This document shows positions 1-64,000 of a DNA stretch of 64,000 bases, piece after piece. The number at the start of each line of letters is the position of its first letter. Position 1 is the stretch's first letter. A program made the translations under genes and the position numbers. This stretch comes from Cohnella panacarvi Gsoil 349. Lineage in GTDB: Bacteria; Bacillota; Bacilli; Paenibacillales; Paenibacillaceae. The notes beneath the pieces are model-generated. The model saw only the letters and a list, made by a program, of their open reading frames with translations. It made no database searches and was not told where the DNA came from. The stretch covers positions 711,576 through 775,575 of the forward strand of contig NZ_KI911563.1 of assembly GCF_000515335.1 (NCBI RefSeq). The letters run 5' to 3'.

Positions 1-613
1 ATTCCTTCGGCTTATTCGGCAGCACCTCGTAATAGGTTTTCAAGAACGCGGTAACGAGAGAAGCAGGAATGTGCGTCGTAGCATGGTCGGCCGGCAAGAA
101 GCCCAAGTCGAGCCCCGTAACCGCTTTGCCCTCGTGATCCCAAGAAGGGTGAACGTAGGTGATGTCCAGCTTGCGATAGCCTAAGTGGGACAGCACTTCG
201 CGGCGTACCGCCGGATGCATCGCGAGCACTTCGCCGAACGAATGGCTTGCCGTCGCTTGCGGGTTATAGATCTCTGCGAACATACCGTGCGCCACCGAAC
301 CCGAAGCGGCTTGCAGGCGAACCAAGTCCTTCTGCCGCTCCACGAACAGGAATCTCCCGATCCCTTTGCTTAATGCGCTGATGATGGTGAAATCCGTCAT
401 CGCGACGCGCAATTCCGGATAATACCGGTACTCGGTCGCGCCGACAACCTCTCCCCCTTCGATCGCCACGTAGACATGAATCGACGGATCGGCGATCGGC
501 TCCTTCCATAACTCGTACGCCAGCACTTCCTCCGGCGGGAAAATCTTCGTCATCATCCCGTGCATCGCCGCGAAATTCGGGTCTTCGATCGATTTGACAC
601 GAACGTACTCCAT
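1..613 (-). CDS. GNAT-like acetyltransferase, 3' end cut off by window
   Basis: The reading frame opens at an ATG (611-613) behind a GGAGGA ribosome site near 623-628 and runs off the left edge after about 204 codons. The protein begins MEYVRVKSIEDPNF and contains a stretch (VYVAIEGGEVVGATEYRYY) typical of the central beta strands of GNAT N-acetyltransferases. The acetyl-CoA loop is not clear. It follows another GNAT gene by 32 bp and a nitrilase gene, so the three are probably one transcript. The substrate is unknown. Assignment to the GNAT fold is moderately sure; activity is inferred. Confidence 0.6.
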   Translation of the reverse strand, partial: MEYVRVKSIEDPNFAAMHGMMTKIFPPEEVLAYELWKEPIADPSIHVYVAIEGGEVVGATEYRYYPELRVAMTDFTIISALSKGIGRFLFVERQKDLVRLQAASGSVAHGMFAEIYNPQATASHSFGEVLAMHPAVRREVLSHLGYRKLDITYVHPSWDHEGKAVTGLDLGFLPADHATTHIPASLVTAFLKTYYEVLPNKPKE

Positions 614-645
614 TCCAATATCCTCCTCTATATATTACCGTTTCC

Positions 646-1305
646 CTATCGTTTGAACGGGTTGCGCCATTCCATCAACGCCGCGTAGTCGGCGGACTGC
701 TCGTCTTCCAAGTAGTTCGGCACGACGCCGGCCGGCATCCTCCCGCAGCGCAGCAGGAACGTAATGACCGGGTCCTTCCGCTTGCCTTGCACGACCTGCT
801 CCAAGTATTCCTCGGCCGTCATGCGGTCCGACAACGCTCCGTATCCGGGCATGCGGCCGCCGCCTAGCAGCCTGTCGCATCCCAAATGGACAACCGTCTC
901 GTACATCGACTGCATGAGCCATTTACCCAACCCGAATCGGCGAAAGGCCGGCGACACGCAAAGATCGATGACATACAACGTTTCTCCGTCAGGCTGATGA
1001 GTTCTAATATATCCATTATCGGAAATCGTCGACCAATCATGCCGTTCGTACTCCTCAAGACGGATGCGCAGCGCCGTCATCGAGCCGACGATTCTTCCGT
1101 CGATCTCGGCGCAGATCGCTCCGTCCGGAAACCTCGTAACGTGTTCCGTTAACTGAGCTTCGTTCCACCAAAGCTCGGACGGATACGGCGGCGGAAAGCA
1201 TTCGGCCTGCAAATCGATTAACTTCCCGAAATCCGACGCTTCGTAGTTACGAATCATAACCGTGCGCATCGTCGTCCCGTCCGTCGCTTTGATCGTTTTC
1301 CGCAT
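646..1305 (-). CDS. GNAT family N-acetyltransferase
   Basis: A 219-residue protein with a good GNAT core: the region YVIDLCVSPAFRRFGLGKWL (about residues 110-130) carries the strand-4 and Q/R-x-x-G-x-G/A acetyl-CoA loop. The ATG at 1305 is chosen because GGGGAGG lies 10 bp upstream. The gene starts 24 bp after the stop of a carbon-nitrogen hydrolase. In Bacillus the YhcX protein joins a GNAT domain and a nitrilase domain in one chain; here the two are separate genes in the order nitrilase then GNAT. The acceptor molecule is not known. Confidence 0.8.
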   Translation of the reverse strand: MRKTIKATDGTTMRTVMIRNYEASDFGKLIDLQAECFPPPYPSELWWNEAQLTEHVTRFPDGAICAEIDGRIVGSMTALRIRLEEYERHDWSTISDNGYIRTHQPDGETLYVIDLCVSPAFRRFGLGKWLMQSMYETVVHLGCDRLLGGGRMPGYGALSDRMTAEEYLEQVVQGKRKDPVITFLLRCGRMPAGVVPNYLEDEQSADYAALMEWRNPFKR

Positions 1306-1329
1306 GCGGCAGCGGCCTCCCCTACTCGC

Positions 1330-2187
1330 TTATTTCCAATCCGTATACAGATCGGTTCGACGGTCTCGCCATGTCGTCACGGAGCCGGCCTTACGGACGT
1401 CCTCCAGCAGCGACAAATCCAAATCGGCGGTGATTAGCATATCCGCGTTGATCTCCCCTTCGCACAGGATGCCGCGCGGCGGAAAAGGAATATCGTTCGG
1501 CGTAATGACCGCCGCTTGTCCGTAATTCGCTCTCATGAAGTCGACTTTGCGCAGCGAACCGACCGTGCCGGTCGTCACGATGTACACTTGGTTCTCGACG
1601 GCCCGGGCATGACAGCAATAACGAACGCGGTAGAAACCGTGACGATCGTCCGTGCAAGACGGACAGAAAATGACGTCCGCGCCCTTCGCCCGCACCATTC
1701 GAACGATTTCCGGAAATTCGATGTCGTAGCAAGTCAACAAGCCGATCGTTCCGAAAGGAGTATCGAACACTTCTACGCCTTCGCCCGGCTCTACGTTCCA
1801 CGCTTCTTTCTCCGTCGGCGTAATATGCAGCTTATCTTGCGTCTTATAGGTACCGTCCGGAGCGAATAGGAAAGCGGAGTTTCGAAGCCGGTCGCCTTTT
1901 CTCGTCACATGGGTGCCGCCGATGATATAGACGCCGTAGCTTTTCGCCAATCCGCTGAACAGCGCGATATAAGAATCCGTATGGTCGGAAAGCATGCCGA
2001 TCGATTGACCTTTCCCGTCTACGTCGCCGATCGCGAGCAGCGGCGTCGTTACGAACTCGGGGAACAGTACGAATTCCGAGCCGTATTCCGAGGCGTTGCG
2101 AACGTAGTGGGTCGCTTGCTCCGCAAATTCGGCGAACGTCTCGCAATCCTGCAGTTGAAACTGAACGGCTGATACTCTCATTTTCAT
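1330..2187 (-). CDS. Carbon-nitrogen hydrolase (nitrilase superfamily)
   Basis: A 285-residue nitrilase-fold amidase. The catalytic Glu-Lys-Cys triad is visible as E44 in VLFPEF, K119 in TQDKLHI and C153 in LLTCYDIEFPE. Such enzymes hydrolyse carbon-nitrogen bonds of amides or carbamoyl compounds. The start at 2187 (ATGAAAATG) is preferred over an upstream in-frame start at 2253 because AGAAAGGAAG lies just upstream and the family begins close to MRVSAVQ. It is the first gene of a cluster with two GNAT genes. It resembles the C-terminal half of Bacillus YhcX; the exact substrate is unknown. Confidence 0.85.
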   Translation of the reverse strand: MKMRVSAVQFQLQDCETFAEFAEQATHYVRNASEYGSEFVLFPEFVTTPLLAIGDVDGKGQSIGMLSDHTDSYIALFSGLAKSYGVYIIGGTHVTRKGDRLRNSAFLFAPDGTYKTQDKLHITPTEKEAWNVEPGEGVEVFDTPFGTIGLLTCYDIEFPEIVRMVRAKGADVIFCPSCTDDRHGFYRVRYCCHARAVENQVYIVTTGTVGSLRKVDFMRANYGQAAVITPNDIPFPPRGILCEGEINADMLITADLDLSLLEDVRKAGSVTTWRDRRTDLYTDWK

Positions 2188-2413
2188 CGGGTGAACTTCC
2201 TTTCTGCTACGCGTATCTCTCATTATCTTAGCTACATGGTAGACGTTCAGCAAGCGTCGCGGTCGCCGGCAACGTCAAAAACACCGAGCTGGCGGCGTAC
2301 GCGGCGCCCTGCTCGGTTATGAGAATTTTCTCATCGTTTTTTAAGAAAGGGCTTCGAATGCCCTGTTCACGCTTTTTTTTCTCTCTTTGGGAAACGTTAG
2401 GAAACTTCGAGTT

Positions 2414-2422
2414 TGCTATACT
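2414..2422 (+). promoter_or_regulatory. Possible extended -10 promoter for NlpC/P60 gene
   Basis: TTTGCTATACT holds an extended -10 (TG-n-TATACT) about 47 bp before the NlpC/P60 start. No good -35 is seen at 17 bp. The rest of the 281-bp gap 2188-2468 holds only an AT-rich hairpin near 2319-2334 (ATGAGAA/TTCTCAT arms). Confidence 0.3.
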
Positions 2423-2468
2423 CGGTTGAGCAAGCGACACGAAACTCACTATACGGAGGGATTCCAAC

Positions 2469-2954
2469 ATGAATCTTCAACATACGCTCATTCGTAAAGT
2501 ACTTACGGTCAGCCTTGGCGCGGTAATTGGATTTACCGGCATCGCGATTGGACAAGCTCAGCCAGCGGCGGCGGCTACGAAAGCAGACAAAATCGTCAGC
2601 CTGGGCAATAAATATCTCGGAGTCAAGTACCGCTTCGGCTCGCCGTCCGGCAGAACTTCCACTTTCGACTGTTCTAGCTTTACTCAATATATTTACGGCA
2701 AATACGGCATTAAGCTGCCTCGCGTCTCCAGCGACCAGGCTAAAAAAGGTTACCGCGTATCGAAGTCCAATCTGAAAAAAGGCGACCTCGTCTTTTTCTC
2801 TACGAAACGCACGGGCAAGAAAATCGGCCACGTCGGCGTTTATACCGGCAAAGGCAAGATGCTTCACACGTACGGAGCGCCTGGCGTCACCTATTCGAGC
2901 ATCAACTCCAGCTACTGGAAGGCTCACTACGTTACCGCCCGTCGCGTACTTTAA
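2469..2954 (+). CDS. Secreted NlpC/P60 cysteine endopeptidase
   Basis: A 161-residue exported protein. Residues 1-36 form a signal peptide (basic start, hydrophobic core, cleavage probably after AAAA). The rest is one NlpC/P60 domain with catalytic Cys in STFDCSSFTQY and His in KIGHVGVYTGKG, followed by a second His in MLHTYG. The family cleaves gamma-D-Glu-meso-DAP or similar bonds in peptidoglycan. There is no SH3 or LysM wall-binding domain, so this is a minimal form. The ATG sits 9 bp after TACGGAGGGA. It is monocistronic: a terminator follows. Confidence 0.9.
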   Translation: MNLQHTLIRKVLTVSLGAVIGFTGIAIGQAQPAAAATKADKIVSLGNKYLGVKYRFGSPSGRTSTFDCSSFTQYIYGKYGIKLPRVSSDQAKKGYRVSKSNLKKGDLVFFSTKRTGKKIGHVGVYTGKGKMLHTYGAPGVTYSSINSSYWKAHYVTARRVL

Positions 2955-2984
2955 TAACGTCTAGTCTGCGCGCAATGTTGCACG

Positions 2985-3026
2985 AAAAAACCGGCAAATT
3001 CGGGAAATCCGAAATGCCGGTTTTTG
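2985..3026. terminator. Bidirectional terminator between NlpC/P60 and histidine kinase genes
   Basis: The arms AAAAACCGGCA and TGCCGGTTTTT enclose an inner TTCGGG/TCCGAA pairing, with A and T tracts on both sides. It can end the plus-strand peptidase transcript and the minus-strand kinase transcript. Confidence 0.85.
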
Positions 3027-3045
3027 TTTGCGTTCTATGTTGTTG

Positions 3046-4395
3046 TCACCGGTTGCGGGGCAACTGGATCGAGATCGTCGTTCCGTTGCCCGGCTTGCTG
3101 TACACGTCGACTTTGCCCTCGTGCATATCGATGATCTTCTTCGCGATGGACAAACCGAGACCGCTGCCGCCCGTCGTGCGTCGGCGCGCGTCGTCCACGC
3201 GGTAGAAACGCTCGAACAAGTAAGGAATTTCGTACTCGGGAACGCCGATCCCGTAATCCGTCACTTCGATCTTGACGGAGGATTTCGCCGCTCGTACGCG
3301 GACGTCGATCGGTTCCTTGCTGTATTTGATCGCATTGTCGATCAGAATGAGAAGCAACTGGCGGATTTTATCCTTGTCCCCGCGCATCTTGACGTTGCCG
3401 TCCGAATGAACGCGGATTTCCCGTTGGAACGTCGTGCCGAGCGTCTCGGACAGCTCGCGGATAACGCCGTACACGTCGAATCTGTCCATCTTGAGCCAAG
3501 CGTCCTGCTCCGCTTCGGCGAGCGTCAGCATCGACCGGATAAGGTTCTGCAGCCGCTGCGTTTCCTTCGAGATCGCTTCGATCGCCTCGTCGCGCACCTC
3601 GGCGTTGTCTCTGCCCCAACGCTTCAGCATATCCGCATAGCTGGAAATGACCGTCAGCGGCGTCTTGAGCTCGTGGGAAGCGTCGGCCACGAAGTGCTTC
3701 TGATGCTCGATCGTTCGATCCAGCCGTTCGATCATTTGGTTGAACGCACGAACGAGCTGCTGAAGCTCGACGGATTCTTCCCTTCCGCTTAGCTTCACGA
3801 CCTGCAGCTTGCCGCTTCGGTCGATTTCCCGCATCGTCTGCACCATCTGACCGATCGGCCCCGTTAATCGCGACGTGAACCATAGCGTACCGAATATCGC
3901 GAACACGACCGCTCCGATGCTCGTTACGCTTAGCGCGCCGACAAGAATTTGCAAATAGCTGTCCAGCACCGTAAGTCTGCGGGCCGCCTCGATCGTCCCG
4001 ATGAAATGTCCTTGATCGAATAGCGGAACGGTCAAATAAATAATCCGTTGTCCATTGATCTGGCGCGTTTCGGACATCATGGACGAGCTGGCGATCGCAG
4101 GTTGCGAAAGCAGTTCTCTATCGCCGATCTGATTGACGACTTGTCCGTCCGCCGTTACGATCCGCATCATCTCGTTCGCGTTATACAGATCGATAAGCAC
4201 CTTCGGATCATCCAGCCCGCGCATGTTCTTCTGGCGAATCGAATCCAGGACGAGGTCCGTCTTATTCGTCATGAGAGCAAGTTCGCCGCGCGTCGTAACG
4301 CGAATGACGAAGAAATAAACGAAGATGTTGTACAGAATCAGGATGAAGATTAACCAGAAAACGGTGAATAGCGTAAACCGCGACCGCAGTGTCAT
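3046..4395 (-). CDS. Sensor histidine kinase (ArlS/CssS-like)
   Basis: A 449-residue membrane kinase. Transmembrane segments lie at about 8-31 and 151-174 with an extracytoplasmic domain of about 120 residues between them. HAMP follows (175-228), then HisKA with H241 in DASHELKTPL, then the ATPase with N box DNAIKYS, G1 DYGIGVP and G2 GGSGLGLS. Its start overlaps the stop of the response regulator gene by 4 bp (ATGA), so the pair is translationally coupled. A chromate-transporter gene lies just upstream in the same direction, so the signal could be a metal-oxyanion or envelope stress; that is inference. Confidence 0.93.
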   Translation of the reverse strand: MTLRSRFTLFTVFWLIFILILYNIFVYFFVIRVTTRGELALMTNKTDLVLDSIRQKNMRGLDDPKVLIDLYNANEMMRIVTADGQVVNQIGDRELLSQPAIASSSMMSETRQINGQRIIYLTVPLFDQGHFIGTIEAARRLTVLDSYLQILVGALSVTSIGAVVFAIFGTLWFTSRLTGPIGQMVQTMREIDRSGKLQVVKLSGREESVELQQLVRAFNQMIERLDRTIEHQKHFVADASHELKTPLTVISSYADMLKRWGRDNAEVRDEAIEAISKETQRLQNLIRSMLTLAEAEQDAWLKMDRFDVYGVIRELSETLGTTFQREIRVHSDGNVKMRGDKDKIRQLLLILIDNAIKYSKEPIDVRVRAAKSSVKIEVTDYGIGVPEYEIPYLFERFYRVDDARRRTTGGSGLGLSIAKKIIDMHEGKVDVYSKPGNGTTISIQLPRNR

Positions 4396-5090
4396 GCATC
4401 CGGCTCCTTCAGCATGTAGCCTACGCCGCGCACCGTGTGCAGCAGCTTATGGCGGTATCCTTTGTCCATCTTCTGGCGCAAGTAACGGATATAGACGTCC
4501 ACGACGTTCGTATCCCCGATATATTCATAACCCCACACGTCCGATAAAATCTCGTCTCTCGTCTTTTCCGTGTTTTTATGACGCGCCAAGTAAAGGAGCA
4601 GCTCGAATTCCCTCGGGGTCAGATCGATGGAAACGTCTTTGCGGTACACTTTGCGCGTTAGCAGCTCGATAGTCAAATCGCCGATTTTGATGACGTCCTC
4701 GTTCTCCCCTTCGCGGGAAGCCTGGAAAATACGCAGCAGGTTTCTGACGCGGGCGAGCAGCTCTTCCATCGCGAAAGGCTTAGTAATATAATCGTTCGCT
4801 CCATGTTCGAATCCGCTTACTTTGTCCGGAACCGTGTCCCTTGCCGTCAGCAGGATCACGGGCACCGCGCGGTCGTTCTGTCGCAGACGGCGCAGAACCT
4901 CGATTCCGTTGAGCTCGGGAAGCATGACGTCGAGCAGAATGAGGCTCCATTCGCCGCTGACGGCCATCTCGAGACCGGTGCGGCCGTCGGCAGCGCGCCC
5001 GACGGTATAGCTTTCATGCTCCAGTTCCAGTTGCAATATTCTCGCGATCGAATCCTCGTCTTCAATGATTAATATTTTCTCGTTGTTCAT
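4392..5090 (-). CDS. OmpR-family response regulator
   Basis: A 232-residue two-domain regulator. The receiver has acidic residues EDED at 10-13, the phosphoacceptor D54 in LLDVMLP and the lysine in YITKPF. The C-terminal winged helix (about 130-228) ends in HTVRGVGYMLKEP, as in the ArlR/OmpR group. It starts 12 bp after the chrA stop and overlaps the kinase by 4 bp. It is the partner of the kinase at 3046-4395. The palindrome upstream of chrA (6354-6373) is one candidate target. Confidence 0.93.
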   Translation of the reverse strand: MNNEKILIIEDEDSIARILQLELEHESYTVGRAADGRTGLEMAVSGEWSLILLDVMLPELNGIEVLRRLRQNDRAVPVILLTARDTVPDKVSGFEHGANDYITKPFAMEELLARVRNLLRIFQASREGENEDVIKIGDLTIELLTRKVYRKDVSIDLTPREFELLLYLARHKNTEKTRDEILSDVWGYEYIGDTNVVDVYIRYLRQKMDKGYRHKLLHTVRGVGYMLKEPDA

Positions 5091-5102
5091 CTTGCGTTCA
5101 CC

Positions 5103-6293
5103 TCACGAATATACGATCCAGCCGCAGACGGCTGCTAGCAGAACGATTAACCACGGCGGGCAACGCCAGCTCGAAAGCATGACGAAACCGATGATGACGA
5201 ACGTAAAGTCCGTTGCGCCCTCAACCGTGCTTGTAAATACGGGCGTGTACAGTGCGGCAAGCAACACGCCGACGACCGCCGCATTAACACCCGCGACGAC
5301 TGCCCGCGTACGGCGATGCGCGCGAAGCTTGGACCAGAACGGCAATACGCCCGCGACAAGAAGAAAGGACGGCAAAAAAATGAATAAGAGCATGACGACC
5401 GCGCGGAGAACGCCTTCGCCTCCAGGCGCGGATACGGCCCCAATATAAGCCGCGAACGTGAACAAAGGGCCTGGCACCGCTTGCGCGGCGCCGTAACCGG
5501 CCAGAAACTGCTGCTCGTTCAAGATGCCTTGCGGAACCGTCTCTTCGTGCAACATCGGCAGAACGACGTGTCCGCCGCCGAAGACGAGCGATCCGGTACG
5601 GTAACCGATATCCGCGAGCTGCGCCATCATACTAGGATGCCATGAAGCCAGAACAGGCAAAGCACCGAGTAGGACGATGAATAGAAGCAAGCATATAACC
5701 GCAGGCGTCGGCCTCATGCCGCTATCCGGCGAATGATGCTCGTCCGCTAAAGGTTGAGGTTGGATGAAATAAGCCCCGACGACCCCGCAAAGCAGCAGCG
5801 GCACGATCTGTCCGAGCGCGCCCGGCCACGTTAATGCGATAACGGCGGTAAGGGCGGCCATCGAGATTCGGGTTCGGTCAGGCGTTAGCGTGCGTCCCAT
5901 GCTCCATACCGCCTGCGCGACGACGGCCACGGCCGCCAGCTTCAGACCGTGAAGCCATCCGGCATCGGCGAAGTCGTTGTTGTTCATGGAAAGGGCGAAT
6001 AGGATCAACAATAGCGCCGAAGGGATCGTAAAGCCCAGCCATGCGGCGACCCCGCCAAGCAGGCCTGCCCGTCTAATTCCGACGGCAATCCCTAGCTGAC
6101 TGCTGGCCGGTCCGGGAAGAAACTGGCATAACGCCGTCAATTCCGCGAATGACTCGTTGGAAAGCCAGCCTTTGCGGTCAACGAACTCGCGCCGGAAATA
6201 TCCGATATGCGCGACGGGGCCGCCGAACGAAGTCAACCCGAGCTTCAGCGCGGTTAACCCCGCTTCGAGCGGACGATAGAGGCTCCCAGCCAT
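5103..6293 (-). CDS. chrA: Chromate transporter, two-domain (ChrA)
   Basis: A 396-residue inner-membrane protein with two CHR domains. The N-terminal repeat has SFGGPVAHIGYFRREFV and LPGPASSQLG; the C-terminal repeat has FGGGHVVLPML and AVPGPLFTFAAYIGA. The paired motifs mark the long-chain CHR family, which exports chromate or sulfate-like oxyanions. The ATG at 6293 follows GGGAG and is preferred over a TTG 36 bp upstream. It is the first gene of an apparent chrA-regulator-kinase operon, an arrangement I do not know as standard for chrA. Confidence 0.9.
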   Translation of the reverse strand: MAGSLYRPLEAGLTALKLGLTSFGGPVAHIGYFRREFVDRKGWLSNESFAELTALCQFLPGPASSQLGIAVGIRRAGLLGGVAAWLGFTIPSALLLILFALSMNNNDFADAGWLHGLKLAAVAVVAQAVWSMGRTLTPDRTRISMAALTAVIALTWPGALGQIVPLLLCGVVGAYFIQPQPLADEHHSPDSGMRPTPAVICLLLFIVLLGALPVLASWHPSMMAQLADIGYRTGSLVFGGGHVVLPMLHEETVPQGILNEQQFLAGYGAAQAVPGPLFTFAAYIGAVSAPGGEGVLRAVVMLLFIFLPSFLLVAGVLPFWSKLRAHRRTRAVVAGVNAAVVGVLLAALYTPVFTSTVEGATDFTFVIIGFVMLSSWRCPPWLIVLLAAVCGWIVYS

Positions 6294-6353
6294 CTTGTGC
6301 TCTCCCTTGTCTACAGCGACTGACGACAATATCGCGGCGTATGTTGCGCCGCT

Positions 6354-6373
6354 TTGTACGACTTTTCGTACAA
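6354..6373. promoter_or_regulatory. Perfect palindrome in chrA leader
   Basis: TTGTACGA and its exact complement TCGTACAA are separated by 4 bp. The element lies about 10-30 bp downstream of the predicted chrA start site. It could be an operator or a short RNA hairpin; it lacks a T tract, so it is not a terminator. Confidence 0.45.
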
Positions 6374-6388
6374 GACGGTTACCCCTTT

Positions 6389-6397
6389 ATTGTACCA
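6389..6397 (-). promoter_or_regulatory. Predicted extended -10 promoter of chrA operon
   Basis: On the minus strand TGGTACAAT is an extended -10 (TG-n-TACAAT), about 95 bp before the chrA start and inside the gap after the kinase gene. The -35 region is weak. Confidence 0.4.
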
Positions 6398-6429
6398 CGA
6401 CTGTCAAAGTTGCGAAAAACGCGACGGGG

Positions 6430-8043
6430 TTAGCCGATCGACTTCACTAACGCGACCAATAGCCTCTTGAGCGATGCGTCAAGAGGTTGAGCGATGCTCC
6501 GATCTTCGGACAAACCCTGTCCTCTCCATAGCGCAGCAAGCATGGCTCCGCTGTCTACTTGCGGTACCAACGCGGCCGGCATCGCGGGGAACAGCTCCAA
6601 CCAAGCTTTACGCCCTGGGAAAGACTGATCGCGGTTGGCGATCCAATCGAATGCGACCTGCCGCCTTCCTTCCTTGCCCCCTGCGGCCTGCAACGAGATG
6701 CATGCTTGCTGCCTGAGCCTCGTCCATTTCGTCGGGAGGCAGTCCGCTACCATCCAGATACGGTCAGCCGTATCGCGCAGCCAATCTTGCGTCTTGGCGT
6801 CCGTCCATCGGCTGGACACGTCGAGCAGCACGATCGGCACGCCAAGTTTGCGAAGCCACTGAGAGAATGCGGAACCCGGCTCTTGTCCGGCACTCTGGTT
6901 GCTCGGATCGATCGGATAATAAGCAGCCGATCCCTCCCGCCAGGCTGGCGCCGATGGTTGTATGCCGGACGCGTCCGCGAAGACGGCAACTTTCGGCATG
7001 CGCTTCTCCCCGTCGAGCAACGTATAAAGCTCCGCATCTTCGATGATGCCGGGGCATTCGACTAGCGCATGAGATAATCCGGCGCGATTCAAAGCCGCCG
7101 ATGCGGCATGAGCGGTGAAAGTCGCCCCGCCGCCGGGGTAAGCCGACGCGACCGCGACGACGATGACGCTTTCCTCGCCTTGCGAAAGTTCGCTATTGCC
7201 GGGATAGGGCGTCTCCGCAGGTCGGTAATCCTTACCGACCTGCGGCCCGATGATCATTAATTCTTCTCGAAGCTGTCCCGCCGATTGAGGCCGCTTATTC
7301 AGATCCGAAGACAGCAACCGTTCCAACTGGACGATGAACGTTCCCGGCACGTCTCCCTGCAACGCCGAGCGCATGCTTCCGCTATGCCGCATGGCGAAGC
7401 GGCCGCCGGACAACAGGAAATAAGCTAACGCCCCCAACGCGTACAGATCGGTCCGCGAGTCGGACTGCTCGCCCCGAAGCTGCTCGGGCGCCGCGAAACC
7501 CGGCGTGCCGAGCTGCAACGTATCGGATGTCTCGCCGGGACGAAACCGCCGGGCGATGCCGAAGTCAACGAGCACCGCTTGATCGTTCCGATCGATCAGC
7601 ACGTTGGACGGCTTCAAGTCCCGGAAGACGATCGGCGGAGACTGAGCATGCAAATAAGCAAGCACGTCGCATAGCTGTATGAGGTATTTCAGCACGAGTC
7701 GGAAGGGCAGCCTCAAGCCGAAGCGTTCGAACCGTTCGGCCAGCGTATCTCCGGCGATATAGTCCATAACGATGCAAGCAAGCCCGTCCGCATCCGGCGG
7801 ATAATAATCGACGATGGCCGGCAGATGCGGATGCGACAAGCCGCACATGAGCCTCGCCTCCGACACGAACGCATCCCTTTCCTCCGGAAGCGGTTTCGTC
7901 AGCTTAAGCGCGACTTGCTTCCCGTTCAGCCGCATATCCTCGGCAAGATAGACTCTCCCCATGCCGCCTTTGCCGATCTGCATCCCGACGCGGTACCGAC
8001 CCGCGAATAACTCCCCCGTTCCAAGCAATCCGACCGATTCCAT
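6430..8043 (-). CDS. Ser/Thr protein kinase with degenerate P-loop C-terminal domain
   Basis: A 537-residue soluble protein. The N-terminal Hanks kinase (about 17-280) has the glycine loop IGKGGMG, K47 in VALKL, the catalytic loop FRDLKPSN with D142, and DFG with D160. No transmembrane segment or PASTA repeat is present, unlike PrkC. From about residue 300 a second domain begins VIVVAVASAYPGGGATFTA, which reads like a ParA/MinD-type P loop that has lost the Walker lysines. The ATG at 8043 follows GGGGAGG by 9 bp; 37 codons of open frame upstream overlap the terminator at 8083-8140 and are rejected. It is probably monocistronic. Substrates are unknown. Confidence 0.85.
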   Translation of the reverse strand: MESVGLLGTGELFAGRYRVGMQIGKGGMGRVYLAEDMRLNGKQVALKLTKPLPEERDAFVSEARLMCGLSHPHLPAIVDYYPPDADGLACIVMDYIAGDTLAERFERFGLRLPFRLVLKYLIQLCDVLAYLHAQSPPIVFRDLKPSNVLIDRNDQAVLVDFGIARRFRPGETSDTLQLGTPGFAAPEQLRGEQSDSRTDLYALGALAYFLLSGGRFAMRHSGSMRSALQGDVPGTFIVQLERLLSSDLNKRPQSAGQLREELMIIGPQVGKDYRPAETPYPGNSELSQGEESVIVVAVASAYPGGGATFTAHAASAALNRAGLSHALVECPGIIEDAELYTLLDGEKRMPKVAVFADASGIQPSAPAWREGSAAYYPIDPSNQSAGQEPGSAFSQWLRKLGVPIVLLDVSSRWTDAKTQDWLRDTADRIWMVADCLPTKWTRLRQQACISLQAAGGKEGRRQVAFDWIANRDQSFPGRKAWLELFPAMPAALVPQVDSGAMLAALWRGQGLSEDRSIAQPLDASLKRLLVALVKSIG

Positions 8044-8082
8044 ATGAACACGCCTCCCCATGACTTTGATAACGGAACCCAA

Positions 8083-8140
8083 CAAAAAATCCCGCACGTC
8101 AAGCGTAACGCCTATTTCTAGGCACGCTTCGGTGCGGGAT
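8083..8140 (-). terminator. Terminator of the repair operon
   Basis: On the minus strand a GC-rich stem (ATCCCGCAC paired with GTGCGGGAT, inner GCCTA/TAGGC arms) is followed by TTTTTTG. It ends the transcript of the methyltransferase at 8164-9189 and the genes before it. Confidence 0.85.
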
Positions 8141-8163
8141 GCTTTCCCGTTCAACTTATGCGA

Positions 8164-9189
8164 TTACGGCTTCCGCCTTACCCACATTGTAACCTCTTCG
8201 CGGTTGTGGAACAACTGCTTGACCTTGCGAATTTCGAAATGCTCCGAATACGCCTCGGTCAAGTCCTGGATGCTTTGGAACGGCTTGCGGTACATGAGCT
8301 TCAGCGTGATAATGCCCGAGCCGCCGGCGGAGAGCGCGGACGATAAGCCCGACACGATCCGGCACGTATGATACGGATCCCAGCTCATGTCGCAGACGAG
8401 CAAATCGAACGTTCCCGGCGCGAAATTCAGCTCTGCGGCATTCTTCCGAATATGTCTCAGTCTCGGATGGAGCGCGAGCGACTCGTCCATCTCGGCCGGG
8501 TCGACCGCCGTCACCTTCATGCCCCGCTCGAGCAGCACAGACGTCCAACCTCCGGGCGCCGCTCCGAGATCCAGCGCATTCGTGAACCGGGCAAGCGGCA
8601 ACCCGAATGCCTTCTCCGCCTCCAGCAGCTTAAACGCCGCGCGAGAGATCAGCGCTTCGTCCCGGCGGAAACGCACCGCTCCCCCCGGCCAATCCGACAA
8701 ATTGTCTTTTGGCGTCGAGCAGCCCGCATACAGCCTCTTGCGCGAAGAATAGACGGAGACGATCCAATCCGATTCCCGAGCGACGACTTCGCCCCCTAGC
8801 TCGCGAACGACTTCCGCCATGACGTCCCTAGCTTCCGCGGAGCCGAAAGGAAACGGGCTGTCTTGCGCCTTCCTGACTTGTATGGCGACCTTCTTGCCGC
8901 GTACTCGCTCAGCTAGCTGCGCCGCATAATCCCGCAGTACGGCAGCCGTCAACTCCTCGTCGCCGCTGACATCCGTCTCGGCTTCGACGGGGAACAGATG
9001 CCGCAGGAACACCGGCTCGTCTCTGCGAAACTCTTTCAATAATTGCTCCGGCTCATAATCTCCGGACGTGAAGCTGAACGTCTCTCCCGCCGCGATGCCC
9101 GACACTTTCGTCCCGCGCACCCGGCGGCGAAGCTCTTCCATCGCATAGGGAGCAAACCCCGGATTCGCCGTTCCGATATACGTATTCAA
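8164..9189 (-). CDS. SAM-dependent RNA methyltransferase (RlmM/FtsJ-like)
   Basis: A 341-residue protein. The C-terminal half has the SAM motif LDLGAAPGGWTSVLL and a K-D-K-E pattern like RrmJ: SRAAFKL, VCDMSWDP, ITLKLM and EVTMWV. The N-terminal part (1-150) resembles the THUMP-like region of RlmM. A 2'-O-methyltransferase acting on 23S rRNA or another RNA is likely; the site is unknown. The start is TTG at 9189 behind AGAGGA, because the first ATG would remove 16 conserved residues and the longer frame upstream lies inside the ABC gene. It begins 2 bp after the ABC stop. Confidence 0.75.
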   Translation of the reverse strand: MNTYIGTANPGFAPYAMEELRRRVRGTKVSGIAAGETFSFTSGDYEPEQLLKEFRRDEPVFLRHLFPVEAETDVSGDEELTAAVLRDYAAQLAERVRGKKVAIQVRKAQDSPFPFGSAEARDVMAEVVRELGGEVVARESDWIVSVYSSRKRLYAGCSTPKDNLSDWPGGAVRFRRDEALISRAAFKLLEAEKAFGLPLARFTNALDLGAAPGGWTSVLLERGMKVTAVDPAEMDESLALHPRLRHIRKNAAELNFAPGTFDLLVCDMSWDPYHTCRIVSGLSSALSAGGSGIITLKLMYRKPFQSIQDLTEAYSEHFEIRKVKQLFHNREEVTMWVRRKP

Positions 9190-9191
9190 TG

Positions 9192-9968
9192 TTATTCCTC
9201 TTCCTTCCCGACTTGAATCCAAGGCCGCTCGCGGCGCCACGTCACGGTTAACGGAACGTCGTAGGCAGCTTCCAGCCATTCTGCCGTCAGCACATCCCGC
9301 TTCGGTCCCGATGCGATGATCTTTCCTTCCGCCATCAGCGCCACGTGCGTAAATACGGGTATAATTTCCTCGATATGATGGGTCACGTATAGCATCGACA
9401 TTCGGCTCGTCGTCAACCTCGTCAGCGCGTCCAGAAACTTTTCCCGCTCGAACAGGTCCAGTCCCGCGCAAGGCTCGTCCAAGATCAGAAGCTCCGGATT
9501 CGCCATCATCGTGCGAGCGAGCAACACCTTCTTGCGTTCGCCTTGGGACAGCGTGCCGAAAGATTGCTCCGCCATGTGCCTTAGCCCGACTTTACCGAGC
9601 TCGCCCATGGCGCGTTCGCGAACTTCGTCCGGTACGTCCACGTAAATCCGCAGAAAAGCATAAGCGCCGCCCGCGACGATCTCCCATACGGGATCCCGAA
9701 GCGTGAACTTCTCCATGAGCGAAGGACCGATATAGCCGATTTGCTTGCGGATTTCGCGGACATCGACCGTTCCGTAACGATGCCCGAGCACGTCTACCGT
9801 TCCCGATGTCGGAAAAAGGTAGGCGTTGATCATTTCGAGCACGGTCGTTTTCCCGCAACCGTTACGTCCGAGCAACGTCCAATGCTCGCCGGGCTTCACG
9901 CTCAAATCCACGCCCCTCAATATTTCCCGGTCGCCCCTCCGCAACGTAAGATTTCGTAATTCTATCAT
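9192..9968 (-). CDS. ABC transporter ATP-binding protein (YlmA-like)
   Basis: A 258-residue stand-alone ATPase. Walker A is GRNGCGKTT, the signature is LSQGERKK, Walker B is LLILDEPCAGLD, and the switch His is in VTHHIEEI. The VTHHIEEI/FTHVALM pattern resembles Bacillus YlmA and the ModF group. No permease is encoded nearby, so it may work with distant partners or have a non-transport role. It overlaps the upstream thioredoxin-like gene by 4 bp. Confidence 0.85.
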   Translation of the reverse strand: MIELRNLTLRRGDREILRGVDLSVKPGEHWTLLGRNGCGKTTVLEMINAYLFPTSGTVDVLGHRYGTVDVREIRKQIGYIGPSLMEKFTLRDPVWEIVAGGAYAFLRIYVDVPDEVRERAMGELGKVGLRHMAEQSFGTLSQGERKKVLLARTMMANPELLILDEPCAGLDLFEREKFLDALTRLTTSRMSMLYVTHHIEEIIPVFTHVALMAEGKIIASGPKRDVLTAEWLEAAYDVPLTVTWRRERPWIQVGKEEE

Positions 9969-10294
9969 AACAACGTTTCCCCTCTATACGCTTGATCCAG
10001 ACTGTCCACGATGTCCGTAACGGATGGAAAGCGGTACTGCTTCGCCCATCCGCCGTCTTTGCCCTTCACGAGCAGACAGGGCACGCTTTCGATGCGGAAG
10101 GTTTGGGCGATGCCCGGCATCGCGTTCAAATTCGCCGCATACAGCCGAAAATCCGGTCTAATCTGCTCTACGACCGCAAGCATCCGCTTCGCAAGGGCGC
10201 ACGTTCCGCAAAGCGGCGTATGCACGAAAACCGCAAGCGGGCCCGGCTCGTCCGTCCAAGCCCGCTCCCAATCGCCGTTCTCCCATTCAAGCAT
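9965..10294 (-). CDS. Thioredoxin-like protein with CGTC motif
   Basis: A 109-residue cytoplasmic thioredoxin-fold protein. The redox motif is TPLCGTCALAKRM, and the cis-proline region is IESVPCLLV. The CGTC pair differs from the CGPC of classical thioredoxin and resembles Bacillus YtpP/YusE-type proteins. ATG at 10294 (after GGGAG) is preferred over a TTG at 10327. It overlaps both neighbours by a few bases, which shows tight coupling in the operon. Confidence 0.8.
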   Translation of the reverse strand: MLEWENGDWERAWTDEPGPLAVFVHTPLCGTCALAKRMLAVVEQIRPDFRLYAANLNAMPGIAQTFRIESVPCLLVKGKDGGWAKQYRFPSVTDIVDSLDQAYRGETLL

Positions 10295-10637
10295 CCCGCT
10301 TCGCTCCCGATAAAGCCGCTCGTTCAAGCACGGCTTGCGGCATCGGACCGTCGTGAATGACGACGCCGGGCGGATTCGCGTCTCGCAGCGCGCAAACCAT
10401 CTGCGCTCTTCCCATTAAGCTGGAGGAATGCACGTATACCTCGCGCGGGTAGAAGCCGCCCGCGATCATGCCTTGCACGACGGATAAGCCGTTAGGCTGA
10501 TTGTACCCAAGTTCGAAATCGAGCGAAAGAACGTCGACTTCGCAATCCGACAGGAGCAACAAGCATTCTTCGGCCGATCTGGCAGCGACGAATCCGCGCG
10601 GACAAGGTCTTACGTCGTCCAAATACACGTTAATCAT
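10287..10637 (-). CDS. cREC-like (cyclic-phosphate processing receiver) protein
   Basis: A 116-residue single-domain protein. It has the receiver-like core INVYLDDVRPCP, VDVLSLDFELGYN and VYVHSSSLMGR. This matches the degenerate CheY-like cREC family, which is predicted, not proven, to process cyclic-phosphate compounds. There is no output domain. The ATG at 10637 follows AGGAGGA. It overlaps endonuclease IV by 8 bp and the thioredoxin-like gene by 8 bp, so it belongs to the repair operon. The family call is from memory of motifs. Confidence 0.65.
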   Translation of the reverse strand: MINVYLDDVRPCPRGFVAARSAEECLLLLSDCEVDVLSLDFELGYNQPNGLSVVQGMIAGGFYPREVYVHSSSLMGRAQMVCALRDANPPGVVIHDGPMPQAVLERAALSGAKRDA

Positions 10638-11475
10638 CCGTCTCTTCCTCCTTCGACAGACGCCGTACAAGCCCGATTTGCTCCCGGTGAGTTCTCCCTT
10701 CGCTTGTAGGCGTTTCCATAAATAACGGCACTTTCCTGATTTCGGGCGTGGCTAGCAGTTCCTTAAACCCGGTCTCGCCAATGTATCCGGCTCCGATCGG
10801 AGCATGGCGGTCTTTGCGCGAGCCCTGCGGATAGAGCGAATCGTTCAAATGAACGGCGCGCAAACTATCCCACATGCGCAGCTCCCTAGCGCGTTCGACG
10901 AACGCTTGCCAGCCGTCCGCTTTCCATACGCCGCTGGCGAACAGGTGACAAGTATCGAGGCAGAATCCGACTTTCTCCGGTTCCATGCATAACGAGCGAA
11001 TTTGCACCCATTCTTCGGGCGTAGTTCCCATCGGACCGTGATCGCCGGCTTGGTTTTCCAATAAAATCAGCGCCTTCCCTTGCCAGGCGGACGCGACTTT
11101 ATCGATCCACTCTATTATATTTCGGTACCCCTCAAGCGGCTCCTTCCCTTTGTGAACGCCGAAATGAACGACGACGCCAATCGAACCGCAAGCTTCCGCG
11201 ATGGCCAGATCGTTCAGCGTGCACGCGACCATGCGCTCGCTTGCTTCGCCGGTTGCCGCCGGATTTACGGGATAAGGGCCATGGGCGATCGAGACGATTC
11301 CGCGCTCCCGGCAGTAACGTCTGCAACGTTCCGCGTCCTGCGCGGAGTAAGCTTTCGGCGCAAGCATGCGGGGATTTTTGGGAAAATACTGAAACGCGTC
11401 CGCGCCTAGCGCCGCTGCGCTTTCCGCCGCCTGAGCGTAACTGCCGCGCGTGCTCACATGGCTCCCGATGCGCAT
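10630..11475 (-). CDS. nfo: Deoxyribonuclease IV (AP endonuclease, Nfo family)
   Basis: A 281-residue TIM-barrel AP endonuclease. It nicks DNA 5' of abasic sites during base-excision repair using three metal ions. Family motifs are visible: VVHFGVHKGKE, GFCLDTCHLFASG and VHLNDSLYPQGSRKDRH followed by IGAGYIG. The start at 11475 (MRIGSHVS) matches the usual family N-terminus; a longer start at 11499 would overlap the upstream glycosylase stop. It follows the Fpg/Nei glycosylase by 5 bp, so glycosylase and AP endonuclease are made together. Confidence 0.93.
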   Translation of the reverse strand: MRIGSHVSTRGSYAQAAESAAALGADAFQYFPKNPRMLAPKAYSAQDAERCRRYCRERGIVSIAHGPYPVNPAATGEASERMVACTLNDLAIAEACGSIGVVVHFGVHKGKEPLEGYRNIIEWIDKVASAWQGKALILLENQAGDHGPMGTTPEEWVQIRSLCMEPEKVGFCLDTCHLFASGVWKADGWQAFVERARELRMWDSLRAVHLNDSLYPQGSRKDRHAPIGAGYIGETGFKELLATPEIRKVPLFMETPTSEGRTHREQIGLVRRLSKEEETDD

Positions 11476-11480
11476 AGCGT

Positions 11481-12299
11481 CTAAGCCGTTCCTTGGCATT
11501 GCGGGCAGTAGAACATTTTACGGCTTGACAACGTTTCATGCTGAATCTCATGTCCGCATACGATGCATGGTTCTCCTCCCCGATCGTAGACGAGGCAGCG
11601 CGAGTTATACCCGCCCGTGACGTTGTCGTTCTCGGTCAGAGGATGTTCCATGTATCCGCCCGCTTCCTTCGCTTCGATCAGCACCTTACGCATGGCGGCA
11701 TACAGCCTTTCGATTGCGGCGGCATCAAGATCCGGCACCGATCTAGCCGGGTGCAGCTTGGCTTCGAAGCAAATTTCGTCGCTGTAGCAGTTGCCGATGC
11801 CGGCAATGAACTTCTGGTCGGTCAAGGCCGTCTTCAGTCGGCCCCGCTTGCCCGAGAACAGCTTGCGGAACGCTTCAAGCGTCAATCGCTGATCGAACGG
11901 CTCGGGTCCGAGCTGCTTCATCTGTTCGAGTGCCGACTTGGCCGATACAAGGTGCAAATAGCCCAGACGCAATCCTCCGAAATACAAGCTGTTGCCGTCG
12001 AATAGCCGAATGATGACTTGAAAGCGGCTGTCTTCTTTCTTCGCTTCCGTTCCGTAGTACAACCAACCGCCAAGCATCAGATGAAGCAATAGCCGGTTGC
12101 CGTCGTCGAGGTGGAATAGCAGGTGCTTGCCTCTTCGTTCCACGAATAGGATCGTTCGGTTCGCGAGCGCGTTCGCGAAAGCTTCCGGCGGCTCGTTAAT
12201 CGATCCTTCGCGATTGACGACGACACCCGTAATTCTTTTCCCGCCGAGAAGCGATGATAGCTGCGTGCGATAATGCTCCATTTCCGGCCATTCCGGCAT
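11481..12299 (-). CDS. Fpg/Nei-family DNA glycosylase
   Basis: A 272-residue formamidopyrimidine-DNA-glycosylase homologue. The N-terminal MPEWPEME keeps the catalytic Pro2 and Glu3. A lysine is present in RRGKHLLFHL, the H2TH region reads KFIAGIGNCYSDEICFEA, and a C-terminal zinc finger CIVCG...CPQC is intact. The N-terminus differs from the canonical MutM MPELPEVE, so this is probably a paralogue of mutM rather than the one next to polA. It removes oxidised bases. The ribosome site GGAGGAAG is strong, and 88 bp separate it from the HAD gene. Confidence 0.85.
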   Translation of the reverse strand: MPEWPEMEHYRTQLSSLLGGKRITGVVVNREGSINEPPEAFANALANRTILFVERRGKHLLFHLDDGNRLLLHLMLGGWLYYGTEAKKEDSRFQVIIRLFDGNSLYFGGLRLGYLHLVSAKSALEQMKQLGPEPFDQRLTLEAFRKLFSGKRGRLKTALTDQKFIAGIGNCYSDEICFEAKLHPARSVPDLDAAAIERLYAAMRKVLIEAKEAGGYMEHPLTENDNVTGGYNSRCLVYDRGGEPCIVCGHEIQHETLSSRKMFYCPQCQGTA

Positions 12300-12387
12300 A
12301 GTTGCTTCTTCCTCCTCGATACAATCGAATCTTCGTCGGGCTCGAACGATCTCACCCTGTGTAAGGCTGCCGGGCGTTCATGCCCTG

Positions 12388-13233
12388 CTAGCTTGCGCTG
12401 ATCCCGTCGATCAGCTGTTCCAAATCGTCTAGATTGCCGCATACGGCATGCGGACTAGCGCCCGCCGATTCGCATTCCCGTTGCCAGCTGTCCGCGCTGC
12501 AATACCCCGTCAGCACGAGTATTGACGGGCATCCCGCGTTGTTGCCCGCAGCGATGTCCGTGTGCGGATTATCGCCGATCACCCAAGTGCGCTCGGACGA
12601 CGTGCCGGCGAGCTCTAGCGCGTAATCCATTAAGATGGAAGAAGGCTTCCCGATCACGACCGGCTTTATGCCTGTCGCCGCCTCGAGAGCGGCCCCGATC
12701 GTACCCGCACCGGGGAGGAAGCTTCCTTCCATCGGCAGCAGCCGATCCGGATTCGTCTGCACGAACGACGCCCCGGCGAGCAGATGGTTAATGCCTAGGC
12801 GCAATCGTTCGTACGTCAGATTCCGATCCAGTCCTTGAACGACGATCTCCGCGTTCGCCTTGTCGTCTCGATCCTGTAAGATGCGCATGCCGGCTTCCCG
12901 AAGCGCTTCATGCAGTCCGCGCTCCCCGATGACGAATGTATCGGCATTCGGATAACGATTCTTTACATAATAGGCTGCAGCCATGGCGGACGTGACGACG
13001 CGGCCCTTGTCCGCGTCGATGCCGAGATGCCTTAGATGTTCCGCGACCTCCTCCGGCGTGCGCGTCGAATTGTTCGTAACGAACCAGCATGGCAATCGCA
13101 AGCGAGCCAGCTTCTCGATCAGCCTGTCGGCGCCCTCGATTCGTTCGCTGCCGCGGTACAGCGTACCGTCTAAATCGAATAAGAAGGCATCCGGCTTCAA
13201 TAGCTGCCTCGCAGCTTCAATAGTAGGTTTCAA
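12388..13233 (-). CDS. HAD-IIA family sugar phosphatase (NagD/YutF-like)
   Basis: A 281-residue HAD phosphatase. Motif I is FLFDLDGTLYRG, motif II is VTNNSTRT, and motifs III and IV are GKPSSILM and VIGDNPHTDIAAG. The order with a cap between motifs II and III marks subfamily IIA (NagD, AraL, YutF), which acts on sugar or nucleotide phosphates. The start is TTG at 13233 behind GGGAGGAG, 28 bp after the mrfB stop. Its place among repair genes could mean house-cleaning of damaged metabolites; that is inference. Confidence 0.85.
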   Translation of the reverse strand: MKPTIEAARQLLKPDAFLFDLDGTLYRGSERIEGADRLIEKLARLRLPCWFVTNNSTRTPEEVAEHLRHLGIDADKGRVVTSAMAAAYYVKNRYPNADTFVIGERGLHEALREAGMRILQDRDDKANAEIVVQGLDRNLTYERLRLGINHLLAGASFVQTNPDRLLPMEGSFLPGAGTIGAALEAATGIKPVVIGKPSSILMDYALELAGTSSERTWVIGDNPHTDIAAGNNAGCPSILVLTGYCSADSWQRECESAGASPHAVCGNLDDLEQLIDGISAS

Positions 13234-13261
13234 TCTTGTTGATTCTCCTCCCGATCCGCCG

Positions 13262-14617
13262 TTATCCGCGTTCCGCAGCTCGGCCGATTCTCGCTTCCAA
13301 TCGCTCGATTCGGCGTTGCAGCTTCTCTCTGTCGTCGCTTAGCGAGGCGTTCGCGCGATTCATGCGGGCGCGGCGACCGAGCATCGCCAGCGCGCGCTTG
13401 GCGTAATCCAATGCCAGGCCTAAATCCTTCGTCCGATGCTCGTGGTGCATCGCCAGCTCGACGAAAGCGTCCGTCTTCGGCAACAGGCCGTACTCCGTGC
13501 ATGCGACGGCAGCTTCCCACAGGGGCACCGCACGATCCATTCGTCCCAGCTTTTTGTATCTGGTCGCCAGCGCCAGACACCAGGCTCGCTCGCCCGCATC
13601 CGGCCGATCGGCCAGACGGGCGAAGAGCCGCTCCGCGTGCTCCTCCTGCCCGTGCTTCTCCAGCCAGCTCGCCGTGCAGTATAGCTCTTCGCCGTCCTCG
13701 TCGTCAAGCGGCTCCGTGCCCGGTCGATCCTCAAGCAGTTGCGCGAAGTGCACCGCCAGGGCGGCGAGCGTCAGCACGTCCTTCTCGTTATGCGTATAAA
13801 CCCCGTGAAGATGCTCGGGATTCCCGTCATTCAGAAATTGAACGTACAGGGCCGGAGCCAACGATCCGGGCACGTCCTCGCCCCTGACGAATCCAAGCCT
13901 GGCCTCCTCGACCGTCGCCAGCCTGCAGGAGGCTAACGTCTTGCGCCACAGCGCTCGGGAAGGATGCAGAAAATCGAGATGCCCCGGCTCCGCCCCGCTC
14001 GTGCGCCAGCCGTTCATAATATACCGGCTCACGATCACGGGCCAGTCGAACGTCCTGCCGTTATAAGTAACGAGATGCTCTTTGTCCTTCAAGTGCGTCA
14101 GCAAATATTCCAGCATGGCACGCTCTTCGCCGGGATGCCGGATCAGCGTCTGTTCGACGATGAAAGCTTGGTCCGCATAATAACCGAAACCGATCATGAA
14201 CGGTACGTTGCCTGCCCCGACGCCGAGCCCGGTCGTTTCCGTATCCAAGAAGAGCAGCCTGCTTACGTCTACCGGCGCCGTCGCCCTCGTCTGGTTCTGC
14301 CTAGCGGCGACCGGTGCCAACCAGCCCGCGCTGCGCTGCAGTTCCTCGAGTCCATACCGGCCATGGCTATAAGGCAAAGGATAAGCAAGCCTGCGCAGCA
14401 GGAAGCTCCCGCCGTCGTTCTCGATTTCCTCGACTCCGATCGCTCGAAAAGCCGGATGCAGCTTGCTAGCGGTTCTCCCGGCCTGTTCCGCGCAACTCGG
14501 CGACGCGGCTTCCGTCTCAGCCTTAACCTCGGCATCCGCCGTCTGGGCGGCTTCAGCCGCCTCCGAAGCCTGAGCCGCCGCGCGAAGGCGCTCCAGCCGC
14601 TCCCTCAGCCCGCTCAT
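13262..14617 (-). CDS. mrfB: RNase H-like exonuclease MrfB (YprB)
   Basis: A 451-residue protein. The N-terminal part is Ala/Glu-rich and probably disordered. A DEDD-type exonuclease domain (about 120-310) shows LFLDTETTG, LVTYNGRTFDWPV and HNEKDVLTL. TPR-like helices follow (about 325-425). In Bacillus subtilis YprB works with the helicase YprA in repair of mitomycin C damage. The ATG at 14617 overlaps the mrfA stop by 4 bp; a longer frame from 14698 lies inside mrfA and is rejected. Confidence 0.88.
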   Translation of the reverse strand: MSGLRERLERLRAAAQASEAAEAAQTADAEVKAETEAASPSCAEQAGRTASKLHPAFRAIGVEEIENDGGSFLLRRLAYPLPYSHGRYGLEELQRSAGWLAPVAARQNQTRATAPVDVSRLLFLDTETTGLGVGAGNVPFMIGFGYYADQAFIVEQTLIRHPGEERAMLEYLLTHLKDKEHLVTYNGRTFDWPVIVSRYIMNGWRTSGAEPGHLDFLHPSRALWRKTLASCRLATVEEARLGFVRGEDVPGSLAPALYVQFLNDGNPEHLHGVYTHNEKDVLTLAALAVHFAQLLEDRPGTEPLDDEDGEELYCTASWLEKHGQEEHAERLFARLADRPDAGERAWCLALATRYKKLGRMDRAVPLWEAAVACTEYGLLPKTDAFVELAMHHEHRTKDLGLALDYAKRALAMLGRRARMNRANASLSDDREKLQRRIERLEARIGRAAERG

Positions 14618-16899
14618 GCTTCCGCCCTCGCGCCTCGCAATAACGACAGCGCTTGCGTTTTGCCGAGCAACCCGACTTCTTCGATCGGTCCGACGCACGC
14701 CGGACAGCCGCTCAAACAGCCGCAGCCGACGATGAGCCGCTCCGCTTCCTCCAGCAATTCGTCGTGCATCTCGTACAGTCTTTGACTAAGCCCGATCCCG
14801 CCCGGATAACGGTCGTAGAAGTAGATCGTCGGCCGCTTCGTATGCGTCGCCTTGACCTGCGGCACGACGCGAATATCGAACGGGTCGCACATCAGATGCA
14901 ACGGCGCGAGGTGAATTAGCACGTTCGCGAGACCGAGCAGCGCCATCTGCATGTCGTTCGCGCTGCGTTTCGCCGACTCCTCCTCGGAGAACGAGAACCA
15001 ATAACCGCTCGTATGCAGAATCTCCTCCGGAAGATGAATCGGTCCCGAGCCGATGTTCTCGTGGGTGCGCAGCCGGATTTTCTTGAAAATCGTCGGCTTC
15101 GCCATCACCGTAACTTCCCCGAAATGCCGTTCCAACGGTCCCGACTTCGTCTCGAGATCGACGTGCAGCACTTTCAGCTCGACCGCGAGGCTTGCGTCCG
15201 TGAAATAATCGACGTTTACTTGGCGAACATAAGCCTTCTTCTCGGGATAGTCCAGCTTTTCGACTTGGTATTGCACGCCCTCATGCAAGTAGATCGCTTC
15301 TTCGTGCACGAGCGTCGGCGCGCTGAACCGATCGACTTCGCCGATGACTTTATGCCCCTCGGTCATATCGATAATGACGATGTTCTCCTGCGCCGCCGTC
15401 CGAAGCGAGATGTTGTGCGCGGGGAAAGCCTGTTCCATCCAATACCAGCGATTGCCGACATGGTGAAGCACCTTCTCTTCGACGAGAAATTCGAGCAGAT
15501 CGGTCAGCTTCTCGCCCCCGAACGAATCGCCTTCTTCAAAAGGAAGCTCGTATGCCGCGCACTTGATATGATCGAGCAGAATGAGCAGATTATCGGGATG
15601 AATGCGCGCTTCCTCCGGCGGACGGCCGAGGAAATAATCGGGATTCTGGATTAAATATTGATCGAGCGGATTGCTGCTCGCCACCAGGAACGTGACCGAG
15701 CTGCCTTGACGGCGCCCGGCGCGGCCCGACTGCTGCCACGTGCTCGCGATCGAACCTGGGTAGCCGTTCAGCACGCAAGCCTGCAACTGACCGATGTCGA
15801 TGCCGAGCTCTAACGCGTTCGTGCTGACGACGCCGCGGATTTCCCCGCTTCGCAGCCCTTTCTCGATCTCTCTTCGCAGCTTGGGCAAATATCCGCCGCG
15901 ATATCCGCGGATCGATTTCTTGCCGAGCTCGCCTTTAATCAGTTCCTGCAAATACGTCAGCAGAATTTCGACCCGCACGCGGCTTCGCGCGAATACGATC
16001 GTCTGGATGCCGCTCTTGAGCAAGAGCGCGGCCAGCTTCTGCGATTCGAGCACGCTGCTGCGGCGGATGCCGAGCTGCTGATTGACGACGGGAGGGTTGT
16101 AGAACACCATGTGCTTCTCCCCCGTCGGGGCGCCGTTGTCGTCGATAAGCGCGACCGAAGCGCCAAGCAAACGCTCCGCATGCTCGCGAGGATTGCGGAT
16201 GGTGGCCGAGGCGCATAGAAACTGCGGATTGCTGCCGTAGAACTTGCAAATCCGTTGCAGACGGCGAATGACGTTGGCGACATGGCTGCCGAACACGCCG
16301 CGATAAGCATGCAGCTCGTCTATAATAATGTACCTAATATTCTCGAACAGCTTAACCCACTTCGTATGGTGAGGCAGGATCGCCGAATGCAGCATATCGG
16401 GGTTCGTCACGACGATGTGGCCGGCGTTGCGAATCGCCGTCCGCACGGTCGGCGGCGTATCCCCGTCATAGGTGTGCGTCTTGATGTCGACCTCCATCAG
16501 ATCGGCGAGCTGCTGAAGCTCGGCTACCTGATCCTGCGCCAGCGCCTTCGTCGGAAATAGATATAGCGCCCGCGCGCTGTCGTCGTGAAGCAGCGTCTGC
16601 AGCACGGGCAAATTGTAGCAGAGCGTCTTGCCCGATGCCGTCGGCGTAACGGCGACGACGTGGCGGCCTTCCGCGACCGCTTGATAGGACGCGGCTTGAT
16701 GGGTGTACAGCTCGGATATGCCTTTGCTCCGCAGCGCTTCGGCCAGCTTAGGATGTATATTAGGCGGCAACGGCACCGTTCGCGCAGGGCGCGCCGGCTG
16801 CGTATGCCAATACGTGACGTTCTCCATCAGCTCGGGCTTGCTTCGCAGCAGGCCGAGCCATTCTTCCACCGACTCCGCTCGTTCCGTCAACGGATTCAT
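14614..16899 (-). CDS. mrfA: DEAD/DEAH-box DNA helicase MrfA (YprA)
   Basis: A 761-residue superfamily 2 helicase. Motif I is TPTASGKTLCY, motif II is IIIDELHAYRG, motif VI is QQSGRAGRRQG. A C-terminal domain carries the four-cysteine cluster CGCLSGCPAC (near 735) typical of the YprA/Hrq1 group. The Bacillus homologue, with YprB, acts in an excision pathway for mitomycin C adducts. The ATG at 16899 follows AAGGAG. It heads a run of nine same-strand genes. The promoter at 16929-16957 carries a LexA-like site. Confidence 0.93.
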   Translation of the reverse strand: MNPLTERAESVEEWLGLLRSKPELMENVTYWHTQPARPARTVPLPPNIHPKLAEALRSKGISELYTHQAASYQAVAEGRHVVAVTPTASGKTLCYNLPVLQTLLHDDSARALYLFPTKALAQDQVAELQQLADLMEVDIKTHTYDGDTPPTVRTAIRNAGHIVVTNPDMLHSAILPHHTKWVKLFENIRYIIIDELHAYRGVFGSHVANVIRRLQRICKFYGSNPQFLCASATIRNPREHAERLLGASVALIDDNGAPTGEKHMVFYNPPVVNQQLGIRRSSVLESQKLAALLLKSGIQTIVFARSRVRVEILLTYLQELIKGELGKKSIRGYRGGYLPKLRREIEKGLRSGEIRGVVSTNALELGIDIGQLQACVLNGYPGSIASTWQQSGRAGRRQGSSVTFLVASSNPLDQYLIQNPDYFLGRPPEEARIHPDNLLILLDHIKCAAYELPFEEGDSFGGEKLTDLLEFLVEEKVLHHVGNRWYWMEQAFPAHNISLRTAAQENIVIIDMTEGHKVIGEVDRFSAPTLVHEEAIYLHEGVQYQVEKLDYPEKKAYVRQVNVDYFTDASLAVELKVLHVDLETKSGPLERHFGEVTVMAKPTIFKKIRLRTHENIGSGPIHLPEEILHTSGYWFSFSEEESAKRSANDMQMALLGLANVLIHLAPLHLMCDPFDIRVVPQVKATHTKRPTIYFYDRYPGGIGLSQRLYEMHDELLEEAERLIVGCGCLSGCPACVGPIEEVGLLGKTQALSLLRGARAEA

Positions 16900-16928
16900 G
16901 GCATTGCTCCTTGCGATCGTTTCCTTCT

Positions 16929-16957
16929 ATTGTACAGAATATATGTTCGCCCAGCAA
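16929..16957 (-). promoter_or_regulatory. mrfA promoter with LexA-like box in the spacer
   Basis: On the minus strand TTGCTG (16957-16952), a 17-bp spacer and TACAAT (16934-16929) form a SigA-type promoter. The spacer holds CGAACATATATTCTG (16949-16935), which differs from the Firmicute LexA core GAAC-N4-GTTC by one base. In lexA the site CGAACTCGAGTTCTG holds the same position relative to its promoter. Confidence 0.6.
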
Positions 16958-17168
16958 CGGCAACGACAAGCGATTTTCGACATCCGGAGCGCCTCCTCTT
17001 CGCTTGATACACATTGTTTCATCCGTAATCGAAATTTTGCGACAATTCATGTCGTTACCTGCGCTTTCCCGGAAAATAATTCAGCGGCTCCGCGTATAGG
17101 CGAGTTGCTATCGCGCCATCCTATTCGACGGGCAACCAGCCCGATACGGATGAAAAGGAGAGCTGAAC

Positions 17169-17387
17169 ATGGCCAAACCGGACGATCGTTCCGACAACGT
17201 AAACAAGCTGCAAGAAGCTAGAGAAAATACGATGGAAAACATCAGCCAGACGGAGCATTACTTGGACGAGCACGCGGTTGAGCTCGGCGATACGGAAAAG
17301 CAGCAGCTGGAGGGCAAGAACGCCCGCCGCCGTCAAGCCGTTCAAGGCATGCAAGAGGAAATCCTAGACGAGAAAAATCAATATTAA
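17169..17387 (+). CDS. tlp: Small acid-soluble spore protein Tlp
   Basis: A 72-residue, highly charged helical protein without cysteine. It begins MAKPDDRSDNVNKLQEA, which is the hallmark of the Tlp (thioredoxin-like, in name only) spore protein family. Tlp is made in the forespore and degraded at germination. The ATG follows AAAGGAGAGC. It is monocistronic, lies in the opposite direction to both neighbours, and a terminator follows within 10 bp. In 16958-17168 I see no convincing SigG promoter. Confidence 0.92.
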   Translation: MAKPDDRSDNVNKLQEARENTMENISQTEHYLDEHAVELGDTEKQQLEGKNARRRQAVQGMQEEILDEKNQY

Positions 17388-17390
17388 GCG

Positions 17391-17428
17391 CCGACAACCC
17401 CGAAGGAAAATTCCTTCGGGGTTGTTTA
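17391..17428. terminator. Bidirectional terminator between tlp and metH
   Basis: The arms AACCCCGAAGGAA and TTCCTTCGGGGTT are perfect with a 2-bp gap, followed by GTTTAT. The structure can stop the convergent tlp and metH transcripts. Confidence 0.85.
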
Positions 17429-17434
17429 TGGCGT

Positions 17435-20400
17435 TTAAGCCTTCTCTACGTTGAAGTATTGGGCTTCCGGATGCGCGAACACCATCGCGGATACGGATGC
17501 CTCGGGCTCCATCATGAACCCTTCCGTCAGTTCTACGCCGATATCCTCGGGTTTCATGAGCTCGAACAGCGGGCCTTGATCCTCGAGGTTCGGGCAAGCC
17601 GGATAGCCGAACGACACGCGAATGCCCTGGTATCTCGCGCCGAAACGCTGCTTCATCGTCATCTCCGCCGGGTCCGGGAAGCCCCAGTTGTCGCGCATGA
17701 TCTGGTGCACGCGTTCCGCCAGGCCCTCCGCCACCTCAAGGGCGGTCGCCATGATGGCGTGGGAGCGCAAGTAGTCGCCGCTTTCCTTCCACTTCTCGCC
17801 TTGCTCGCGAGCGCCTTGCCCTGCCGTCACGACCAGGAATCCGACCGTGTCCATGACGCCGCTCTCGACCGATTTCAGGAAGTCCGCCAAGCAGAGGAAC
17901 GGCTCGACCTGCTGACGCGGGAACGAGAACCGCTGCAGCACGCGGGACGTATCCGCCGGATCGTAGACCAGAACATCGTTGCCATCCGATTGCGCCGGGA
18001 AGAACCGGTACATCGCCTGCGGCTTTAACCAGCCGTTCCGCTCGGACTGCTCGAGAATGTCGTCGATCGTCGTTTTCAGTTTGACCGCGCGTTCGTCGCC
18101 TGAAGCGAGCAGCTCCTCGACGTTTCCTTTAAGTCCTAGATGATGGCCGAGCAGCATTTGCAAGTTGACGTACGGCTTCACATGGGTTAACGGATAATCG
18201 CGGATGACATGCCGTTCGTAATCCGGCGCCTTGAACAGCGGAGCGTCCTGCGAAATATTCGAGCGGCGGGCGCGCGATTGTTCCGGCAGCTCCTTCGGCG
18301 TCTCCGGCTTCTCGGCCAGCGCTTTCTGCTCGGCCCAATGCTCGTCCGCGATGCGCGCCCGATGCTCCGGATCGCCCAGCTTGTTCGCGATATCGAGCCC
18401 GTCCATCGCGTCCTTCGCGTACAAGACGACGCCTTCGTATTCCGGCGCGATTCGCGTCTTCGTAAACTTGCGCGTCAGCGCCGCTCCGCCGACCAAGATC
18501 GGCACGTCGATGCCCGCCGTGCGCAAGTCTTGCGCCGTTACGACCATCTGCTGAGCCGATTTGACGAGCAGACCGGAAAGGCCGATCGCATCCGGCTTCT
18601 CCGCTTTCGCGGCTTCGATAATTTGCTCCGGCGGCACTTTGATGCCTAGGTTGACGATTTTATAACCGTTATTCGAAAGGATGATCTCGACGAGGTTTTT
18701 GCCGATATCATGTACGTCGCCTTTGACGGTCGCGAGCATGATGGTGCCTTTTACGGCGGACTCGTTCTTCTCCATATGCGGCTCGAGGCGGGCGACGGAC
18801 GCCTTCATCACTTCGGCGCTCTGCAACACTTCGGCTACGATCAGCTCGTTATTGTTGAACAGGCGGCCTACTTCTTCCATCCCGGACATGAGCGGACCGT
18901 TGATAATATCGAGCGGAGCGTACTTCGTCAGCGCTTCGTCCAGGTCCGCGAACAAGCCTTCCTTGGAGCCCTCGACGACGTAGCCTGCTAACCGCTCCTC
19001 GAGCGAAAGGTTCGTCGCCTTGACCTTCTTCTCGACCTTCTTGTCGCGGAACGCCGCGACGAAAGCCGCCAGCGTATCGTCGTTCGTATCGTAGATGAGC
19101 GCTTCCGCCAGCTTTCGCTCCTCCTCCGGAATGGAGGCGTAGCGCTCCAGCTTCTCCGTGTTCACGATCGCGTAGTCGAGACCCGCTTTCGTGCAATGGT
19201 ACAGATAAACCGAGTTCAGCACCTCGCGGCCAGCGTCCGGCAAGCCGAACGAGATGTTGCTGAGACCGAGAATCGTCTTCGCGAGCGGATACTTCTCTTT
19301 GATCATCCGGATGCCTTCGATCGTCTCCACGGCAGAGCCGATATACTGCGGGTCGCCGGAGCCGATCGGGAACATGTTCGGGTCGAAAATAATGTCCTCC
19401 GGCTGCATGCCGTACTTGCCCGTCAACAGCTCGTACGACCGCGTAGCCACTTCCATCTTCGCTTCGCGGGACACGGCTTGTCCCCGTTCGTCGATCAGGA
19501 TGCACACGACCGACGCGCCGTACTGATGAATGAGCGGTACGATTTTCTCGAACTTCGACTCGCCGTCCTCAAGGTTAATCGAATTAATGATCGCCTTGCC
19601 TTGCGAATATTTAAGTCCGAGCTCGATGATATGGTCGTAGGTGGAGTCGAGCATAAGCGGAGCTTTGATCTTCTTCGCGACCATCGGCAGGAACTGGTTG
19701 ACCGCGTAAGTTTCGTCGATATCGGTGTCTTGCAGGTTGATATCGATAATCTGCGCGCCGCCCTTCACTTGGGAACGGGCGATTTCAGACGCTTCGTCGA
19801 ACTTCTCCTCTTTGATCAGGCGCTTGAACTTCCGCGATCCGGAGATGTTCGTCCGCTCCCCGATCATGATCGGGCGGTTATCTTCCTCGATATAGACGGT
19901 ATCGATGCCGGAGACTGCCGGCGGATGTTGACCGTCAGGCTTGCGCGGCGCCACTTCCTTCATCGCTTCCGCCATCGCCGCGATATGCGCGGGCGTCGTG
20001 CCGCAGCAGCCGCCGACGATGTTCAGCCAGCCTTGATCCGCGAACCCGCGCAGCTTTCTCGCCAGCGAATCCGGGGATTCATGATAGTTGCCGTTCTCGT
20101 CCGGCAAGCCGGCGTTCGGATAGCAACTGACCGCGATGTTCGCGATGCCGGACAACGTGCGGATATGATCGCGCATGAACTCCGGTCCCGTCGCGCAGTT
20201 AAGCCCGATCGAGATCGGCTTCAGATGCTCGAGCGAGACGTAGAACGACTCGATGTTCTGTCCGGCCAACGTCGTCCCCATCGGTTCGATCGTGCCGCTG
20301 ATCATGATCGGCAAATCGATTCCCGTCTCCGCGAACGCGTGGCGTACGGCGATGCCTGCCGCTTTGACGTTCAGCGTGTCTTGGCTCGTCTCGATAAGGA

Positions 20401-20887
20401 TCGCGTCGACTCCGCCTTCGACAAGAGCGATCACTTGCTCGCGGTAGCTCTCCACGAGGCCGTCGAACGTCACGCCGCCGGTCACGGACAACGTCTTGGT
20501 CGTAGGTCCGAGCGCTCCCGCGACGAATCTAGGCTTGTCCGGCGTAGAATACTTATCGCAAGCTTCGCGCGCCAGCTTCGCCGCGGCAAGGTTCAGCTCC
20601 CTTGCTCTCTCCGGGATGTCGTATTCTTGGAGTACGACACTCGTCGCGCCGAACGTATTCGTCTCGATAATGTCGGAGCCCGCGGCCAAGTAAGCTTCGT
20701 GAATGTCGCGGATCACGTCGGGCCGGGTTACCACGAGCAGCTCATTGCATCCGTCCAGCTCCTCGCCGCCGAAGTCTTCCGCCGTCAGATTCGCCTGCTG
20801 AATCATCGTGCCCATCGCACCGTCGAGTATGAGAATGCGTTTGGTTAGCTCCTCTTGCAGAGAAGGTTTAGAATGCGTTAAAGTCAT
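17435..20887 (-). CDS. metH: Cobalamin-dependent methionine synthase
   Basis: A 1150-residue four-module enzyme that moves the methyl group of methyltetrahydrofolate through B12 to homocysteine. The homocysteine module has LDGAMGTMIQ, the zinc cysteines in GLNCATGP and VGGCCGTTP. The folate module starts near IMIGERTNISGS. The B12 module has DVHDIGKN, with the cobalt-binding His, and GLSGLLVKS. The C-terminal reactivation module includes YPACPNLEDQ. The length is close to that of E. coli MetH, so it is complete. The start follows GGGGGAA by 12 bp. It is divergent from mtnD. I see no S-box or cobalamin riboswitch in the 145-bp gap. Confidence 0.97.
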   Translation of the reverse strand: MTLTHSKPSLQEELTKRILILDGAMGTMIQQANLTAEDFGGEELDGCNELLVVTRPDVIRDIHEAYLAAGSDIIETNTFGATSVVLQEYDIPERARELNLAAAKLAREACDKYSTPDKPRFVAGALGPTTKTLSVTGGVTFDGLVESYREQVIALVEGGVDAILIETSQDTLNVKAAGIAVRHAFAETGIDLPIMISGTIEPMGTTLAGQNIESFYVSLEHLKPISIGLNCATGPEFMRDHIRTLSGIANIAVSCYPNAGLPDENGNYHESPDSLARKLRGFADQGWLNIVGGCCGTTPAHIAAMAEAMKEVAPRKPDGQHPPAVSGIDTVYIEEDNRPIMIGERTNISGSRKFKRLIKEEKFDEASEIARSQVKGGAQIIDINLQDTDIDETYAVNQFLPMVAKKIKAPLMLDSTYDHIIELGLKYSQGKAIINSINLEDGESKFEKIVPLIHQYGASVVCILIDERGQAVSREAKMEVATRSYELLTGKYGMQPEDIIFDPNMFPIGSGDPQYIGSAVETIEGIRMIKEKYPLAKTILGLSNISFGLPDAGREVLNSVYLYHCTKAGLDYAIVNTEKLERYASIPEEERKLAEALIYDTNDDTLAAFVAAFRDKKVEKKVKATNLSLEERLAGYVVEGSKEGLFADLDEALTKYAPLDIINGPLMSGMEEVGRLFNNNELIVAEVLQSAEVMKASVARLEPHMEKNESAVKGTIMLATVKGDVHDIGKNLVEIILSNNGYKIVNLGIKVPPEQIIEAAKAEKPDAIGLSGLLVKSAQQMVVTAQDLRTAGIDVPILVGGAALTRKFTKTRIAPEYEGVVLYAKDAMDGLDIANKLGDPEHRARIADEHWAEQKALAEKPETPKELPEQSRARRSNISQDAPLFKAPDYERHVIRDYPLTHVKPYVNLQMLLGHHLGLKGNVEELLASGDERAVKLKTTIDDILEQSERNGWLKPQAMYRFFPAQSDGNDVLVYDPADTSRVLQRFSFPRQQVEPFLCLADFLKSVESGVMDTVGFLVVTAGQGAREQGEKWKESGDYLRSHAIMATALEVAEGLAERVHQIMRDNWGFPDPAEMTMKQRFGARYQGIRVSFGYPACPNLEDQGPLFELMKPEDIGVELTEGFMMEPEASVSAMVFAHPEAQYFNVEKA

Positions 20888-20965
20888 ATTTATAATCGCT
20901 TCCCCCGTCTGTCAAATCATTAAACTCTATAGTAACAGAATAGAGATGGTACGAAAAGATGCACA

Positions 20966-20994
20966 TCGACACGAGTCGGAATATGTTCTATAAT
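20966..20994 (+). promoter_or_regulatory. Predicted SigA promoter of mtnD
   Basis: TCGACA (20966-20971), a 17-bp spacer and TATAAT (20989-20994) lie 39 bp before the mtnD start. Confidence 0.55.
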
Positions 20995-21032
20995 TAAGTC
21001 AATAATTCTTATTGGGAAAAGAGGAATTAACC

Positions 21033-21572
21033 ATGGCTGAAATTCGTATCCGCAACACGAACGAACGCATTAAAGGCGAAGCGAACGTGCGCGAGTTTCT
21101 GAACAAGTTCGAAGTACTATACGAACACTGGGATGCGTCCAAGCTCCCGGCTCGCCTCCAAGAAAAGTTCGTACTGTCCGACGACGAGAAGAGCGAGATC
21201 CTTTCCACGTTCGACGCGGAAATTCGCGATCTTGCCGGCAGACGCGGCTACAAAACGTGGGACGTCATCGCGCTTTCGGACGCGACGCCTAATCTCGAAG
21301 AGCTGCTCAAAAAGTTCGAGAACGTCCACACGCACACGGAAGACGAAGTTCGCGCCATTACGGCGGGACGCGGCATCTTCGTTATCAAAGGCGACGACAA
21401 CACCGGATACTTCGATGTCGAGCTCGAAGCCGGAGACGTTATTTCCGTTCCGGAAAACTATCCTCACTTCTTTACGTTGATGGATAACCGCCAGATCGTC
21501 GCGGTTCGCCTCTTCATCGAACCTGCCGGCTGGATCGCTCACAACTACGACGACCCTGCTTTCGTGAAATAA
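21033..21572 (+). CDS. mtnD: Acireductone dioxygenase
   Basis: A 179-residue cupin-fold dioxygenase of the methionine salvage pathway, acting on the acireductone formed from methylthioribose. The metal ligands are seen in HTHTEDEVR (His, His, Glu) and ENYPHFF (His). The ATG at 21033 follows AAGAGGAA; an in-frame TTG at 21012 contains that ribosome site and is rejected. It stands alone and is divergent from metH, so methionine synthesis and salvage sit back to back. The other mtn genes are not in the window. Confidence 0.93.
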   Translation: MAEIRIRNTNERIKGEANVREFLNKFEVLYEHWDASKLPARLQEKFVLSDDEKSEILSTFDAEIRDLAGRRGYKTWDVIALSDATPNLEELLKKFENVHTHTEDEVRAITAGRGIFVIKGDDNTGYFDVELEAGDVISVPENYPHFFTLMDNRQIVAVRLFIEPAGWIAHNYDDPAFVK

Positions 21573-21588
21573 GATAAAGAATAAGGAA

Positions 21589-21626
21589 AGACTTACAGTT
21601 CGCGTTTGCGAATTGTAAGTCTTTTT
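21589..21626 (+). terminator. Terminator of mtnD
   Basis: The arms AAGACTTACA and GTAAGTCTT, with an inner TTCGC/GCGAA pairing, are followed by TTTTT. Confidence 0.85.
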
Positions 21627-21882
21627 GGGTATGGCTGGCTGTTGCGCCGATACGTCGCCGCGATTGCACGACTATATATACGTATATTGCACGGATATTG
21701 CACGAATAACAACCACTTGCAGTTATTTTCGAATAAGTCACGGTTAACGCAAAAATAACAACAAATCGCAGTTATTCGGAGCAAAATTAAGCCAACCGGC
21801 ATGATCTTGCATAAATAACTATCGTTTTGTTGTTATTTTCCATCATTGCCGTTAATCTTTCCAATTAACAGTCGAATCGTCG
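21627..21882. repeat. AT-rich non-coding spacer with AATAAC...GTTATT inverted elements
   Basis: The 310-bp gap between mtnD and the HAD gene has no gene. It holds three 23-24 bp elements at 21705-21727, 21754-21776 and 21814-21837. Each is bounded by AATAAC and GTTATT, and the third is inverted relative to the others. A weaker fourth copy lies at 21863-21887 and reaches into the HAD stop codon. ATTGCACG also occurs three times at 21663-21704. Base composition is much more AT-rich than the neighbours. The function is unknown. Confidence 0.6.
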
Positions 21883-22680
21883 TTATTGGTTAAGCTGTTT
21901 TATCAAATCCGGCAACTCGGTTAAGCTGCGGATCTCGTGCTTCGGCACGATGTCGCCGCTCAGCTTCGCGTCATGGCGGTTGATCCAGATCGACGTCATG
22001 CCGACACCGTTAGCGCCAAGAATATCCGTCGTCAGCTTGTCGCCGACCATAACGCCTTCGTCCGCCGTTATGCCGATGCGTTCCATCGCGTGCGAGAACA
22101 GGCGCGGAGAAGGCTTCCCTTCGCCGAAATCGCCGGAAATGACGATCGCGTCGAAGTACGGGATGAGCGTAGGCATGCCGTCCAGCTTCTCTTGCTGGAG
22201 ATCCGGCGATCCGTTCGTCAGCAACAACAGCTTATAGTCTTTGCGGAGCTCGTCCAGTACGGAGAAGGTTTCGTCGTACACGTAAGGCAAGCTGCGGCGC
22301 TGCGCCGGAAAATATTCCGCCAATTTCCGGCCAAGTGCAGGATTATCGACACCGAGAGCGGCGAGTCCGGCTGTCCAAGCGTTATCGCGGTATGTCGGCG
22401 CGAGTTGCTCCAGCTTGCGGAACATCTCGTGCTCGCCTTTCCTGAAATTGCCCCACAGCGCTTCGAACGGATTGATGCCGATCATTTGCGTGAAGGTGAA
22501 CGTTTCGTACTTCTCGTAGATCGCTCTAGCTTCTTTGCGGACGGACGCTTCCAACGCCTCGACGTCAAGTCCCGTCTCATCCGCGGCTAACTGGCAAGTA
22601 TTTCTGAAAGCTTCGGATACGCTTCTGTCATCCCATAACAGCGTATCGTCCAAATCGAATAATACGGCCTTGATCGTCAT
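21883..22680 (-). CDS. HAD-superfamily hydrolase, subfamily IA
   Basis: A 265-residue phosphatase-like protein. Motif I is AVLFDLDDTLLWDD with nucleophile Asp9, motif II is LLLTNGSPD, motif III uses GEGKPSPRLF, and motif IV is VMVGDKLTTDILGA. The helical cap (about 20-110) makes it subfamily I. It resembles YjjG/Gph-type nucleotide or sugar phosphatases; the substrate is unknown. The ATG follows GAGGAGAC. It shares its direction with the membrane-protein gene 13 bp upstream. Confidence 0.85.
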   Translation of the reverse strand: MTIKAVLFDLDDTLLWDDRSVSEAFRNTCQLAADETGLDVEALEASVRKEARAIYEKYETFTFTQMIGINPFEALWGNFRKGEHEMFRKLEQLAPTYRDNAWTAGLAALGVDNPALGRKLAEYFPAQRRSLPYVYDETFSVLDELRKDYKLLLLTNGSPDLQQEKLDGMPTLIPYFDAIVISGDFGEGKPSPRLFSHAMERIGITADEGVMVGDKLTTDILGANGVGMTSIWINRHDAKLSGDIVPKHEIRSLTELPDLIKQLNQ

Positions 22681-22693
22681 TCTTACGGTCTCC

Positions 22694-23215
22694 TCACTTC
22701 GTCTTCTCTTCCCACTCCACGTGGTGCAGATCGGCGTAAACTTTCAGCCGCTCGGCCATCCGTTGGATCGGGAACCGGTTCATCAGTCTGGAAAATACCC
22801 AGTTGCCGCCTTTAATCGTCTCGATCACGACGTAACCGGGCTGTATCGAAATCTTCCGAATGTCGCTCGGACGAAGCTGCTTATAGCCGGTTAGTTTGCG
22901 GGTTTCCATCGTATCCCGCGTAACGGACAAATAAGGACGGCGCAAAAAGTAAAATACGGCTAGCAGAACGTAACAGCCGACCGTTACCCAGAACAACGTT
23001 GGATCGGTTTCGAAATCGGAGCGCCAAGGCGCTGCTACCGTCAAATAGAGCGTGACCAGCAATAGCAGGAGTACCGGGACGACGTAGTTACGGCCCTTGA
23101 ATTTATCGACTTTCGGAGCGGACGATTCTGAGATCGATCGTTTGCCCTCTTTTTTACGGCGTTTGTTGATTTCTGTCGTATTCTTCTGCACCTTGCGTTC
23201 CCAAGATCGGGACAT
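22694..23215 (-). CDS. Two-TM membrane protein of unknown function
   Basis: A 173-residue protein. A basic N-terminal tail (many Lys and Arg, 1-40) precedes two membrane helices at about 43-64 and 73-91. The cytoplasmic C-terminal part (about 95-173) reads like a small beta-rich PH-like domain (YLSVTRDTMETRKL...GYVVIET). The ATG follows GAGGAGGAG. I do not recognise a named family. It sits between ynzC and the HAD gene and is likely co-transcribed with the HAD gene. Confidence 0.7.
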   Translation of the reverse strand: MSRSWERKVQKNTTEINKRRKKEGKRSISESSAPKVDKFKGRNYVVPVLLLLLVTLYLTVAAPWRSDFETDPTLFWVTVGCYVLLAVFYFLRRPYLSVTRDTMETRKLTGYKQLRPSDIRKISIQPGYVVIETIKGGNWVFSRLMNRFPIQRMAERLKVYADLHHVEWEEKTK

Positions 23216-23261
23216 TCATGCTCCTCCTCGTCGATTCGGCTGCGGCAATCCATCGATCTAT

Positions 23262-23447
23262 TTAATGAACAATCGTTGGTTTCTCGTCCGTGAATTCTAT
23301 GCTATCAAGCTGTTGTCGGAAGTTCTGTTTAAAGGTAGTCAAATATTGCTTCCGCAACTGATCGCGCTCTGCGACTTCCGCTTCCGTCAAGCCTTCGGCT
23401 TTGCTCTTGCGCGCTAATTCGTTGATTCTTTGAATCAGCTTTTCCAT
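23262..23447 (-). CDS. ynzC: DUF896 family protein YnzC
   Basis: A 61-residue helical protein. MEKLIQRINELARKSK and GLTEAEVAERDQLRKQYL are the DUF896 hallmark. In Bacillus subtilis ynzC lies in the SOS-controlled yneA-yneB-ynzC operon; here yneA is upstream but a terminator lies between them and yneB is missing. The function is unknown. The ATG follows AAAGGAGTG. Confidence 0.9.
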   Translation of the reverse strand: MEKLIQRINELARKSKAEGLTEAEVAERDQLRKQYLTTFKQNFRQQLDSIEFTDEKPTIVH

Positions 23448-23525
23448 GGCGTTGTCACTCCTTTCAATATACCTTCTCTACTTTGACATTAACGGCATTG
23501 CCTTGTCAAGAAACCGAAACCTATA

Positions 23526-23553
23526 AAAAGAGACCGGGCACCCCCGGTCTCTT
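23526..23553 (-). terminator. Terminator of yneA
   Basis: On the minus strand AAGAGACCGGG and CCCGGTCTCTT form a strong hairpin followed by TTTTTATAG. Confidence 0.85.
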
Positions 23554-23582
23554 AGCGTTGTTCGTATATTGTTCGCATGTCT

Positions 23583-23999
23583 TTATGGGAGCATATTCGC
23601 AGGCAAGATGAGCTCCTGACCCGTGTGCAGGGACGAAGACGATAACCCGTTACGTTTCATGAGCAGATGTACCGCATCGCGCGTATCCATACGATCCTTC
23701 TTATACTCTGCGGCAAGCTCCCAGAGCGTATCGCCGCTGTCAACGGAAACAACGATCTCGTCAGCGCTCGCCGGGGTGCCCGCTTCGCTTGATGCGAACG
23801 TATGCGCGAACGCCAGGCCGCTGAACAGAATCAGAAAAGCAACAAGGATAAATAAGGAACGAGCCGCTTTCCATCCGCGATGCGAACGAGACGCCGCTTG
23901 CGTCGTCGATCTCGAAGCGTAGCGAGGCTGCGAAGAAGCCGTCATTGTATAATGAAAAGAAGCAGGAGCAGATTTACCGGATACCCATGTATGTACCAT
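23583..23999 (-). CDS. yneA: SOS cell-division suppressor YneA-like LysM protein
   Basis: A 138-residue protein. A membrane anchor lies at about 46-67 (FILVAFLILFSGLAFAH), after a basic N-terminal tail. The C-terminal LysM domain runs from VVSVDSGDTLWELA to QELILPAN. In Bacillus YneA halts septum completion during DNA damage. The start lies behind GGGGTGA. It is divergent from lexA, and its promoter holds a LexA box, as expected. The N-terminal tail is longer than that of B. subtilis YneA. Confidence 0.88.
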   Translation of the reverse strand: MVHTWVSGKSAPASFHYTMTASSQPRYASRSTTQAASRSHRGWKAARSLFILVAFLILFSGLAFAHTFASSEAGTPASADEIVVSVDSGDTLWELAAEYKKDRMDTRDAVHLLMKRNGLSSSSLHTGQELILPANMLP

Positions 24000-24012
24000 G
24001 AACGCTCACCCC

Positions 24013-24114
24013 AAACATTTGTTCTGATATGAGAATAACACGAACATATGTGCCTGTCAACAGATTTTGGAACATTTGTTCGGTAGAACGAATGTTTGTG
24101 CGAACTCGAGTTCT
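24013..24114. promoter_or_regulatory. LexA operator cluster between yneA and lexA
   Basis: Five sites resemble CGAAC-N4-GTTCG: AAACATTTGTTC (24013-24024), CGAACATATGTGCC (24041-24054), GGAACATTTGTTCG (24069-24082), CGAATGTTTGTGCG (24089-24102) and CGAACTCGAGTTCT (24101-24114). The third and fifth keep both GAAC and GTTC halves. The second lies in the yneA promoter spacer and the fifth in the lexA promoter spacer, which fits repression of both genes. Confidence 0.88.
24032..24060 (-). promoter_or_regulatory. Promoter of yneA
   Basis: On the minus strand TTGACA (24060-24055), a 17-bp spacer and TATTCT (24037-24032). A LexA box fills the spacer. Confidence 0.75.
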
Positions 24115-24124
24115 GTGTTATAAT
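24096..24124 (+). promoter_or_regulatory. Promoter of lexA
   Basis: TTGTGC (24096-24101), a 17-bp spacer and TATAAT (24119-24124). The LexA box at 24101-24114 sits in the spacer, indicating autorepression. Confidence 0.75.
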
Positions 24125-24160
24125 TTGTCATCATGAGCTGATACATAGGGAGGGCTTGGC

Positions 24161-24784
24161 GTGTCCAAGATGTCCAATCGCCAAAATGCCATTTTAGAAT
24201 TCATTAAGAACGAAGTCAGGGACAAAGGGTACCCCCCTTCCGTCCGCGAAATCGGCGAAGCCGTCGGCTTAGCCTCCAGCTCCACCGTACACGGTCACCT
24301 GGATCGCCTGGAGAAGAAAGGGATGATCCGCCGCGACCCGACGAAGCCGCGCGCGATCGAGATTCTGGGAGACGACGAAGAAGCCTCGTTCGGCCTCGCT
24401 TCCTCCGTTCGCCAAATTCCGCTCGTCGGCAAAGTAACGGCCGGCGTGCCGATCACCGCGACGGAGAACATCGAGGAGTACTTCCCTCTTCCGGCGACGA
24501 TGGTCGGAGACCAGCCGGTGTTCATGCTATCCGTTAGAGGCGACAGCATGATCGAAGCCGGCATCCACGACGGCGACTACGTCATCGTCCGTCAGCAGCC
24601 TAGCGCCACGAACGGCGACATCGTCGTCGCCATGACCGAAGACGACGAAGCGACCGTCAAGACGTTCTACAAGGAACGCGACCATATTCGCCTCCAACCG
24701 GAGAACGCGAGCATGCAGCCGCTTCGCTATCCGAACGTCAGCATCCTCGGCAAAGTCATCGGATTGATTCGTTCGTTCATGTAA
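24161..24784 (+). CDS. lexA: SOS transcriptional repressor LexA
   Basis: A 207-residue repressor with an N-terminal winged helix (1-65, [15 protein letters not shown]) and a C-terminal self-cleaving peptidase. The cleavage site A94-G95 is in KVTAGVP, and the Ser-Lys dyad is S129 in RGDSMIEAG and K167 in EATVKTF. RecA filaments trigger cleavage after DNA damage. The start is GTG at 24161 behind GGGAGGG; the ATG three codons later would cut the conserved N-terminus. A terminator follows at once. Confidence 0.97.
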
Positions 24785-24787
24785 ACA

Positions 24788-24830
24788 TGCAAGTAAGAAT
24801 CCCTTGCCGCGGCAAGGGATTTTTACTTGC
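24788..24830 (+). terminator. Terminator of lexA
   Basis: A long hairpin: outer GCAAGTAA/TTACTTGC and inner ATCCCTTGCC/GGCAAGGGAT arms, with TTTTT in the 3' half. Confidence 0.85.
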
Positions 24831-24843
24831 GTGTTTATGTGCA

Positions 24844-24988
24844 GTACCTCGACGACACCGCGCTATTTCGCAATCTTCCGCTACTTCTACCTCTGTACCT
24901 CGACGACACCGCACTATTTCGCAATCTTCCGCTACTTCTACCTCAGTAACACGATGACACCGCGCTATTGCGCGAATCGCTCGCTAGA
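24844..24988. repeat. 51-bp tandem repeat, two full copies and a degenerate third
   Basis: Copy 1 (24844-24894) and copy 2 (24895-24945) differ by only two bases. A third, weaker copy runs from 24946 to about 24988. The unit begins GTACCTCGACGACACCGC and ends CGCTACTTCTACCTCT. The array fills the space between the lexA and glnA terminators. A frame through it would repeat a 17-residue aromatic peptide, but it starts inside the lexA terminator and has no ribosome site, so I treat it as non-coding. Confidence 0.85.
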
Positions 24989-24993
24989 CTCAC

Positions 24994-25040
24994 AAAAAAA
25001 GCCAACCTTGCACGTCCCAAGGACGAAACAAGGTTGGCTT
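24994..25040 (-). terminator. Terminator of glnA
   Basis: On the minus strand AAGCCAACCTTG and CAAGGTTGGCTT form the stem, followed by TTTTTTTG. Confidence 0.85.
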
Positions 25041-25054
25041 CTTTCTATCTCCCA

Positions 25055-26383
25055 TTAGTACATCGTCAAATATTGATCGCGTTCCCATTGGTGGATTTGC
25101 GTACGGTACATATCCCACTCGATCTCTTTAAGCTCATAAAAGTGGCTGAGCGCGTGATCGCCGAGCGTCTCGCAAACGACTTCGTCGCGAAGCATTTCGT
25201 TGAGCGCTTCATGGAGGTTGACCGGCAAGCTCGGAATGCCCGAATCGATGCGCTCTTCTTCGCTCATCACATAAATGTTGCGATCGATCGGCGCCGGAGG
25301 CGTCAGCTTGTTCGCGATGCCGTCCAAGCCTGCTTTGAGCATGACGGCAAGCGCCAAGTACGGATTCGCCGTAGGATCCGGGTTGCGCGCTTCGATCCGC
25401 GTGCTAAGACCGCGGGACGCCGGTATGCGAACCATCGGGCTGCGGTTGCTTGCGGACCATGCCACGTAGCATGGAGCTTCGTAACCGGGAACGAGACGTT
25501 TGTACGAGTTGACCGTCGGGTTCGTGATCGCCGCGTAGCCGCGGGCATGCTTCAGGATTCCCGCCATGTATTGTCTAGCCGTAGCGCTCAAGCCGAGCTT
25601 ATCGTTCGGATCGTAGAACGCGTTCTCGTTGCCGCGGAACAGCGATTGATGACAGTGCATGCCCGAACCGTTCATTCCGAACAGCGGCTTCGGCATGAAC
25701 GTCGCATGCAAGCCGTGTTGACGCGCGATCGTCTTGACGACGAGCTTGAACGTCTGGATCTGGTCAGCGGCTCTGACTGCGTCCGCGTATTTGAAGTCGA
25801 CCTCGTGCTGGCCGGGAGCCGTCTCGTGGTGGGAAGCTTCGATTTCGAAGCCCATCTCCTCGAGCATAAGCACGATGTCGCGGCGGCAGTTCTCCCCGAG
25901 ATCCGTCGGAGCAAGGTCGAAGTATCCGCCTTGGTCGTTCAGCTCCGTCGTCGGATTGCCTTTATCGTCGGTCTGGAACAGGAAAAATTCAGGCTCGGGA
26001 CCGACGTTCATCGACGTAAAGCCCATCTCCTCCGCTTCTGCCAGCGCGCGCTTCAGAATGCCGCGAGGATCGCCGGCGAACGGGGTGCCGTCCGGCATGT
26101 ACACGTCGCAAATCAGACGGGCGACGCGATCTTGCGTAACCCATGGGAATACGACCCAAGTATCTAAGTCCGGATACAAGTACATGTCGGACTCTTCGAT
26201 CCGCACATAGCCCTCGATCGAGGAGCCGTCGAACATCATCTTGTTATCGAGCGCCTTGTCCAGCTGGCTTACCGGAATTTCGACGTTCTTGATCGTGCCG
26301 AGCAAATCCGTGAACTGAAGGCGGATGAACCGAACGTTCTGTTCTTTCGCAATCCGCTTAATATCCTCGCGAGTGTAGCCCAT
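25055..26383 (-). CDS. glnA: Glutamine synthetase, type I
   Basis: A 442-residue GSI-alpha enzyme that makes glutamine from glutamate, ammonia and ATP. Visible motifs are [10 protein letters not shown], the glutamate-binding [11 protein letters not shown], the ATP loop [16 protein letters not shown] and the Glu flap region [10 protein letters not shown]. The length and the lack of an adenylylation insert match the Bacillus feedback-inhibited form. It lies 29 bp after glnR in the same direction, the standard glnRA operon. The feedback-inhibited enzyme also controls GlnR in Bacilli. Confidence 0.97.
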
Positions 26384-26412
26384 GACTGCCTCCTATAATG
26401 GCATATGCCGCA

Positions 26413-26826
26413 TTATTTGTTTTTGAAAAACCTCGATAGTTCGCCTTGGATAAGCGAAACTTGCCCTGGCCTCTTCCCTGCCATCAACTGCTGCTTCAGC
26501 ATGCGGTGGAGCTGGGAATCGGACATCTCGCGTCGCTTAACCTCCGATTGCTCGTTAATAACGGTCGCGTCGCTCTCATTCTGCCCGACGGGATTCATGA
26601 CTTGTTTGATCCCCGCGATATTAACGCCCTTCTCGATCAACGATTTGATCTCCATCAGACGTTCGACGTCATTAAAGGAAAAAAGACGTTGATTGCCGTC
26701 CGTGCGAGCGGGCTGAATGAGTTCGTGCTGTTCGTAATATCGGATTTGGCGGGCGGTCAGATCGGTCAGCTTCATCACGATGCCGATCGGAAACAGCGCC
26801 ATATTCCTGCGAATCTCGTCGCCCAT
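26413..26826 (-). CDS. glnR: Nitrogen regulator GlnR (MerR family)
   Basis: A 137-residue MerR-type regulator. The winged helix includes ALFPIGIVMKLTDLTARQIR and YYEQHELIQPARTDGNQR, and the dimer helix region follows. The C-terminal tail RPGQVSLIQGELSRFFKNK resembles the auto-inhibitory, glutamine-synthetase-sensing tail of Bacillus GlnR. It represses glnRA when glutamine is plentiful. Its promoter overlaps a large inverted repeat at 26855-26898. Confidence 0.95.
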   Translation of the reverse strand: MGDEIRRNMALFPIGIVMKLTDLTARQIRYYEQHELIQPARTDGNQRLFSFNDVERLMEIKSLIEKGVNIAGIKQVMNPVGQNESDATVINEQSEVKRREMSDSQLHRMLKQQLMAGKRPGQVSLIQGELSRFFKNK

Positions 26827-26854
26827 TCAATACCAACCTTCCAGAGTTTGACTA

Positions 26855-26898
26855 ATGTTTTTGAAATCACTTACATTGTAACGAAGTCGCAAAAACAT
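26855..26898. promoter_or_regulatory. Inverted repeat at the glnR promoter, putative GlnR operator
   Basis: The outer arms ATGTTTTTG (26855-26863) and CAAAAACAT (26890-26898) are exact complements. They flank a central palindrome TTAC-ATT-GTAA (26871-26881) that contains the -10. The canonical 17-bp GlnR/TnrA box TGTNA-N7-TNACA is not exactly present. Confidence 0.5.
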
Positions 26899-26903
26899 GT
26901 CAA
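26875..26903 (-). promoter_or_regulatory. Promoter of glnRA
   Basis: On the minus strand a consensus TTGACA (26903-26898), a 17-bp spacer and TACAAT (26880-26875). Confidence 0.8.
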
Positions 26904-26931
26904 GGAATGTAAGGTTTTAATAGGCCGTTTC

Positions 26932-28200
26932 TTATAAATATCCACGTTCGCGGAAATCCGACAGAACCCGCTGTACAGCAAACTTCACATGAGCATACGT
27001 TAGTCCGCCTTGCATGTATGCGATATACGGCTCCCTGATCGGGGCGTCGGCCGACAGCTCCAAGCTGCCACCTTGGATGAACGTTCCGGCCGCCATAATA
27101 ACGGGATGCTCGTACCCCGGCATGTCCCAAGGCTCGGGCACGACGTGCGCGTCGACCGCGGCAGCCGATTGAATCGCCTGCACGAAGTGGATGAGCGGCT
27201 CGGGGTCGCCGAAGCGAATCGCTTGTATGAGATCCGTCCGCGGATCGTCCCACCTCGGATGCGTCTCGAAACCGAGATTGCCGAAGATCGCCGCAGCGAA
27301 CACGCTGCCTTTGACGGCTTGGCCCACGAGCAGCGGGGCAAGGAACAGCCCTTGATAGATCGCTCTCGTCGTTCCGAGCATCGCGCCGACTTCCCCGCCG
27401 ATTCCCGGGGCGGTCAATCTGAACGCCGCAAGCTCGACGAGATCCGCCCTGCCGGCGATATAGCCGCCGCTCGTAGCCAAGCCTCCGCCCGGATTCTTGA
27501 TCAACGAACCAGCGATCAGATCGACCCCGACCTCCGTCGGTTCGGTCTCCTCCGTGAATTCGCCGTAGCAGTTGTCGACGAATACGACGGCTTGCGGACG
27601 CAAATCCTTCAGACGGCTGACCATGTCGCCGATCTGACCGACGGCGAAGGACGGCCGCCAATCGTACCCCCGAGAACGCTGAATCGCGAAAACTTTCGTG
27701 CGGTCCGATACCGCAGCCGTCACGCCGTCCCAGTCGATATCCCCATTGCTCAGCAGCGGAACGAATTTCGCTTGAATGCCCCAATCAGCGAGCGATCCGG
27801 TGCCGTCGCCCGGCTTTCCGATCACTTTATGGAGCGTGTCGTAAGGTTTGCCCGTTACGAACACGAGCTCGTCCCCGGGACGAAGCATGCCGAACAGCGC
27901 CGCCGAGATCGTATGCGTGCCGGATACGAGATGAGGCCGCACGATCGCCGCCTCCGCCCCGAAGACGTCCGCGTAGACGAGATCGAGTACTTCGCGGCCG
28001 CGATCGTTGTACCCGTACCCCGTCGACCCGGCAAAATGAAAATCGCTTACTTTATGTTTCTGAAACGCCTCGATCACTTTCCTTTGATTCCGTTCGACGA
28101 TACGGTCGATTCGGCGGAATCGATCGGAGACCTGCGTCTCCGCCGCCTCCTCCCATTGCGTCCATGCTTGTTCGAATGGTTGTTGCTTGCCGTCCCGCAT
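26932..28200 (-). CDS. ynbB: PLP-dependent methionine gamma-lyase family protein YnbB
   Basis: A 422-residue fold-type I PLP enzyme of the family once named aluminium resistance protein. The PLP lysine is in AGSLIKNPGGGLA, the aromatic/glycine region is TGYGYNDRGRE, and the phosphate-binding part is VSGTHTISAAL. Its substrate is not established. The gene order hflX-ynbB-glnR-glnA is the same as in Bacillus. It starts 34 bp after hflX. Confidence 0.9.
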   Translation of the reverse strand: MRDGKQQPFEQAWTQWEEAAETQVSDRFRRIDRIVERNQRKVIEAFQKHKVSDFHFAGSTGYGYNDRGREVLDLVYADVFGAEAAIVRPHLVSGTHTISAALFGMLRPGDELVFVTGKPYDTLHKVIGKPGDGTGSLADWGIQAKFVPLLSNGDIDWDGVTAAVSDRTKVFAIQRSRGYDWRPSFAVGQIGDMVSRLKDLRPQAVVFVDNCYGEFTEETEPTEVGVDLIAGSLIKNPGGGLATSGGYIAGRADLVELAAFRLTAPGIGGEVGAMLGTTRAIYQGLFLAPLLVGQAVKGSVFAAAIFGNLGFETHPRWDDPRTDLIQAIRFGDPEPLIHFVQAIQSAAAVDAHVVPEPWDMPGYEHPVIMAAGTFIQGGSLELSADAPIREPYIAYMQGGLTYAHVKFAVQRVLSDFRERGYL

Positions 28201-28234
28201 GACTTGACTTCCCCTTCAGCCTTTACGATTTCGT

Positions 28235-29518
28235 TTACATCCGATACTCCGTTAGCGCATGACCGCGCATCTCCATATCCGCAGGATTGATTCTCACGGT
28301 GAGCACCAGTTCTTCCTCGTCCGTATCTTGGGAAACGACTTCGCCTACGCGATAGGCGAGCGCGGCCAGATCGCCGCGGGACGCCGGAAACCGGAACTGC
28401 GCCACGTCGCCGAGCAACCGGTCCTCGATGACTTCGCGCAGCCGCGTTAAATCAGCCTCCGAGAAGGCGTTCATCCGAACGATATCGGGACCGCCCGGCA
28501 GAAGATCCAGAACTTCCGGATCGCACCGGTCGATTTTGTTGTACACGGTGAACGTCGGTTTGCCGCCGGCTCCGAGCTCCTGCAGCACTTCCTCGACGAC
28601 CTTCTGCTGGCGCTCGCGCATCGGCGAAGAGCTGTCGACGACATGCAGCAGCAAATCCGCTTCGTTCGCTTCCTCGAGCGTCGCGCGGAACGCGGCGACC
28701 AGATCATGCGGCAAATTCTGAATGAAGCCGACCGTGTCCGTCAAGACGACCTCTTTGCCGCTCGGCAACGCTAAGCCCCGCGAAGTCGGATCGAGAGTCG
28801 CGAACAGTTTGTCTTCCGCGAGAACGTCCGCGGCCGTCAATTGACGAAGCAGCGTCGACTTCCCTGCGTTCGTATAGCCGACGAGCGCGACCTGAATGAC
28901 GCCGGTTTTGCGCCGGCGTTCACGATGGATAACGCGATGCTGAACGACCGCTTCCAGTTGGCGCTTAAGCTCGCTGATCCGGTCGCGGATGTGACGGCGA
29001 TCCATCTCCAGCTTCGTCTCGCCTGGCCCTCTCGTGCCGATTCCGCCCCCTAGCCGGGATAAATTTACGCCATGGCCGGACAGACGCGGCAGCAAGTACG
29101 TAAGCTGGGCCAGCTCAACCTGAAGAATCCCTTCCCGAGTCTTCGCGCGGCCTGCGAATATATCCAATATGAGCTGCGTCCGGTCGATGATTTTCAAATC
29201 CAGCGCTTCTTCCAGGTTTCTCACTTGCGCCCCGGACAGCTCTTGGTCGAATATCGCCGTCGTCGCATCGGTCTGCTCGGCCATCTCCCTGATTTCCTGG
29301 GCCTTGCCTTTGCCGACGAACCACTTGGAATCGGGAACGTCTTTGTTCTGCATGATAGAGGCGATGACTTCAACCCCCGCAGTCTCGGCCAAAGACACGA
29401 GCTCGGCCATGGAATGCTCCGGATCCGAGCCGGAACGCTTTACTTCGTCCGTCACCAGACTGACCAGTATCGCTTTCTCTGCGACTTGGGCTTCCGTATC
29501 GTAGGTGTTCATTTTCAT
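28235..29518 (-). CDS. hflX: Ribosome-associated GTPase HflX
   Basis: A 427-residue GTPase that binds and splits stalled 50S or 70S ribosomes. The N-terminal HflX domain includes GKGKAQEI and FDQELSGAQVRNLE, and the glycine-rich linker has LSRLGGGIGTRGPGE. The G domain has G1 VGYTNAGKST, G3 DTVGFIQNLP and G4 NKID. The ATG at 29518 follows GAAGG by 9 bp; an upstream TTG at 29527 overlaps that site and is rejected. Confidence 0.95.
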   Translation of the reverse strand: MKMNTYDTEAQVAEKAILVSLVTDEVKRSGSDPEHSMAELVSLAETAGVEVIASIMQNKDVPDSKWFVGKGKAQEIREMAEQTDATTAIFDQELSGAQVRNLEEALDLKIIDRTQLILDIFAGRAKTREGILQVELAQLTYLLPRLSGHGVNLSRLGGGIGTRGPGETKLEMDRRHIRDRISELKRQLEAVVQHRVIHRERRRKTGVIQVALVGYTNAGKSTLLRQLTAADVLAEDKLFATLDPTSRGLALPSGKEVVLTDTVGFIQNLPHDLVAAFRATLEEANEADLLLHVVDSSSPMRERQQKVVEEVLQELGAGGKPTFTVYNKIDRCDPEVLDLLPGGPDIVRMNAFSEADLTRLREVIEDRLLGDVAQFRFPASRGDLAALAYRVGEVVSQDTDEEELVLTVRINPADMEMRGHALTEYRM

Positions 29519-29545
29519 TCGGGACAACCTTCTTTCTGCGCTCGA

Positions 29546-30520
29546 TCATAGGCTCCGTATGTCCTCGGGTCTAAGGGACATGAGCTCCTGCCGTCCCGGC
29601 GAGCCGCTCGGGTGTTGCGCGAGCAGCCGCACCGCCTGATTGCGGATCGCCCTCTCCAATACGTTGCGTACGAACCTGGCGTTGCTAAAATGATAGATCG
29701 ATTCGTTCTTCTCATCCACGATCAATTGGCGTAGCTTGGACAGCGATTGCGGCAGCAGCGTATACTCCCGCTCCTTCATCATGCCTTCCGCGATCTGCGT
29801 CAACTGGTCGATCGAATAATCGGGAAATTCGATCTGAATCGGAAAACGCGACGGCAAGCCGGGGTTCGTCATCAAGAACGCCTCGGTTTCCATCGTGTAG
29901 CCGGCCAGTATGAGCACGAACTGATTTTTGTGATCTTCCATCGCCTTCACGAGCGTGTCGATCGCTTCTTTGCCGAAGTCTTTCTCTCCGCCTCTGGCGA
30001 GGCTATAAGCCTCGTCGATGAACAGAACGCCGCCGATCGCCTTCTTCACGAGATCCCGGGTCTTCAGCGCGGTATGCCCGATATACTCGCCTACAAGGTC
30101 GGCGCGTTCCACTTCCACAAGATGTCCTTTCGCCAGCAGCCCCATTCCTTGGAACAGCTTGGCGATCAGTCGCGCCACCGTCGTTTTTCCCGTGCCCGGA
30201 TTTCCTTTGAACACCATATGGTACACTTGCGAAGGCGCCGAAAGCCCCGCTTCCCCGCGATATTGCGCGACCTGCAGCAGGGCGTAAATTTCGTACACCA
30301 ATTCCTTAACGTTGTCCAGACCGATCATCCGGTCCAGCTCTTTCTGCCATTCCAGCCACGGCCCCGTCTGCGGAAGCGAACGGTGCGCGATCGCTCCGTC
30401 GGGTCCCGCGGAGTGCGCGGATGGCTCGGCGTTGCGAAGAACGACGTTAATTTGCCGAGAAGGACGTGTGGCCGCGGCTGCGGCGTCTTTGGCACCGTGT
30501 GTTCCTATTTTCGCGTTCAT
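29546..30520 (-). CDS. spoVK: Stage V sporulation AAA ATPase SpoVK
   Basis: A 324-residue CbbX/SpoVK-type AAA+ protein. The first 60 residues are a poorly conserved tail. Walker A is GNPGTGKTTVA, Walker B is VLFIDEAYSLA, sensor 1 is LILAGY and the arginine finger region is NPGLPSRF. In Bacillus it is expressed in the mother cell and needed for spore maturation. The start follows GGGGGAGCG. It lies 27 bp before hflX, in the same order as the Bacillus spoVK-hflX-ynbB-glnRA region. Confidence 0.93.
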   Translation of the reverse strand: MNAKIGTHGAKDAAAAATRPSRQINVVLRNAEPSAHSAGPDGAIAHRSLPQTGPWLEWQKELDRMIGLDNVKELVYEIYALLQVAQYRGEAGLSAPSQVYHMVFKGNPGTGKTTVARLIAKLFQGMGLLAKGHLVEVERADLVGEYIGHTALKTRDLVKKAIGGVLFIDEAYSLARGGEKDFGKEAIDTLVKAMEDHKNQFVLILAGYTMETEAFLMTNPGLPSRFPIQIEFPDYSIDQLTQIAEGMMKEREYTLLPQSLSKLRQLIVDEKNESIYHFSNARFVRNVLERAIRNQAVRLLAQHPSGSPGRQELMSLRPEDIRSL

Positions 30521-30592
30521 CGCGCTCCCCCTACCTTGGCTATCGTACGATTAAGCCGCAGTAGCATTGTATTCGCGATGTTCAGCCCCTAG

Positions 30593-31258
30593 TCATAGGA
30601 ACAGCTTGCGGACGAACCACTTCGTATAGGCAAGCACTTCCCTGCCCTCGTGAAACCGTCTGTTCATCATTTTCGTGTCCATCGTGAATACGCGCACGGG
30701 ATCGTAATCGAGCGTACGCGCCATATCCGCGGCTCTCGAGCCGTGATACCAGTGGGTGACGATGGCGGCCGACGTCCATCCGTGCTCCTGCATGATTCGC
30801 TGCGCAAAAAGCAAGTTCTCGTAAGTATCTTGGGAGCTCTTCTCGAGCGTAACCGACTCTTCCGGCACCCCGCGGGCGATCACGTACGCGGCCGCTCCTT
30901 CGGCGTCCGTGATCCGGGAATTCGGGGTTCCCAGCCCGCCCGTCACGATGATTTGCGAGTATAGGCCTGCATTGAACAATTCGATCGCGTAATCCAGCCG
31001 TTCCTTCAGCGCCGGGCTCGGCTCCTCTCCCCACAAGCCGGCGCCGAGCACGATGCCGACGTCCGCGCGCGTGCTTTGCGCTTCCTCGGGCGTTCCGTCG
31101 AACGTTACGATCTTCGTATACAGCACGCCGCACCAAATCGCCGCGATCACCAGTCCAATGAAGACGGCCCGCAGCGCGCGGCGAATGAACGCAGAGCGCA
31201 ATAAGCCCGATTTCGCAGAACGAGAGGCCAGCGGCCCCTCTTCCGTCAACCTCCGCAT
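30593..31258 (-). CDS. YdcF/DUF218 family membrane-anchored protein
   Basis: A 221-residue protein with one N-terminal membrane helix (about 29-48) and a DUF218 Rossmann-like domain. Motifs are ADVGIVLGAGLWGEEPSPAL, IIVTGGLG, SQDTYENLLFA and AAIVTHWYHGSRA. Members such as SanA, ElyC and YdcF act in envelope polysaccharide or vancomycin-barrier functions, but the reaction is not known. It begins directly after the stop of the DUF402 gene, so the two are coupled. Confidence 0.85.
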   Translation of the reverse strand: MRRLTEEGPLASRSAKSGLLRSAFIRRALRAVFIGLVIAAIWCGVLYTKIVTFDGTPEEAQSTRADVGIVLGAGLWGEEPSPALKERLDYAIELFNAGLYSQIIVTGGLGTPNSRITDAEGAAAYVIARGVPEESVTLEKSSQDTYENLLFAQRIMQEHGWTSAAIVTHWYHGSRAADMARTLDYDPVRVFTMDTKMMNRRFHEGREVLAYTKWFVRKLFL

Positions 31259-31819
31259 TTACCCGTTTCCTTTCTCCCAGCCCAGTTTGTCCAAGAACGT
31301 ACGTCTGTGATTCAGGCTCATGTCGAAATAAGGGAACTTATTCTGGTTGATCAGCTCCATCAGCCGTGCGGCCGTGCGCTGCGCCATGGCGGAATCGCGC
31401 GGCGTAATCTGGCCCTCGTCCAGCGCTTCCTCCAGCTCGTCTTCGTCCAGAAGCAGCTTCTCTCCGCTCGGCAGCACGACGATATCGAGGAACAGGTCGT
31501 CGAACCACGGCACTTGCTGATCCGTCAGCCCTTGCGTCTTGCAAATGTCGATATACCATTGCACGACTTGACCTTGATCGTTGAACATCGTCGTCACGAC
31601 GAAATGCTCGCCCTTCGGAAAATGCTGCATCCACAAATATCCGCGATCCGCAAGGCACATCCGGCGTCCGTTGTATTCCTTCCATAGCGGGTCCCTTAGC
31701 TCATGTATGCGATACAGCGTAACGAATCCTTTGAACTGCGGCTCATCGACGGGAATGCAGGCATAGCTCTTCTTCAAAATCCGTCGCCAATTGGCTCGAT
31801 CCGAAAATTTACGTTTCAT
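31259..31819 (-). CDS. DUF402 domain protein (Ntdp/YgaC-like)
   Basis: A 186-residue protein. The DUF402 domain shows TLYRIHELRDPLWKEY, FNDQGQVVQWYIDIC and the acidic DDLFLDIVVLPSGE. Characterised DUF402 members are nucleoside di/triphosphate phosphatases; whether this copy is active is not shown. The start is taken as ATG 31819 (MKRKFSD). A TTG at 31825 is better spaced from AAAGGA and could be used instead. Confidence 0.8.
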   Translation of the reverse strand: MKRKFSDRANWRRILKKSYACIPVDEPQFKGFVTLYRIHELRDPLWKEYNGRRMCLADRGYLWMQHFPKGEHFVVTTMFNDQGQVVQWYIDICKTQGLTDQQVPWFDDLFLDIVVLPSGEKLLLDEDELEEALDEGQITPRDSAMAQRTAARLMELINQNKFPYFDMSLNHRRTFLDKLGWEKGNG

Positions 31820-31901
31820 AAGCAATGCCTATCCTTTCATTCAATCCAACATATACAGAGTCTAACACATCTTACCTTTGACAACCAAGCGTTACCGAAT
31901 G

Positions 31902-31946
31902 AAAAAGACCCCGATCAGCCTTCGCGCACGGGCTGTTCGAGGTCTT
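31902..31946 (-). terminator. Terminator of the class A PBP gene
   Basis: On the minus strand AAGACCTCGAACAGCC pairs imperfectly with GGCTGATCGGGGTCTT and is followed by TTTTC. Confidence 0.75.
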
Positions 31947-31958
31947 ATCGTCTACGTT

Positions 31959-34436
31959 CTACAGGTTATCGGACGGCGTTGCGCTCGCCGGAACGTCGCC
32001 CGGCGTCGGACTTTGGCTTCCGTCCGGGCTCGGCGGAGGCGATTCGACGGGCGGAACGATTCCGCCGCCGTCTTCTCCTTCGTTGCCCGGAACTTCCGGC
32101 GACTCTGTCGGCGTCTCGATCGGCGGAACGTCTTCCCCGCCCTCGCCTCCTTCGCCGGCCGGCGGCGGGGTGACGATCTCCTCGCCTGCCGGGATGTCTA
32201 GCGTCGCTTGCTCCGACGGCTCGCTTTCCAGCTTCTTCGCCGCTTGATAGGCGGTGACGTAATACGTATACGTCTTGCCGGGCTCGATCGTCATGTCGTC
32301 GAGAACGGTGTCCGGCACCTCTCCAAGCTCGCCGAAACCCGCTTCGGACGCCTCCTTGCGATAAATTTTGTAAGTCAGGCCCTCGCCTTCCGCCTTCGTC
32401 CATTCCAAATGAACGGAGCGGGTCGTTTCCGAGTATGCGGCCATCAAGCCGTCGATGCCCGGCAGCTTCTCTTCCTCCTTCAAATTGTCCGGAACCGGGA
32501 ACGACAGCTTCTTCTTCCCGTCGAGCGCCTTGGACATGACCGCGGAGAACATCTTCGCCGCCTCCCCGCTGCTCGTGGAAAGATGGTGAGTGGCGTCCGT
32601 CTTGTCGAATCCGGTCCAGACGGCCGCCGTCCATTCCGGCGTGTAGCCGACGAACCAAATGTCCCTGTTGCCGGGTCCGTTCGGGTTCTGCGTCGTCCCC
32701 GTCTTCCCGGCTACCGTGCGCCCGCTGATCGCGGCGTTCACGCCCGTGCCGCCTTTCTGCACGACGCCCTTCATCAGTTCCGTCAAATAATAAGCGGTCG
32801 TCTCGGACATGACCCGCTCCGCCTTCGGCGCTTTGTAAACGTAGACTTCATCGCCGTAGCGGTCCGTAATCGACAGCACGCTATGAGGATCCTGCAGCTT
32901 GCCGCCGTTGGCGAACGCGGCATACGCGCCGGCCATCTGCAACGGCGTCGCGCCGTACGTCAATCCGCCGAGCGCCATCGCAAGGTTGCGGTCGTCAGGT
33001 TCGAGCTTAATGCCGAGATTGTTCGCGAAAGCCGTGCCGGTCTTGACGCCGATCTCGTTCAGTAGCCAGACGGCCGATACGTTGCGCGATTCTTTGATCG
33101 CGAGGCTCATCGGAATTTCTCCGCGATATTTGTTTTTGCCGTTGGAGTTCGTCGGGCAATAGCCGTTAAAGCACTGCTTCACGTCCTGCACCGTGCTCCA
33201 CGGGAAGAACTTGCCCGACTCGATCGCCGGCCCGTACACCGCGATCGGTTTGAACGCCGACCCCGGTTGCCGCCGTTCGGTCACGCGATTGTAGCCTTGG
33301 TAATCGCGTCCCCCGAGCATGGCAACGATCGCGCCGTCGTGTTGGTCCATAATGACCATCGCGGCTTGCGCCTTCGTACCGTCTTTGCTTGTCTCGAACA
33401 GGCTGTCGTTCGCGAACGCCGTCTCCATCGCGGTCTGCGCCTTCGTGTCGATCGTCGTCTTGATCGTGTATCCCGAGCTGCGCAGCTCCTCCTCGGTCAA
33501 GCCGGTTTTATCCTTCGCTTCTTCGATGACATAATCGAGATACGATCTGTATTTGCCGTTCGCCTCCTTCACGTTCTTCGGGTTGAACTCGACTTTGGCG
33601 GCCGCGTCCCGCTCCTTCTCGGTAATGAGACCTTGATCCAGCATCAGCTTCAGCACGACGGCGCGGCGTTCCATCGATCTCTCCGGATTGCTGAGCGGGT
33701 TGTACACGTTAGGCGCCTTCGGAATGCCGGCCAGCGTGGCGATCTGCCAAATTTCCAGCTTGTTGAGATCGCTGACGTTGAAGTAATACTTCGCCGCCGT
33801 CTTCACGCCGTATTGGCCTTTGCCGAAGTAGATCCTGTTCAGGTACAGCTCCAGGATCTCGTCTTTGCTTTTATGATTTTCGAGCGCCAAGGCGATCGAC
33901 GCTTCCGTTCCTTTGCGGAAAAGCGTCTTATCGGCGTTCAGGAACAGGTTTTTGGCGAGCTGCTGCGTGATCGTGCTCGCGCCTTCGACCGCGCTGCGGG
34001 CGATGACGTCTTTCACGAGCGCGCGGCCGATGCCGAGCAGGTCGATGCCGCTATGCTCGTAGAACCGTTTGTCTTCCGTCGCCACGAACGCGTCCGTCAG
34101 CAGCTTCGGCATCTCGCCGATCGGCACGAATTCGCGGTTGCCTTCGGAAACATATAGCTTTGCGACCTCTTTGCCGTTCCGGTCGACGACGATGGAAGCC
34201 GTATCCAAGTTGAGCTTGTTAATGTTGGCCGTCAATATTCTTTCGCCGTTCAAGATGACGAGCAAATACCCTACGACCGCTAGCACGACCGCGAACAAGA
34301 GGATGAAAAATAGCCAGATGAGTGCTCTCTTCTTGCTTCCGGGAGGCCTCTTCCCTTTCTTTCGGCCTTTGCCGTTCCTTGGGTTCTTCGCTTTCGTACG
34401 CTGTACGGCGCTATCCAACGCGTCGGACTGATTCAT
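31959..34436 (-). CDS. Class A penicillin-binding protein (PBP1A family)
   Basis: An 825-residue peptidoglycan synthase. A basic N-terminal tail and membrane anchor (about 37-61) precede a glycosyltransferase domain with EDKRFYEHSGID and ASTITQQLAKN. The transpeptidase has SxxK in GSAFKPI, SxN in SRNVSAVW and KTG in GKTGTTQNP. A fibronectin-III-like module (about 670-760) and a Pro/Glu/Ser-rich tail ending in PSDNL follow. The start follows GGGGAG. It is monocistronic between two terminators. Confidence 0.95.
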   Translation of the reverse strand: MNQSDALDSAVQRTKAKNPRNGKGRKKGKRPPGSKKRALIWLFFILLFAVVLAVVGYLLVILNGERILTANINKLNLDTASIVVDRNGKEVAKLYVSEGNREFVPIGEMPKLLTDAFVATEDKRFYEHSGIDLLGIGRALVKDVIARSAVEGASTITQQLAKNLFLNADKTLFRKGTEASIALALENHKSKDEILELYLNRIYFGKGQYGVKTAAKYYFNVSDLNKLEIWQIATLAGIPKAPNVYNPLSNPERSMERRAVVLKLMLDQGLITEKERDAAAKVEFNPKNVKEANGKYRSYLDYVIEEAKDKTGLTEEELRSSGYTIKTTIDTKAQTAMETAFANDSLFETSKDGTKAQAAMVIMDQHDGAIVAMLGGRDYQGYNRVTERRQPGSAFKPIAVYGPAIESGKFFPWSTVQDVKQCFNGYCPTNSNGKNKYRGEIPMSLAIKESRNVSAVWLLNEIGVKTGTAFANNLGIKLEPDDRNLAMALGGLTYGATPLQMAGAYAAFANGGKLQDPHSVLSITDRYGDEVYVYKAPKAERVMSETTAYYLTELMKGVVQKGGTGVNAAISGRTVAGKTGTTQNPNGPGNRDIWFVGYTPEWTAAVWTGFDKTDATHHLSTSSGEAAKMFSAVMSKALDGKKKLSFPVPDNLKEEEKLPGIDGLMAAYSETTRSVHLEWTKAEGEGLTYKIYRKEASEAGFGELGEVPDTVLDDMTIEPGKTYTYYVTAYQAAKKLESEPSEQATLDIPAGEEIVTPPPAGEGGEGGEDVPPIETPTESPEVPGNEGEDGGGIVPPVESPPPSPDGSQSPTPGDVPASATPSDNL

Positions 34437-34504
34437 GTTGTTCTCCCCTTTGCTCCGTTTCTCATTCTCTCTCTAAAGTATGGTCATCGTAAATGATTCC
34501 TAAA

Positions 34505-34530
34505 TAAAGAACAACCCGCTAGCGGGTTGC
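34505..34530 (-). terminator. Terminator of hfq
   Basis: On the minus strand AACCCGCTAGCGGGTT is a perfect palindromic stem followed by GTTCTTTATTT. It lies about 80 bp after the hfq stop. Confidence 0.75.
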
Positions 34531-34610
34531 TCCTGTGCCGGTCTATTCCGTTAGACGTATTCCGCCTTGCAAAAGTTTCGCCGGTCGGCGATCTCGGGGG
34601 CGCGGATCGC

Positions 34611-34853
34611 TTAGTTGTCCGTTGCGTTGTCCTGCTGCATGAGAGAAACGTTGCGCTGCGGCATGAACGTGCTGATCGCGTGCTTATATACCATTTGCTG
34701 GCGTCCTTCACTGTCAATGACGATGGTAAAATTGTCAAACGCGCGTACGATGCCGCGAATTTGGAAGCCGTTCGTCAAGTATACCGTTACCGGTATGCTG
34801 TCTTTGCGAAGTTGATTGAGAAACGTATCCTGGATATTGATGGACTTGTTCAT
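34611..34853 (-). CDS. hfq: RNA-binding protein Hfq
   Basis: An 80-residue Sm-like protein. The Sm1 region is [17 protein letters not shown] and FDNFTIVID; Sm2 is [10 protein letters not shown]. The start [17 protein letters not shown] matches the Bacillus form. It forms a ring hexamer that binds small RNAs and mRNA tails. It lies 29 bp after miaA, the common miaA-hfq pair. The ribosome site is GGGGG, 10 bp away. Confidence 0.97.
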
Positions 34854-34882
34854 TAGCGGAAAACCCCCATCGCCACAAATAT

Positions 34883-35872
34883 TTATGAAGAAATATATTC
34901 AATGTCCATTGGAAACTTTCCTGCTATTATAGCACAGGTTGCCGCGAAAAGTCCGTTGTTTTTTGCGGCGTCGTCGATATCGACCCATTCGAGCGCCTTC
35001 ATATGTCGGAACCAAGAAAGCTGACGCTTCGCGAAATGTCTCGTATCCCGTTTAAGCACGTCGACGGCTGTCTCGTAAGTCATCTCACCCGCCAAATAAG
35101 CGGCGATCTCCTTATAACCCAATCCCCGCATCGAGATGGCGTCTCTAGGCACCCCTGAATCGAGCAGGCTCCCGACTTCCGCGACCAAGCCCGCCTCCAG
35201 CATCGCGTCGATGCGTTGCTCGACCCGACGATACAGCGCCGCGCGATCCATCGTCAGCCCGATAATGCATAGCCGGTAAGGCGAACGCTTCTCGTCGCCG
35301 CGCGCCCCGGCTTGCAGCTCGGACAGCGGTTGGCCCGTCACGTGACGGATCTCCAGCGCGCGCACGACTCGCCCGAGATCGTTGGCATGCAACTTCGCCG
35401 CGGTAACCGGATCGACGGCTGCCAGCTTCTCATGCAACGCTTCGTTGCCATGTTCGGCCGCGTATCTCCGCTGTTCCTCGCGGAATGCCTCGTCGGCGCC
35501 GTGCTCTTGAAAATCGAAGCCGTAGCAGACCGATTCGATGTATAAGCCGGTGCCGCCCACGATCATCGGCAATTTGCCGCGCGAAGCAATATCCCGTATC
35601 GCTTCCGTGCAAAGCTTCTGGAACTCGGATACGGAAAAAGGATGCTCCGGCTCGCAAATGTCGATCAGATGATGGGGAATTCCTTCCCGCTCCTCCGGCA
35701 TCAGCTTCGCCGTGCCGATATTCATGCGGCGATACACCTGCATCGAATCTCCGCTTATAATCTCGGCGTTATACCGCCTGGCAAGCTCGAGGCTGAGCGC
35801 GGTTTTCCCGATCGCCGTGGGACCGACAAGCACGAGCAGCGGCGGACGGTCGTCCGCGTCCCTACTATTCAA
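34883..35872 (-). CDS. miaA: tRNA dimethylallyltransferase MiaA
   Basis: A 329-residue enzyme that adds dimethylallyl to A37 of tRNAs reading U-starting codons. The P loop is [12 protein letters not shown], then [18 protein letters not shown] and IVGGTGLYI. The start is TTG at 35872 behind GGAGTG, overlapping the upstream methyltransferase gene by 8 bp; the protein then begins [13 protein letters not shown]. It is part of mutS-mutL-miaA-hfq. Confidence 0.95.
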
Positions 35873-36641
35873 TCTTAATCACTCCGTATGCAACCGAGGA
35901 GTAGGACTTGCGCGCGAGGCTGAAGCCCAGCCGCGCGAACTGTCCGCTGTCCCGGTGGTCTTTAAGCACGACGGCTTTGCGCGCGACGCGAACCGCCTCC
36001 CGAACCGAATCAAGCGTTAGCGGTTCCATATGCGCTTGCGATCGGATCGGCGCGAGCGCGGTCGAAGACTCGATCGGCCGTTCGAACATCGGATCGAAAT
36101 AGACGATGTCTACGCTATTGTCGGCCATCCGGCGCAAATACGATTCATAATCGGCGTTAACGGCATGGATCGCCCGCATGGCCCGGTCGACGTCCGGCAG
36201 CCCGGACTCGTACAGCGATAAGCCTTCGCGGACGATGCCATGCAGCACGGGCGAAGCTTCAAGGGCAATCACTTCTCCCGCCCTGCCGACCGCATAGCTG
36301 AATACGAGCGCATCCGAGCCGAAGCCGGCGGTGCAGTCGAGCACGACGTCGCCGCTTGCGGCTTCGCTGACGGCAATCAAGGAATCCGGTTCTCCGGCCA
36401 TGAGCCGTTTAATCCGGATCATCGCCATGCTCGGGTGGAAAAAGAACGGAGGCGCATCCGGCGAAACGAGCTTAATCTCCTTCGGGCCGACGACCGCGAC
36501 TTCCGCGTTGCCGTGCGTGCGGGATAACTTGGCGATCGTATTCCGTAGGCGAGGAACGAAAGCGGCGCTCCACTCTTCGGCGATTGCCCGGGCTCTCTCC
36601 ACCGCCTGCGCGTCCGGGTTCTCCGGTGTCGTCACGATCAT
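35865..36641 (-). CDS. Class I SAM-dependent methyltransferase (RsmJ-like)
   Basis: A 258-residue protein. The SAM motif is VVLDCTAGFGSDALVF, and the active-site region VDIVYFDPMFERP is like that of RsmJ, a 16S rRNA guanine methyltransferase. The target is not proven. The ATG at 36641 overlaps the mutL stop by one base (TAATG). A much longer frame extending to 37022 runs antisense-free inside mutL in another frame and is rejected. Confidence 0.8.
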   Translation of the reverse strand: MIVTTPENPDAQAVERARAIAEEWSAAFVPRLRNTIAKLSRTHGNAEVAVVGPKEIKLVSPDAPPFFFHPSMAMIRIKRLMAGEPDSLIAVSEAASGDVVLDCTAGFGSDALVFSYAVGRAGEVIALEASPVLHGIVREGLSLYESGLPDVDRAMRAIHAVNADYESYLRRMADNSVDIVYFDPMFERPIESSTALAPIRSQAHMEPLTLDSVREAVRVARKAVVLKDHRDSGQFARLGFSLARKSYSSVAYGVIKIE

Positions 36642-38617
36642 TACGTCACCCGCTTGAACATTTTCTCCAACTCGTACGCGCTGAAGCTGACGACGATCGG
36701 GCGACCGTGCGGGCACGTATACGGCTGCCTGCAAGCCGCCAGCCGTTCCAGCAGCTTCTCGCCGGCTTCGCGCGTCTGCGCTTGGTTCGCTTTGATCGAA
36801 GCTTTGCAGGAGCACAGAATGGCCGCTTTCTCGCGGAGCGCCTTCAGATCGATCGTCTTCTCCTTGAGCACCCATTCGGCCATCTCCCTGACGACCGCCG
36901 CTTCGTCCCCGTCGGGGAACCAATGCGGTACGGCGCGGATCATGAACGTATTGCCGCCGAAGTCCTCCAAGTATACGCCTGCGCTTTCGAACGCCGCAAG
37001 TCTGCCTCGCAGCACGAGGCATTCGTCGGGCGCGAATTCCAGCGTTACCGGCAGCAGCAGCTCCTGGCTCGCTTCCTCGGGACGGCCGAATTTATCGTAA
37101 TACCATTCGTAGTGTATCCGTTCGTGCGCCGCGTGCTGGTCGATCAAATACAGGCCGTTCTCGTTCTGTGCCACGATGTACGTGCCGTGAAGCTGACCGA
37201 TCCAGCTCAATTCCGGGAAAGCCGGCGTTTCCGGCTTCACGGGCGGAGCGGCGAAAGCGGCTTCCCATACTTTGTCCGGAATTTGTACCGGCGGCTGTTG
37301 GGAAGTCGGGAACGGACGCGTCGCGTAAGACGACGAAGCCTGCGAGCTTGGCTTCGCGTAGCTGCCGGCGCTGCCGTAGTTGATGCCGCCGAAGCTGTTA
37401 TTCCCGTAGCTCGGCTTTTGCTCCGATACGCGCGAATCGCGAGAGAGCGAATTCTCGACTGCCGCCGCGGCTTCCCGCGCGAAGTCGGGAGCGTTCGCCG
37501 AAGCCTCCGATCCCCGGGATGCCTCGGTTGCCTCGGTTGCCTCGGAAGGAGGCAACTGGAAGCGAATCTGCTCCTGCACCCAGCTTGGCTGCTTCGCCGC
37601 CCTCGTATTCGCTCCCGAAGGAATATGCGTCTTGCCGCCGAGCGCTTCCTTCACCGCTTGCTCGACGAACCCGCGTAGCTCGCTCTCCTTGCTGAAGCGC
37701 ACTTCCAGCTTCGCCGGGTGCACGTTCACGTCGACGAGCGTCGGATGCATCGTCAGGCTAATAACCGCCAGCGGATATCGATGCAGCGGCAGCAGCGTGT
37801 GGTAGGCCTGCAGCAGCGGCTGCATGACCGCTTGGCTGCGCACGTAGCGTCCGTTCACGAGCACGGTTACCGCATTGCGGTTCGCGCGGGTTTCGGACGG
37901 GAGCGCGGTTACGCCCGTCAGCGCATAGTCCGGATGCTCGGCGCTCAGCGCGATCGTCGCTTTGGCCGAAGCCGTGCCGTATATGGCGGCGACGACTTGC
38001 CGCAAATCGCCGTTGCCCGGCGTCCGCAGCAACAAGTTGCCGTTATGGGTGAACGTAAACGCGATGTCCGGACGGGCAAGCGCCTGCCGGTAGACGACGT
38101 CGGACAGATGCCCAAGCTCCGTCTGTACCGTCTTCATATACTTGAGCCGCGCGGGCGTGTTGAAGAACAGGTCGCGGACGACCATCTCCGTCCCCTTGGG
38201 CGCATTGATTTCTTTATCCGTTACGAGAGCGCCGCCTTCGATCTCCACGCAACGGCCAAGGCCGCTATTATCGGTAGCGCTGACGCATTTCACCTTGGCG
38301 ACCGCCGCGATCGAGGGCAGCGCCTCGCCGCGAAAGCCGAGCGTCGCGATTAGGAACAAATCTTTGCCGGTGGCAATCTTGCTTGTCGCATGACGCTGGA
38401 ACGCGACGAGCATGTCGTCTGCTTCGATGCCCGTCCCGTCGTCGGCGACGCGAAGCAGCGTCAGCCCGCCTTCTTCCGCGGATACGTCGATGCGGGAAGC
38501 GCCCGCGTCGACGGCGTTCTCGATTAATTCCTTTAAGACGGAAGCCGGCCGCTCGACGACCTCTCCCGCCGCGATTTGGTTCGCCAAATGTTCATCGAGG
38601 GGACGAATGATGCCCAT
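36641..38617 (-). CDS. mutL: DNA mismatch repair protein MutL
   Basis: A 658-residue protein with an N-terminal GHKL ATPase (ENAVDAG, DDGTGIE, GFRGEALPSI) and a C-terminal nicking endonuclease. The metal-site motif is DQHAAHERIHYE, with CSCKASIKAN and CPHGRP, so this is the latent-endonuclease type. The linker (about 335-460) is Ser/Ala/Glu-rich with short tandem repeats (TEATEAS). It works with MutS, encoded two genes upstream. The start follows AAAGGAGTG. Confidence 0.97.
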   Translation of the reverse strand: MGIIRPLDEHLANQIAAGEVVERPASVLKELIENAVDAGASRIDVSAEEGGLTLLRVADDGTGIEADDMLVAFQRHATSKIATGKDLFLIATLGFRGEALPSIAAVAKVKCVSATDNSGLGRCVEIEGGALVTDKEINAPKGTEMVVRDLFFNTPARLKYMKTVQTELGHLSDVVYRQALARPDIAFTFTHNGNLLLRTPGNGDLRQVVAAIYGTASAKATIALSAEHPDYALTGVTALPSETRANRNAVTVLVNGRYVRSQAVMQPLLQAYHTLLPLHRYPLAVISLTMHPTLVDVNVHPAKLEVRFSKESELRGFVEQAVKEALGGKTHIPSGANTRAAKQPSWVQEQIRFQLPPSEATEATEASRGSEASANAPDFAREAAAAVENSLSRDSRVSEQKPSYGNNSFGGINYGSAGSYAKPSSQASSSYATRPFPTSQQPPVQIPDKVWEAAFAAPPVKPETPAFPELSWIGQLHGTYIVAQNENGLYLIDQHAAHERIHYEWYYDKFGRPEEASQELLLPVTLEFAPDECLVLRGRLAAFESAGVYLEDFGGNTFMIRAVPHWFPDGDEAAVVREMAEWVLKEKTIDLKALREKAAILCSCKASIKANQAQTREAGEKLLERLAACRQPYTCPHGRPIVVSFSAYELEKMFKRVT

Positions 38618-38642
38618 GCCGACTCACTCCTTTTCACGTTCG

Positions 38643-40073
38643 TTATCCCGCGCTTGACAGCTTTAACGTCTCGTCTTTAACCGAGTACTTGAGTCCGGGA
38701 TACCATTGTTTCAAAAAGTCGACTTCGACCAGCGTTCTGCCGTTCTTCACGACAAGATGCGAATCGTCGGAAGGCAGCGTGCGCGCTTCCGTACCCTTGG
38801 TCAGCTTGAAGACATGCCGATCGGCGTCGTATGCCAGATCCGCTCCAGCCACGGATGCGCCCATGCGGATGTTGACGTACCATACGCCTTTATCGTTCTT
38901 GAAAGCGGCGGACGGCTCCGCCATGCGGACATCGCCCATCGTCACGATATCGTTCTTCGCCGTAATCGTTACTTTATGACCGCCAACCATGCGATAAGCT
39001 TTGACGAGCTGGCTGGCCGGATCTTCGACGACTACGTCCGGCGTTAAACCGACCTTATCGACCTTATGCTCTTTGGGCGTCAAATATTGCCGGATCGTCA
39101 GTTTGAGCACGCCTCCGCTCTTCAGCGCGACGATCGATTGCACGACCCCTTTGCCGTACGTTCGCATCCCGACCAAGCTGGCCGCCCGGTAATCTTGCAG
39201 AGCGCCCGCGAGCAGCTCCGAGGCGCTCGCGGAGTTGCCGTTCACGAGCACGACGAGCGGATAGGACTTTCTCGTCCCCGTCACCGCAAGCGCTTCGTCG
39301 TTATTGTCGCGATCGCGCATGTAGGCGAGCACGCCGTTCTCGAGGAATAGGCCCGCGATTTTTTGCGCCGTATCCACATAACCGCCGCCGTTGTCGCGAA
39401 GATCGAATACGAGCGATTTCATGCCGTTCTTCTCCAGCTCGGCCAGTTGCTTTTTCACTTCCGTCGCGGCATCGGACGTAAATCCGGATAAAGCCAAATA
39501 ACCGATTCCGTCGCCGAGCATGCTCGATGTGACGGCGTTCAAATGGATTTGCTTTCTGACGATAATGAAGCTTAGCTTCTTGCCGCCTCGCGTTACGGTG
39601 AGCGAAACTTTCGTTCCTTCTTCGCCGAGCAGCAATTGCTGGATTTCGGCCGTCGTTTTCCCTTGGAGCGACTTGCCGCCCGTTGCGGTGAGCAGATCTC
39701 CGGCAGCGATGCCGACGGCCTCGGCCGGACTGCCTTCAAGCACTTCGTCGACGTAAACCGAGCCTTTGTCTTCCCTCATGACGATGCCGATGCCGACGAA
39801 CGTTTTTTCCAATACGGAATTGAAAGCTTTCCATTCCTTCTCGTCGTAAAACTCCGTGTACGGATCGTCCAGCGTCGCGATCATTTGGTCGATATCGTTA
39901 ATGGCCAAAGACCGCTCGGACGGATTCCCGTAATGATAGTTCAGGAGAAGCTCTCTTACTTCCTTAATCTGCTCCGGCGTGTCCGCCGCGGTAGCGACGG
40001 AGGTTAAACCCAGCAGCAGCGTTAAACCTAACAGTACGGCAATCGGCGATTTCCATCCGCGTAATTTCGTCAA
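38643..40073 (-). CDS. Secreted S41 (CtpA/CtpB-type) protease with copper-amine-oxidase-like tail
   Basis: A 476-residue exported serine protease. Residues 1-30 are a signal peptide. A PDZ domain spans about 88-165 and the S41 domain has S283 and K308 in NGNSASASELLAG and MRTYGKGVV. The C-terminal 110 residues resemble repeats of the copper amine oxidase N-terminal domain common in Paenibacillaceae surface proteins. The start is TTG at 40073, 2 bp after the mutS stop. It sits between mutS and mutL although it has no known repair role. Confidence 0.88.
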   Translation of the reverse strand: MTKLRGWKSPIAVLLGLTLLLGLTSVATAADTPEQIKEVRELLLNYHYGNPSERSLAINDIDQMIATLDDPYTEFYDEKEWKAFNSVLEKTFVGIGIVMREDKGSVYVDEVLEGSPAEAVGIAAGDLLTATGGKSLQGKTTAEIQQLLLGEEGTKVSLTVTRGGKKLSFIIVRKQIHLNAVTSSMLGDGIGYLALSGFTSDAATEVKKQLAELEKNGMKSLVFDLRDNGGGYVDTAQKIAGLFLENGVLAYMRDRDNNDEALAVTGTRKSYPLVVLVNGNSASASELLAGALQDYRAASLVGMRTYGKGVVQSIVALKSGGVLKLTIRQYLTPKEHKVDKVGLTPDVVVEDPASQLVKAYRMVGGHKVTITAKNDIVTMGDVRMAEPSAAFKNDKGVWYVNIRMGASVAGADLAYDADRHVFKLTKGTEARTLPSDDSHLVVKNGRTLVEVDFLKQWYPGLKYSVKDETLKLSSAG

Positions 40074-40075
40074 CG

Positions 40076-42730
40076 TTACCCTTCACCGCTTTCCGTAAGT
40101 TGGTTTCTAGCATCGTTCAACCATTCCAGCGCTTGAAGCGGCGTCATCCGCATGACGTCCAGCTTGCGCAGCTTGTCCAGCAGTTTATCTTGCGCGGGAG
40201 TCGTTGCGGCTTTGAACGGTTTGACCTGCGCAGGCGGCTCCTCGAACATCGACAGTTGAAGAACGCTCTTCGCCGCAGCTTCCGCTGCATCTCTATTCGG
40301 TGCGGCTTCCTTCGTAACCGCTGCTTCGCGTCTGGTGATCGATCCGCCGTCCTTCAGCAAGCTGTACGCCCTCGATACGATCGTATCCGGCAAGCCCGCC
40401 AGCTCCGCGCAGTAGATGCCGTAGCTGGAATCCGCCGCTCCCGCGACGAGCTTCCTCAGGAACGTGACGCCTTCGGCGCTTTCCTTGACCGCCATGCAGC
40501 CGTTGCGCAGCCCCGAAAGCGATTCCTCCAAGTGAGCCAGTTCATGAAAATGGGTCGAGACGAGCGCCTTGCATCGGATATGATCGTGCACGTACTCGAT
40601 CACCGATTGCGCGATCGCCATTCCTTCGTCCGTGGACGTTCCGCGGCCCAATTCGTCGATGATGATCAGACTCCGCTCGGTCGCTTGTTCCGTCATGACT
40701 TGAATGTCTTTCATCTCGACCATGAACGTGCTTTGGCCGCCGACCAAGTCGTCGGCCGCTCCGATCCGCGTGAAAATACGGTCGATGAAAGGCAGCACGG
40801 CCCGGCGAGCCGGAACGAAGCAGCCGATCTGCGCCATTAGGCAAATCATGGCGACCTGGCGCATGTAGGTGCTTTTGCCCGCCATGTTCGGACCGGTTAT
40901 CAGCAGAATCGAACCGTCAGATTGGGATAATCGGGTGTCGTTGGCGATGAACACGCCGTTCTCGTTCACCGACTCGACGACGGGATGCCTGCCTTCTTCG
41001 ATGAGAAGTTCGTAGTTGTCGCCTTCCGTCCAGCTTGGACGCGAATATCTGCGCTCGGCGCTCGCTTCCGCGAATGACTGCAGGACGTCTAAAGCCGCGA
41101 TGCTTTCGGCTAACCGCTGTAGACGCGGCATTTGCTCCGAAATGCGATCGCGAAGCTTCAGGAAAATCTCGTACTCGAGATCGGCCATCCGCTCCTCCGC
41201 TTCGAGGATGAGCGCCTCCTTCTCCTTCAGCTCCGGCGTGACGAAGCGCTCGGCGTTCGCCAGCGTCTGCTTGCGCTCGTACCGGCCTTCCGGCAAGCTG
41301 CCAAGGTTGGCGCGCGTCACTTCGAGATAATAGCCGAACACTTTGTTGAAGCCGATCTTGAGCGACTTGATGCCAGTCGCTTCGCGCTCCTGGCGTTCGA
41401 GCTCGGCGATCCACTGCTTGCCGTTCTGGCTCGCCTCGCGCAGCGAATCGAGCTTAGCGTCGTAACCGGCGCGGATCAATCCGCCGTCCTTCAGATTCGC
41501 GGGCGGCTCGTCCGCGATCGCTTGCTCGATGGCCGTGGCGAGATCTTCGCAAGCGTCCATCCTGTCGGCAAGGCTGCTTAGCGGAGCAGCGCCCAGGTTC
41601 TGGCATAGTCGTTGGATGGCCGGTACGCGCTGCAATGACGTCTTGAGCGCGTTAAGGTCGCGGCCGTTCGCGGTACCGTAGGCGATTCTACCCGTCAGCC
41701 GCTCGAGATCGTACACTTCTCCGAGCTCGTCCCTGAGCTCCTTGCGCTGAAGCCAGTCTTGATGGAGCGCCTCGACGGCGTCCAAACGGCTGTCGAGTTG
41801 GCTGCGGTCGAGAAGCGGCTGGTCGATCCAGCGTTTAAGAAGTCGCGCTCCCATCGCCGTACGCGTGCGGTCGAGCAGCGACAGCAGCGTGCCTTTGCGG
41901 GAACGGTCGCGCACCGTCTCGGTCAGCTCGAGATTGCGCCGCGTAAAAGCGTCGAGCGACATGAACGCTTCCGACTCGTAGGCTTTAATGGCGCGGATAT
42001 GGGACAACGAGCGTTTCTGCGTCTCGTTAAGATAGACGATAAGTTTGGCGACCGCGTGCTGACGGACGGCTTCATGCCGATTCCACTGTTCGTCCGGGAA
42101 TTGCTCGGCGAGCGCGCGGGTATCGGACTCTTCGCGCGTCGTCGTTACGATGGAGCGGTTCGTCGGCGCGATGCCCTCGGTCAATAGCGCGAGTGCCGTT
42201 CCGTCTCCGACCGCTTCGGACGGACGGTAGACGTTAAGCGCGTTCTTGACGGCTTCGCCCGTGGCCGGGAACGAGGTCACGTACAGCTCGCCGGTCGTCA
42301 AGTCGCACGCGGCGAAGCCGTAGCGGTCGCCGGAGGCCGCAACGCCGACGATGAAGTTGTTGGCGCCGTCCCCGAGCGCGCGGGTATCCATGACCGTGCC
42401 CGGCGTGACGATGCGCACGATTTCGCGGCGCACGACGCCTTTGGCGGTCGCGGGGTCCTCGACTTGCTCGGCGATCGCGACCTTATAGCCTTTGTCGATC
42501 AGCTTGGCGATGTAGCCTTCCGCGGCGTGGTAAGGCACCCCGCACATCGGGATGCGTTCCTCTTGACCGGCCCCGCGGCCCGTCAGCGTAATCTCAAGCT
42601 CCCGCGAGGCGGTCAGCGCGTCGTCGAAAAACATCTCGTAAAAGTCGCCGAGACGGTAAAATAAAATCGCGTCCGTCGCGGTCGCTTTCACGGCCAAATA
42701 TTGTTCCATCATGGGAGTGTAACCGGACAT
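40076..42730 (-). CDS. mutS: DNA mismatch repair protein MutS
   Basis: An 884-residue mismatch-binding ATPase. The N-terminal domain has AILFYRLGDFYEMFFDDA, including the mismatch-reading Phe-x-Glu region. The connector, clamp and ATPase domains follow; Walker A is TGPNMAGKSTYMRQ and the signature region is STFMVEM. A beta-clamp-binding QLSMFEE lies in the C-terminal tail. The start follows GGAGG. It lies downstream of cotE as in Bacillus, but an amidoligase gene is inserted between them. Confidence 0.98.
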   Translation of the reverse strand: MSGYTPMMEQYLAVKATATDAILFYRLGDFYEMFFDDALTASRELEITLTGRGAGQEERIPMCGVPYHAAEGYIAKLIDKGYKVAIAEQVEDPATAKGVVRREIVRIVTPGTVMDTRALGDGANNFIVGVAASGDRYGFAACDLTTGELYVTSFPATGEAVKNALNVYRPSEAVGDGTALALLTEGIAPTNRSIVTTTREESDTRALAEQFPDEQWNRHEAVRQHAVAKLIVYLNETQKRSLSHIRAIKAYESEAFMSLDAFTRRNLELTETVRDRSRKGTLLSLLDRTRTAMGARLLKRWIDQPLLDRSQLDSRLDAVEALHQDWLQRKELRDELGEVYDLERLTGRIAYGTANGRDLNALKTSLQRVPAIQRLCQNLGAAPLSSLADRMDACEDLATAIEQAIADEPPANLKDGGLIRAGYDAKLDSLREASQNGKQWIAELERQEREATGIKSLKIGFNKVFGYYLEVTRANLGSLPEGRYERKQTLANAERFVTPELKEKEALILEAEERMADLEYEIFLKLRDRISEQMPRLQRLAESIAALDVLQSFAEASAERRYSRPSWTEGDNYELLIEEGRHPVVESVNENGVFIANDTRLSQSDGSILLITGPNMAGKSTYMRQVAMICLMAQIGCFVPARRAVLPFIDRIFTRIGAADDLVGGQSTFMVEMKDIQVMTEQATERSLIIIDELGRGTSTDEGMAIAQSVIEYVHDHIRCKALVSTHFHELAHLEESLSGLRNGCMAVKESAEGVTFLRKLVAGAADSSYGIYCAELAGLPDTIVSRAYSLLKDGGSITRREAAVTKEAAPNRDAAEAAAKSVLQLSMFEEPPAQVKPFKAATTPAQDKLLDKLRKLDVMRMTPLQALEWLNDARNQLTESGEG

Positions 42731-42757
42731 CGTAACCTCCGAGTATGTATCGTCAAT

Positions 42758-42773
42758 GTTCGATCATTCGAAC
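42758..42773. promoter_or_regulatory. Inverted repeat in mutS leader
   Basis: GTTCGA and TCGAAC with a 4-bp spacer, placed just downstream of the predicted mutS start site. The half-site order is opposite to a LexA box, so it is not one. Confidence 0.3.
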
Positions 42774-42786
42774 GGATATTCGCTTT

Positions 42787-42795
42787 ATTATAGCA
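42787..42795 (-). promoter_or_regulatory. Extended -10 promoter of mutS
   Basis: On the minus strand TGCTATAAT is a consensus extended -10, 57 bp before the mutS start. It overlaps the tail of the terminator at 42804-42837. Confidence 0.5.
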
Positions 42796-42803
42796 AATAA
42801 AGA

Positions 42804-42837
42804 GGGGCGATGTCTGCTATAGGCAGCAGAACACCCC
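42804..42837 (-). terminator. Terminator of the amidoligase gene
   Basis: On the minus strand GGGG...CCCC and an inner TCTGC/GCAGA stem are followed by TCTTTATTT. Confidence 0.7.
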
Positions 42838-42898
42838 ATTACCCGCACGCCAGTTCGACTAACTCGATCTATTGAAGCGTCGCTAATCTCGCTAACCC

Positions 42899-44332
42899 TC
42901 ACCTGACCGGGATTCCCCAGCGTTCCCGCAAATCGGTCGCTTCATTCCACGTTCGACCTTGATCGATCGCTTGGAAGAGCGGGCCGATGTACTTCTCGTA
43001 TTTGCCGTATCCGCTCGTATTGGCCAGCGACTCGCGCACGGCGGCTGCGCCGGAGAGCAGAACGTCGCGGTCGCCGGCGTAAAACGCGTCGCGGACGGCG
43101 TCGTCGTCCAGCGGGCGAGACGCGGCAAGGTCGCGGGCATGCTCGGCCGCGACCTTGACAAGGGCGAGCACGCCGCAAGCGAGGCGCGGCGAGACGAGCC
43201 AGCTCGGCGGCGTCCGGTATTCGAAGCCGCCATGGCTTTGGCGGCGGAAGTCGCCGAGCGCCCCGAAGCGCGGGCGGCGAGACGCGGCGGACGGCGGCTC
43301 CAGCAAGCGCAGCGGCAGTGCGACGGCGTTGTCCAAAGCGCGCAGACGCTCGCCTGTCAGGGCCGCTCCGCTAATGTGCACGTGACCGCCTAGAGGCAGG
43401 CCGCGCACGGGAACTGCGCCGGCGCGCCACGATAGGGCAGCGCCGGCCGTTCTGCGCGACGCTACGTTCAGCAGGCGGCGCACATCCGCTGCGACGGCTG
43501 CGGGCTCCGCCGCGGGGGCAGGCCGCAGTTCGGCGAGCGGCCAGCGGCGGACGCCGCGGATGACGACGGAATCGCAGCCCGCGTCGCCGTCCCGGGGCAA
43601 GTAACGCGACGCGGGAACGATAGCGCCGTCCGGCCGAAGCATCACGAATTCGGGATCCGCGCCGAGCATGACGCGGACTCCCTGTCCCGTTTCGAACGCC
43701 CATACTGAAGCGAACTCGGATACGGCGGCGGCAAGATCTGCTTCGCCTTCCGCGGACAGCCGTAAATAGACTGCGCGCACGTCCAGGATCGTCGCGCGCC
43801 CCCAATCGTCCAGCTCTAGATCGACTTCGCCGAAGTCCAACCCCTGCACGTAGAGCGCGCGCACGGCCGCCTTTGAGATAATGTTGCGCAGCCTCTCGTC
43901 CACGGAGGTACCGCGTTTCCCGTCCGTTATGTAGCTTGTATGGTGAACGATGCGACGAACCTCGATGACCGACAGATCGAATAGACTTACGGAAAACCTC
44001 CGTCCCCCATACCCCCGTCCGTAATCAGCATCGCCGTCCATGCGAGCGGACAACCCTTCCCGCTGCAATCTCCTCTCGATTTCCGCACGCGGAATAATCG
44101 CATGCTGCCCGGCACTGCCGTTCATGAGCCAAGGGGATAACGATGAGAATTGCCCCTCTCGTGCGCCTTCCCTGAGCGAAGGGGATACCGATGTAAGGAG
44201 CACGCAATCGTTGTCCCTCGCACGGGACTCTGCCTGCAGAACGGGGATGCCGGACAACGCCATCCACCGCGAAGCGGCGACGCCCCCGCGATCCAGCCAC
44301 ACTTGCCCCGCTTGCGCCGCTTGTTCGCCCAC
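42899..44332 (-). CDS. phiEco32-like amidoligase (COOH-NH2 ligase type 2)
   Basis: A 477-residue protein. The first 100 residues are variable. The ligase-like core shows MLGADPEFVMLRPDG, RWPLAELRP, GLPLGGHVHISG, RRPRFGALGDFRRQSHGG and FEYRTPPSWLVSP. This is the glutamine-synthetase-fold COOH-NH2 ligase family first noted in phiEco32-like phages and also in spore formers; peptide-tag or wall modification is predicted, not proven. The start is GTG at 44332 behind GGGGGG. It lies between cotE and mutS. Confidence 0.82.
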   Translation of the reverse strand: MGEQAAQAGQVWLDRGGVAASRWMALSGIPVLQAESRARDNDCVLLTSVSPSLREGAREGQFSSLSPWLMNGSAGQHAIIPRAEIERRLQREGLSARMDGDADYGRGYGGRRFSVSLFDLSVIEVRRIVHHTSYITDGKRGTSVDERLRNIISKAAVRALYVQGLDFGEVDLELDDWGRATILDVRAVYLRLSAEGEADLAAAVSEFASVWAFETGQGVRVMLGADPEFVMLRPDGAIVPASRYLPRDGDAGCDSVVIRGVRRWPLAELRPAPAAEPAAVAADVRRLLNVASRRTAGAALSWRAGAVPVRGLPLGGHVHISGAALTGERLRALDNAVALPLRLLEPPSAASRRPRFGALGDFRRQSHGGFEYRTPPSWLVSPRLACGVLALVKVAAEHARDLAASRPLDDDAVRDAFYAGDRDVLLSGAAAVRESLANTSGYGKYEKYIGPLFQAIDQGRTWNEATDLRERWGIPVR

Positions 44333-44540
44333 GAGCGATACCCCCCGAAAAAACGGGAAGGGCCGTCCCGCTGGCGATAGACCGCCGAAGCCGAATGACC
44401 CTGTTCCGTGTTCAATTCCATGGAGCCTGCGCCGGCCATCGCCAAAAACAGGCTTTTCCCACCGTCTACATCGGGCATTCGCCCTCGACTTCTGTTCCGC
44501 TTCAGCATAGACATAAGTACCGGCCTAAAGACCGAACCGA

Positions 44541-45104
44541 TTATAACTCGTCGTCTAACAGATCGGAATCGAGATCTTCGAAATCTCCGTCGTCGCCAAG
44601 TGAGAAGTCTCCATCTTTTCCATCGTCGTCGCAGCCGCCCGGGCATACCGCGACGCACACCTTCGTCTCCGCCACCATCTCCACGGCGAATTCCCGTTCG
44701 ACGCGGATCGAGACGGACGAACCGTTGGCAGTAATCGTCGCTTCCACGCAGTTAGGCTCCTGCGTTGCCTCCGCAGAGACCTCTTCCGTGGAGGCGCGAT
44801 GTTTCGGGTCAAGGTACGATAGAGGAACGAGCTCAACGTACGAGATCGTCTCCTTGGCAACATCCGTCTGCGAATTCTTGCTGTACGAATACCAGATGTT
44901 AATATCGTATGACCCGATTACCTCGATTCCGTCCCCCGATTTCACCGCTTCATACTGGTGATTGATGATCCACGCGCCCAGTATGCTGGTCGGGTGGTGC
45001 GGCGGCGTCACGGTATGGGAAACCGCCTGGAACTTCCGGCCTTTTCCGCAAACCGCCTTCGTGATGATTTCCCTGCACTGCAGCCGTTTATCCGCAATAG
45101 CCAT
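44541..45104 (-). CDS. cotE: Spore coat morphogenetic protein CotE
   Basis: A 187-residue outer-coat assembly protein. It opens MAIADKRLQCREIITKAVCG, contains PTSILGAWIINHQYEA and the INIWYSYSKNSQT strand, and ends in a very acidic tail (DLDSDLLDDEL), all as in Bacillus CotE. It directs outer-coat layering in the mother cell. The start follows GGAGGAGG. The spacer 44333-44540 downstream holds no gene that I can support. Confidence 0.95.
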   Translation of the reverse strand: MAIADKRLQCREIITKAVCGKGRKFQAVSHTVTPPHHPTSILGAWIINHQYEAVKSGDGIEVIGSYDINIWYSYSKNSQTDVAKETISYVELVPLSYLDPKHRASTEEVSAEATQEPNCVEATITANGSSVSIRVEREFAVEMVAETKVCVAVCPGGCDDDGKDGDFSLGDDGDFEDLDSDLLDDEL

Positions 45105-45204
45105 TGTCGGTAGACCTCCTCCATACGATCAAGTCACTTAAAGTCTATGCAGGACATTCGTCTAGAGTGACAAAAATGTAGGGCCTGCACAGAGCATTTA
45201 CGAC

Positions 45205-46179
45205 TCATTGTATGATCGAAGAAGCGGAACGAGACTTCCGTTTTTTGACGCGGCTGGCGATAGACAAATAGCGACGCAATTCCCGGGTTAATTGGAAGAG
45301 AGCGGCTCTCGTTTCGAATTCGTCGCGGGTGGCGGGAAGCGGCATGCCTCGGAAACTCGCATCCAATTCGTTTAATTTGCGTTCCGTTTCCCCCTCGTAA
45401 AATTCCGATTTCACGTCTTCGGTCAACCGATCGAACAGCCGGGCGATCAGCTCCGCTTGCGGGACGCGGCTGGAGACAAAGGCGACCGACTCCATCATGA
45501 GCTGGATCGATTCCAGCTGGCTTTTCCTCATATGAAAATAGACGAGCCACGGTTCGTCCTGCGGAATGAGCCGGTTTTCGCGCGCCCTCCCGGCCGTCTC
45601 GATGCCGTCCTCGATCGCCTTCGACGAAGCCAGCATCTCTTCTCCCGCCCACACGTTATCCGTATTCCTCAGATGAATCGCGAGCTCCCGGAATATCGCC
45701 GAAAATCCCGACTCCGTCTCGTGCCGCAGCTTCACGAGCGACTTCCCTTCCTTCGGCATGTAAACCAGATTAAACACCGTGGCCCAACCTAGCCCGATCA
45801 AGAGCAGCGCCAGCTCCGTTCCGATCGTATGCGCATCGACATTCCCGCTTGCGAAAAGATGGAACACGACGACGGAGCCCGTGACGATACCGTCTTTGAG
45901 TCCGATTCTAACCAGCGCCGGATACGCGATTAAGATGTAAATCGATAATACCCAAATCTGAAAGCCGATCGCCTCGAACAGGACGGATGCCAAGAAAAGC
46001 CCGACCACCGAAGCCATGAACCGGGCGAACACGGAACGAAGCCCGCGCCACCTCGTCGTTTCCACGCCGAGTATAGCCAGCAAGCCCGCACCGAGCGGGT
46101 TGTCTACTCCGATCAGATAAGCCGTGTAAATCGCGAAGAGCGCGGCAACGGCGGTCTTAATGACTCGAAAGCCTACCAT
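45205..46179 (-). CDS. Aromatic acid exporter family membrane protein (DUF939/FUSC-like)
   Basis: A 324-residue protein. The first 150 residues form about four to six membrane helices (VIKTAVAALFAIYTAYLIG, GLLAILGVETTRWRG, ILIAYPALVRIG). The remaining part is helical and charged, probably cytoplasmic. The pattern matches the ArAE/FUSC half-size family of Bacillus (YgaX/YqjA type). The substrate is unknown. The ATG at 46179 follows GAGGAA; the 48 extra codons to 46323 cross a terminator and are rejected. Confidence 0.8.
   Translation of the reverse strand: MVGFRVIKTAVAALFAIYTAYLIGVDNPLGAGLLAILGVETTRWRGLRSVFARFMASVVGLFLASVLFEAIGFQIWVLSIYILIAYPALVRIGLKDGIVTGSVVVFHLFASGNVDAHTIGTELALLLIGLGWATVFNLVYMPKEGKSLVKLRHETESGFSAIFRELAIHLRNTDNVWAGEEMLASSKAIEDGIETAGRARENRLIPQDEPWLVYFHMRKSQLESIQLMMESVAFVSSRVPQAELIARLFDRLTEDVKSEFYEGETERKLNELDASFRGMPLPATRDEFETRAALFQLTRELRRYLSIASRVKKRKSRSASSIIQ
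45207..45214 (-). promoter_or_regulatory. Possible SigE -10 element of cotE
   Basis: On the minus strand CATACAAT matches the SigE -10 and lies about 100 bp before cotE, overlapping the stop of the upstream gene. I see no clear ATA-type -35. Confidence 0.25.
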
Positions 46180-46209
46180 TGTATTCCTCTTCTCCTTGAA
46201 GTCACTATG

Positions 46210-46238
46210 ATCATACGTCTGACCGTTAGGAGAATCAA
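46210..46238 (-). promoter_or_regulatory. Promoter of the aromatic acid exporter-like gene
   Basis: On the minus strand TTGATT (46238-46233), a 17-bp spacer and TATGAT (46215-46210). Confidence 0.65.
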
Positions 46239-46258
46239 CCCGATTGGACAAACTTAAA

Positions 46259-46293
46259 GCCCCCGACCCCGCATGCCCGCGGGACCGGAGGCT
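46259..46293 (-). terminator. Terminator of the BtrH-like pair
   Basis: On the minus strand AGCCTCCGGTCCCGC pairs with GCGGGGTCGGGGGCT, followed by TTAAGTTTG. The T tract is short. Confidence 0.6.
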
Positions 46294-46303
46294 GTATCGC
46301 GGC

Positions 46304-47344
46304 CTACGGACAACGATTTGCATCGTTGCAGTACTGCTCCAGCATAGCCGCGATAAGATTTCGTTCGAGCAGTTTCAGTTGTTCCAGGCGATGATCGATT
46401 TGACGCAGCCACTTATCGTGCGACGTGATCATAAACTTGATCTTCATATTGCGAATCGTCAGCGCTAAATTTTCGGCGGCTAGATAACCATCCCTAACCT
46501 CATCGCTGAATTGGAAATGGCCCTGTTCGCGCATATAAGCGAGTCTACGGTTCATTAGCTTTTTGTGTTCCCATATAATGTAATACGGCCTTGGGTCGAG
46601 CACTAGCCGTTTTCCCTCTTGCAGATCCGCCCTGATCCGGCGCCTGAGCTCGTCATAGATGTTCATGCCGTACACCCAGCGGATTCCGGAATTGATCTGC
46701 GACGCGCCTAATCGTTCGGACGAATCTTTGGATTGGAGGAAATCCTCCAATTGATCCATGACCCATCTCAGCCTGAAGTCGGTTTGGTTTTTTCGCAGCT
46801 CGTGAATTTTAATCAAATAAACGAGTTCTTGCGCCGGTTCATTAGGATCGAACTCCGTTTCCGCAAAAGCTTTTTCCATCAACTCGTAAGGGATAGTCCG
46901 GGTTCCGTATCGCTGATCCGCGAAAAAGCCGGAGATATAGAACACTCGCTCGATGTCGTCGTACCCGTAAACCATAAGCGCATGCGTATAGGAATGATTA
47001 CGGTATGCAAGCGTCTCCGGGACATAATAGTCGTTCACATACGTCCAAAAATAATAACCGTTGTCGATTTGAAACCGAATAAAGTCGATAATGTCGGGCG
47101 AAAAATGATTCACCGTTCGGCGTTCGATCCGCTGAGACCCATGCAAGCATGGAATGACGTCATTTTCCGGTTGAGGCGTGAAGTAATCGATAAACAGATC
47201 GGCAGACATCCTCAGTTGGACGAAATTACTGTAAACCCACTTGAGCGTATCCGAATCGGTGTGCATAACGGATAAAAAGTATGATAAATGCGCATAGGAC
47301 GTAATATCGGGTAAAGCGAAGGGCAATACCCGTCTGGCGCGCAT
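46304..47344 (-). CDS. BtrH N-terminal-like protein, copy 2
   Basis: A 346-residue protein, clearly a paralogue of the next gene upstream. Shared blocks are SYAHLSYFLSVMHTD, LKWVYSNFVQL, IPCLHGSQR, RFQIDNGYYFWTYVN, LMVYGYDD and EHKKLMNRRLAYM. The Cys in IPCLHGSQ and His in YTHALMVYGYDD fit the papain-like layout of the butirosin BtrH N-terminal family, whose BtrH member moves an acyl chain. No signal peptide or membrane segment is seen. The ATG at 47344 follows AAAGGAGG. The function is unknown. Confidence 0.6.
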   Translation of the reverse strand: MRARRVLPFALPDITSYAHLSYFLSVMHTDSDTLKWVYSNFVQLRMSADLFIDYFTPQPENDVIPCLHGSQRIERRTVNHFSPDIIDFIRFQIDNGYYFWTYVNDYYVPETLAYRNHSYTHALMVYGYDDIERVFYISGFFADQRYGTRTIPYELMEKAFAETEFDPNEPAQELVYLIKIHELRKNQTDFRLRWVMDQLEDFLQSKDSSERLGASQINSGIRWVYGMNIYDELRRRIRADLQEGKRLVLDPRPYYIIWEHKKLMNRRLAYMREQGHFQFSDEVRDGYLAAENLALTIRNMKIKFMITSHDKWLRQIDHRLEQLKLLERNLIAAMLEQYCNDANRCP

Positions 47345-47378
47345 AACAGACCTCCTTTGTACTCGGATTTTCGATACG

Positions 47379-48443
47379 TTAATGCGTCCGTTCCTCATTC
47401 CCATCCCACTTGATATTAGAGGCTTCATACTCGTCCAGCATTCGCGCGATCGCGAGCGCGTCATTCTCTTTCAACGCCTCTAGACGTTCGACGATCTGCC
47501 GAGCGAGCCTGGCGTCCCGGGTCATTAGAAATTTCAAGAACAAGTTCCATACGGACAGCGCCTCTTGCTCCACCTTCCTGTACCCTTCCACGACCGCATC
47601 GGAGAACGAAAAATACCCTTGTTCGGCCATGTAAGCGATCCGCCGGTTCATCATCTTCTTGTGCTCCCATAACACGTAAAGCGGGCGGTGGTCGATCCCT
47701 TGGCTATCCGACAGCAGCTCCTCCTTCGTAAACGGAACCCGCAAGACGTCGTAAATGCCGAGGCCGTACACCCTGCCCTGGGGCACATTGGGCGCCAACG
47801 CGCCTTTGAGGTAGCCGGACCTTCTGGCATGCAGATAATCGCTAAGCTGTTCCATGACCCAAGCCAGCCTGAATTCGCATTCCGCTCTTTTTTTCTCGTG
47901 AAGCTTGAACAGAATGACGGTGTCCTGCTCCGTGCTTTGCGACGGCTGCTCCACTTCCTTGAACGCTTTCTCCAACGTTTCGTAGGGCAGCTCGCGCATG
48001 CCGTATTTTCGCTGGGCGAAAAATCCGGCGACGCTGAACTTTTGCTCCGTATCGTCGTAGCCGTAGACCATGAGCGGGTGAGTGAACGATTGATTCTCGA
48101 AAGCGAACGTATTCGGAACGTAATACTCGTTCACATACGTCCAGCAATAATAGCCGTTGTCGATTTGAAACCGGACAAAATCGACGAAGCTGGGCGAGAA
48201 CCGGACGATCGTCTCCCGATTGACGCGTTGCGAACCGTGCAAGCAAGGAATCATGTGCTGTTCGGGACCCGGCGTTAAATAGTCCGTGAACATGCTTTCC
48301 GCATCCATGTGCAGTTGAACATAGTTGCTGTACACCCACTTCAACGACTGCGGATCGGTATACATCACGGACAGAAAACAGGTGAGGTGCGCGTACGATA
48401 CAATGTCGGGCACCACGATGGGCAACATTTTCCCGGGGGACAT
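47379..48443 (-). CDS. BtrH N-terminal-like protein, copy 1
   Basis: A 354-residue protein with the same block order as its neighbour: SYAHLTCFLSVMYTD, LKWVYSNYVQL, IPCLHGSQR, RFQIDNGYYCWTYVN, LMVYGYDD and EHKKMMNRRIAYM. The putative catalytic Cys and His are both kept, so neither copy looks broken. The ATG at 48443 follows AGGAGGGAG; 20 further codons upstream lie over the promoter. It is first in a two-gene unit, with 34 bp to copy 2. No biosynthetic cluster is visible nearby. Confidence 0.6.
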   Translation of the reverse strand: MSPGKMLPIVVPDIVSYAHLTCFLSVMYTDPQSLKWVYSNYVQLHMDAESMFTDYLTPGPEQHMIPCLHGSQRVNRETIVRFSPSFVDFVRFQIDNGYYCWTYVNEYYVPNTFAFENQSFTHPLMVYGYDDTEQKFSVAGFFAQRKYGMRELPYETLEKAFKEVEQPSQSTEQDTVILFKLHEKKRAECEFRLAWVMEQLSDYLHARRSGYLKGALAPNVPQGRVYGLGIYDVLRVPFTKEELLSDSQGIDHRPLYVLWEHKKMMNRRIAYMAEQGYFSFSDAVVEGYRKVEQEALSVWNLFLKFLMTRDARLARQIVERLEALKENDALAIARMLDEYEASNIKWDGNEERTH

Positions 48444-48464
48444 TAACTCCCTCCTTTCTCTCTT

Positions 48465-48493
48465 GTTATATAAAAAAAAGGCTCGATCATCAA
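48465..48493 (-). promoter_or_regulatory. Promoter of the BtrH-like pair
   Basis: On the minus strand TTGATG (48493-48488), a 17-bp T-rich spacer and TATAAC (48470-48465), 22 bp before the start. Confidence 0.6.
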
Positions 48494-48577
48494 TCATCTG
48501 CAAAAAATGACTGAGATAAGCCCCGTTTCATGTAGAATTATAGATCAATAGGCAAACTCCCGAAACACCCGGCGGTA

Positions 48578-50110
48578 TTAATCCAGCTTATAGATGTCCC
48601 GGTATTTCCGCTCCAAGTAGTCGCACAGGTACGTCGACTGTAAAGGCCTGCCGCTTATCCTTTCGATAATGTCGGCCGGATCAAGCAGCTTGCCGTACTT
48701 GTATACCCGCTCCGTAAGCCACTCTTTGAGCGGCAACAGATTGCCCGCCGCGATCTGGCCGTCCAGCTCCGGCATATGCTCGCGCGCCGTAGCCATCATC
48801 TGGGCGCCGTACATATTGCCGAGCGAGTACGACGGGAAATAGCCGAAAGCCCCGCCGGACCAGTGTACGTCCTGCAGAACGCCTTCCGCGTTCGTGGACG
48901 GCGTTACCCCGAGCGCCTCCGTATACTTCTTGTTCCACGCCTCCGGCAAATCTCGCGGATTCAAACCGTCGTTGAACAGCATTTTTTCGATTTCGTACCG
49001 AATCATAATATGAAGGTTATACGTGAGCTCGTCGGCTTCGATCCGAATAAGAGACGGCTGCACGACGTTAATCCCGCGGTAAAATTGCTCCGGCGTCACG
49101 AGGGCGAGCTGATCCGGGAATTCCTTCTTCAAATCCGGCAAGTACCGTTGCCAGAAGCCGAGGCTGCGGCCGACGACGTTCTCCCATAAACGGGACTGCG
49201 ATTCGTGAATGCCCATCGAAGTGCCCGTCGATAGCGGCGTTCCCGCGAGCTCGGGCATTATGTTCTGCTCGTACAGCGCGTGGCCGCCTTCGTGAATCGT
49301 GCCGAACAAGGCGCTCGTCACGTCGCTTGGCAAGTATCGGGTCGTAATCCGCACGTCGCCCGTGGACAGCCCCGTCGCGAACGGATGAACGCTCTCGTCC
49401 AGCCTGCCGGCTTCGAAGTCGTAGCCCATCTCTTTCAGAATCAGCTTGCTGAACCGTTTCTGGGCCTCTTTGTCGAACGTTCCTTCGAGGAAGGACGTAT
49501 CCGGTTTATGCTCGGATTTCGCGATCGCATCCGCTAGCGGCACGAGACGCGCGCGCAACTCGCCGAACAATCGGTCCAATTCCACGGTCGTGAGGCCCGG
49601 TTCGTACATATCGAGCAACGTATCGTACGGAGTCGCCTTCGCTCCCCACAGCTCGATGAATTTGCGATTGTAGTCGATGATTTGCTCCAAGTACGGAACG
49701 AACCCTTCGAAGTCGTCGTTCTCCTTCGCTTCTTCCCAAGCCGACTCCGCTTGCGAGGTTAGAACCACGTATTGCTGATACATATCCGGCGGTATTCGGC
49801 GGTTCCGCTCGTATTCTTTATTCGTCTCCGTGACTAACCTGCGATCGATCTCGCTAAGCGTCGCGAGCTGTTCCGGCGCCGTCAGCTCGGCGAGAAGCTC
49901 GCCCATCTCGGCGGAAGTCGCCAGCTTGAACGATTCGGCCGACAGCGTCCCGACGGCTTCCGACCGCTGCGCGATGCCTTTGCGCGGCGCGCCGGTGCGC
50001 ATATCCCAATAGACGACGCCGAGCAGCTCTTCGAAATGTTTGATTCGGCCGGTTAACGCGCGGAAACGCCGCAGCGCGTCCGGCGCGGACGTAAGGTTAT
50101 TGTTGTTCAT
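48578..50110 (-). CDS. ypwA: M32 family metallocarboxypeptidase
   Basis: A 510-residue zinc carboxypeptidase (Taq/YpwA type). The zinc motif is TIHEGGHALYEQ, and family motifs DVRITTRY, GIHESQSRLWEN and NLHIMIRYEIEK are present. It removes C-terminal residues from peptides in the cytoplasm. The ATG at 50110 follows GAAGGGAAG; an ATG 24 bp upstream lacks a ribosome site. It is divergent from the Fe-S gene. Confidence 0.92.
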   Translation of the reverse strand: MNNNNLTSAPDALRRFRALTGRIKHFEELLGVVYWDMRTGAPRKGIAQRSEAVGTLSAESFKLATSAEMGELLAELTAPEQLATLSEIDRRLVTETNKEYERNRRIPPDMYQQYVVLTSQAESAWEEAKENDDFEGFVPYLEQIIDYNRKFIELWGAKATPYDTLLDMYEPGLTTVELDRLFGELRARLVPLADAIAKSEHKPDTSFLEGTFDKEAQKRFSKLILKEMGYDFEAGRLDESVHPFATGLSTGDVRITTRYLPSDVTSALFGTIHEGGHALYEQNIMPELAGTPLSTGTSMGIHESQSRLWENVVGRSLGFWQRYLPDLKKEFPDQLALVTPEQFYRGINVVQPSLIRIEADELTYNLHIMIRYEIEKMLFNDGLNPRDLPEAWNKKYTEALGVTPSTNAEGVLQDVHWSGGAFGYFPSYSLGNMYGAQMMATAREHMPELDGQIAAGNLLPLKEWLTERVYKYGKLLDPADIIERISGRPLQSTYLCDYLERKYRDIYKLD

Positions 50111-50175
50111 CGACAACGCACTTCCCTTCGGCATCGGTTTCTGTTATGTAAGCTCACACCTTGGATAAAGTCTCC

Positions 50176-50204
50176 TTGATCATACTCCCCGTAATCTTTA
50201 TAAT
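50176..50204 (+). promoter_or_regulatory. Promoter of the YqkB-like/carbonic anhydrase pair
   Basis: TTGATC (50176-50181), a 17-bp spacer and TATAAT (50199-50204). Confidence 0.7.
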
Positions 50205-50244
50205 CAACACATGCATGAAGGCTCACGAAAGGAGAGCGATTCGA

Positions 50245-50580
50245 ATGTTCATCGAATGGAGCGACGGCGCGGTTCGAGAGATCGAAGCGCGATTCGGACC
50301 GGAAACGAAGCGTTGGAAGCTCGTCTTCGATTCCGAAGGGTGCGGCTGCTCGGTCGACGGCGTTCCGACGTTCTGGAACGTAAAGAGTCCCGATCCGGAA
50401 GACGTCCGGATCGGCAGCAATTCCGGCGAAGTATGGGTCAAGCCTCAGCATATGATCTTTTTCGAAGACCGGCTTCGCGTCGATTACTTGCCCGAACATC
50501 GCAGCTTTAAGCTGGCGAGCGACAGGCAGACGTATACGAACCGATTAAAGCTTGAGGATCGAACGACCGTTCCGAAGTAA
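50245..50580 (+). CDS. Iron-sulfur cluster biosynthesis family protein (YqkB-like)
   Basis: A 111-residue protein of the HesB/Fe-S_biosyn fold. FDSEGCGCSVDGVPTFW keeps the Cys-rich GCGC loop, and MIFFEDRLRVDYLPEHRSF is typical of Bacillus YqkB. It may carry or scaffold Fe-S clusters. The ATG at 50245 follows AAAGGAGAG; a longer frame from 50161 covers the promoter and is rejected. It is 28 bp upstream of the carbonic anhydrase gene. Confidence 0.8.
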   Translation: MFIEWSDGAVREIEARFGPETKRWKLVFDSEGCGCSVDGVPTFWNVKSPDPEDVRIGSNSGEVWVKPQHMIFFEDRLRVDYLPEHRSFKLASDRQTYTNRLKLEDRTTVPK

Positions 50581-50608
50581 CGGCCGTTGCAGGAAACGGA
50601 GGCATGTC

Positions 50609-51184
50609 ATGCGCAAGATCGATGAAATTATGGCGTTCAACGAGCAATTCGTCGCCAACAAGGCTTACGAGGAAATCGAACGGAATTATCCGGACAAGAA
50701 GATCGTCATCGTCACCTGCATGGACGCGCGGTTGACGGAGCTGTTGCCTAAGGCGATGGACCTCAGGGACGGCGACGCGAAAATCATCAAAAACGCCGGA
50801 GCGATCATCACGTCTCCGTTCGGCAACATTATGCGCAGCATTTTGGTAGCCCTGTACGAGTTGAACGCGCACGAAATATTCATCATCGGACATCTGAATT
50901 GCGGAATGACGGGGATCGACCCCGAGACGGTCGTGGAGCATATGCTCGAACGCGGCGTGCCCGAACAGACGATCCATACGCTTCGCCATTCCGGCGTCAG
51001 CCTGAACCGCTGGCTTACCGGCTTCGACAGCGTGCGGGAAAGCGTCGAGAACAGCGTGGACATCGTTCGCAATCACCCGTTGTTGCCGCCGAACACGCCG
51101 ATTCACGGACTTATTATCGATCCGTTGACGGGCGAGCTCGAGAAAGTCATTGACGGGTATCGGTATTTGGAATCGATCGGCTAA
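50609..51184 (+). CDS. Beta-type carbonic anhydrase (YtiB-like)
   Basis: A 191-residue enzyme for CO2-bicarbonate exchange. Zinc ligands are in VTCMDARLTE (Cys, with the Asp-Arg dyad) and IIGHLNCGM (His, Cys). NAGAIITSPFG is the usual active-site loop. It belongs to the short, divergent beta clade like Bacillus YtiB. The ATG at 50609 follows GGAGG. Its 3' end overlaps the convergent DUF309 gene by 38 bp. Confidence 0.9.
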   Translation: MRKIDEIMAFNEQFVANKAYEEIERNYPDKKIVIVTCMDARLTELLPKAMDLRDGDAKIIKNAGAIITSPFGNIMRSILVALYELNAHEIFIIGHLNCGMTGIDPETVVEHMLERGVPEQTIHTLRHSGVSLNRWLTGFDSVRESVENSVDIVRNHPLLPPNTPIHGLIIDPLTGELEKVIDGYRYLESIG

Positions 51185-51713
51185 GCGCTTTCCGCTTGAC
51201 CGACTGTTCTCTCGCCTCGATGACGTCGCTGCGGTCTCTAAGCTTATGACGATGAATGACGGAATCCCCCGCCTCGCTCCCTCGTATCCCCCATGGATAA
51301 CCTAAGGCAAGGCTTCTGCTCCGCGCTTGTTCAAGCAAGCCCGAGTCGGTGAAAGGCAAGTCCAAATCTTCATAAGCGATGACCGGGCTGGCGCTCCAGC
51401 GGCGATACGTGTCGCCGAGAAGCTTCTTCAGCTTCGCGCCGTCGATGCCGATCTCGCCGAATCGGATGGGATCCGTCTCTTCCGCCGCCTTGCCCATCAG
51501 CTTGAGCGCGCCGGTCCGATTGCCTCGGCGGGCATGGTACTGAGCGACAGCGATGCGGATGAGCACGAGCCAACAGCCGAGCTGCGGCGAGCCCGGATGC
51601 TCCTTCCAATGCTCTTCCATGATCTCATGGCATTCGAAGTAGTCTCGCGAACCGTAATATTCGGCTAAGTATTGAATGTATTCGTCTGGATAGGATGATA
51701 GGGATGGCATCAT
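51147..51713 (-). CDS. DUF309 family protein (YpuF-like)
   Basis: A 188-residue protein. The DUF309 core DYFECHEIMEEHWK and AVAQYHARRGNRTGALKLM is helical. The last 60 residues are poorly conserved and basic, and their coding sequence overlaps the end of the carbonic anhydrase gene. The ATG at 51713 follows AAAGGAC. The function is unknown. Confidence 0.82.
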   Translation of the reverse strand: MMPSLSSYPDEYIQYLAEYYGSRDYFECHEIMEEHWKEHPGSPQLGCWLVLIRIAVAQYHARRGNRTGALKLMGKAAEETDPIRFGEIGIDGAKLKKLLGDTYRRWSASPVIAYEDLDLPFTDSGLLEQARSRSLALGYPWGIRGSEAGDSVIHRHKLRDRSDVIEAREQSVKRKALSRSIPNTDTRQ

Positions 51714-51882
51714 AACCTGTCCTTTCCGCTTCTATCGTTGATGACTCTCTTGCAACAAGCATAGCTCAATTCACGCTCGTTATCACTCCACAATTTTCTT
51801 GCTCGATTAACGAAACCGGATGCGACCAGGCACGTATTACTACCCATTAACATCTTCTAACCTACTGGAGGACAACAAACTC

Positions 51883-52323
51883 ATGTGGAAAAAAGCATTA
51901 TTGATCTTCAGCCTATTCGCGTTCACGATCGCCGTAACCGTTCCAATGGCAAGCGTTGACGCCAAACCCCGTTCGTTCAGCTCCGGCAAGAAGTCGTTCA
52001 CGAAGACGCCTTCCAAATCGGACAGCGGCGTTAGTCAATCCTCGACGACGAAGTCGAACTCTGCCTCGACGGCCGGCACGACGGCGAACCGCGGTTTCTT
52101 CTCCGGCGGCAGCTTCATGAAAGGCATGATGATCGGCGGTCTTGCAGGTCTCATGTTCGGCAGCATGTTCGCCGGAATGGGAGCGCTCGGCAACTTCTTC
52201 GGCTTGATTATTAACGTGCTCGCGCTGTTCGTTCTGTTCGCGGTGTTCCGCGCGATCTACGATCGGTTCAAGAACCGTCGCCGTCAGCCGCATGACCCGA
52301 ACACGAACGGCCCTCGCTGGTAA
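51883..52323 (+). CDS. Secreted or membrane protein with Tim44-like N-terminal region
   Basis: A 146-residue protein. Residues 1-27 form a signal peptide ending near VDAKP. A Ser/Thr/Lys-rich stretch (28-70) follows, then a Gly/Met-rich segment (GGSFMKGMMIGGLAGLMFG) and a membrane helix (LIINVLALFVLFAVFRAIY) with a basic tail. This layout resembles the N-terminal half of bacterial Tim44-like proteins, but the Tim44 domain is missing. The ATG follows CTGGAGG. It is paired with the DUF2653 gene. Confidence 0.65.
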   Translation: MWKKALLIFSLFAFTIAVTVPMASVDAKPRSFSSGKKSFTKTPSKSDSGVSQSSTTKSNSASTAGTTANRGFFSGGSFMKGMMIGGLAGLMFGSMFAGMGALGNFFGLIINVLALFVLFAVFRAIYDRFKNRRRQPHDPNTNGPRW

Positions 52324-52328
52324 TCTCG

Positions 52329-52604
52329 ATGCGGTTATCGATGGATGAGATCGTCAACGCCGTATGCTTGCATATGTCCAAGCGGCACGAGGTTCCGGTC
52401 GACAGCGTCGAAGTCGAGCTGCTGTACGACGAGGAACAAGGCTTCAGCGCGGAAGTGTGGGTGCAAGGCCGCAGCCGGTTTATTATCGAAGCGAACCTGA
52501 AAGAAGCGATCATGCAGTATATGCTCGCCGAGTACGATCAACGCGTCTTTCCTTCGCAAATTACGCTCGACGTCGAAGACGAGATTTGGGCGGATATCGC
52601 CTAA
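52329..52604 (+). CDS. DUF2653 family protein (YxcD-like)
   Basis: A 91-residue acidic protein. MDEIVNAVCLHMSKRHEV, VELLYDEEQGFSAEVWV and EANLKEAIMQYM match the DUF2653/YxcD family. It starts 5 bp after the upstream stop without a strong ribosome site, so it is probably translated by coupling. An alternative start is the Met four codons later. The function is unknown. Confidence 0.8.
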   Translation: MRLSMDEIVNAVCLHMSKRHEVPVDSVEVELLYDEEQGFSAEVWVQGRSRFIIEANLKEAIMQYMLAEYDQRVFPSQITLDVEDEIWADIA

Positions 52605-52611
52605 TCGCCAC

Positions 52612-52658
52612 AAAAAACCGTTCCTAGAAGCCGTTATCGGCTAGGGAACGGTTTTTTT
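52612..52658. terminator. Bidirectional terminator between DUF2653 gene and efeB
   Basis: AAAAAACCGTTCC and GGAACGGTTTTTTT form a long stem with an inner TAGnnGCCG/CGGCTA part. Both flanks carry A/T tracts. Confidence 0.9.
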
Positions 52659-52668
52659 GCGGCGATCA

Positions 52669-53913
52669 TCAAGATTCGAACAATTTCTGTCCGATATATT
52701 CTCCTTGCCGGATGCCGCCCGGGCAGGCGAACATGCCGCTGGCAATATGGAGCGTGTATTCGTTCAGCTTGTCGTTGCTTTGCATCAGCTTCAGCATCGG
52801 AATAAATTGCTCCTCCGGATTGCGCTGGTAGCTGATGAACAAGAGTCCCGCGTTAACGTTGCCGGTTCGAGGATCGACGCCGTCCGTATAAGAGTACCCT
52901 CTCCGATGAATGAGCTGCTTGGACTCCTTGGCCAGGCGGACGTGCGCCGTATCCGGGAGCTTCGAGGCATCGACTTCATCGAACTCTCCTTGTTTGCCGT
53001 AAGCCGCGCCGGACTCTTTATACCTGCCGAACGTGTCCTGTTGCTCCGCCATCGAAGAGCGATCCCATACTTCGAGCAGCATTCTGATTTTACGGAACGC
53101 CATGTACGTGCCGCCTCTCATCCATTCCGGCTCGTCTTCGCCCGCCCACACGACTTGGTCGAAGCCTGCGGACGTCTGGTGCAAGACGTTCGCCGTGCCG
53201 TCCTTGAAGCCGAACAAGTTGCGCGGCGTCGTCCCCGGGCGACCGCTAATGAATCCCTCGTTAAGCCAATTCAGCGTAGCCGCTCCGGTCGACAATCGGA
53301 TGAAGTTGCGGATCGCGTGGAACGCCACTTGCTGATCGTCCGCGCACACTTGCACGATAACGTCTCCTCCGGACATTGTCGCATCCAGCTTCTCGCGCGG
53401 CATCCTCGGAATATCCTTCAAGTAGATCGGCAGCTTGCCTGCCAGCCCATAACGGTCCCCACCTCCGACGCCGAATAAGGAAGGCCCGAACCCGAAAGTT
53501 ACGGTGAGTCCGGACGCCGGCAAATCGTAAGTTTCGCCGGTATCGCTAGGCGGCAGCATCGGATTGTCGCCCGTCCGCATCGAGCCTCCCGACGTGCTGA
53601 GGTCGCTGAACTTCGTCCAATCTTTCATCAGGCGAATGACGGCGGCAAGATCGGCAGCGACGATCTTGAAGCTGGCCAAGTACATGTACGTCTGCTGCGG
53701 GGTAACGATGCCTGCTTGGTGCTCGCCGTACATCTCGACTTGTTCTCCCTCGATATTCCCGTCAACCGCCTTGTTACGGTCCGAACCGGTTGCGCGTTCA
53801 ATGACCTTCATGCCCGCTCCGCCTACGATTAGTCCGACGCCCGCGACCGCTGACATTTTCAGAAAATCAAGCCGGGACATTCCGCCTTTGTTCGATTCCT
53901 CGCCCATGGACAT
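52669..53913 (-). CDS. efeB: Dyp-type heme peroxidase EfeB
   Basis: A 414-residue exported heme peroxidase, third gene of efeUOB. It has the Dyp motif LFGFKDGTAN with the distal Asp, and CPGGIRQGEYIG near the C-terminus. The N-terminus looks like a Tat signal (MSRLDFLKMSAVAGVG), but the twin arginine reads Arg-Leu. In Bacillus the EfeB enzyme oxidises ferrous iron for uptake by EfeU and protects against peroxide. The start follows AAGGAAGGGA. Confidence 0.93.
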   Translation of the reverse strand: MSMGEESNKGGMSRLDFLKMSAVAGVGLIVGGAGMKVIERATGSDRNKAVDGNIEGEQVEMYGEHQAGIVTPQQTYMYLASFKIVAADLAAVIRLMKDWTKFSDLSTSGGSMRTGDNPMLPPSDTGETYDLPASGLTVTFGFGPSLFGVGGGDRYGLAGKLPIYLKDIPRMPREKLDATMSGGDVIVQVCADDQQVAFHAIRNFIRLSTGAATLNWLNEGFISGRPGTTPRNLFGFKDGTANVLHQTSAGFDQVVWAGEDEPEWMRGGTYMAFRKIRMLLEVWDRSSMAEQQDTFGRYKESGAAYGKQGEFDEVDASKLPDTAHVRLAKESKQLIHRRGYSYTDGVDPRTGNVNAGLLFISYQRNPEEQFIPMLKLMQSNDKLNEYTLHIASGMFACPGGIRQGEYIGQKLFES

Positions 53914-53933
53914 TCCGTCCCTTCCTTTGTGGA

Positions 53934-55124
53934 TTATAGAATGCTTGCCGTCTGGGACATCAGCGTGGACAATACGCTCAGTTCGTCGCTGATCTCGCGA
54001 ATTTGCTCGGTCGTCAGCTTATCGTAAGTGACGTATTCCCCGTTCTTCTGGTAGGCAAGGAGCACCTGCTCCATCTTCTGGAACTGCGTATCCAATTGGC
54101 TGCCCAAATCCGGATTTTTCTCGTTCAACGCCGGAATGATCGATAGGTACACGGTTTTAGAGCCTTCGACGTTCGCCGCGAAATCGACTAAATCGAGGTG
54201 CGAGAACACTTCCTCCTCGCCCGTGATTTTCGACGTCGCCGCTTCGTTAAGCAGCTCCATCGCGCCGGCTACCATTCCTTTCGGTTCCAGCTCGAACGAG
54301 CTTACTTTCTGCTGCAGCTCTTGAATGTCGGCAACTAACTGGTCCGCGTATTTATCCATGCCTGCGAGCGAATTTTCCGCCCACAACGCTTTTTCGATCC
54401 GGTGAATACCCGTCCATGCGCCAATATCCTCTACGTCCGCCTCGCGCGCGTCGATGCGAGGATCCAAGTCCCCGAAGCTTTCGGCGATCGGCTCGATTCT
54501 TTCAAAGTTGACGCGGGCTTGCGGATACAGGCGCTTCGCTTCGTCGATATTGCCGGCTTTGACCGCATCCGTGAACAGCTTCGCCTGCACGACCATTTGG
54601 TCCGCTTGCTCCTGCACGTACTTCTTATAGTTGTCGACCGCCTGAAGCAGCAACTCGGACGTATTCGCCGTCGTCGGCTTCGCGTTCTTCAACGCGTCTA
54701 GCGCGCCTTGCAGCTTGGCTGCAGTGACCGTCAGCGCTTCAAAATCGACTTTGTCGTAGGCAGACGCCGAGAAGATCGGCATGACGTATTTCTCGACTTC
54801 CACGTATTCAAGCGGGAACGCCTGGCGTACCGAATTTTCGTAGGCAAGCCACGCATCGTTCACCGATTTGCCCAGCTTCTTGACTTCGTCCGCGTTCTGG
54901 CTGCCGATCGCTTCCTGAAGCTGCTTCGTCACTTCCTGCAGCTTGTTCGTACCTTCTTGAATCGCGCTATTGTCATTCGCCGGGGTTTCGGCGTGCTGAG
55001 CGCTAGCCGGAGCGGCCGACTCGGCATCTTTGTTATTGCCGCAAGCGGCCAGAGTCGCCGCGAGCAAAGCGAAAATGCCGATGTATCCTAGCTTGGAGAA
55101 CCGATTGTCCGTACGTGCGTGCAT
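53934..55124 (-). CDS. efeO: Iron-uptake lipoprotein EfeO (M75/imelysin family)
   Basis: A 396-residue lipoprotein. The lipobox is LLAATLAACGN with the Cys near residue 28. The imelysin-like EfeO domain follows, with the HxxE metal motif in TGIHRIEKALW and PLEYVEVEKYV near the start of the domain. It presents iron to EfeU at the outer membrane face. The ATG at 55124 follows GAGGAG; a longer frame from 55154 is rejected. It lies between efeU and efeB. Confidence 0.92.
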   Translation of the reverse strand: MHARTDNRFSKLGYIGIFALLAATLAACGNNKDAESAAPASAQHAETPANDNSAIQEGTNKLQEVTKQLQEAIGSQNADEVKKLGKSVNDAWLAYENSVRQAFPLEYVEVEKYVMPIFSASAYDKVDFEALTVTAAKLQGALDALKNAKPTTANTSELLLQAVDNYKKYVQEQADQMVVQAKLFTDAVKAGNIDEAKRLYPQARVNFERIEPIAESFGDLDPRIDAREADVEDIGAWTGIHRIEKALWAENSLAGMDKYADQLVADIQELQQKVSSFELEPKGMVAGAMELLNEAATSKITGEEEVFSHLDLVDFAANVEGSKTVYLSIIPALNEKNPDLGSQLDTQFQKMEQVLLAYQKNGEYVTYDKLTTEQIREISDELSVLSTLMSQTASIL

Positions 55125-55160
55125 GATTCCAACACTCCTCATTCTAATTAGCATGAAGCC

Positions 55161-56648
55161 TTATTTATATTTTTGAGCCGTATGGCGAACGCGCTGCAGA
55201 ACGATAACGGATAATCCCGCCATTACGAACAATAGCTGCGGCAACGTGCTGTACCAAGACGGATACAAACTGAAAGACGCTCTCTCGGGCAAATAATCGT
55301 CCACCGTAGAAGGGACGATTCCAGCCATTTGAAGACTGTGGATCCCCGAGCCCATGAATTTAAAGCATAGGTAGAACACGATCAAGCTGGAGACGAGGAA
55401 TACCGGACGGATCGGAAGCCGATTCCCGCCCTTGATGATCGCGAACGCGACGACGGCGAGAAGGCCGAATCCGGCAACGATGCCGCCGACGAGAGACGTG
55501 GCAGGCATTTTACCCGCCATCCCGATCAGGAAGATGACCGTCTCCAGCCCCTCGCGCGTAATCGCGAAAAAGGCGATTAATGCGAGAGACAACATTTTGC
55601 CGCCGGATATCGCCATGTCGCTCTTCGTCTTGATCAACCCGTTCCACCGTTTCACGTCGGAATTGCGGTGCAGCCAGTAGCTGACATACAGGAGCATCAA
55701 GCTGGCGAACACGCCGGTCCATCCATTGATCAAAGCGTTGTTCCGGCCGAACGCGCTGGAGGACAACAATAGCGCCACGCCGAATCCGACGACGATGCTT
55801 AGCGCGACGCCGGCCATCGTGCCGTAAGCGACCCATCTCTGCGCCGGCTTGGAGTTCGACTTCTTCGCGAACATGAGCAGCGTGCCCACGACGAGCAGCG
55901 CTTCGATTCCTTCGCGAATCGGAATCAAGGCCGCATCCCACCACGAATATTGGGCGTCGATGAGCGGCGACAGCGACCGGATCATCCGATCGACGACCAT
56001 GGACGCTTCTTCCGGCTTGCCCTCTCCGGACAAGTAGGCGTCGAGCATCACCAAGTCCCGCTCCGAATCGCTGTATACGGACTGCGATTGGCTGACGACG
56101 TCACCTTCGACGGTCAGCCATTGACGTTGTAACAGCTTCGTTTCGGACCTTGCCTGCTCGAGCTCGCCTCGGTCGATCAAGTCCCCTGTTTGACGGAGCT
56201 TCAACACGTAGGTGCCGAGCGACAGGTTCGTCTTCCCGTCGTTCATGACGAACGCGCCTTCCGCGTACATTTGCAGCGAAAATCTCAAATCGGATGCGTG
56301 GGTCGCCGCTTGCTTCGAATCTTTGATTACGAACGAAAGCGATAAGGCGGCGATCTTGCCGTCGATCTCGAGCGCCATATCGAGCGATTGCCGCTTCGCT
56401 TCGGCTTTGTTCGCGTTCCACCATTTCTTAACGGCCGAGAATGATTCCGAACCCTGCTCTATACTCCCTGAATCCAGCTGCTGGATCATTCGCTCGGTTT
56501 CAGCGAGGGCGTTGGTCGTATCCTGTACCCCCGGTTCGGCGTACGCTTTCCCCTGGATCGTCTGCATGCTCGAGATCAAAAGCATTATTGCGAATAGTAT
56601 CGTTAGTCGATTGAAATGCAGTCGTAGTCTGCGGTCCCCGTATGGCAT
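55161..56648 (-). CDS. efeU: FTR1-type iron permease EfeU
   Basis: A 495-residue permease. An N-terminal signal (1-38) and an extracytoplasmic helical domain (40-225) precede seven or so membrane helices. Two iron-transport REGxE motifs are present: IREGIEALLVV and TREGLETVIFL. The long external domain is common in Firmicute EfeU. The start follows AAGGGGA. It heads the operon efeU-efeO-efeB. Confidence 0.92.
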   Translation of the reverse strand: MPYGDRRLRLHFNRLTILFAIMLLISSMQTIQGKAYAEPGVQDTTNALAETERMIQQLDSGSIEQGSESFSAVKKWWNANKAEAKRQSLDMALEIDGKIAALSLSFVIKDSKQAATHASDLRFSLQMYAEGAFVMNDGKTNLSLGTYVLKLRQTGDLIDRGELEQARSETKLLQRQWLTVEGDVVSQSQSVYSDSERDLVMLDAYLSGEGKPEEASMVVDRMIRSLSPLIDAQYSWWDAALIPIREGIEALLVVGTLLMFAKKSNSKPAQRWVAYGTMAGVALSIVVGFGVALLLSSSAFGRNNALINGWTGVFASLMLLYVSYWLHRNSDVKRWNGLIKTKSDMAISGGKMLSLALIAFFAITREGLETVIFLIGMAGKMPATSLVGGIVAGFGLLAVVAFAIIKGGNRLPIRPVFLVSSLIVFYLCFKFMGSGIHSLQMAGIVPSTVDDYLPERASFSLYPSWYSTLPQLLFVMAGLSVIVLQRVRHTAQKYK

Positions 56649-56697
56649 TGTCGACCGTCCCCTTACCGATATCGTGTAGCTTTACCGTACAACTAAT

Positions 56698-56712
56698 TGA
56701 TAATAATTATCA
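56698..56712. promoter_or_regulatory. Fur box of efeUOB
   Basis: TGATAATAATTATCA matches the Bacillus Fur 7-1-7 consensus at every position. It lies directly downstream of the -10, so bound Fur would cover the start site. Confidence 0.92.
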
Positions 56713-56719
56713 ATATCAA

Positions 56720-56747
56720 ATTATATCAGCCTGATGACGCCCGTCAA
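56720..56747 (-). promoter_or_regulatory. Promoter of efeUOB
   Basis: On the minus strand TTGACG (56747-56742), a 16-bp spacer and TATAAT (56725-56720). The leader to efeU is about 65 bp. Confidence 0.8.
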
Positions 56748-56820
56748 TGAAAACCTTATAAATTCTAAATATTCGAAGGTGTATTCGTTCACATTTATCT
56801 CACAATATTCGAACGTTGGA

Positions 56821-56855
56821 AAAAAAAGAGACGAAGCGCGCTCGCTTCGTCTCTT
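56821..56855 (-). terminator. Terminator of the aldo/keto reductase gene
   Basis: On the minus strand AAGAGACGAAGCG and CGCTTCGTCTCTT form a strong hairpin followed by eight T. Confidence 0.9.
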
Positions 56856-56889
56856 CGTCATGAAATCGGATGGTCGTATGCTTCGCGGC

Positions 56890-57870
56890 TTACCAAGCGT
56901 ATGCTTTCGGCGCGGAACCCCCGGGACCCGGGAAAATCTCGTCCAGACGCTTCAACGTCGCTTCGTCGAGCTGAATGTCGACGACGCGCAGCGCGCCTTC
57001 CAGCTGTCCGAGCGTTCGCGGGCCGATGATCGGCGCGGTCATCGAAAGCTGAACGAGCGTCCAGGCAAGCGCAACGTTCGCTTCGCTCTCGCCGAGCTCG
57101 CGGCACAGCGCCTCGAACGCGACTAGCTGCTCGCGGTACCGTTCCGTCCGCTCCGGATTGTTCGCGCGCTTGGAGCCTTCGATCGGCTTCAGCGCATGAC
57201 CGCTTAGCAAGCCTCCGTCGAGCGGGCTCCATGCGATGACGCCGATGCCGAGCTCTTCTGCCGCAGGCAATACTTCCAGTTCAGGCAGCCTGCACAGCAG
57301 ACTGTATTTATGCTGCTCGCTCACGAGCCCGAGCATGCGGTGGTTGCGAGCCTCGTACTGCGCTTTCACAAGGTCTCGGCCGGCGAAGTTGCTGGAGCCG
57401 ACGTAGCCGATCTTGCCTTGGTGCAGCGCCACGTTGAACGCCTCCCATAACTCGTCCCAAGAGACGTTACGGTCGACGTGATGCATTTGGTATAGCTCGA
57501 TATGATCGGTCTGAAGCCGTCTGAGGGAGCCTTCCAGATGACGGCGAAGCTTATAGGCGGACAATCCGGCTTCTTGGTTCGGCCCGTCGTTCTCGTCGCT
57601 CATATCCCCGTAGAACTTCGTCGCAAGAACGACGCGTTCCCGGCGATTGCCCCCTTGAGCGAACCAGCGGCCGATAATTTCCTCGGTTCTGCCCGCGTTC
57701 TTGCCCCAACCGTAAATGTTAGCGGTGTCGAAGAAGTTGATGCCCGCATCGAGCGCCGCGTCCATGATGCGGAACGACTCCTTCTCGTCGGTATCGACGC
57801 CGAAGTTCATCGTCCCCAGACATAGCTTGCTGACCTTCAGGCCGGACCGGCCCAGTTGACTGAATTTCAC
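56890..57870 (-). CDS. Aldo/keto reductase
   Basis: A 326-residue NADPH-dependent reductase. The catalytic tetrad is visible: Asp in FFDTANIYG with Tyr, Lys in LATKFYG, and His in YQMHHVD. The cofactor loops SNFAG and IIGPRT are present. It resembles the general stress AKR group (YghZ/IolS type). The start is GTG at 57870 with GAGGGG upstream; the spacing is slightly long. The physiological substrate is unknown. Confidence 0.9.
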   Translation of the reverse strand: MKFSQLGRSGLKVSKLCLGTMNFGVDTDEKESFRIMDAALDAGINFFDTANIYGWGKNAGRTEEIIGRWFAQGGNRRERVVLATKFYGDMSDENDGPNQEAGLSAYKLRRHLEGSLRRLQTDHIELYQMHHVDRNVSWDELWEAFNVALHQGKIGYVGSSNFAGRDLVKAQYEARNHRMLGLVSEQHKYSLLCRLPELEVLPAAEELGIGVIAWSPLDGGLLSGHALKPIEGSKRANNPERTERYREQLVAFEALCRELGESEANVALAWTLVQLSMTAPIIGPRTLGQLEGALRVVDIQLDEATLKRLDEIFPGPGGSAPKAYAW

Positions 57871-58059
57871 TTTCCTTCACGCCCCTCTTCCGCATGATCG
57901 AACCTTCATCATTGTATCGAATTCGAATTCCAAACACAAAACGGCCTCCTCGTACGGACTTCTATCGCATAACGCCCGCCGCGATTGGAGAACGTAACTT
58001 CAGTCCACCGAGTTCCATCTTTGAATCGGCAGCAACTAACCACGAGGAGTGCATACGTT

Positions 58060-58584
58060 ATGGGAATTTTAAGCGGCAGTCCGAAGAACGAGCCATTGCA
58101 TTACGGGGAAGCTTACGATGTTTGGCAATTTTCGATGGGCGCCAAAGGCTGCGTGTCGGTTTATCGCGCGTTAAGCTATCATGCGGGAGACAAGGATCTG
58201 AAGAGTCTCGTCGGAGACATGATCAATCAAGCGGAGTTGGAAGCCTCGGAGTGCGACGAGATCTTGGTTCACAACGGGCTCGTTCCGTCCTTAGGCTTGC
58301 CGGATCGCCCGGAAGCGAAGCTCGAGGACATCCCGGTCGGAGCCAGATTCTCGGATATGGAGATCGCCGCGATGCTATCGGCGGATACGGCCGCCGGGCT
58401 AGTCCTGTGCAGTCAAATCATGGCCAAATGCATTCGCGAAGACGTCGCGGCTTTGTTCGCGAAATACCATGCCACGAGAGCGGCGATCGGATTAAAGGCG
58501 CTCAGACTAAGCAAGGACAAGGGTTGGCTGATTCCTCCCCCGCTTGTGTTGGATCGCCCGACGCGCGAGGAATCGAAGAAGTGA
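58060..58584 (+). CDS. DUF3231 family protein (ferritin-like)
   Basis: A 174-residue helical protein. It has the DUF3231 pattern EPLHYGEAYDVW and long helices with LVLCSQIMAKCIREDVAALF. Members are common in Bacilli, often tied to sporulation or coat. The ATG at 58060 follows GAGGAG; the frame from 57985 lacks a ribosome site. It is divergent from the aldo/keto reductase. Confidence 0.8.
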   Translation: MGILSGSPKNEPLHYGEAYDVWQFSMGAKGCVSVYRALSYHAGDKDLKSLVGDMINQAELEASECDEILVHNGLVPSLGLPDRPEAKLEDIPVGARFSDMEIAAMLSADTAAGLVLCSQIMAKCIREDVAALFAKYHATRAAIGLKALRLSKDKGWLIPPPLVLDRPTREESKK

Positions 58585-58590
58585 ATGAAG

Positions 58591-58633
58591 AAATAGGTGG
58601 CTCGAGGATCCTACCTCTGCAGCCGCCTATTTT
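58591..58633 (+). terminator. Terminator of the DUF3231 gene
   Basis: AAATAGGTGGCT and AGCCGCCTATTTT with a GAGG/CCTC inner loop, followed by a T run. Confidence 0.7.
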
Positions 58634-58644
58634 ATCCGTTCCCT

Positions 58645-58824
58645 TTATTCGCTCGGTGCCGGTTTCCTGCTAATGGACGTCAGATCGAACGCCTCTTTAG
58701 GAATCCCTAAATCGCGGGCCATCTTCTTCTTCATCACCATGGCTTGCCGCAAGCTAGTCGCTTGGAATTCAAGCGTCGTGCCGGCTTGATCCTCGAACGC
58801 GTAATAGCACTTTTTGTTGGACAT
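58645..58824 (-). CDS. 59-residue protein of unknown function
   Basis: A short frame starting at ATG 58824 behind AAGGGGAG and ending in TAA at 58645. It begins MSNKKCYYAFEDQAGT, has a basic helical middle (RQAMVMKKKMARDLG), and ends RKPAPSE. The ribosome site, unbroken frame between two terminators, and codon use like the neighbours support it as a real gene. I do not recognise the family. Confidence 0.65.
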   Translation of the reverse strand: MSNKKCYYAFEDQAGTTLEFQATSLRQAMVMKKKMARDLGIPKEAFDLTSISRKPAPSE

Positions 58825-58970
58825 GAACGAACTCCCCTTCCGTTAAGTCAATACCCTATGCCGGGTTAGTATGCGTACGAACGAGCCTATGCACACATAC
58901 ATCCGTTTTCCGCCTCAACTGCATGGAGTACAGCTCGTTATCACAATATCGTCATTATCTAATGTTAATA

Positions 58971-59016
58971 AAAGAGGTGTCACTCGAGCCGATTCGACTT
59001 TAGGACACCCCCTCTT
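58971..59016 (-). terminator. Terminator of the YcaQ-type glycosylase gene
   Basis: On the minus strand AAGAGGGGGTGTC and GACACCTCTT pair, followed by TTATT. It overlaps the stop codon. The stretch 58825-58970 holds no gene I can see. Confidence 0.7.
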
Positions 59017-60196
59017 AAGGTTCGCCGATAACTTCCTCGCAATCGTTGAATGCCGCGAACCGTTCTACCCGTTCGCGCAACAGCCTGCGGAACTCTTCGT
59101 CCGTCTCCTCCGCGTCCTCCGGCCAGTACCGGGCGACGTTAAGCCGCTTCGCCTTCTTGTCCGCGACCAGCTCGATGCGTCCGACGAGCGCGTCGCCGTA
59201 CAGTACGGGAAGAACGTAATACCCGTACTTTCGCTCGGCGGCCGGCGTGTAAATTTCCCATTTATAATCGAAATCGAATAAAGCCCGGATCAACTTGCGA
59301 TCCCACATCAAGTTATCGAGCGGAGCGATGAACTCTACCCGGCGATCGTATTCGAGCTTGTCGGCGAGCGCCGAACGGAGGAGCGGTTCGTCGTTCGCGC
59401 ATGCGTATAGCGGTTCTGATATTCCTTCCACGGCGCAAGGAATAATCGCTTCTTCCGCAAGCAACGACGCGAACGCTGCTTTACGAGCCTCGGCTTTCAA
59501 TCGGTCGATCCCGAGCCAAGCGTCAGACGGCTTATTCCACAGCATTCCTACGGAACGGATGCGCCGCAGCACCATCCACCTCGCGAATTCCGCTTCCGTC
59601 CGGTTCGGGTCCGCCGCGCATAGAATAGAGGGTTCGATATAGTCTTCGGCGAGCGCGTAAGACTTAATCGTTCCTCTCTTGTGGTGAACGATCAAATCCC
59701 CGCGAAAATACAACGTCTCCAGCGCCGCTCTCGCCAGCGTCGTCGCGTTCCATGACCAATCGACCGTTTCCTTCAGCGGCAAATCCTTCGCGCTGACCGG
59801 ACCGTTCTCCCGAATGAACCGCTTGACTTCTTCCGCTACCGCGTCGACTTTGTCGCGGCTTCGCCCATGCTTCCGGTAAAGCTCCCGGGTTCTCTCGAAA
59901 TACGGCCAGTCTTGGACAGGGAAGATCGCCAGCATTTTGTCGAAGTAATCGACCAGCTCTCTGTCTTGATACAGAAGCTCGCTAAGCATCTCCTTCTTAA
60001 ATCCGCCGATCCGGGATTGAAGCACGAGCTCGGCGTTCTTGCCGCATACGTCGATCGGATCGAACTGAATGCAGCCCGCTTGTTTCGCGAATTCGCATAT
60101 GCCTCGTTTACCCGCGAATTTGTAAGCTCCGAGCAGTCCATGCTTAAGCAGAAGGAACTTGCGGGCTTGCCCGCTCGTCATTCGATATTCGCTCAT
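59015..60196 (-). CDS. YcaQ/AlkX-type crosslink-repair DNA glycosylase
   Basis: A 393-residue winged-helix (HTH_42) protein. The proposed catalytic QxD motif is seen in GCIQFDPIDV, and LDNLMWDRKLIRALFDFDY with EIYTPAAERKYGYYVLP are family hallmarks. E. coli YcaQ unhooks DNA interstrand crosslinks. The ATG at 60196 lies just after the upstream stop (TAGAATG), so it is coupled to the LURP-one gene. A longer frame from 60244 is rejected. Confidence 0.87.
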   Translation of the reverse strand: MSEYRMTSGQARKFLLLKHGLLGAYKFAGKRGICEFAKQAGCIQFDPIDVCGKNAELVLQSRIGGFKKEMLSELLYQDRELVDYFDKMLAIFPVQDWPYFERTRELYRKHGRSRDKVDAVAEEVKRFIRENGPVSAKDLPLKETVDWSWNATTLARAALETLYFRGDLIVHHKRGTIKSYALAEDYIEPSILCAADPNRTEAEFARWMVLRRIRSVGMLWNKPSDAWLGIDRLKAEARKAAFASLLAEEAIIPCAVEGISEPLYACANDEPLLRSALADKLEYDRRVEFIAPLDNLMWDRKLIRALFDFDYKWEIYTPAAERKYGYYVLPVLYGDALVGRIELVADKKAKRLNVARYWPEDAEETDEEFRRLLRERVERFAAFNDCEEVIGEP

Positions 60197-60197
60197 T

Positions 60198-60776
60198 CTA
60201 TCCCTGCTGCCCTTCGATAACAATAAGCAGCACCGCGGCGGCAAGCCCTAAGCGCCGATCCAGCCGCTGATTCGTATCGAGCGAGAAATCCAAATTCAGT
60301 TTTCCGACGAATGGATTCAAGTCTTGCTTAAAGAACGCGACGCGTTCGCCGTTCATCTCAACATGGAACTTCTGCGGGATGAGATTGGTCAGGAACCGTC
60401 TGAGCAACGCCATCCATGGGCTGTCTTCCTTAATCAGCCCGACTTCCGTCTCGCTTCGGTCCAGAATGACCCACTCGTCCTTCAGCATCGACTTCATTCC
60501 TTTGCGGCGGAGCGATCCGAGATTCTCTCCGGTCACGGAATCGACCACGTCGTAGGTAGCCGAGAAGTCGATGACGCTGCGCGCCTGTATCGACAGGAGC
60601 TCTTCTTGCATCGTATCGTCGGAGAACAGCCGGATATCTTCCTTCAGCTTGAACGCCTTCATTTGCGAGTACAGGATCGGTTGGCCGTTGCCGTCGAAAA
60701 TATCGATTTTCGCTCCCGCCAACGTTAAAATTTGTTTTCTGACGAGGTATTGCGTATGCGTGAACTTCGGATTCAT
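60198..60776 (-). CDS. LURP-one-related/scramblase-like protein
   Basis: A 192-residue beta-barrel protein of the LOR/YxjI family. Features are QYLVRKQILTLAGAKIDIF at the N-terminus, repeated beta hairpins, and a hydrophobic C-terminal helix (LGLAAAVLLIVIE). The molecular role of bacterial members is unknown. The ATG follows GGAGG by 11 bp. It is co-transcribed with the YcaQ-type gene. Confidence 0.82.
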   Translation of the reverse strand: MNPKFTHTQYLVRKQILTLAGAKIDIFDGNGQPILYSQMKAFKLKEDIRLFSDDTMQEELLSIQARSVIDFSATYDVVDSVTGENLGSLRRKGMKSMLKDEWVILDRSETEVGLIKEDSPWMALLRRFLTNLIPQKFHVEMNGERVAFFKQDLNPFVGKLNLDFSLDTNQRLDRRLGLAAAVLLIVIEGQQG

Positions 60777-60854
60777 GGAAAACCTGGCCTCCTACGCGTC
60801 ATTTGCTTCTATCCAAAAATTCGACAGACGGCCGGGAACTCCTTCCGCACGCCA

Positions 60855-60880
60855 AAAGGAAGAGGCGTTCTCTCTTCCTT
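60855..60880 (-). terminator. Terminator of speD
   Basis: On the minus strand AAGGAAGAG and CTCTTCCTT form a stem followed by TTGG; it lies 18 bp after the stop. Confidence 0.65.
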
Positions 60881-60897
60881 ATCCGCACCTCTTCGCT

Positions 60898-61710
60898 TCA
60901 ATCGTACACCATGTTTTTGCCGTAGAAAATTTCGTCCATCTCCCATTTGACGCTTTTCTCGATCTCAAGCTGATCTTCCTTGCTCAGAGAGTCGGCCGTA
61001 TAGCCGAATAAGTAGTTATTCAGGTCGAATTCCCGCAGCTTGCATTTCGTATGAAAGATATTTTCCTGGTAAACGTTCACGTCGATCATCTGGTACATGT
61101 CCTTAACTTCGGGCGGGATGTAGTTCTGGATGGAGCTAATCTCATGATCGATGAACAACTTATGTCCGTTAATATCCCGCGTGAACCCTCTTACCCGGTA
61201 ATCCATCGTCATAATGTCGGTATCGAACGAATGAATAAGGTAATTCAGCGCTTTCAGCGGCGAGATCTCCCCGCAAGTCGAGACGTCGATATCGGCTCGG
61301 AACGTGCTTATTCCTTCGTCCGGATGATACTCGGGATAGGTGTGCACCGTAATGTGGCTTTTGTCCAAGTGCCCGACGACGGCCCCAGGGAGAGGCCCGG
61401 GAGATTCCTCGAACGATTCGCTCGGCTCCTGCTCGATCGGCCCCTCCGACACGAGCATCGTGACGCTGGCGCCTTGCGGCTCGTAATCCTGCTTGGCGAT
61501 GTTCAGCACGTGCGCCCCGATAATGTCGGCCACGGATTTCAATATCGCCGTCAGCCGGTCCGCGTTGTACTGCTCGTCAATATACGCTAGATAGGCTTTG
61601 CGTTCATCCTTCGTCTTCGTAAAACAAATATCGTACATGTTGAAGCTAAGCGATTTCGTTAAATTGTTAAACCCGTGCAGCGTAATTCGTTGCTCCGTAG
61701 TTAGAACCAT
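60898..61710 (-). CDS. speD: S-adenosylmethionine decarboxylase proenzyme
   Basis: A 270-residue proenzyme of the long E. coli type. Self-cleavage before S118 in [12 protein letters not shown] would create the pyruvoyl group. [17 protein letters not shown] and [19 protein letters not shown] are family blocks. It supplies decarboxylated SAM for spermidine. The ATG follows GGGAGGAG. No speE is in the window. Confidence 0.95.
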
Positions 61711-62009
61711 CCGCGCGCTCCTCCCGACGTTTCGCCGCTTTGCGTACTATCGCATGTTAACCGTTAGGATGCGATCAAACGGAGGGATTTATGTTGAATG
61801 TCGGAAGATGTTCGCATGACTGTTCCCGTGACAATCGCAATGACGCCTCGGGTGACCGTGACAAGAAATCGGACCTCGGACATGACGAACGCGGCTCGTT
61901 TTTCGAACTTAAGTAGCATTTTCTAACAGTTATGACGGGAATAAGAGGATTCGTCCGCCGCCTATCGAAAGGGGTAGGAGCTTATTTCATACGCGCGAGG
62001 AGATTAGGC
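61711..62009. other. Divergent spacer between speD and NTPase gene
   Basis: No gene is supported here. An inverted repeat, ATCGCAT (61749-61755) and ATGCGAT (61769-61775), lies in the speD upstream region and could be a regulatory site or a leader hairpin. A frame from 61932 extends the NTPase by 26 codons but has no ribosome site. Confidence 0.35.
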
Positions 62010-63437
62010 ATGTTAGTCGAACAACTGCTCAGAGTCGCCGAAATCGGCCGCTTCGTCGGAAGAACCGATGAACTGCAGGCTCTAACGGCGATCCTATCAT
62101 CGAACAGACCGGAATGGACGAATATACGGCTGCACGGACCTAGCGGAATCGGTAAGACCGCGCTTCTGAAGCGCTTCGAAACGACCCAAGACGCGGCAAC
62201 GCTATGCCTGTATGCCGATTGCTCCGGATTCGGCTCCGCGGAGGAGCTGTTCTTCGAGCTTGGCGTACAGCTATCGCGCAACGGATTCGGAGACGAGCCG
62301 GACATACCGGGGAAATCCTCGGGCGTTAAGCTGGCCGACACCATCAATCGTATCGGAAATACGGGCAAGCGGTCGGTCGTTCTGCTTCTCGACGCCGTCG
62401 AGGAAGACGAGCCGCTGGCTCGCGAGCTCCGAAGCTGGTACCTCTTGCTCGATAGCAGGATTGCGGTCGTCACGGCCGGTACGACCGCCGCGAACGCGTC
62501 CTCCTCCGGCGTGTGGCACCGCCTACAGCAACGTATTCGCCTGTCGCCCCTCTCCTACGAAGAACAGGCTGCCTATATGAGGAGCCATCACATTCACGAT
62601 CAACGACTGCAGGACGCCATCTCCCGGTTTGCCGGCGGCGTCCCGATGGCGCTGGAGCTTGCGATCGAGCGCATCCGTCGCGGATACGACCAGCAGGACT
62701 TGCTCTCGCTTTGCAGCATTCTTGTCGGGCATCTGTTGCGGCATATCGATCAACCTCTGACGTATAAGCTGATCGAAGCGTCCTCCTTGATACCGGAGTT
62801 TAACCAAGAGAGCTTGTCTGCGCTCGTGGAACAGGAACTTTCCGCCTTCGATTTCAACGCGTTCGCGCGATTGCCGCTTATCCAAGTTACCGATAACGGT
62901 TGGACATTAAGCGATCCGTTCAGAACATGGGTCGCCCTCGATTTCCAACGCCGGAAACCGCACGCCTTCCGCACCATGACGGATCGCGTGAACGAACGAT
63001 CGCCTGCCGAGAAGTCGGTCGTTTCACCGGTTCAAGCGCCTAACCCGCCGGCCGCTACGCGGCGGATCGTAGATGCCCTCGGCGTTTTGCTGCTTCATTA
63101 CGCCAATCTGGCGAATCAAAGCGAGACGCTTGCCGACTTCGCGTCGATGTTCCCTCGGCTGATGGCCGAGAACCCGTCGGCCAAAGACTCCGCAAGTCCG
63201 TTCCGCGCCGCTCTTCGGCGGGCCATTCGCGGGATGAGCGAGCAATCCGACGCTAGCTTCGCGTTAAGCAAGCTGCTCGAGCAAGCCTATATGGCCGACA
63301 CGCGTTCCCATGCGAGAACCGCGGAACGGTTCGGCTATTCGATGGCGACCTATTATCGGAATTTGAAGAAAGCCAAAAACCTGCTTGCCGAGACGTTATT
63401 GTCCATGGAGCAGGAGCATGAACGCGAACGCCGGTAA
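62010..63437 (+). CDS. STAND-like P-loop NTPase with C-terminal HTH
   Basis: A 475-residue protein. The NTPase (about 15-250) has Walker A LHGPSGIGKTALLKRF with K49, Walker B SVVLLLDAVEED, a sensor region IAVVTAGTT and the family pattern FAGGVPMALELA. A helical domain follows. Residues 435-470 (RTAERFGYSMATYYRNLKKA) look like a sigma-4/LuxR-type helix-turn-helix. The layout suggests a MalT-like ATP-dependent regulator without a sensor repeat domain. The ATG at 62010 follows GAGGAG by 7 bp. The ligand and targets are unknown. Confidence 0.7.
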   Translation: MLVEQLLRVAEIGRFVGRTDELQALTAILSSNRPEWTNIRLHGPSGIGKTALLKRFETTQDAATLCLYADCSGFGSAEELFFELGVQLSRNGFGDEPDIPGKSSGVKLADTINRIGNTGKRSVVLLLDAVEEDEPLARELRSWYLLLDSRIAVVTAGTTAANASSSGVWHRLQQRIRLSPLSYEEQAAYMRSHHIHDQRLQDAISRFAGGVPMALELAIERIRRGYDQQDLLSLCSILVGHLLRHIDQPLTYKLIEASSLIPEFNQESLSALVEQELSAFDFNAFARLPLIQVTDNGWTLSDPFRTWVALDFQRRKPHAFRTMTDRVNERSPAEKSVVSPVQAPNPPAATRRIVDALGVLLLHYANLANQSETLADFASMFPRLMAENPSAKDSASPFRAALRRAIRGMSEQSDASFALSKLLEQAYMADTRSHARTAERFGYSMATYYRNLKKAKNLLAETLLSMEQEHERERR

Positions 63438-63484
63438 TCCCCCCATGAATATCGCCGACATCCGGTTTAATGCCTTCAGAAACT

Positions 63485-63537
63485 AGCCCAAACGATAGAG
63501 GTCGAGGTTAATGCGCCGCTATCGTCTCTTGGGCTTG
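63485..63537. repeat. Hairpin-forming inverted repeat after the NTPase gene
   Basis: AGCCCAAnnGATAG pairs with CTATCnnnnTTGGGCT. It overlaps the last codons of the GIY-YIG gene and may act as a weak convergent terminator; T tracts are lacking. Confidence 0.35.
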
Positions 63538-63908
63538 TTGTATCCTCTCTCCCCGTAAGGCTGAAGCTTCTCGAGCCACAATTCGAGCAGCGTCTCTACT
63601 TCCTCCTTGTACCCATCGAGCTCGGACGGGTCGTTCATTTGCTCCTCGCGCGGCTTGATTCGGTCGAGCACTTCGAATACGAATGCGTTGCCGCCGTAAC
63701 GGTTCCAATCGTCCCTCAGCTCCATGAACGTATTCGCGTTCATTTGCTTCGAGAAAGCCAGCCGATTGTTCATGCCATCCAAATCCATCGAGCTTCCGAC
63801 CAACGCTTTTCCGTTGACCGTATTGCGGATTTGATAGACGCCCATCGGGCGAAACGACTGTTTATACGCCGTGGCCAGATCTTTCTTCTGTTGTTTGTCC
63901 AGCGTCAT
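63519..63908 (-). CDS. GIY-YIG nuclease-like protein
   Basis: A 129-residue protein. RPMGVYQIRNTVNGKALVGSS corresponds to the two GIY-YIG strands, but the motif reads GVY and LVG. An Asn/Arg region (MNNRLAFSKQMN) and DDWNRYGGNAFVFEVLDRI follow as in small GIY-YIG proteins of Firmicutes. Activity is uncertain because of the variant residues. It starts 1 bp after the stop of the next upstream gene (TGACATG). Confidence 0.7.
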   Translation of the reverse strand: MTLDKQQKKDLATAYKQSFRPMGVYQIRNTVNGKALVGSSMDLDGMNNRLAFSKQMNANTFMELRDDWNRYGGNAFVFEVLDRIKPREEQMNDPSELDGYKEEVETLLELWLEKLQPYGERGYNKPKRR

Positions 63909-63909
63909 G

Positions 63910-64000
63910 TCAATAACCCATTTCCTTGAGGATGTTGGAAAGCGTGCGCAGCCGTTCTCCGATCAACTCCCCATCGTTGCTAAGCGCTTGGTTGAACAGC
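63910..64000 (-). CDS. C-terminal end of an unidentified gene, cut by window edge
   Basis: Twenty-nine codons are visible before TGA at 63912-63910, ending in TLSNILKEMGY. The frame is open to the window edge and is directly upstream of the GIY-YIG-like gene. Too little is seen to name it. Confidence 0.45.
   Translation of the reverse strand, partial: LFNQALSNDGELIGERLRTLSNILKEMGY

Follow-up and report, generated by a model that had tools for sequence, protein, structure and literature searches.

Does the run of nine genes at positions 8083..16957 of the Cohnella panacarvi Gsoil 349 DNA analyzed here (64,000 nucleotides, hereafter the window) form a single damage-response operon behind the repair pair mrfA-mrfB, and do the genes at its far end serve the same response? 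Recomputed open reading frames and translations place all nine genes on the minus strand, in the order mrfA (14614..16899), mrfB (13262..14617), a HAD-IIA phosphatase gene (12388..13233, TTG start), a second Fpg/MutM-type DNA glycosylase gene (fpg, 11481..12299), a second Nfo-type endonuclease IV gene (nfo, 10630..11475), a gene for cREC, a divergent receiver domain (10287..10637), a gene for a small thioredoxin-like (Trx-like) protein with a CGTC motif (trx, 9965..10294), a stand-alone, transport-type ABC ATPase gene (abc, 9192..9968), and an RlmM-type 2′-O-ribose methyltransferase gene (8164..9189, TTG start). The spacings from mrfA to the methyltransferase gene (−4, 28, 88, 5, −8, −8, −4, and 2 bp) are identical to those of the original prediction, and the run closes, as had also been claimed, with one strong intrinsic terminator on the same strand (8083..8140; hairpin at ∼8140-8083 with a T-run at ∼8089-8083, folding energy −35.3 kcal/mol, z −4.80). 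A simple scan gave six terminator-like sites (12.9 expected) and three promoter-like sites (4.3 expected), all within coding sequence; its silence on the gene junctions is weak evidence, since neither the strong terminator nor the mrfA promoter was picked up by the same scan. An Rfam search of window positions 4000-26000 returned no match at gathering scores.

DNA repair genes and their companions

The family assignments of the nine proteins were upheld by Pfam and NCBIfam, and a PDB sequence search with seven of them (MrfA, MrfB, the HAD protein, Fpg, Nfo, cREC, and the methyltransferase) found matches for six. MrfA comprises an SF2 helicase core (DEAD, Helicase_C), a winged-helix domain (WHD_HRQ1), and the MZB zinc domain, and matches Bacillus subtilis MrfA over nearly its full length (best PDB match YprA 6znp, 1047.7 bits, residues 25-754). 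MrfB, whose gene overlaps mrfA by 4 bp, is a DEDDh 3′-5′ exonuclease that matches PDB entry 8un9 (Exonuclease MrfB, E 8.3e-44) with the catalytic residues aligned. The DEDDh residues of B. subtilis MrfB, given in the available part of PMC11194089 as D107, E109, D172, H258, and D262, are present in the alignment within DTETTG, NGRTFDW, and HNEKDV. The glycosylase (Pfam, NCBIfam, and PDB search) retains the N-terminal Pro-Glu, the H2TH motif, and the zinc finger, and its scores fall under the NCBIfam equivalog cut-offs (207.8 versus 212 bits and 197.3 versus 203.3), so we class it as an Fpg-type paralogue; the other Fpg copy of the genome (G000:C1:4203956) is 37% identical to it. Endonuclease IV passes TIGR00587 (179.4 bits, cut-off 129.65), with further support from Pfam and PDB search, and another Nfo match in the genome (G000:C1:3927618) is 30% identical.

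Where the original prediction counted three proven repair families there are four (MrfA, MrfB, Fpg, and Nfo), which leaves five genes of the run without a proven repair role. One of these encodes the HAD protein, which passes the HAD-IIA family model (157.6 versus 100.15 bits; also Pfam and PDB search) and scores too low for the specific phosphatase models, among them NF053752 for 2-phosphoglycolate phosphatase (194.3 versus 475 bits); it is possibly a 2-phosphoglycolate phosphatase. The Trx-like protein matches Pfam Thioredoxin weakly (18.4 bits, below the cut-off of 23.5), and its CGTC motif is invariant among five sequences. The ABC ATPase has no permease among the nine genes.

Conservation of the gene order

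A comparison with relatives, as had been proposed, found the gene order conserved well beyond one genome. All 36 other Cohnella genomes read have the nine-gene order, as do all 29 named Cohnella loci among the best 80 of 379 methyltransferase relatives, a set that was selected by the methyltransferase (whose presence is thus by choice of set) and leans to near relatives. Within these best 80, the mrfA-mrfB head is found at 47 of 51 named Paenibacillus-type loci, and mrfAB precedes the tail (the seven genes from HAD to methyltransferase) in 76. The tight junctions also recur in the 36 other Cohnella genomes, with start codons chosen by script: cREC and trx overlap by 4 or 8 bp in 32, trx and abc by 4 bp in 20, and abc and the methyltransferase gene by 4 bp in 15. 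Among the best 80 of 379, nfo was not detected in 21 loci and abc not in 27, and the 27 without abc all kept cREC and the methyltransferase; this suggests that nfo and abc are dispensable, and "not detected" may here mean diverged, since minus-strand matches and ABC or HAD matches below 38% identity were ignored in the gene calls. The flanks are mostly conserved as well (metH in 64 and a downstream kinase gene in 62 of the same best 80), so the gene order within the family is partly plain synteny.

Other families of the same order retain parts of the arrangement. Several have mrfAB in front of parts of the tail, and in several nfo, cREC, and abc stay joined while the adjoining genes differ. 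At class level there were 98 mrfA matches besides that of the genome itself (five candidates scored per genome); none of the 27 loci read, all outside the order, has tail genes within ∼5 kb downstream of mrfA.

A LexA-like box within the mrfA promoter region

A LexA-like (SOS) box, CGAACATATATTCT, lies on the minus strand at 16936..16949, 36 bp upstream of the mrfA start codon, and matches CGAACATATGTTCG at 12 of 14 bases. It is enclosed by promoter-like elements read by eye (16929..16957, minus strand), TTGCTG (16957-16952) and, at a distance of 17 bp, TACAAT (16934-16929); the simple scan, being stricter, did not pick them, and a TACAAT/TAAAAT-like element directly 3′ of the box recurs in many relatives. 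The part of PMC4551915 available gives the LexA operator as CGAAC-N4-GTTCG, and the deviations of the mrfA box occur singly in Staphylococcus aureus SOS boxes, in recA (CGAACAAATATTCG) and sbcDC (CGAACAAATGTTCT), according to the accessible text of PMC11442139. The window holds its own reference in three LexA-like boxes (24012..24082) between lexA (24161-24784, plus strand) and yneA (23583-23999, minus strand), and boxes also precede genes of the same genome taken by eye to be recA, dinB, and mutS.

We followed the site with the somewhat relaxed pattern [CA]GAACN4RTTCK; the mrfA site was already known when the box patterns were fixed. Matches to mrfA were found in 57 genomes, from which 55 loci were taken besides the window (G043, a partial match of 34% identity, was omitted). 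The pattern occurs near the mrfA start in 54 of these 56 loci, two of which (L079 and L080) carry a different, poorer site, and before mrfA in 65 of 76 named loci from the best 80 of 379 methyltransferase relatives; one of the 11 without it (L220) is clipped by the locus end. The same pattern was present in 84 of 14,195 random windows from the same loci, and it was absent before HAD (0/74), fpg (0/76), and the methyltransferase gene (0/76) in named loci of the best 80. At class level, the box was not found in 17 of 27 mrfA loci. Genome-wide, CGAACN4RTTCK is not enriched (89 matches versus 91 for the reversed control). Twelve genomic sites were read, namely 11 of the 89 picked by eye for an AT-rich center together with the mutS site; three precede repair genes named by eye and nine lie elsewhere, some of them intragenic. 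The case for a putative LexA box at mrfA rests on conservation: a site kept in front of mrfA, within a promoter whose elements were read by eye, looks like a candidate LexA operator, the predicted damage switch of the run.

Two units in one run

The nine-gene run consists of two units, mrfAB and the tail from HAD to methyltransferase. Thirteen Paenibacillaceae loci carry the tail, complete with its seven genes in 10, and lack mrfAB, as do 4 of the 80 named loci (best 80 of 379), and no box precedes the tail in any of the 17. Since neither mrfAB nor the box is there, the tail in these loci cannot be SOS-controlled through the mrfA box. The mrfB-HAD junction, 28 bp in the window, widens to 71-368 bp in 17 of the 36 other Cohnella genomes, and in a further two it holds inserts measuring 1.1 and 4.6 kb. 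The original prediction that cREC, the Trx-like protein, the ABC ATPase, and the methyltransferase serve the repair response is favored by gene order, recurring overlaps, and a box placed before mrfA and absent before HAD, fpg, and the methyltransferase gene; the 17 mrfAB-less tails, the synteny of the flanks, and the class-level loci devoid of tail genes count against it. Support for one role common to the whole run is only partial.

cREC and the methyltransferase

The cREC protein scores 86.7 bits against PF20274 (cut-off 27), and D7, D8, D40, H70, and S72 are invariant among 22 sequences. It has a receiver fold (best Foldseek E 1.3e-4, TM 0.57), and since Foldseek gave receiver domains, we see no closer relative of known function; the best a profile search of PDB sequences offered was no lower than E 0.26, and PHROGs gave one match, to a family of unknown function. 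Processing of cyclic phosphates by cREC is a prediction made in PMC7824862, as far as the available text goes. The methyltransferase matches the NCBIfam RlmM model over residues 42-342 (109.6 bits, under the equivalog cut-off of 176), the PDB profile match 4atn over the catalytic part (residues 147-345, E 3.3e-21), and RlmM as its first fold match (TM 0.69 on the target). Residues K187, D267, K297, and E332, which we take to be the K-D-K-E catalytic residues, are invariant among nine sequences.

The two proteins are fused into one in 12 of 40 sister-genus genomes, which form a single clade (support 100/98) and share an identical 18-bp junction. Apparent fusions in eight more of the 40 genomes were ruled out by stop codons between the halves. 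In locus L116, a cREC paralogue has RNA ligase, Thg1, and P-loop genes close by. Other class-level cREC copies (L111-L115 and L117) are unaccompanied by the remaining eight genes in the stretch read, bar an ABC match (27-28% identity, opposite strand) in L113 and L117. Of 200 class genomes, 9 (families f46, f23, and f53) have the methyltransferase but no cREC; the nine-gene block is absent from all six such loci read, and three of these have a 35% fpg match ∼4 kb off, by eye a polA-mutM region. Because they are fused into one gene in related bacteria, cREC and the methyltransferase probably cooperate on RNA, and both the fusion to an rRNA-type methyltransferase and the paralogue near RNA ligase and Thg1 tie cREC to RNA. 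The earlier suggestion that cREC, the Trx-like protein, the ABC ATPase, and the methyltransferase perhaps handle RNA ends fits these two observations.

Interpretation and alternatives

We consider it somewhat probable that the run, in Cohnella and in part of Paenibacillus, is a genome-maintenance operon under SOS control, with translationally coupled genes, that was assembled from two older units. In such an operon, mrfAB would stand behind a LexA-operated promoter; damage would activate RecA, LexA would leave the mrfA box, and MrfA (helicase) and MrfB (3′-5′ exonuclease) would open and trim bulky adduct sites. The tail would be transcribed by read-through from mrfAB. The extra Fpg would excise oxidized bases, the extra Nfo would clear the 3′ blocks that Fpg or radical damage leaves behind, and the HAD protein would most likely destroy 2-phosphoglycolate, or a similar small phosphate, freed by such end cleaning. 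The RNA-acting pair would be cREC and the RlmM-type enzyme, in the simplest form by opening cyclic-phosphate ends and 2′-O-methylating ribose, which would carry rRNA or tRNA through the same insult, with the ABC ATPase and the Trx-like protein as accessories.

The tails without mrfAB and box, the syntenic flanks, and the wide mrfB-HAD gaps, which would suit a separate promoter, are also what one would expect if SOS-controlled mrfAB merely adjoined an unrelated constitutive housekeeping tail (base-excision repair, RNA modification, and a transport-type ATPase) with its own promoter, placed there by descent and outside the damage response. We regard this as possible, if on balance unlikely, given the 28-bp junction in the window with no terminator-like site in the simple scan and the mrfAB head in front of the tail at 76 of the best 80 of 379 loci and of tail parts in several other families. 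The profile and fold of the methyltransferase, together with the cREC fusion in one clade, agree with a role of cREC, the Trx-like protein, the ABC ATPase, and the methyltransferase in ribosome maturation or antibiotic tolerance, through RlmM-type rRNA methylation assisted by the ABC protein; the association of these four with repair genes might then reflect soil antibiotics that strike DNA and ribosomes together. Such a role is rather doubtful, as the methyltransferase stays below the RlmM equivalog cut-off, and abc is undetected in 27 of the best 80 of 379 loci, which all retain cREC and the methyltransferase. An anti-phage island of the DISARM/ARMADA type built on a YprA-family helicase is highly improbable: the helicase does hit PADLOC models (BrxH, DruE, and DrmA among them), mad3 and mad8 hit the ABC ATPase, and mad2 hits the methyltransferase in part, but the helicase is far closer to B. 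subtilis MrfA/YprA (1047.7 bits) than to the best PADLOC model (156.2 bits) and has MrfB beside it, the remaining six genes have no PADLOC match at 1e-10, and the locus is fixed between metH and kinase flanks in most of the best 80 of 379 loci.

Within the favored SOS operon, we advance only tentatively, as an unlikely proposal, that cREC and the RlmM-type methyltransferase may form a new two-step module of RNA healing or shielding, which would open RNA ends that carry a cyclic phosphate or are damaged in another way and 2′-O-methylate ribose, and which in Cohnella and part of Paenibacillus would be switched by SOS alongside mitomycin-type and base-excision repair, one LexA promoter answering DNA and RNA damage. 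If the operon reading holds, the partners of the mrfAB pathway are defined and, in the Cohnella/Paenibacillus group, the pathway is under SOS control; the natural fusion, which can be produced and assayed as a single protein, links the predicted cyclic-phosphate enzyme cREC physically to an rRNA-type methyltransferase; and bacterial RNA mending under the same alarm as DNA mending becomes directly testable. Even with independent halves, the box and the mrfAB-less tail define which genes to delete jointly and which separately. We found no account of the nine-gene operon in the literature surveyed, some of it available in part, with the original B. subtilis mrfAB paper and two LexA papers of 2005 lying outside the survey; new here are the LexA-like box, the two-unit make-up, and the cREC-methyltransferase fusion.

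Comparison with known systems

The head of the run resembles B. subtilis mrfAB (yprAB) of mitomycin C repair in sequence, in gene order, and in the adjacency of helicase and DEDDh exonuclease; it differs in its company, extra repair and RNA genes near mrfA being found in 0 of the 27 loci read outside the order. For the repair branch of the MrfA helicase family, the portion of PMC12458937 available describes no conserved context, or MrfB only. The position of the box between −35- and −10-like elements is shared with Firmicutes LexA (SOS) operons, whereas its right half reads ATTCT for GTTCG. Escherichia coli RlmM, the 23S rRNA C2498 2′-O-methyltransferase, is matched in NCBIfam model and fold, but the Cohnella enzyme scores below equivalog level and is coupled to cREC, to which the sister-genus clade has it fused. 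Hen1 2′-O-methylates the RNA 3′ end. The bacterial Pnkp1-Rnl-Hen1 RNA repair system (PMC4411300, consulted in part) is alike in joining RNA-end enzymes with a ribose methyltransferase, whereas by Pfam and NCBIfam the nine Cohnella genes include no ligase or kinase, and the methyltransferase comes from another family. The cREC systems with RNA ligases described in the available part of PMC7824862 share Pfam PF20274, and the paralogue in L116 has such a setting near RNA ligase and Thg1 genes; the Cohnella cREC, without a ligase, is instead placed between endonuclease IV and the Trx-like, ABC, and RlmM-type genes.

A conserved nine-gene run

The nine-gene run is real and conserved. Its genes lie on the minus strand of the window, from 16899 to 8164, in the order mrfA, mrfB, HAD, fpg, nfo, cREC, trx, abc, and mtase, and recomputation returned the predicted junction spacings of -4, 28, 88, 5, -8, -8, -4, and 2 bp. 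The products are MrfA (1047.7 bits against the solved B. subtilis protein), MrfB (match 8un9, DEDDh residues retained), a HAD-IIA phosphatase, an Fpg-type glycosylase, endonuclease IV, a member of family PF20274 (cREC), a weak thioredoxin-like match bearing a CGTC motif, a stand-alone ABC ATPase, and an RlmM-type methyltransferase. The single strong terminator proposed after the run was also recovered, as a hairpin folding at -35.3 kcal/mol (z -4.80) that leads into a T-run; the next same-strand gene, encoding a protein kinase, starts beyond it. This gene (window 6430-8034, minus strand) has an N-terminal kinase domain and then, by eye, a CpaE-type ATPase-like stretch, and in one locus (L099) it is followed by a CpaB-like gene (by eye). 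The opposite (plus) strand carries a gene for the spore protein Tlp (small acid-soluble protein; window 17169-17387; TIGR03090, 84.5 bits), placed between metH and mrfA.

The original prediction of a candidate DNA-damage repair operon headed by mrfA-mrfB depended on an order kept outside the source genome, and it is: all nine genes occur in the same order in 36/36 other Cohnella genomes read, and parts of the run occur in other families of the order. Extra DNA separates mrfB from HAD in two loci (L041 and L056; 1.1 and 4.6 kb), and mrfA, nfo, and abc are each in pieces in L058. In the retrieved assembly of Cohnella rhizosphaerae (L058/L175), the mrfA pieces do not share a reading frame, nor do those of nfo and abc in L058, through either a real break or a sequencing error. 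With gene starts picked by script, overlaps recur across the 36 Cohnella genomes: 4 or 8 bp at the cREC-trx junction (32 genomes), 4 bp at trx-abc (20), and 4 bp at abc-mtase (15). In 19 loci from other families of the order, tblastn with Cohnella queries detected beside mrfAB nfo (16), abc (16), cREC (11), mtase (8), HAD (1), and trx (1); mrfAB stood alone in 3 of the 19, and in 3 others, from family f9, 3.5 to 5.7 kb separated it from nfo-cREC-abc.

A set of 80 named loci (29 Cohnella, 51 Paenibacillus and allies), the best 80 of 379 methyltransferase matches, begins the run with mrfA-mrfB in 76 and with HAD in 4; fpg was detected in 80, cREC in 79, HAD in 78, nfo in 59, abc in 53, and trx in 31. 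Part of the order within the family is plain synteny, because metH (64/80, often cut by the locus end) and the kinase gene (starting within about 3.5 kb downstream in 62/80) are also conserved among these best 80 of 379. Better evidence is that nfo-cREC-abc stays together in other families despite different adjoining genes, that genes of the run overlap, and that cREC is fused to the methyltransferase in part of a sister genus. All nine genes may serve one response.

Fpg and Nfo each have one more match in the genome, 37% and 30% identical, respectively. Endonuclease IV cleans 3'-phosphoglycolate ends, and the product is removed by phosphoglycolate phosphatase. The HAD enzyme resembles such phosphatases and may act in phosphoglycolate removal, but its score, 194.3 of 475 bits, falls short of the specific model.

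Two units, mrfAB and the tail

Among 200 class genomes (5 candidates scored each), mrfA was not found at E 1e-100 in any of the 16 genomes of the same family and other genera. The 13 of these that were read (L098-L110) retain the remaining genes, HAD to mtase (the tail), complete in 10/13; nfo and abc went undetected in L098, and trx and abc in L099 and L107. Five loci inspected gene by gene (L098, L099, L100, L105, and L108) have an RNase Z-like gene (by eye) before the tail and the kinase gene after it, with one intervening gene in L098. Conversely, apart from a 25% ABC match, tail genes are absent within about 5 kb downstream of mrfA in 27 loci from elsewhere in the class. Therefore, the run consists of two units, mrfAB and the tail, which this group has joined. 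In Cohnella, transcription probably continues from mrfAB into the tail.

A LexA-like box before mrfA

A LexA-like box, CGAACATATATTCT (16949-16936, minus strand), lies 36 bp before the mrfA start, between TTGCTG and TACAAT, which are 17 bp apart. The box precedes mrfA in strict form in 48/56 loci and, with A permitted at the first base, in 54/56, two of which (L079 and L080) have a poorer site. It was found in 65/76 named loci, the 11 misses including one cut off by the locus end (L220); random windows from the same loci carried the pattern in 84 of 14195. In these loci no box precedes HAD (0/74), fpg (0/76), or mtase (0/76), nor was one found in 17 loci whose run begins at HAD (0/17). In the wider class, 10/27 mrfA loci have the box. 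The window itself holds three LexA-like boxes between lexA and yneA, and of 12 further sites read in the source genome, three precede recA, dinB (two boxes), and mutS (names by eye) and nine lie elsewhere.

The pattern was set after the mrfA site had been seen and shows no whole-genome enrichment (loose pattern, 89 versus 91 for the reversed control), and on its own it means little. The mrfA box deviates from the LexA operator given as CGAACN4GTTCG (PMC4551915), and the deviation falls within SOS boxes published for S. aureus, recA CGAACAAATATTCG and sbcDC CGAACAAATGTTCT (PMC11442139). SOS control of the head of the run is predicted with high confidence.

A LexA-like box, CGAACGGATATTCG, just upstream of mutS (by eye; window 42769-42782, G000:C1:754344-754357, L096:1501-1514) suggests possible SOS control of mismatch repair in the source genome. 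At L089:1501 (G000:C1:2188807), a dinB-like polymerase gene and its divergently oriented neighbor are separated by a stretch with two LexA-like boxes; the neighbor's protein starts MCGRYTI and is SRAP/YedK-like (by eye). Six Cohnella loci (L076, L077, L078, L081, L082, and L083) carry an mrfA version 60-62% identical, with mrfB and the rest ordinary; the upstream box differs too in L076, L077, L081, and L082, reading CGAACAGATATTCG or CGAACGGATATTCG and then ctaaa. It appears that mrfA, along with its promoter, was exchanged in place for a copy acquired from a different lineage.

cREC and the methyltransferase

The two products form a single protein in 12/40 genomes of the sister genus g21, which make up one clade (support 100/98). 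All 12 fusions match over 464 to 469 codons without a stop and have 18 bp between the halves. In 8 more of the 40 genomes, stop codons lie between the halves. The fusion in L099 retains the cREC aspartates and the catalytic K-D-K-E residues of the methyltransferase, and both domains pass Pfam. The first structural match of the fusion model (mean pLDDT, 90.7) is E. coli RlmM (TM 0.69 on target), and the cREC model (pLDDT 95.8) matches receiver domains. Among the best 80 of 379, cREC is present in 21/21 nfo-less and 27/27 abc-less named loci, where the methyltransferase is present by choice of set.

A second cREC in genome G062, of the Paenibacillaceae, has an RNA ligase gene within 0.7 kb and then Thg1-type and P-loop (AAA_33) genes; the group (L116, 2346-5351, minus strand) is probably a cassette for RNA repair. 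These observations suggest that the pair acts on RNA, and an RNA role for cREC with the methyltransferase is considered likely, with moderate confidence.

Relation to known systems

According to PMC12458937, whose main text holds no word beginning Paenibacill or glycosylase, YprA-family helicases of the repair branch have no conserved context, or MrfB alone. A literature search limited to open papers found no publication on this operon. Other cREC genes are described with RNA ligases (PMC7824862), an arrangement that the second cREC of G062 resembles in its nearby RNA ligase gene. Neither a ligase nor a kinase gene is among the nine genes, and the operon is therefore not a member of the Pnkp1-Rnl-Hen1 group, in which Hen1 provides methyltransferase chemistry. 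Bacterial Pnkp1-Rnl-Hen1 couples end healing with a methyltransferase (PMC4411300), and the operon is like it by analogy only, in pairing a putative end enzyme with a methyltransferase.
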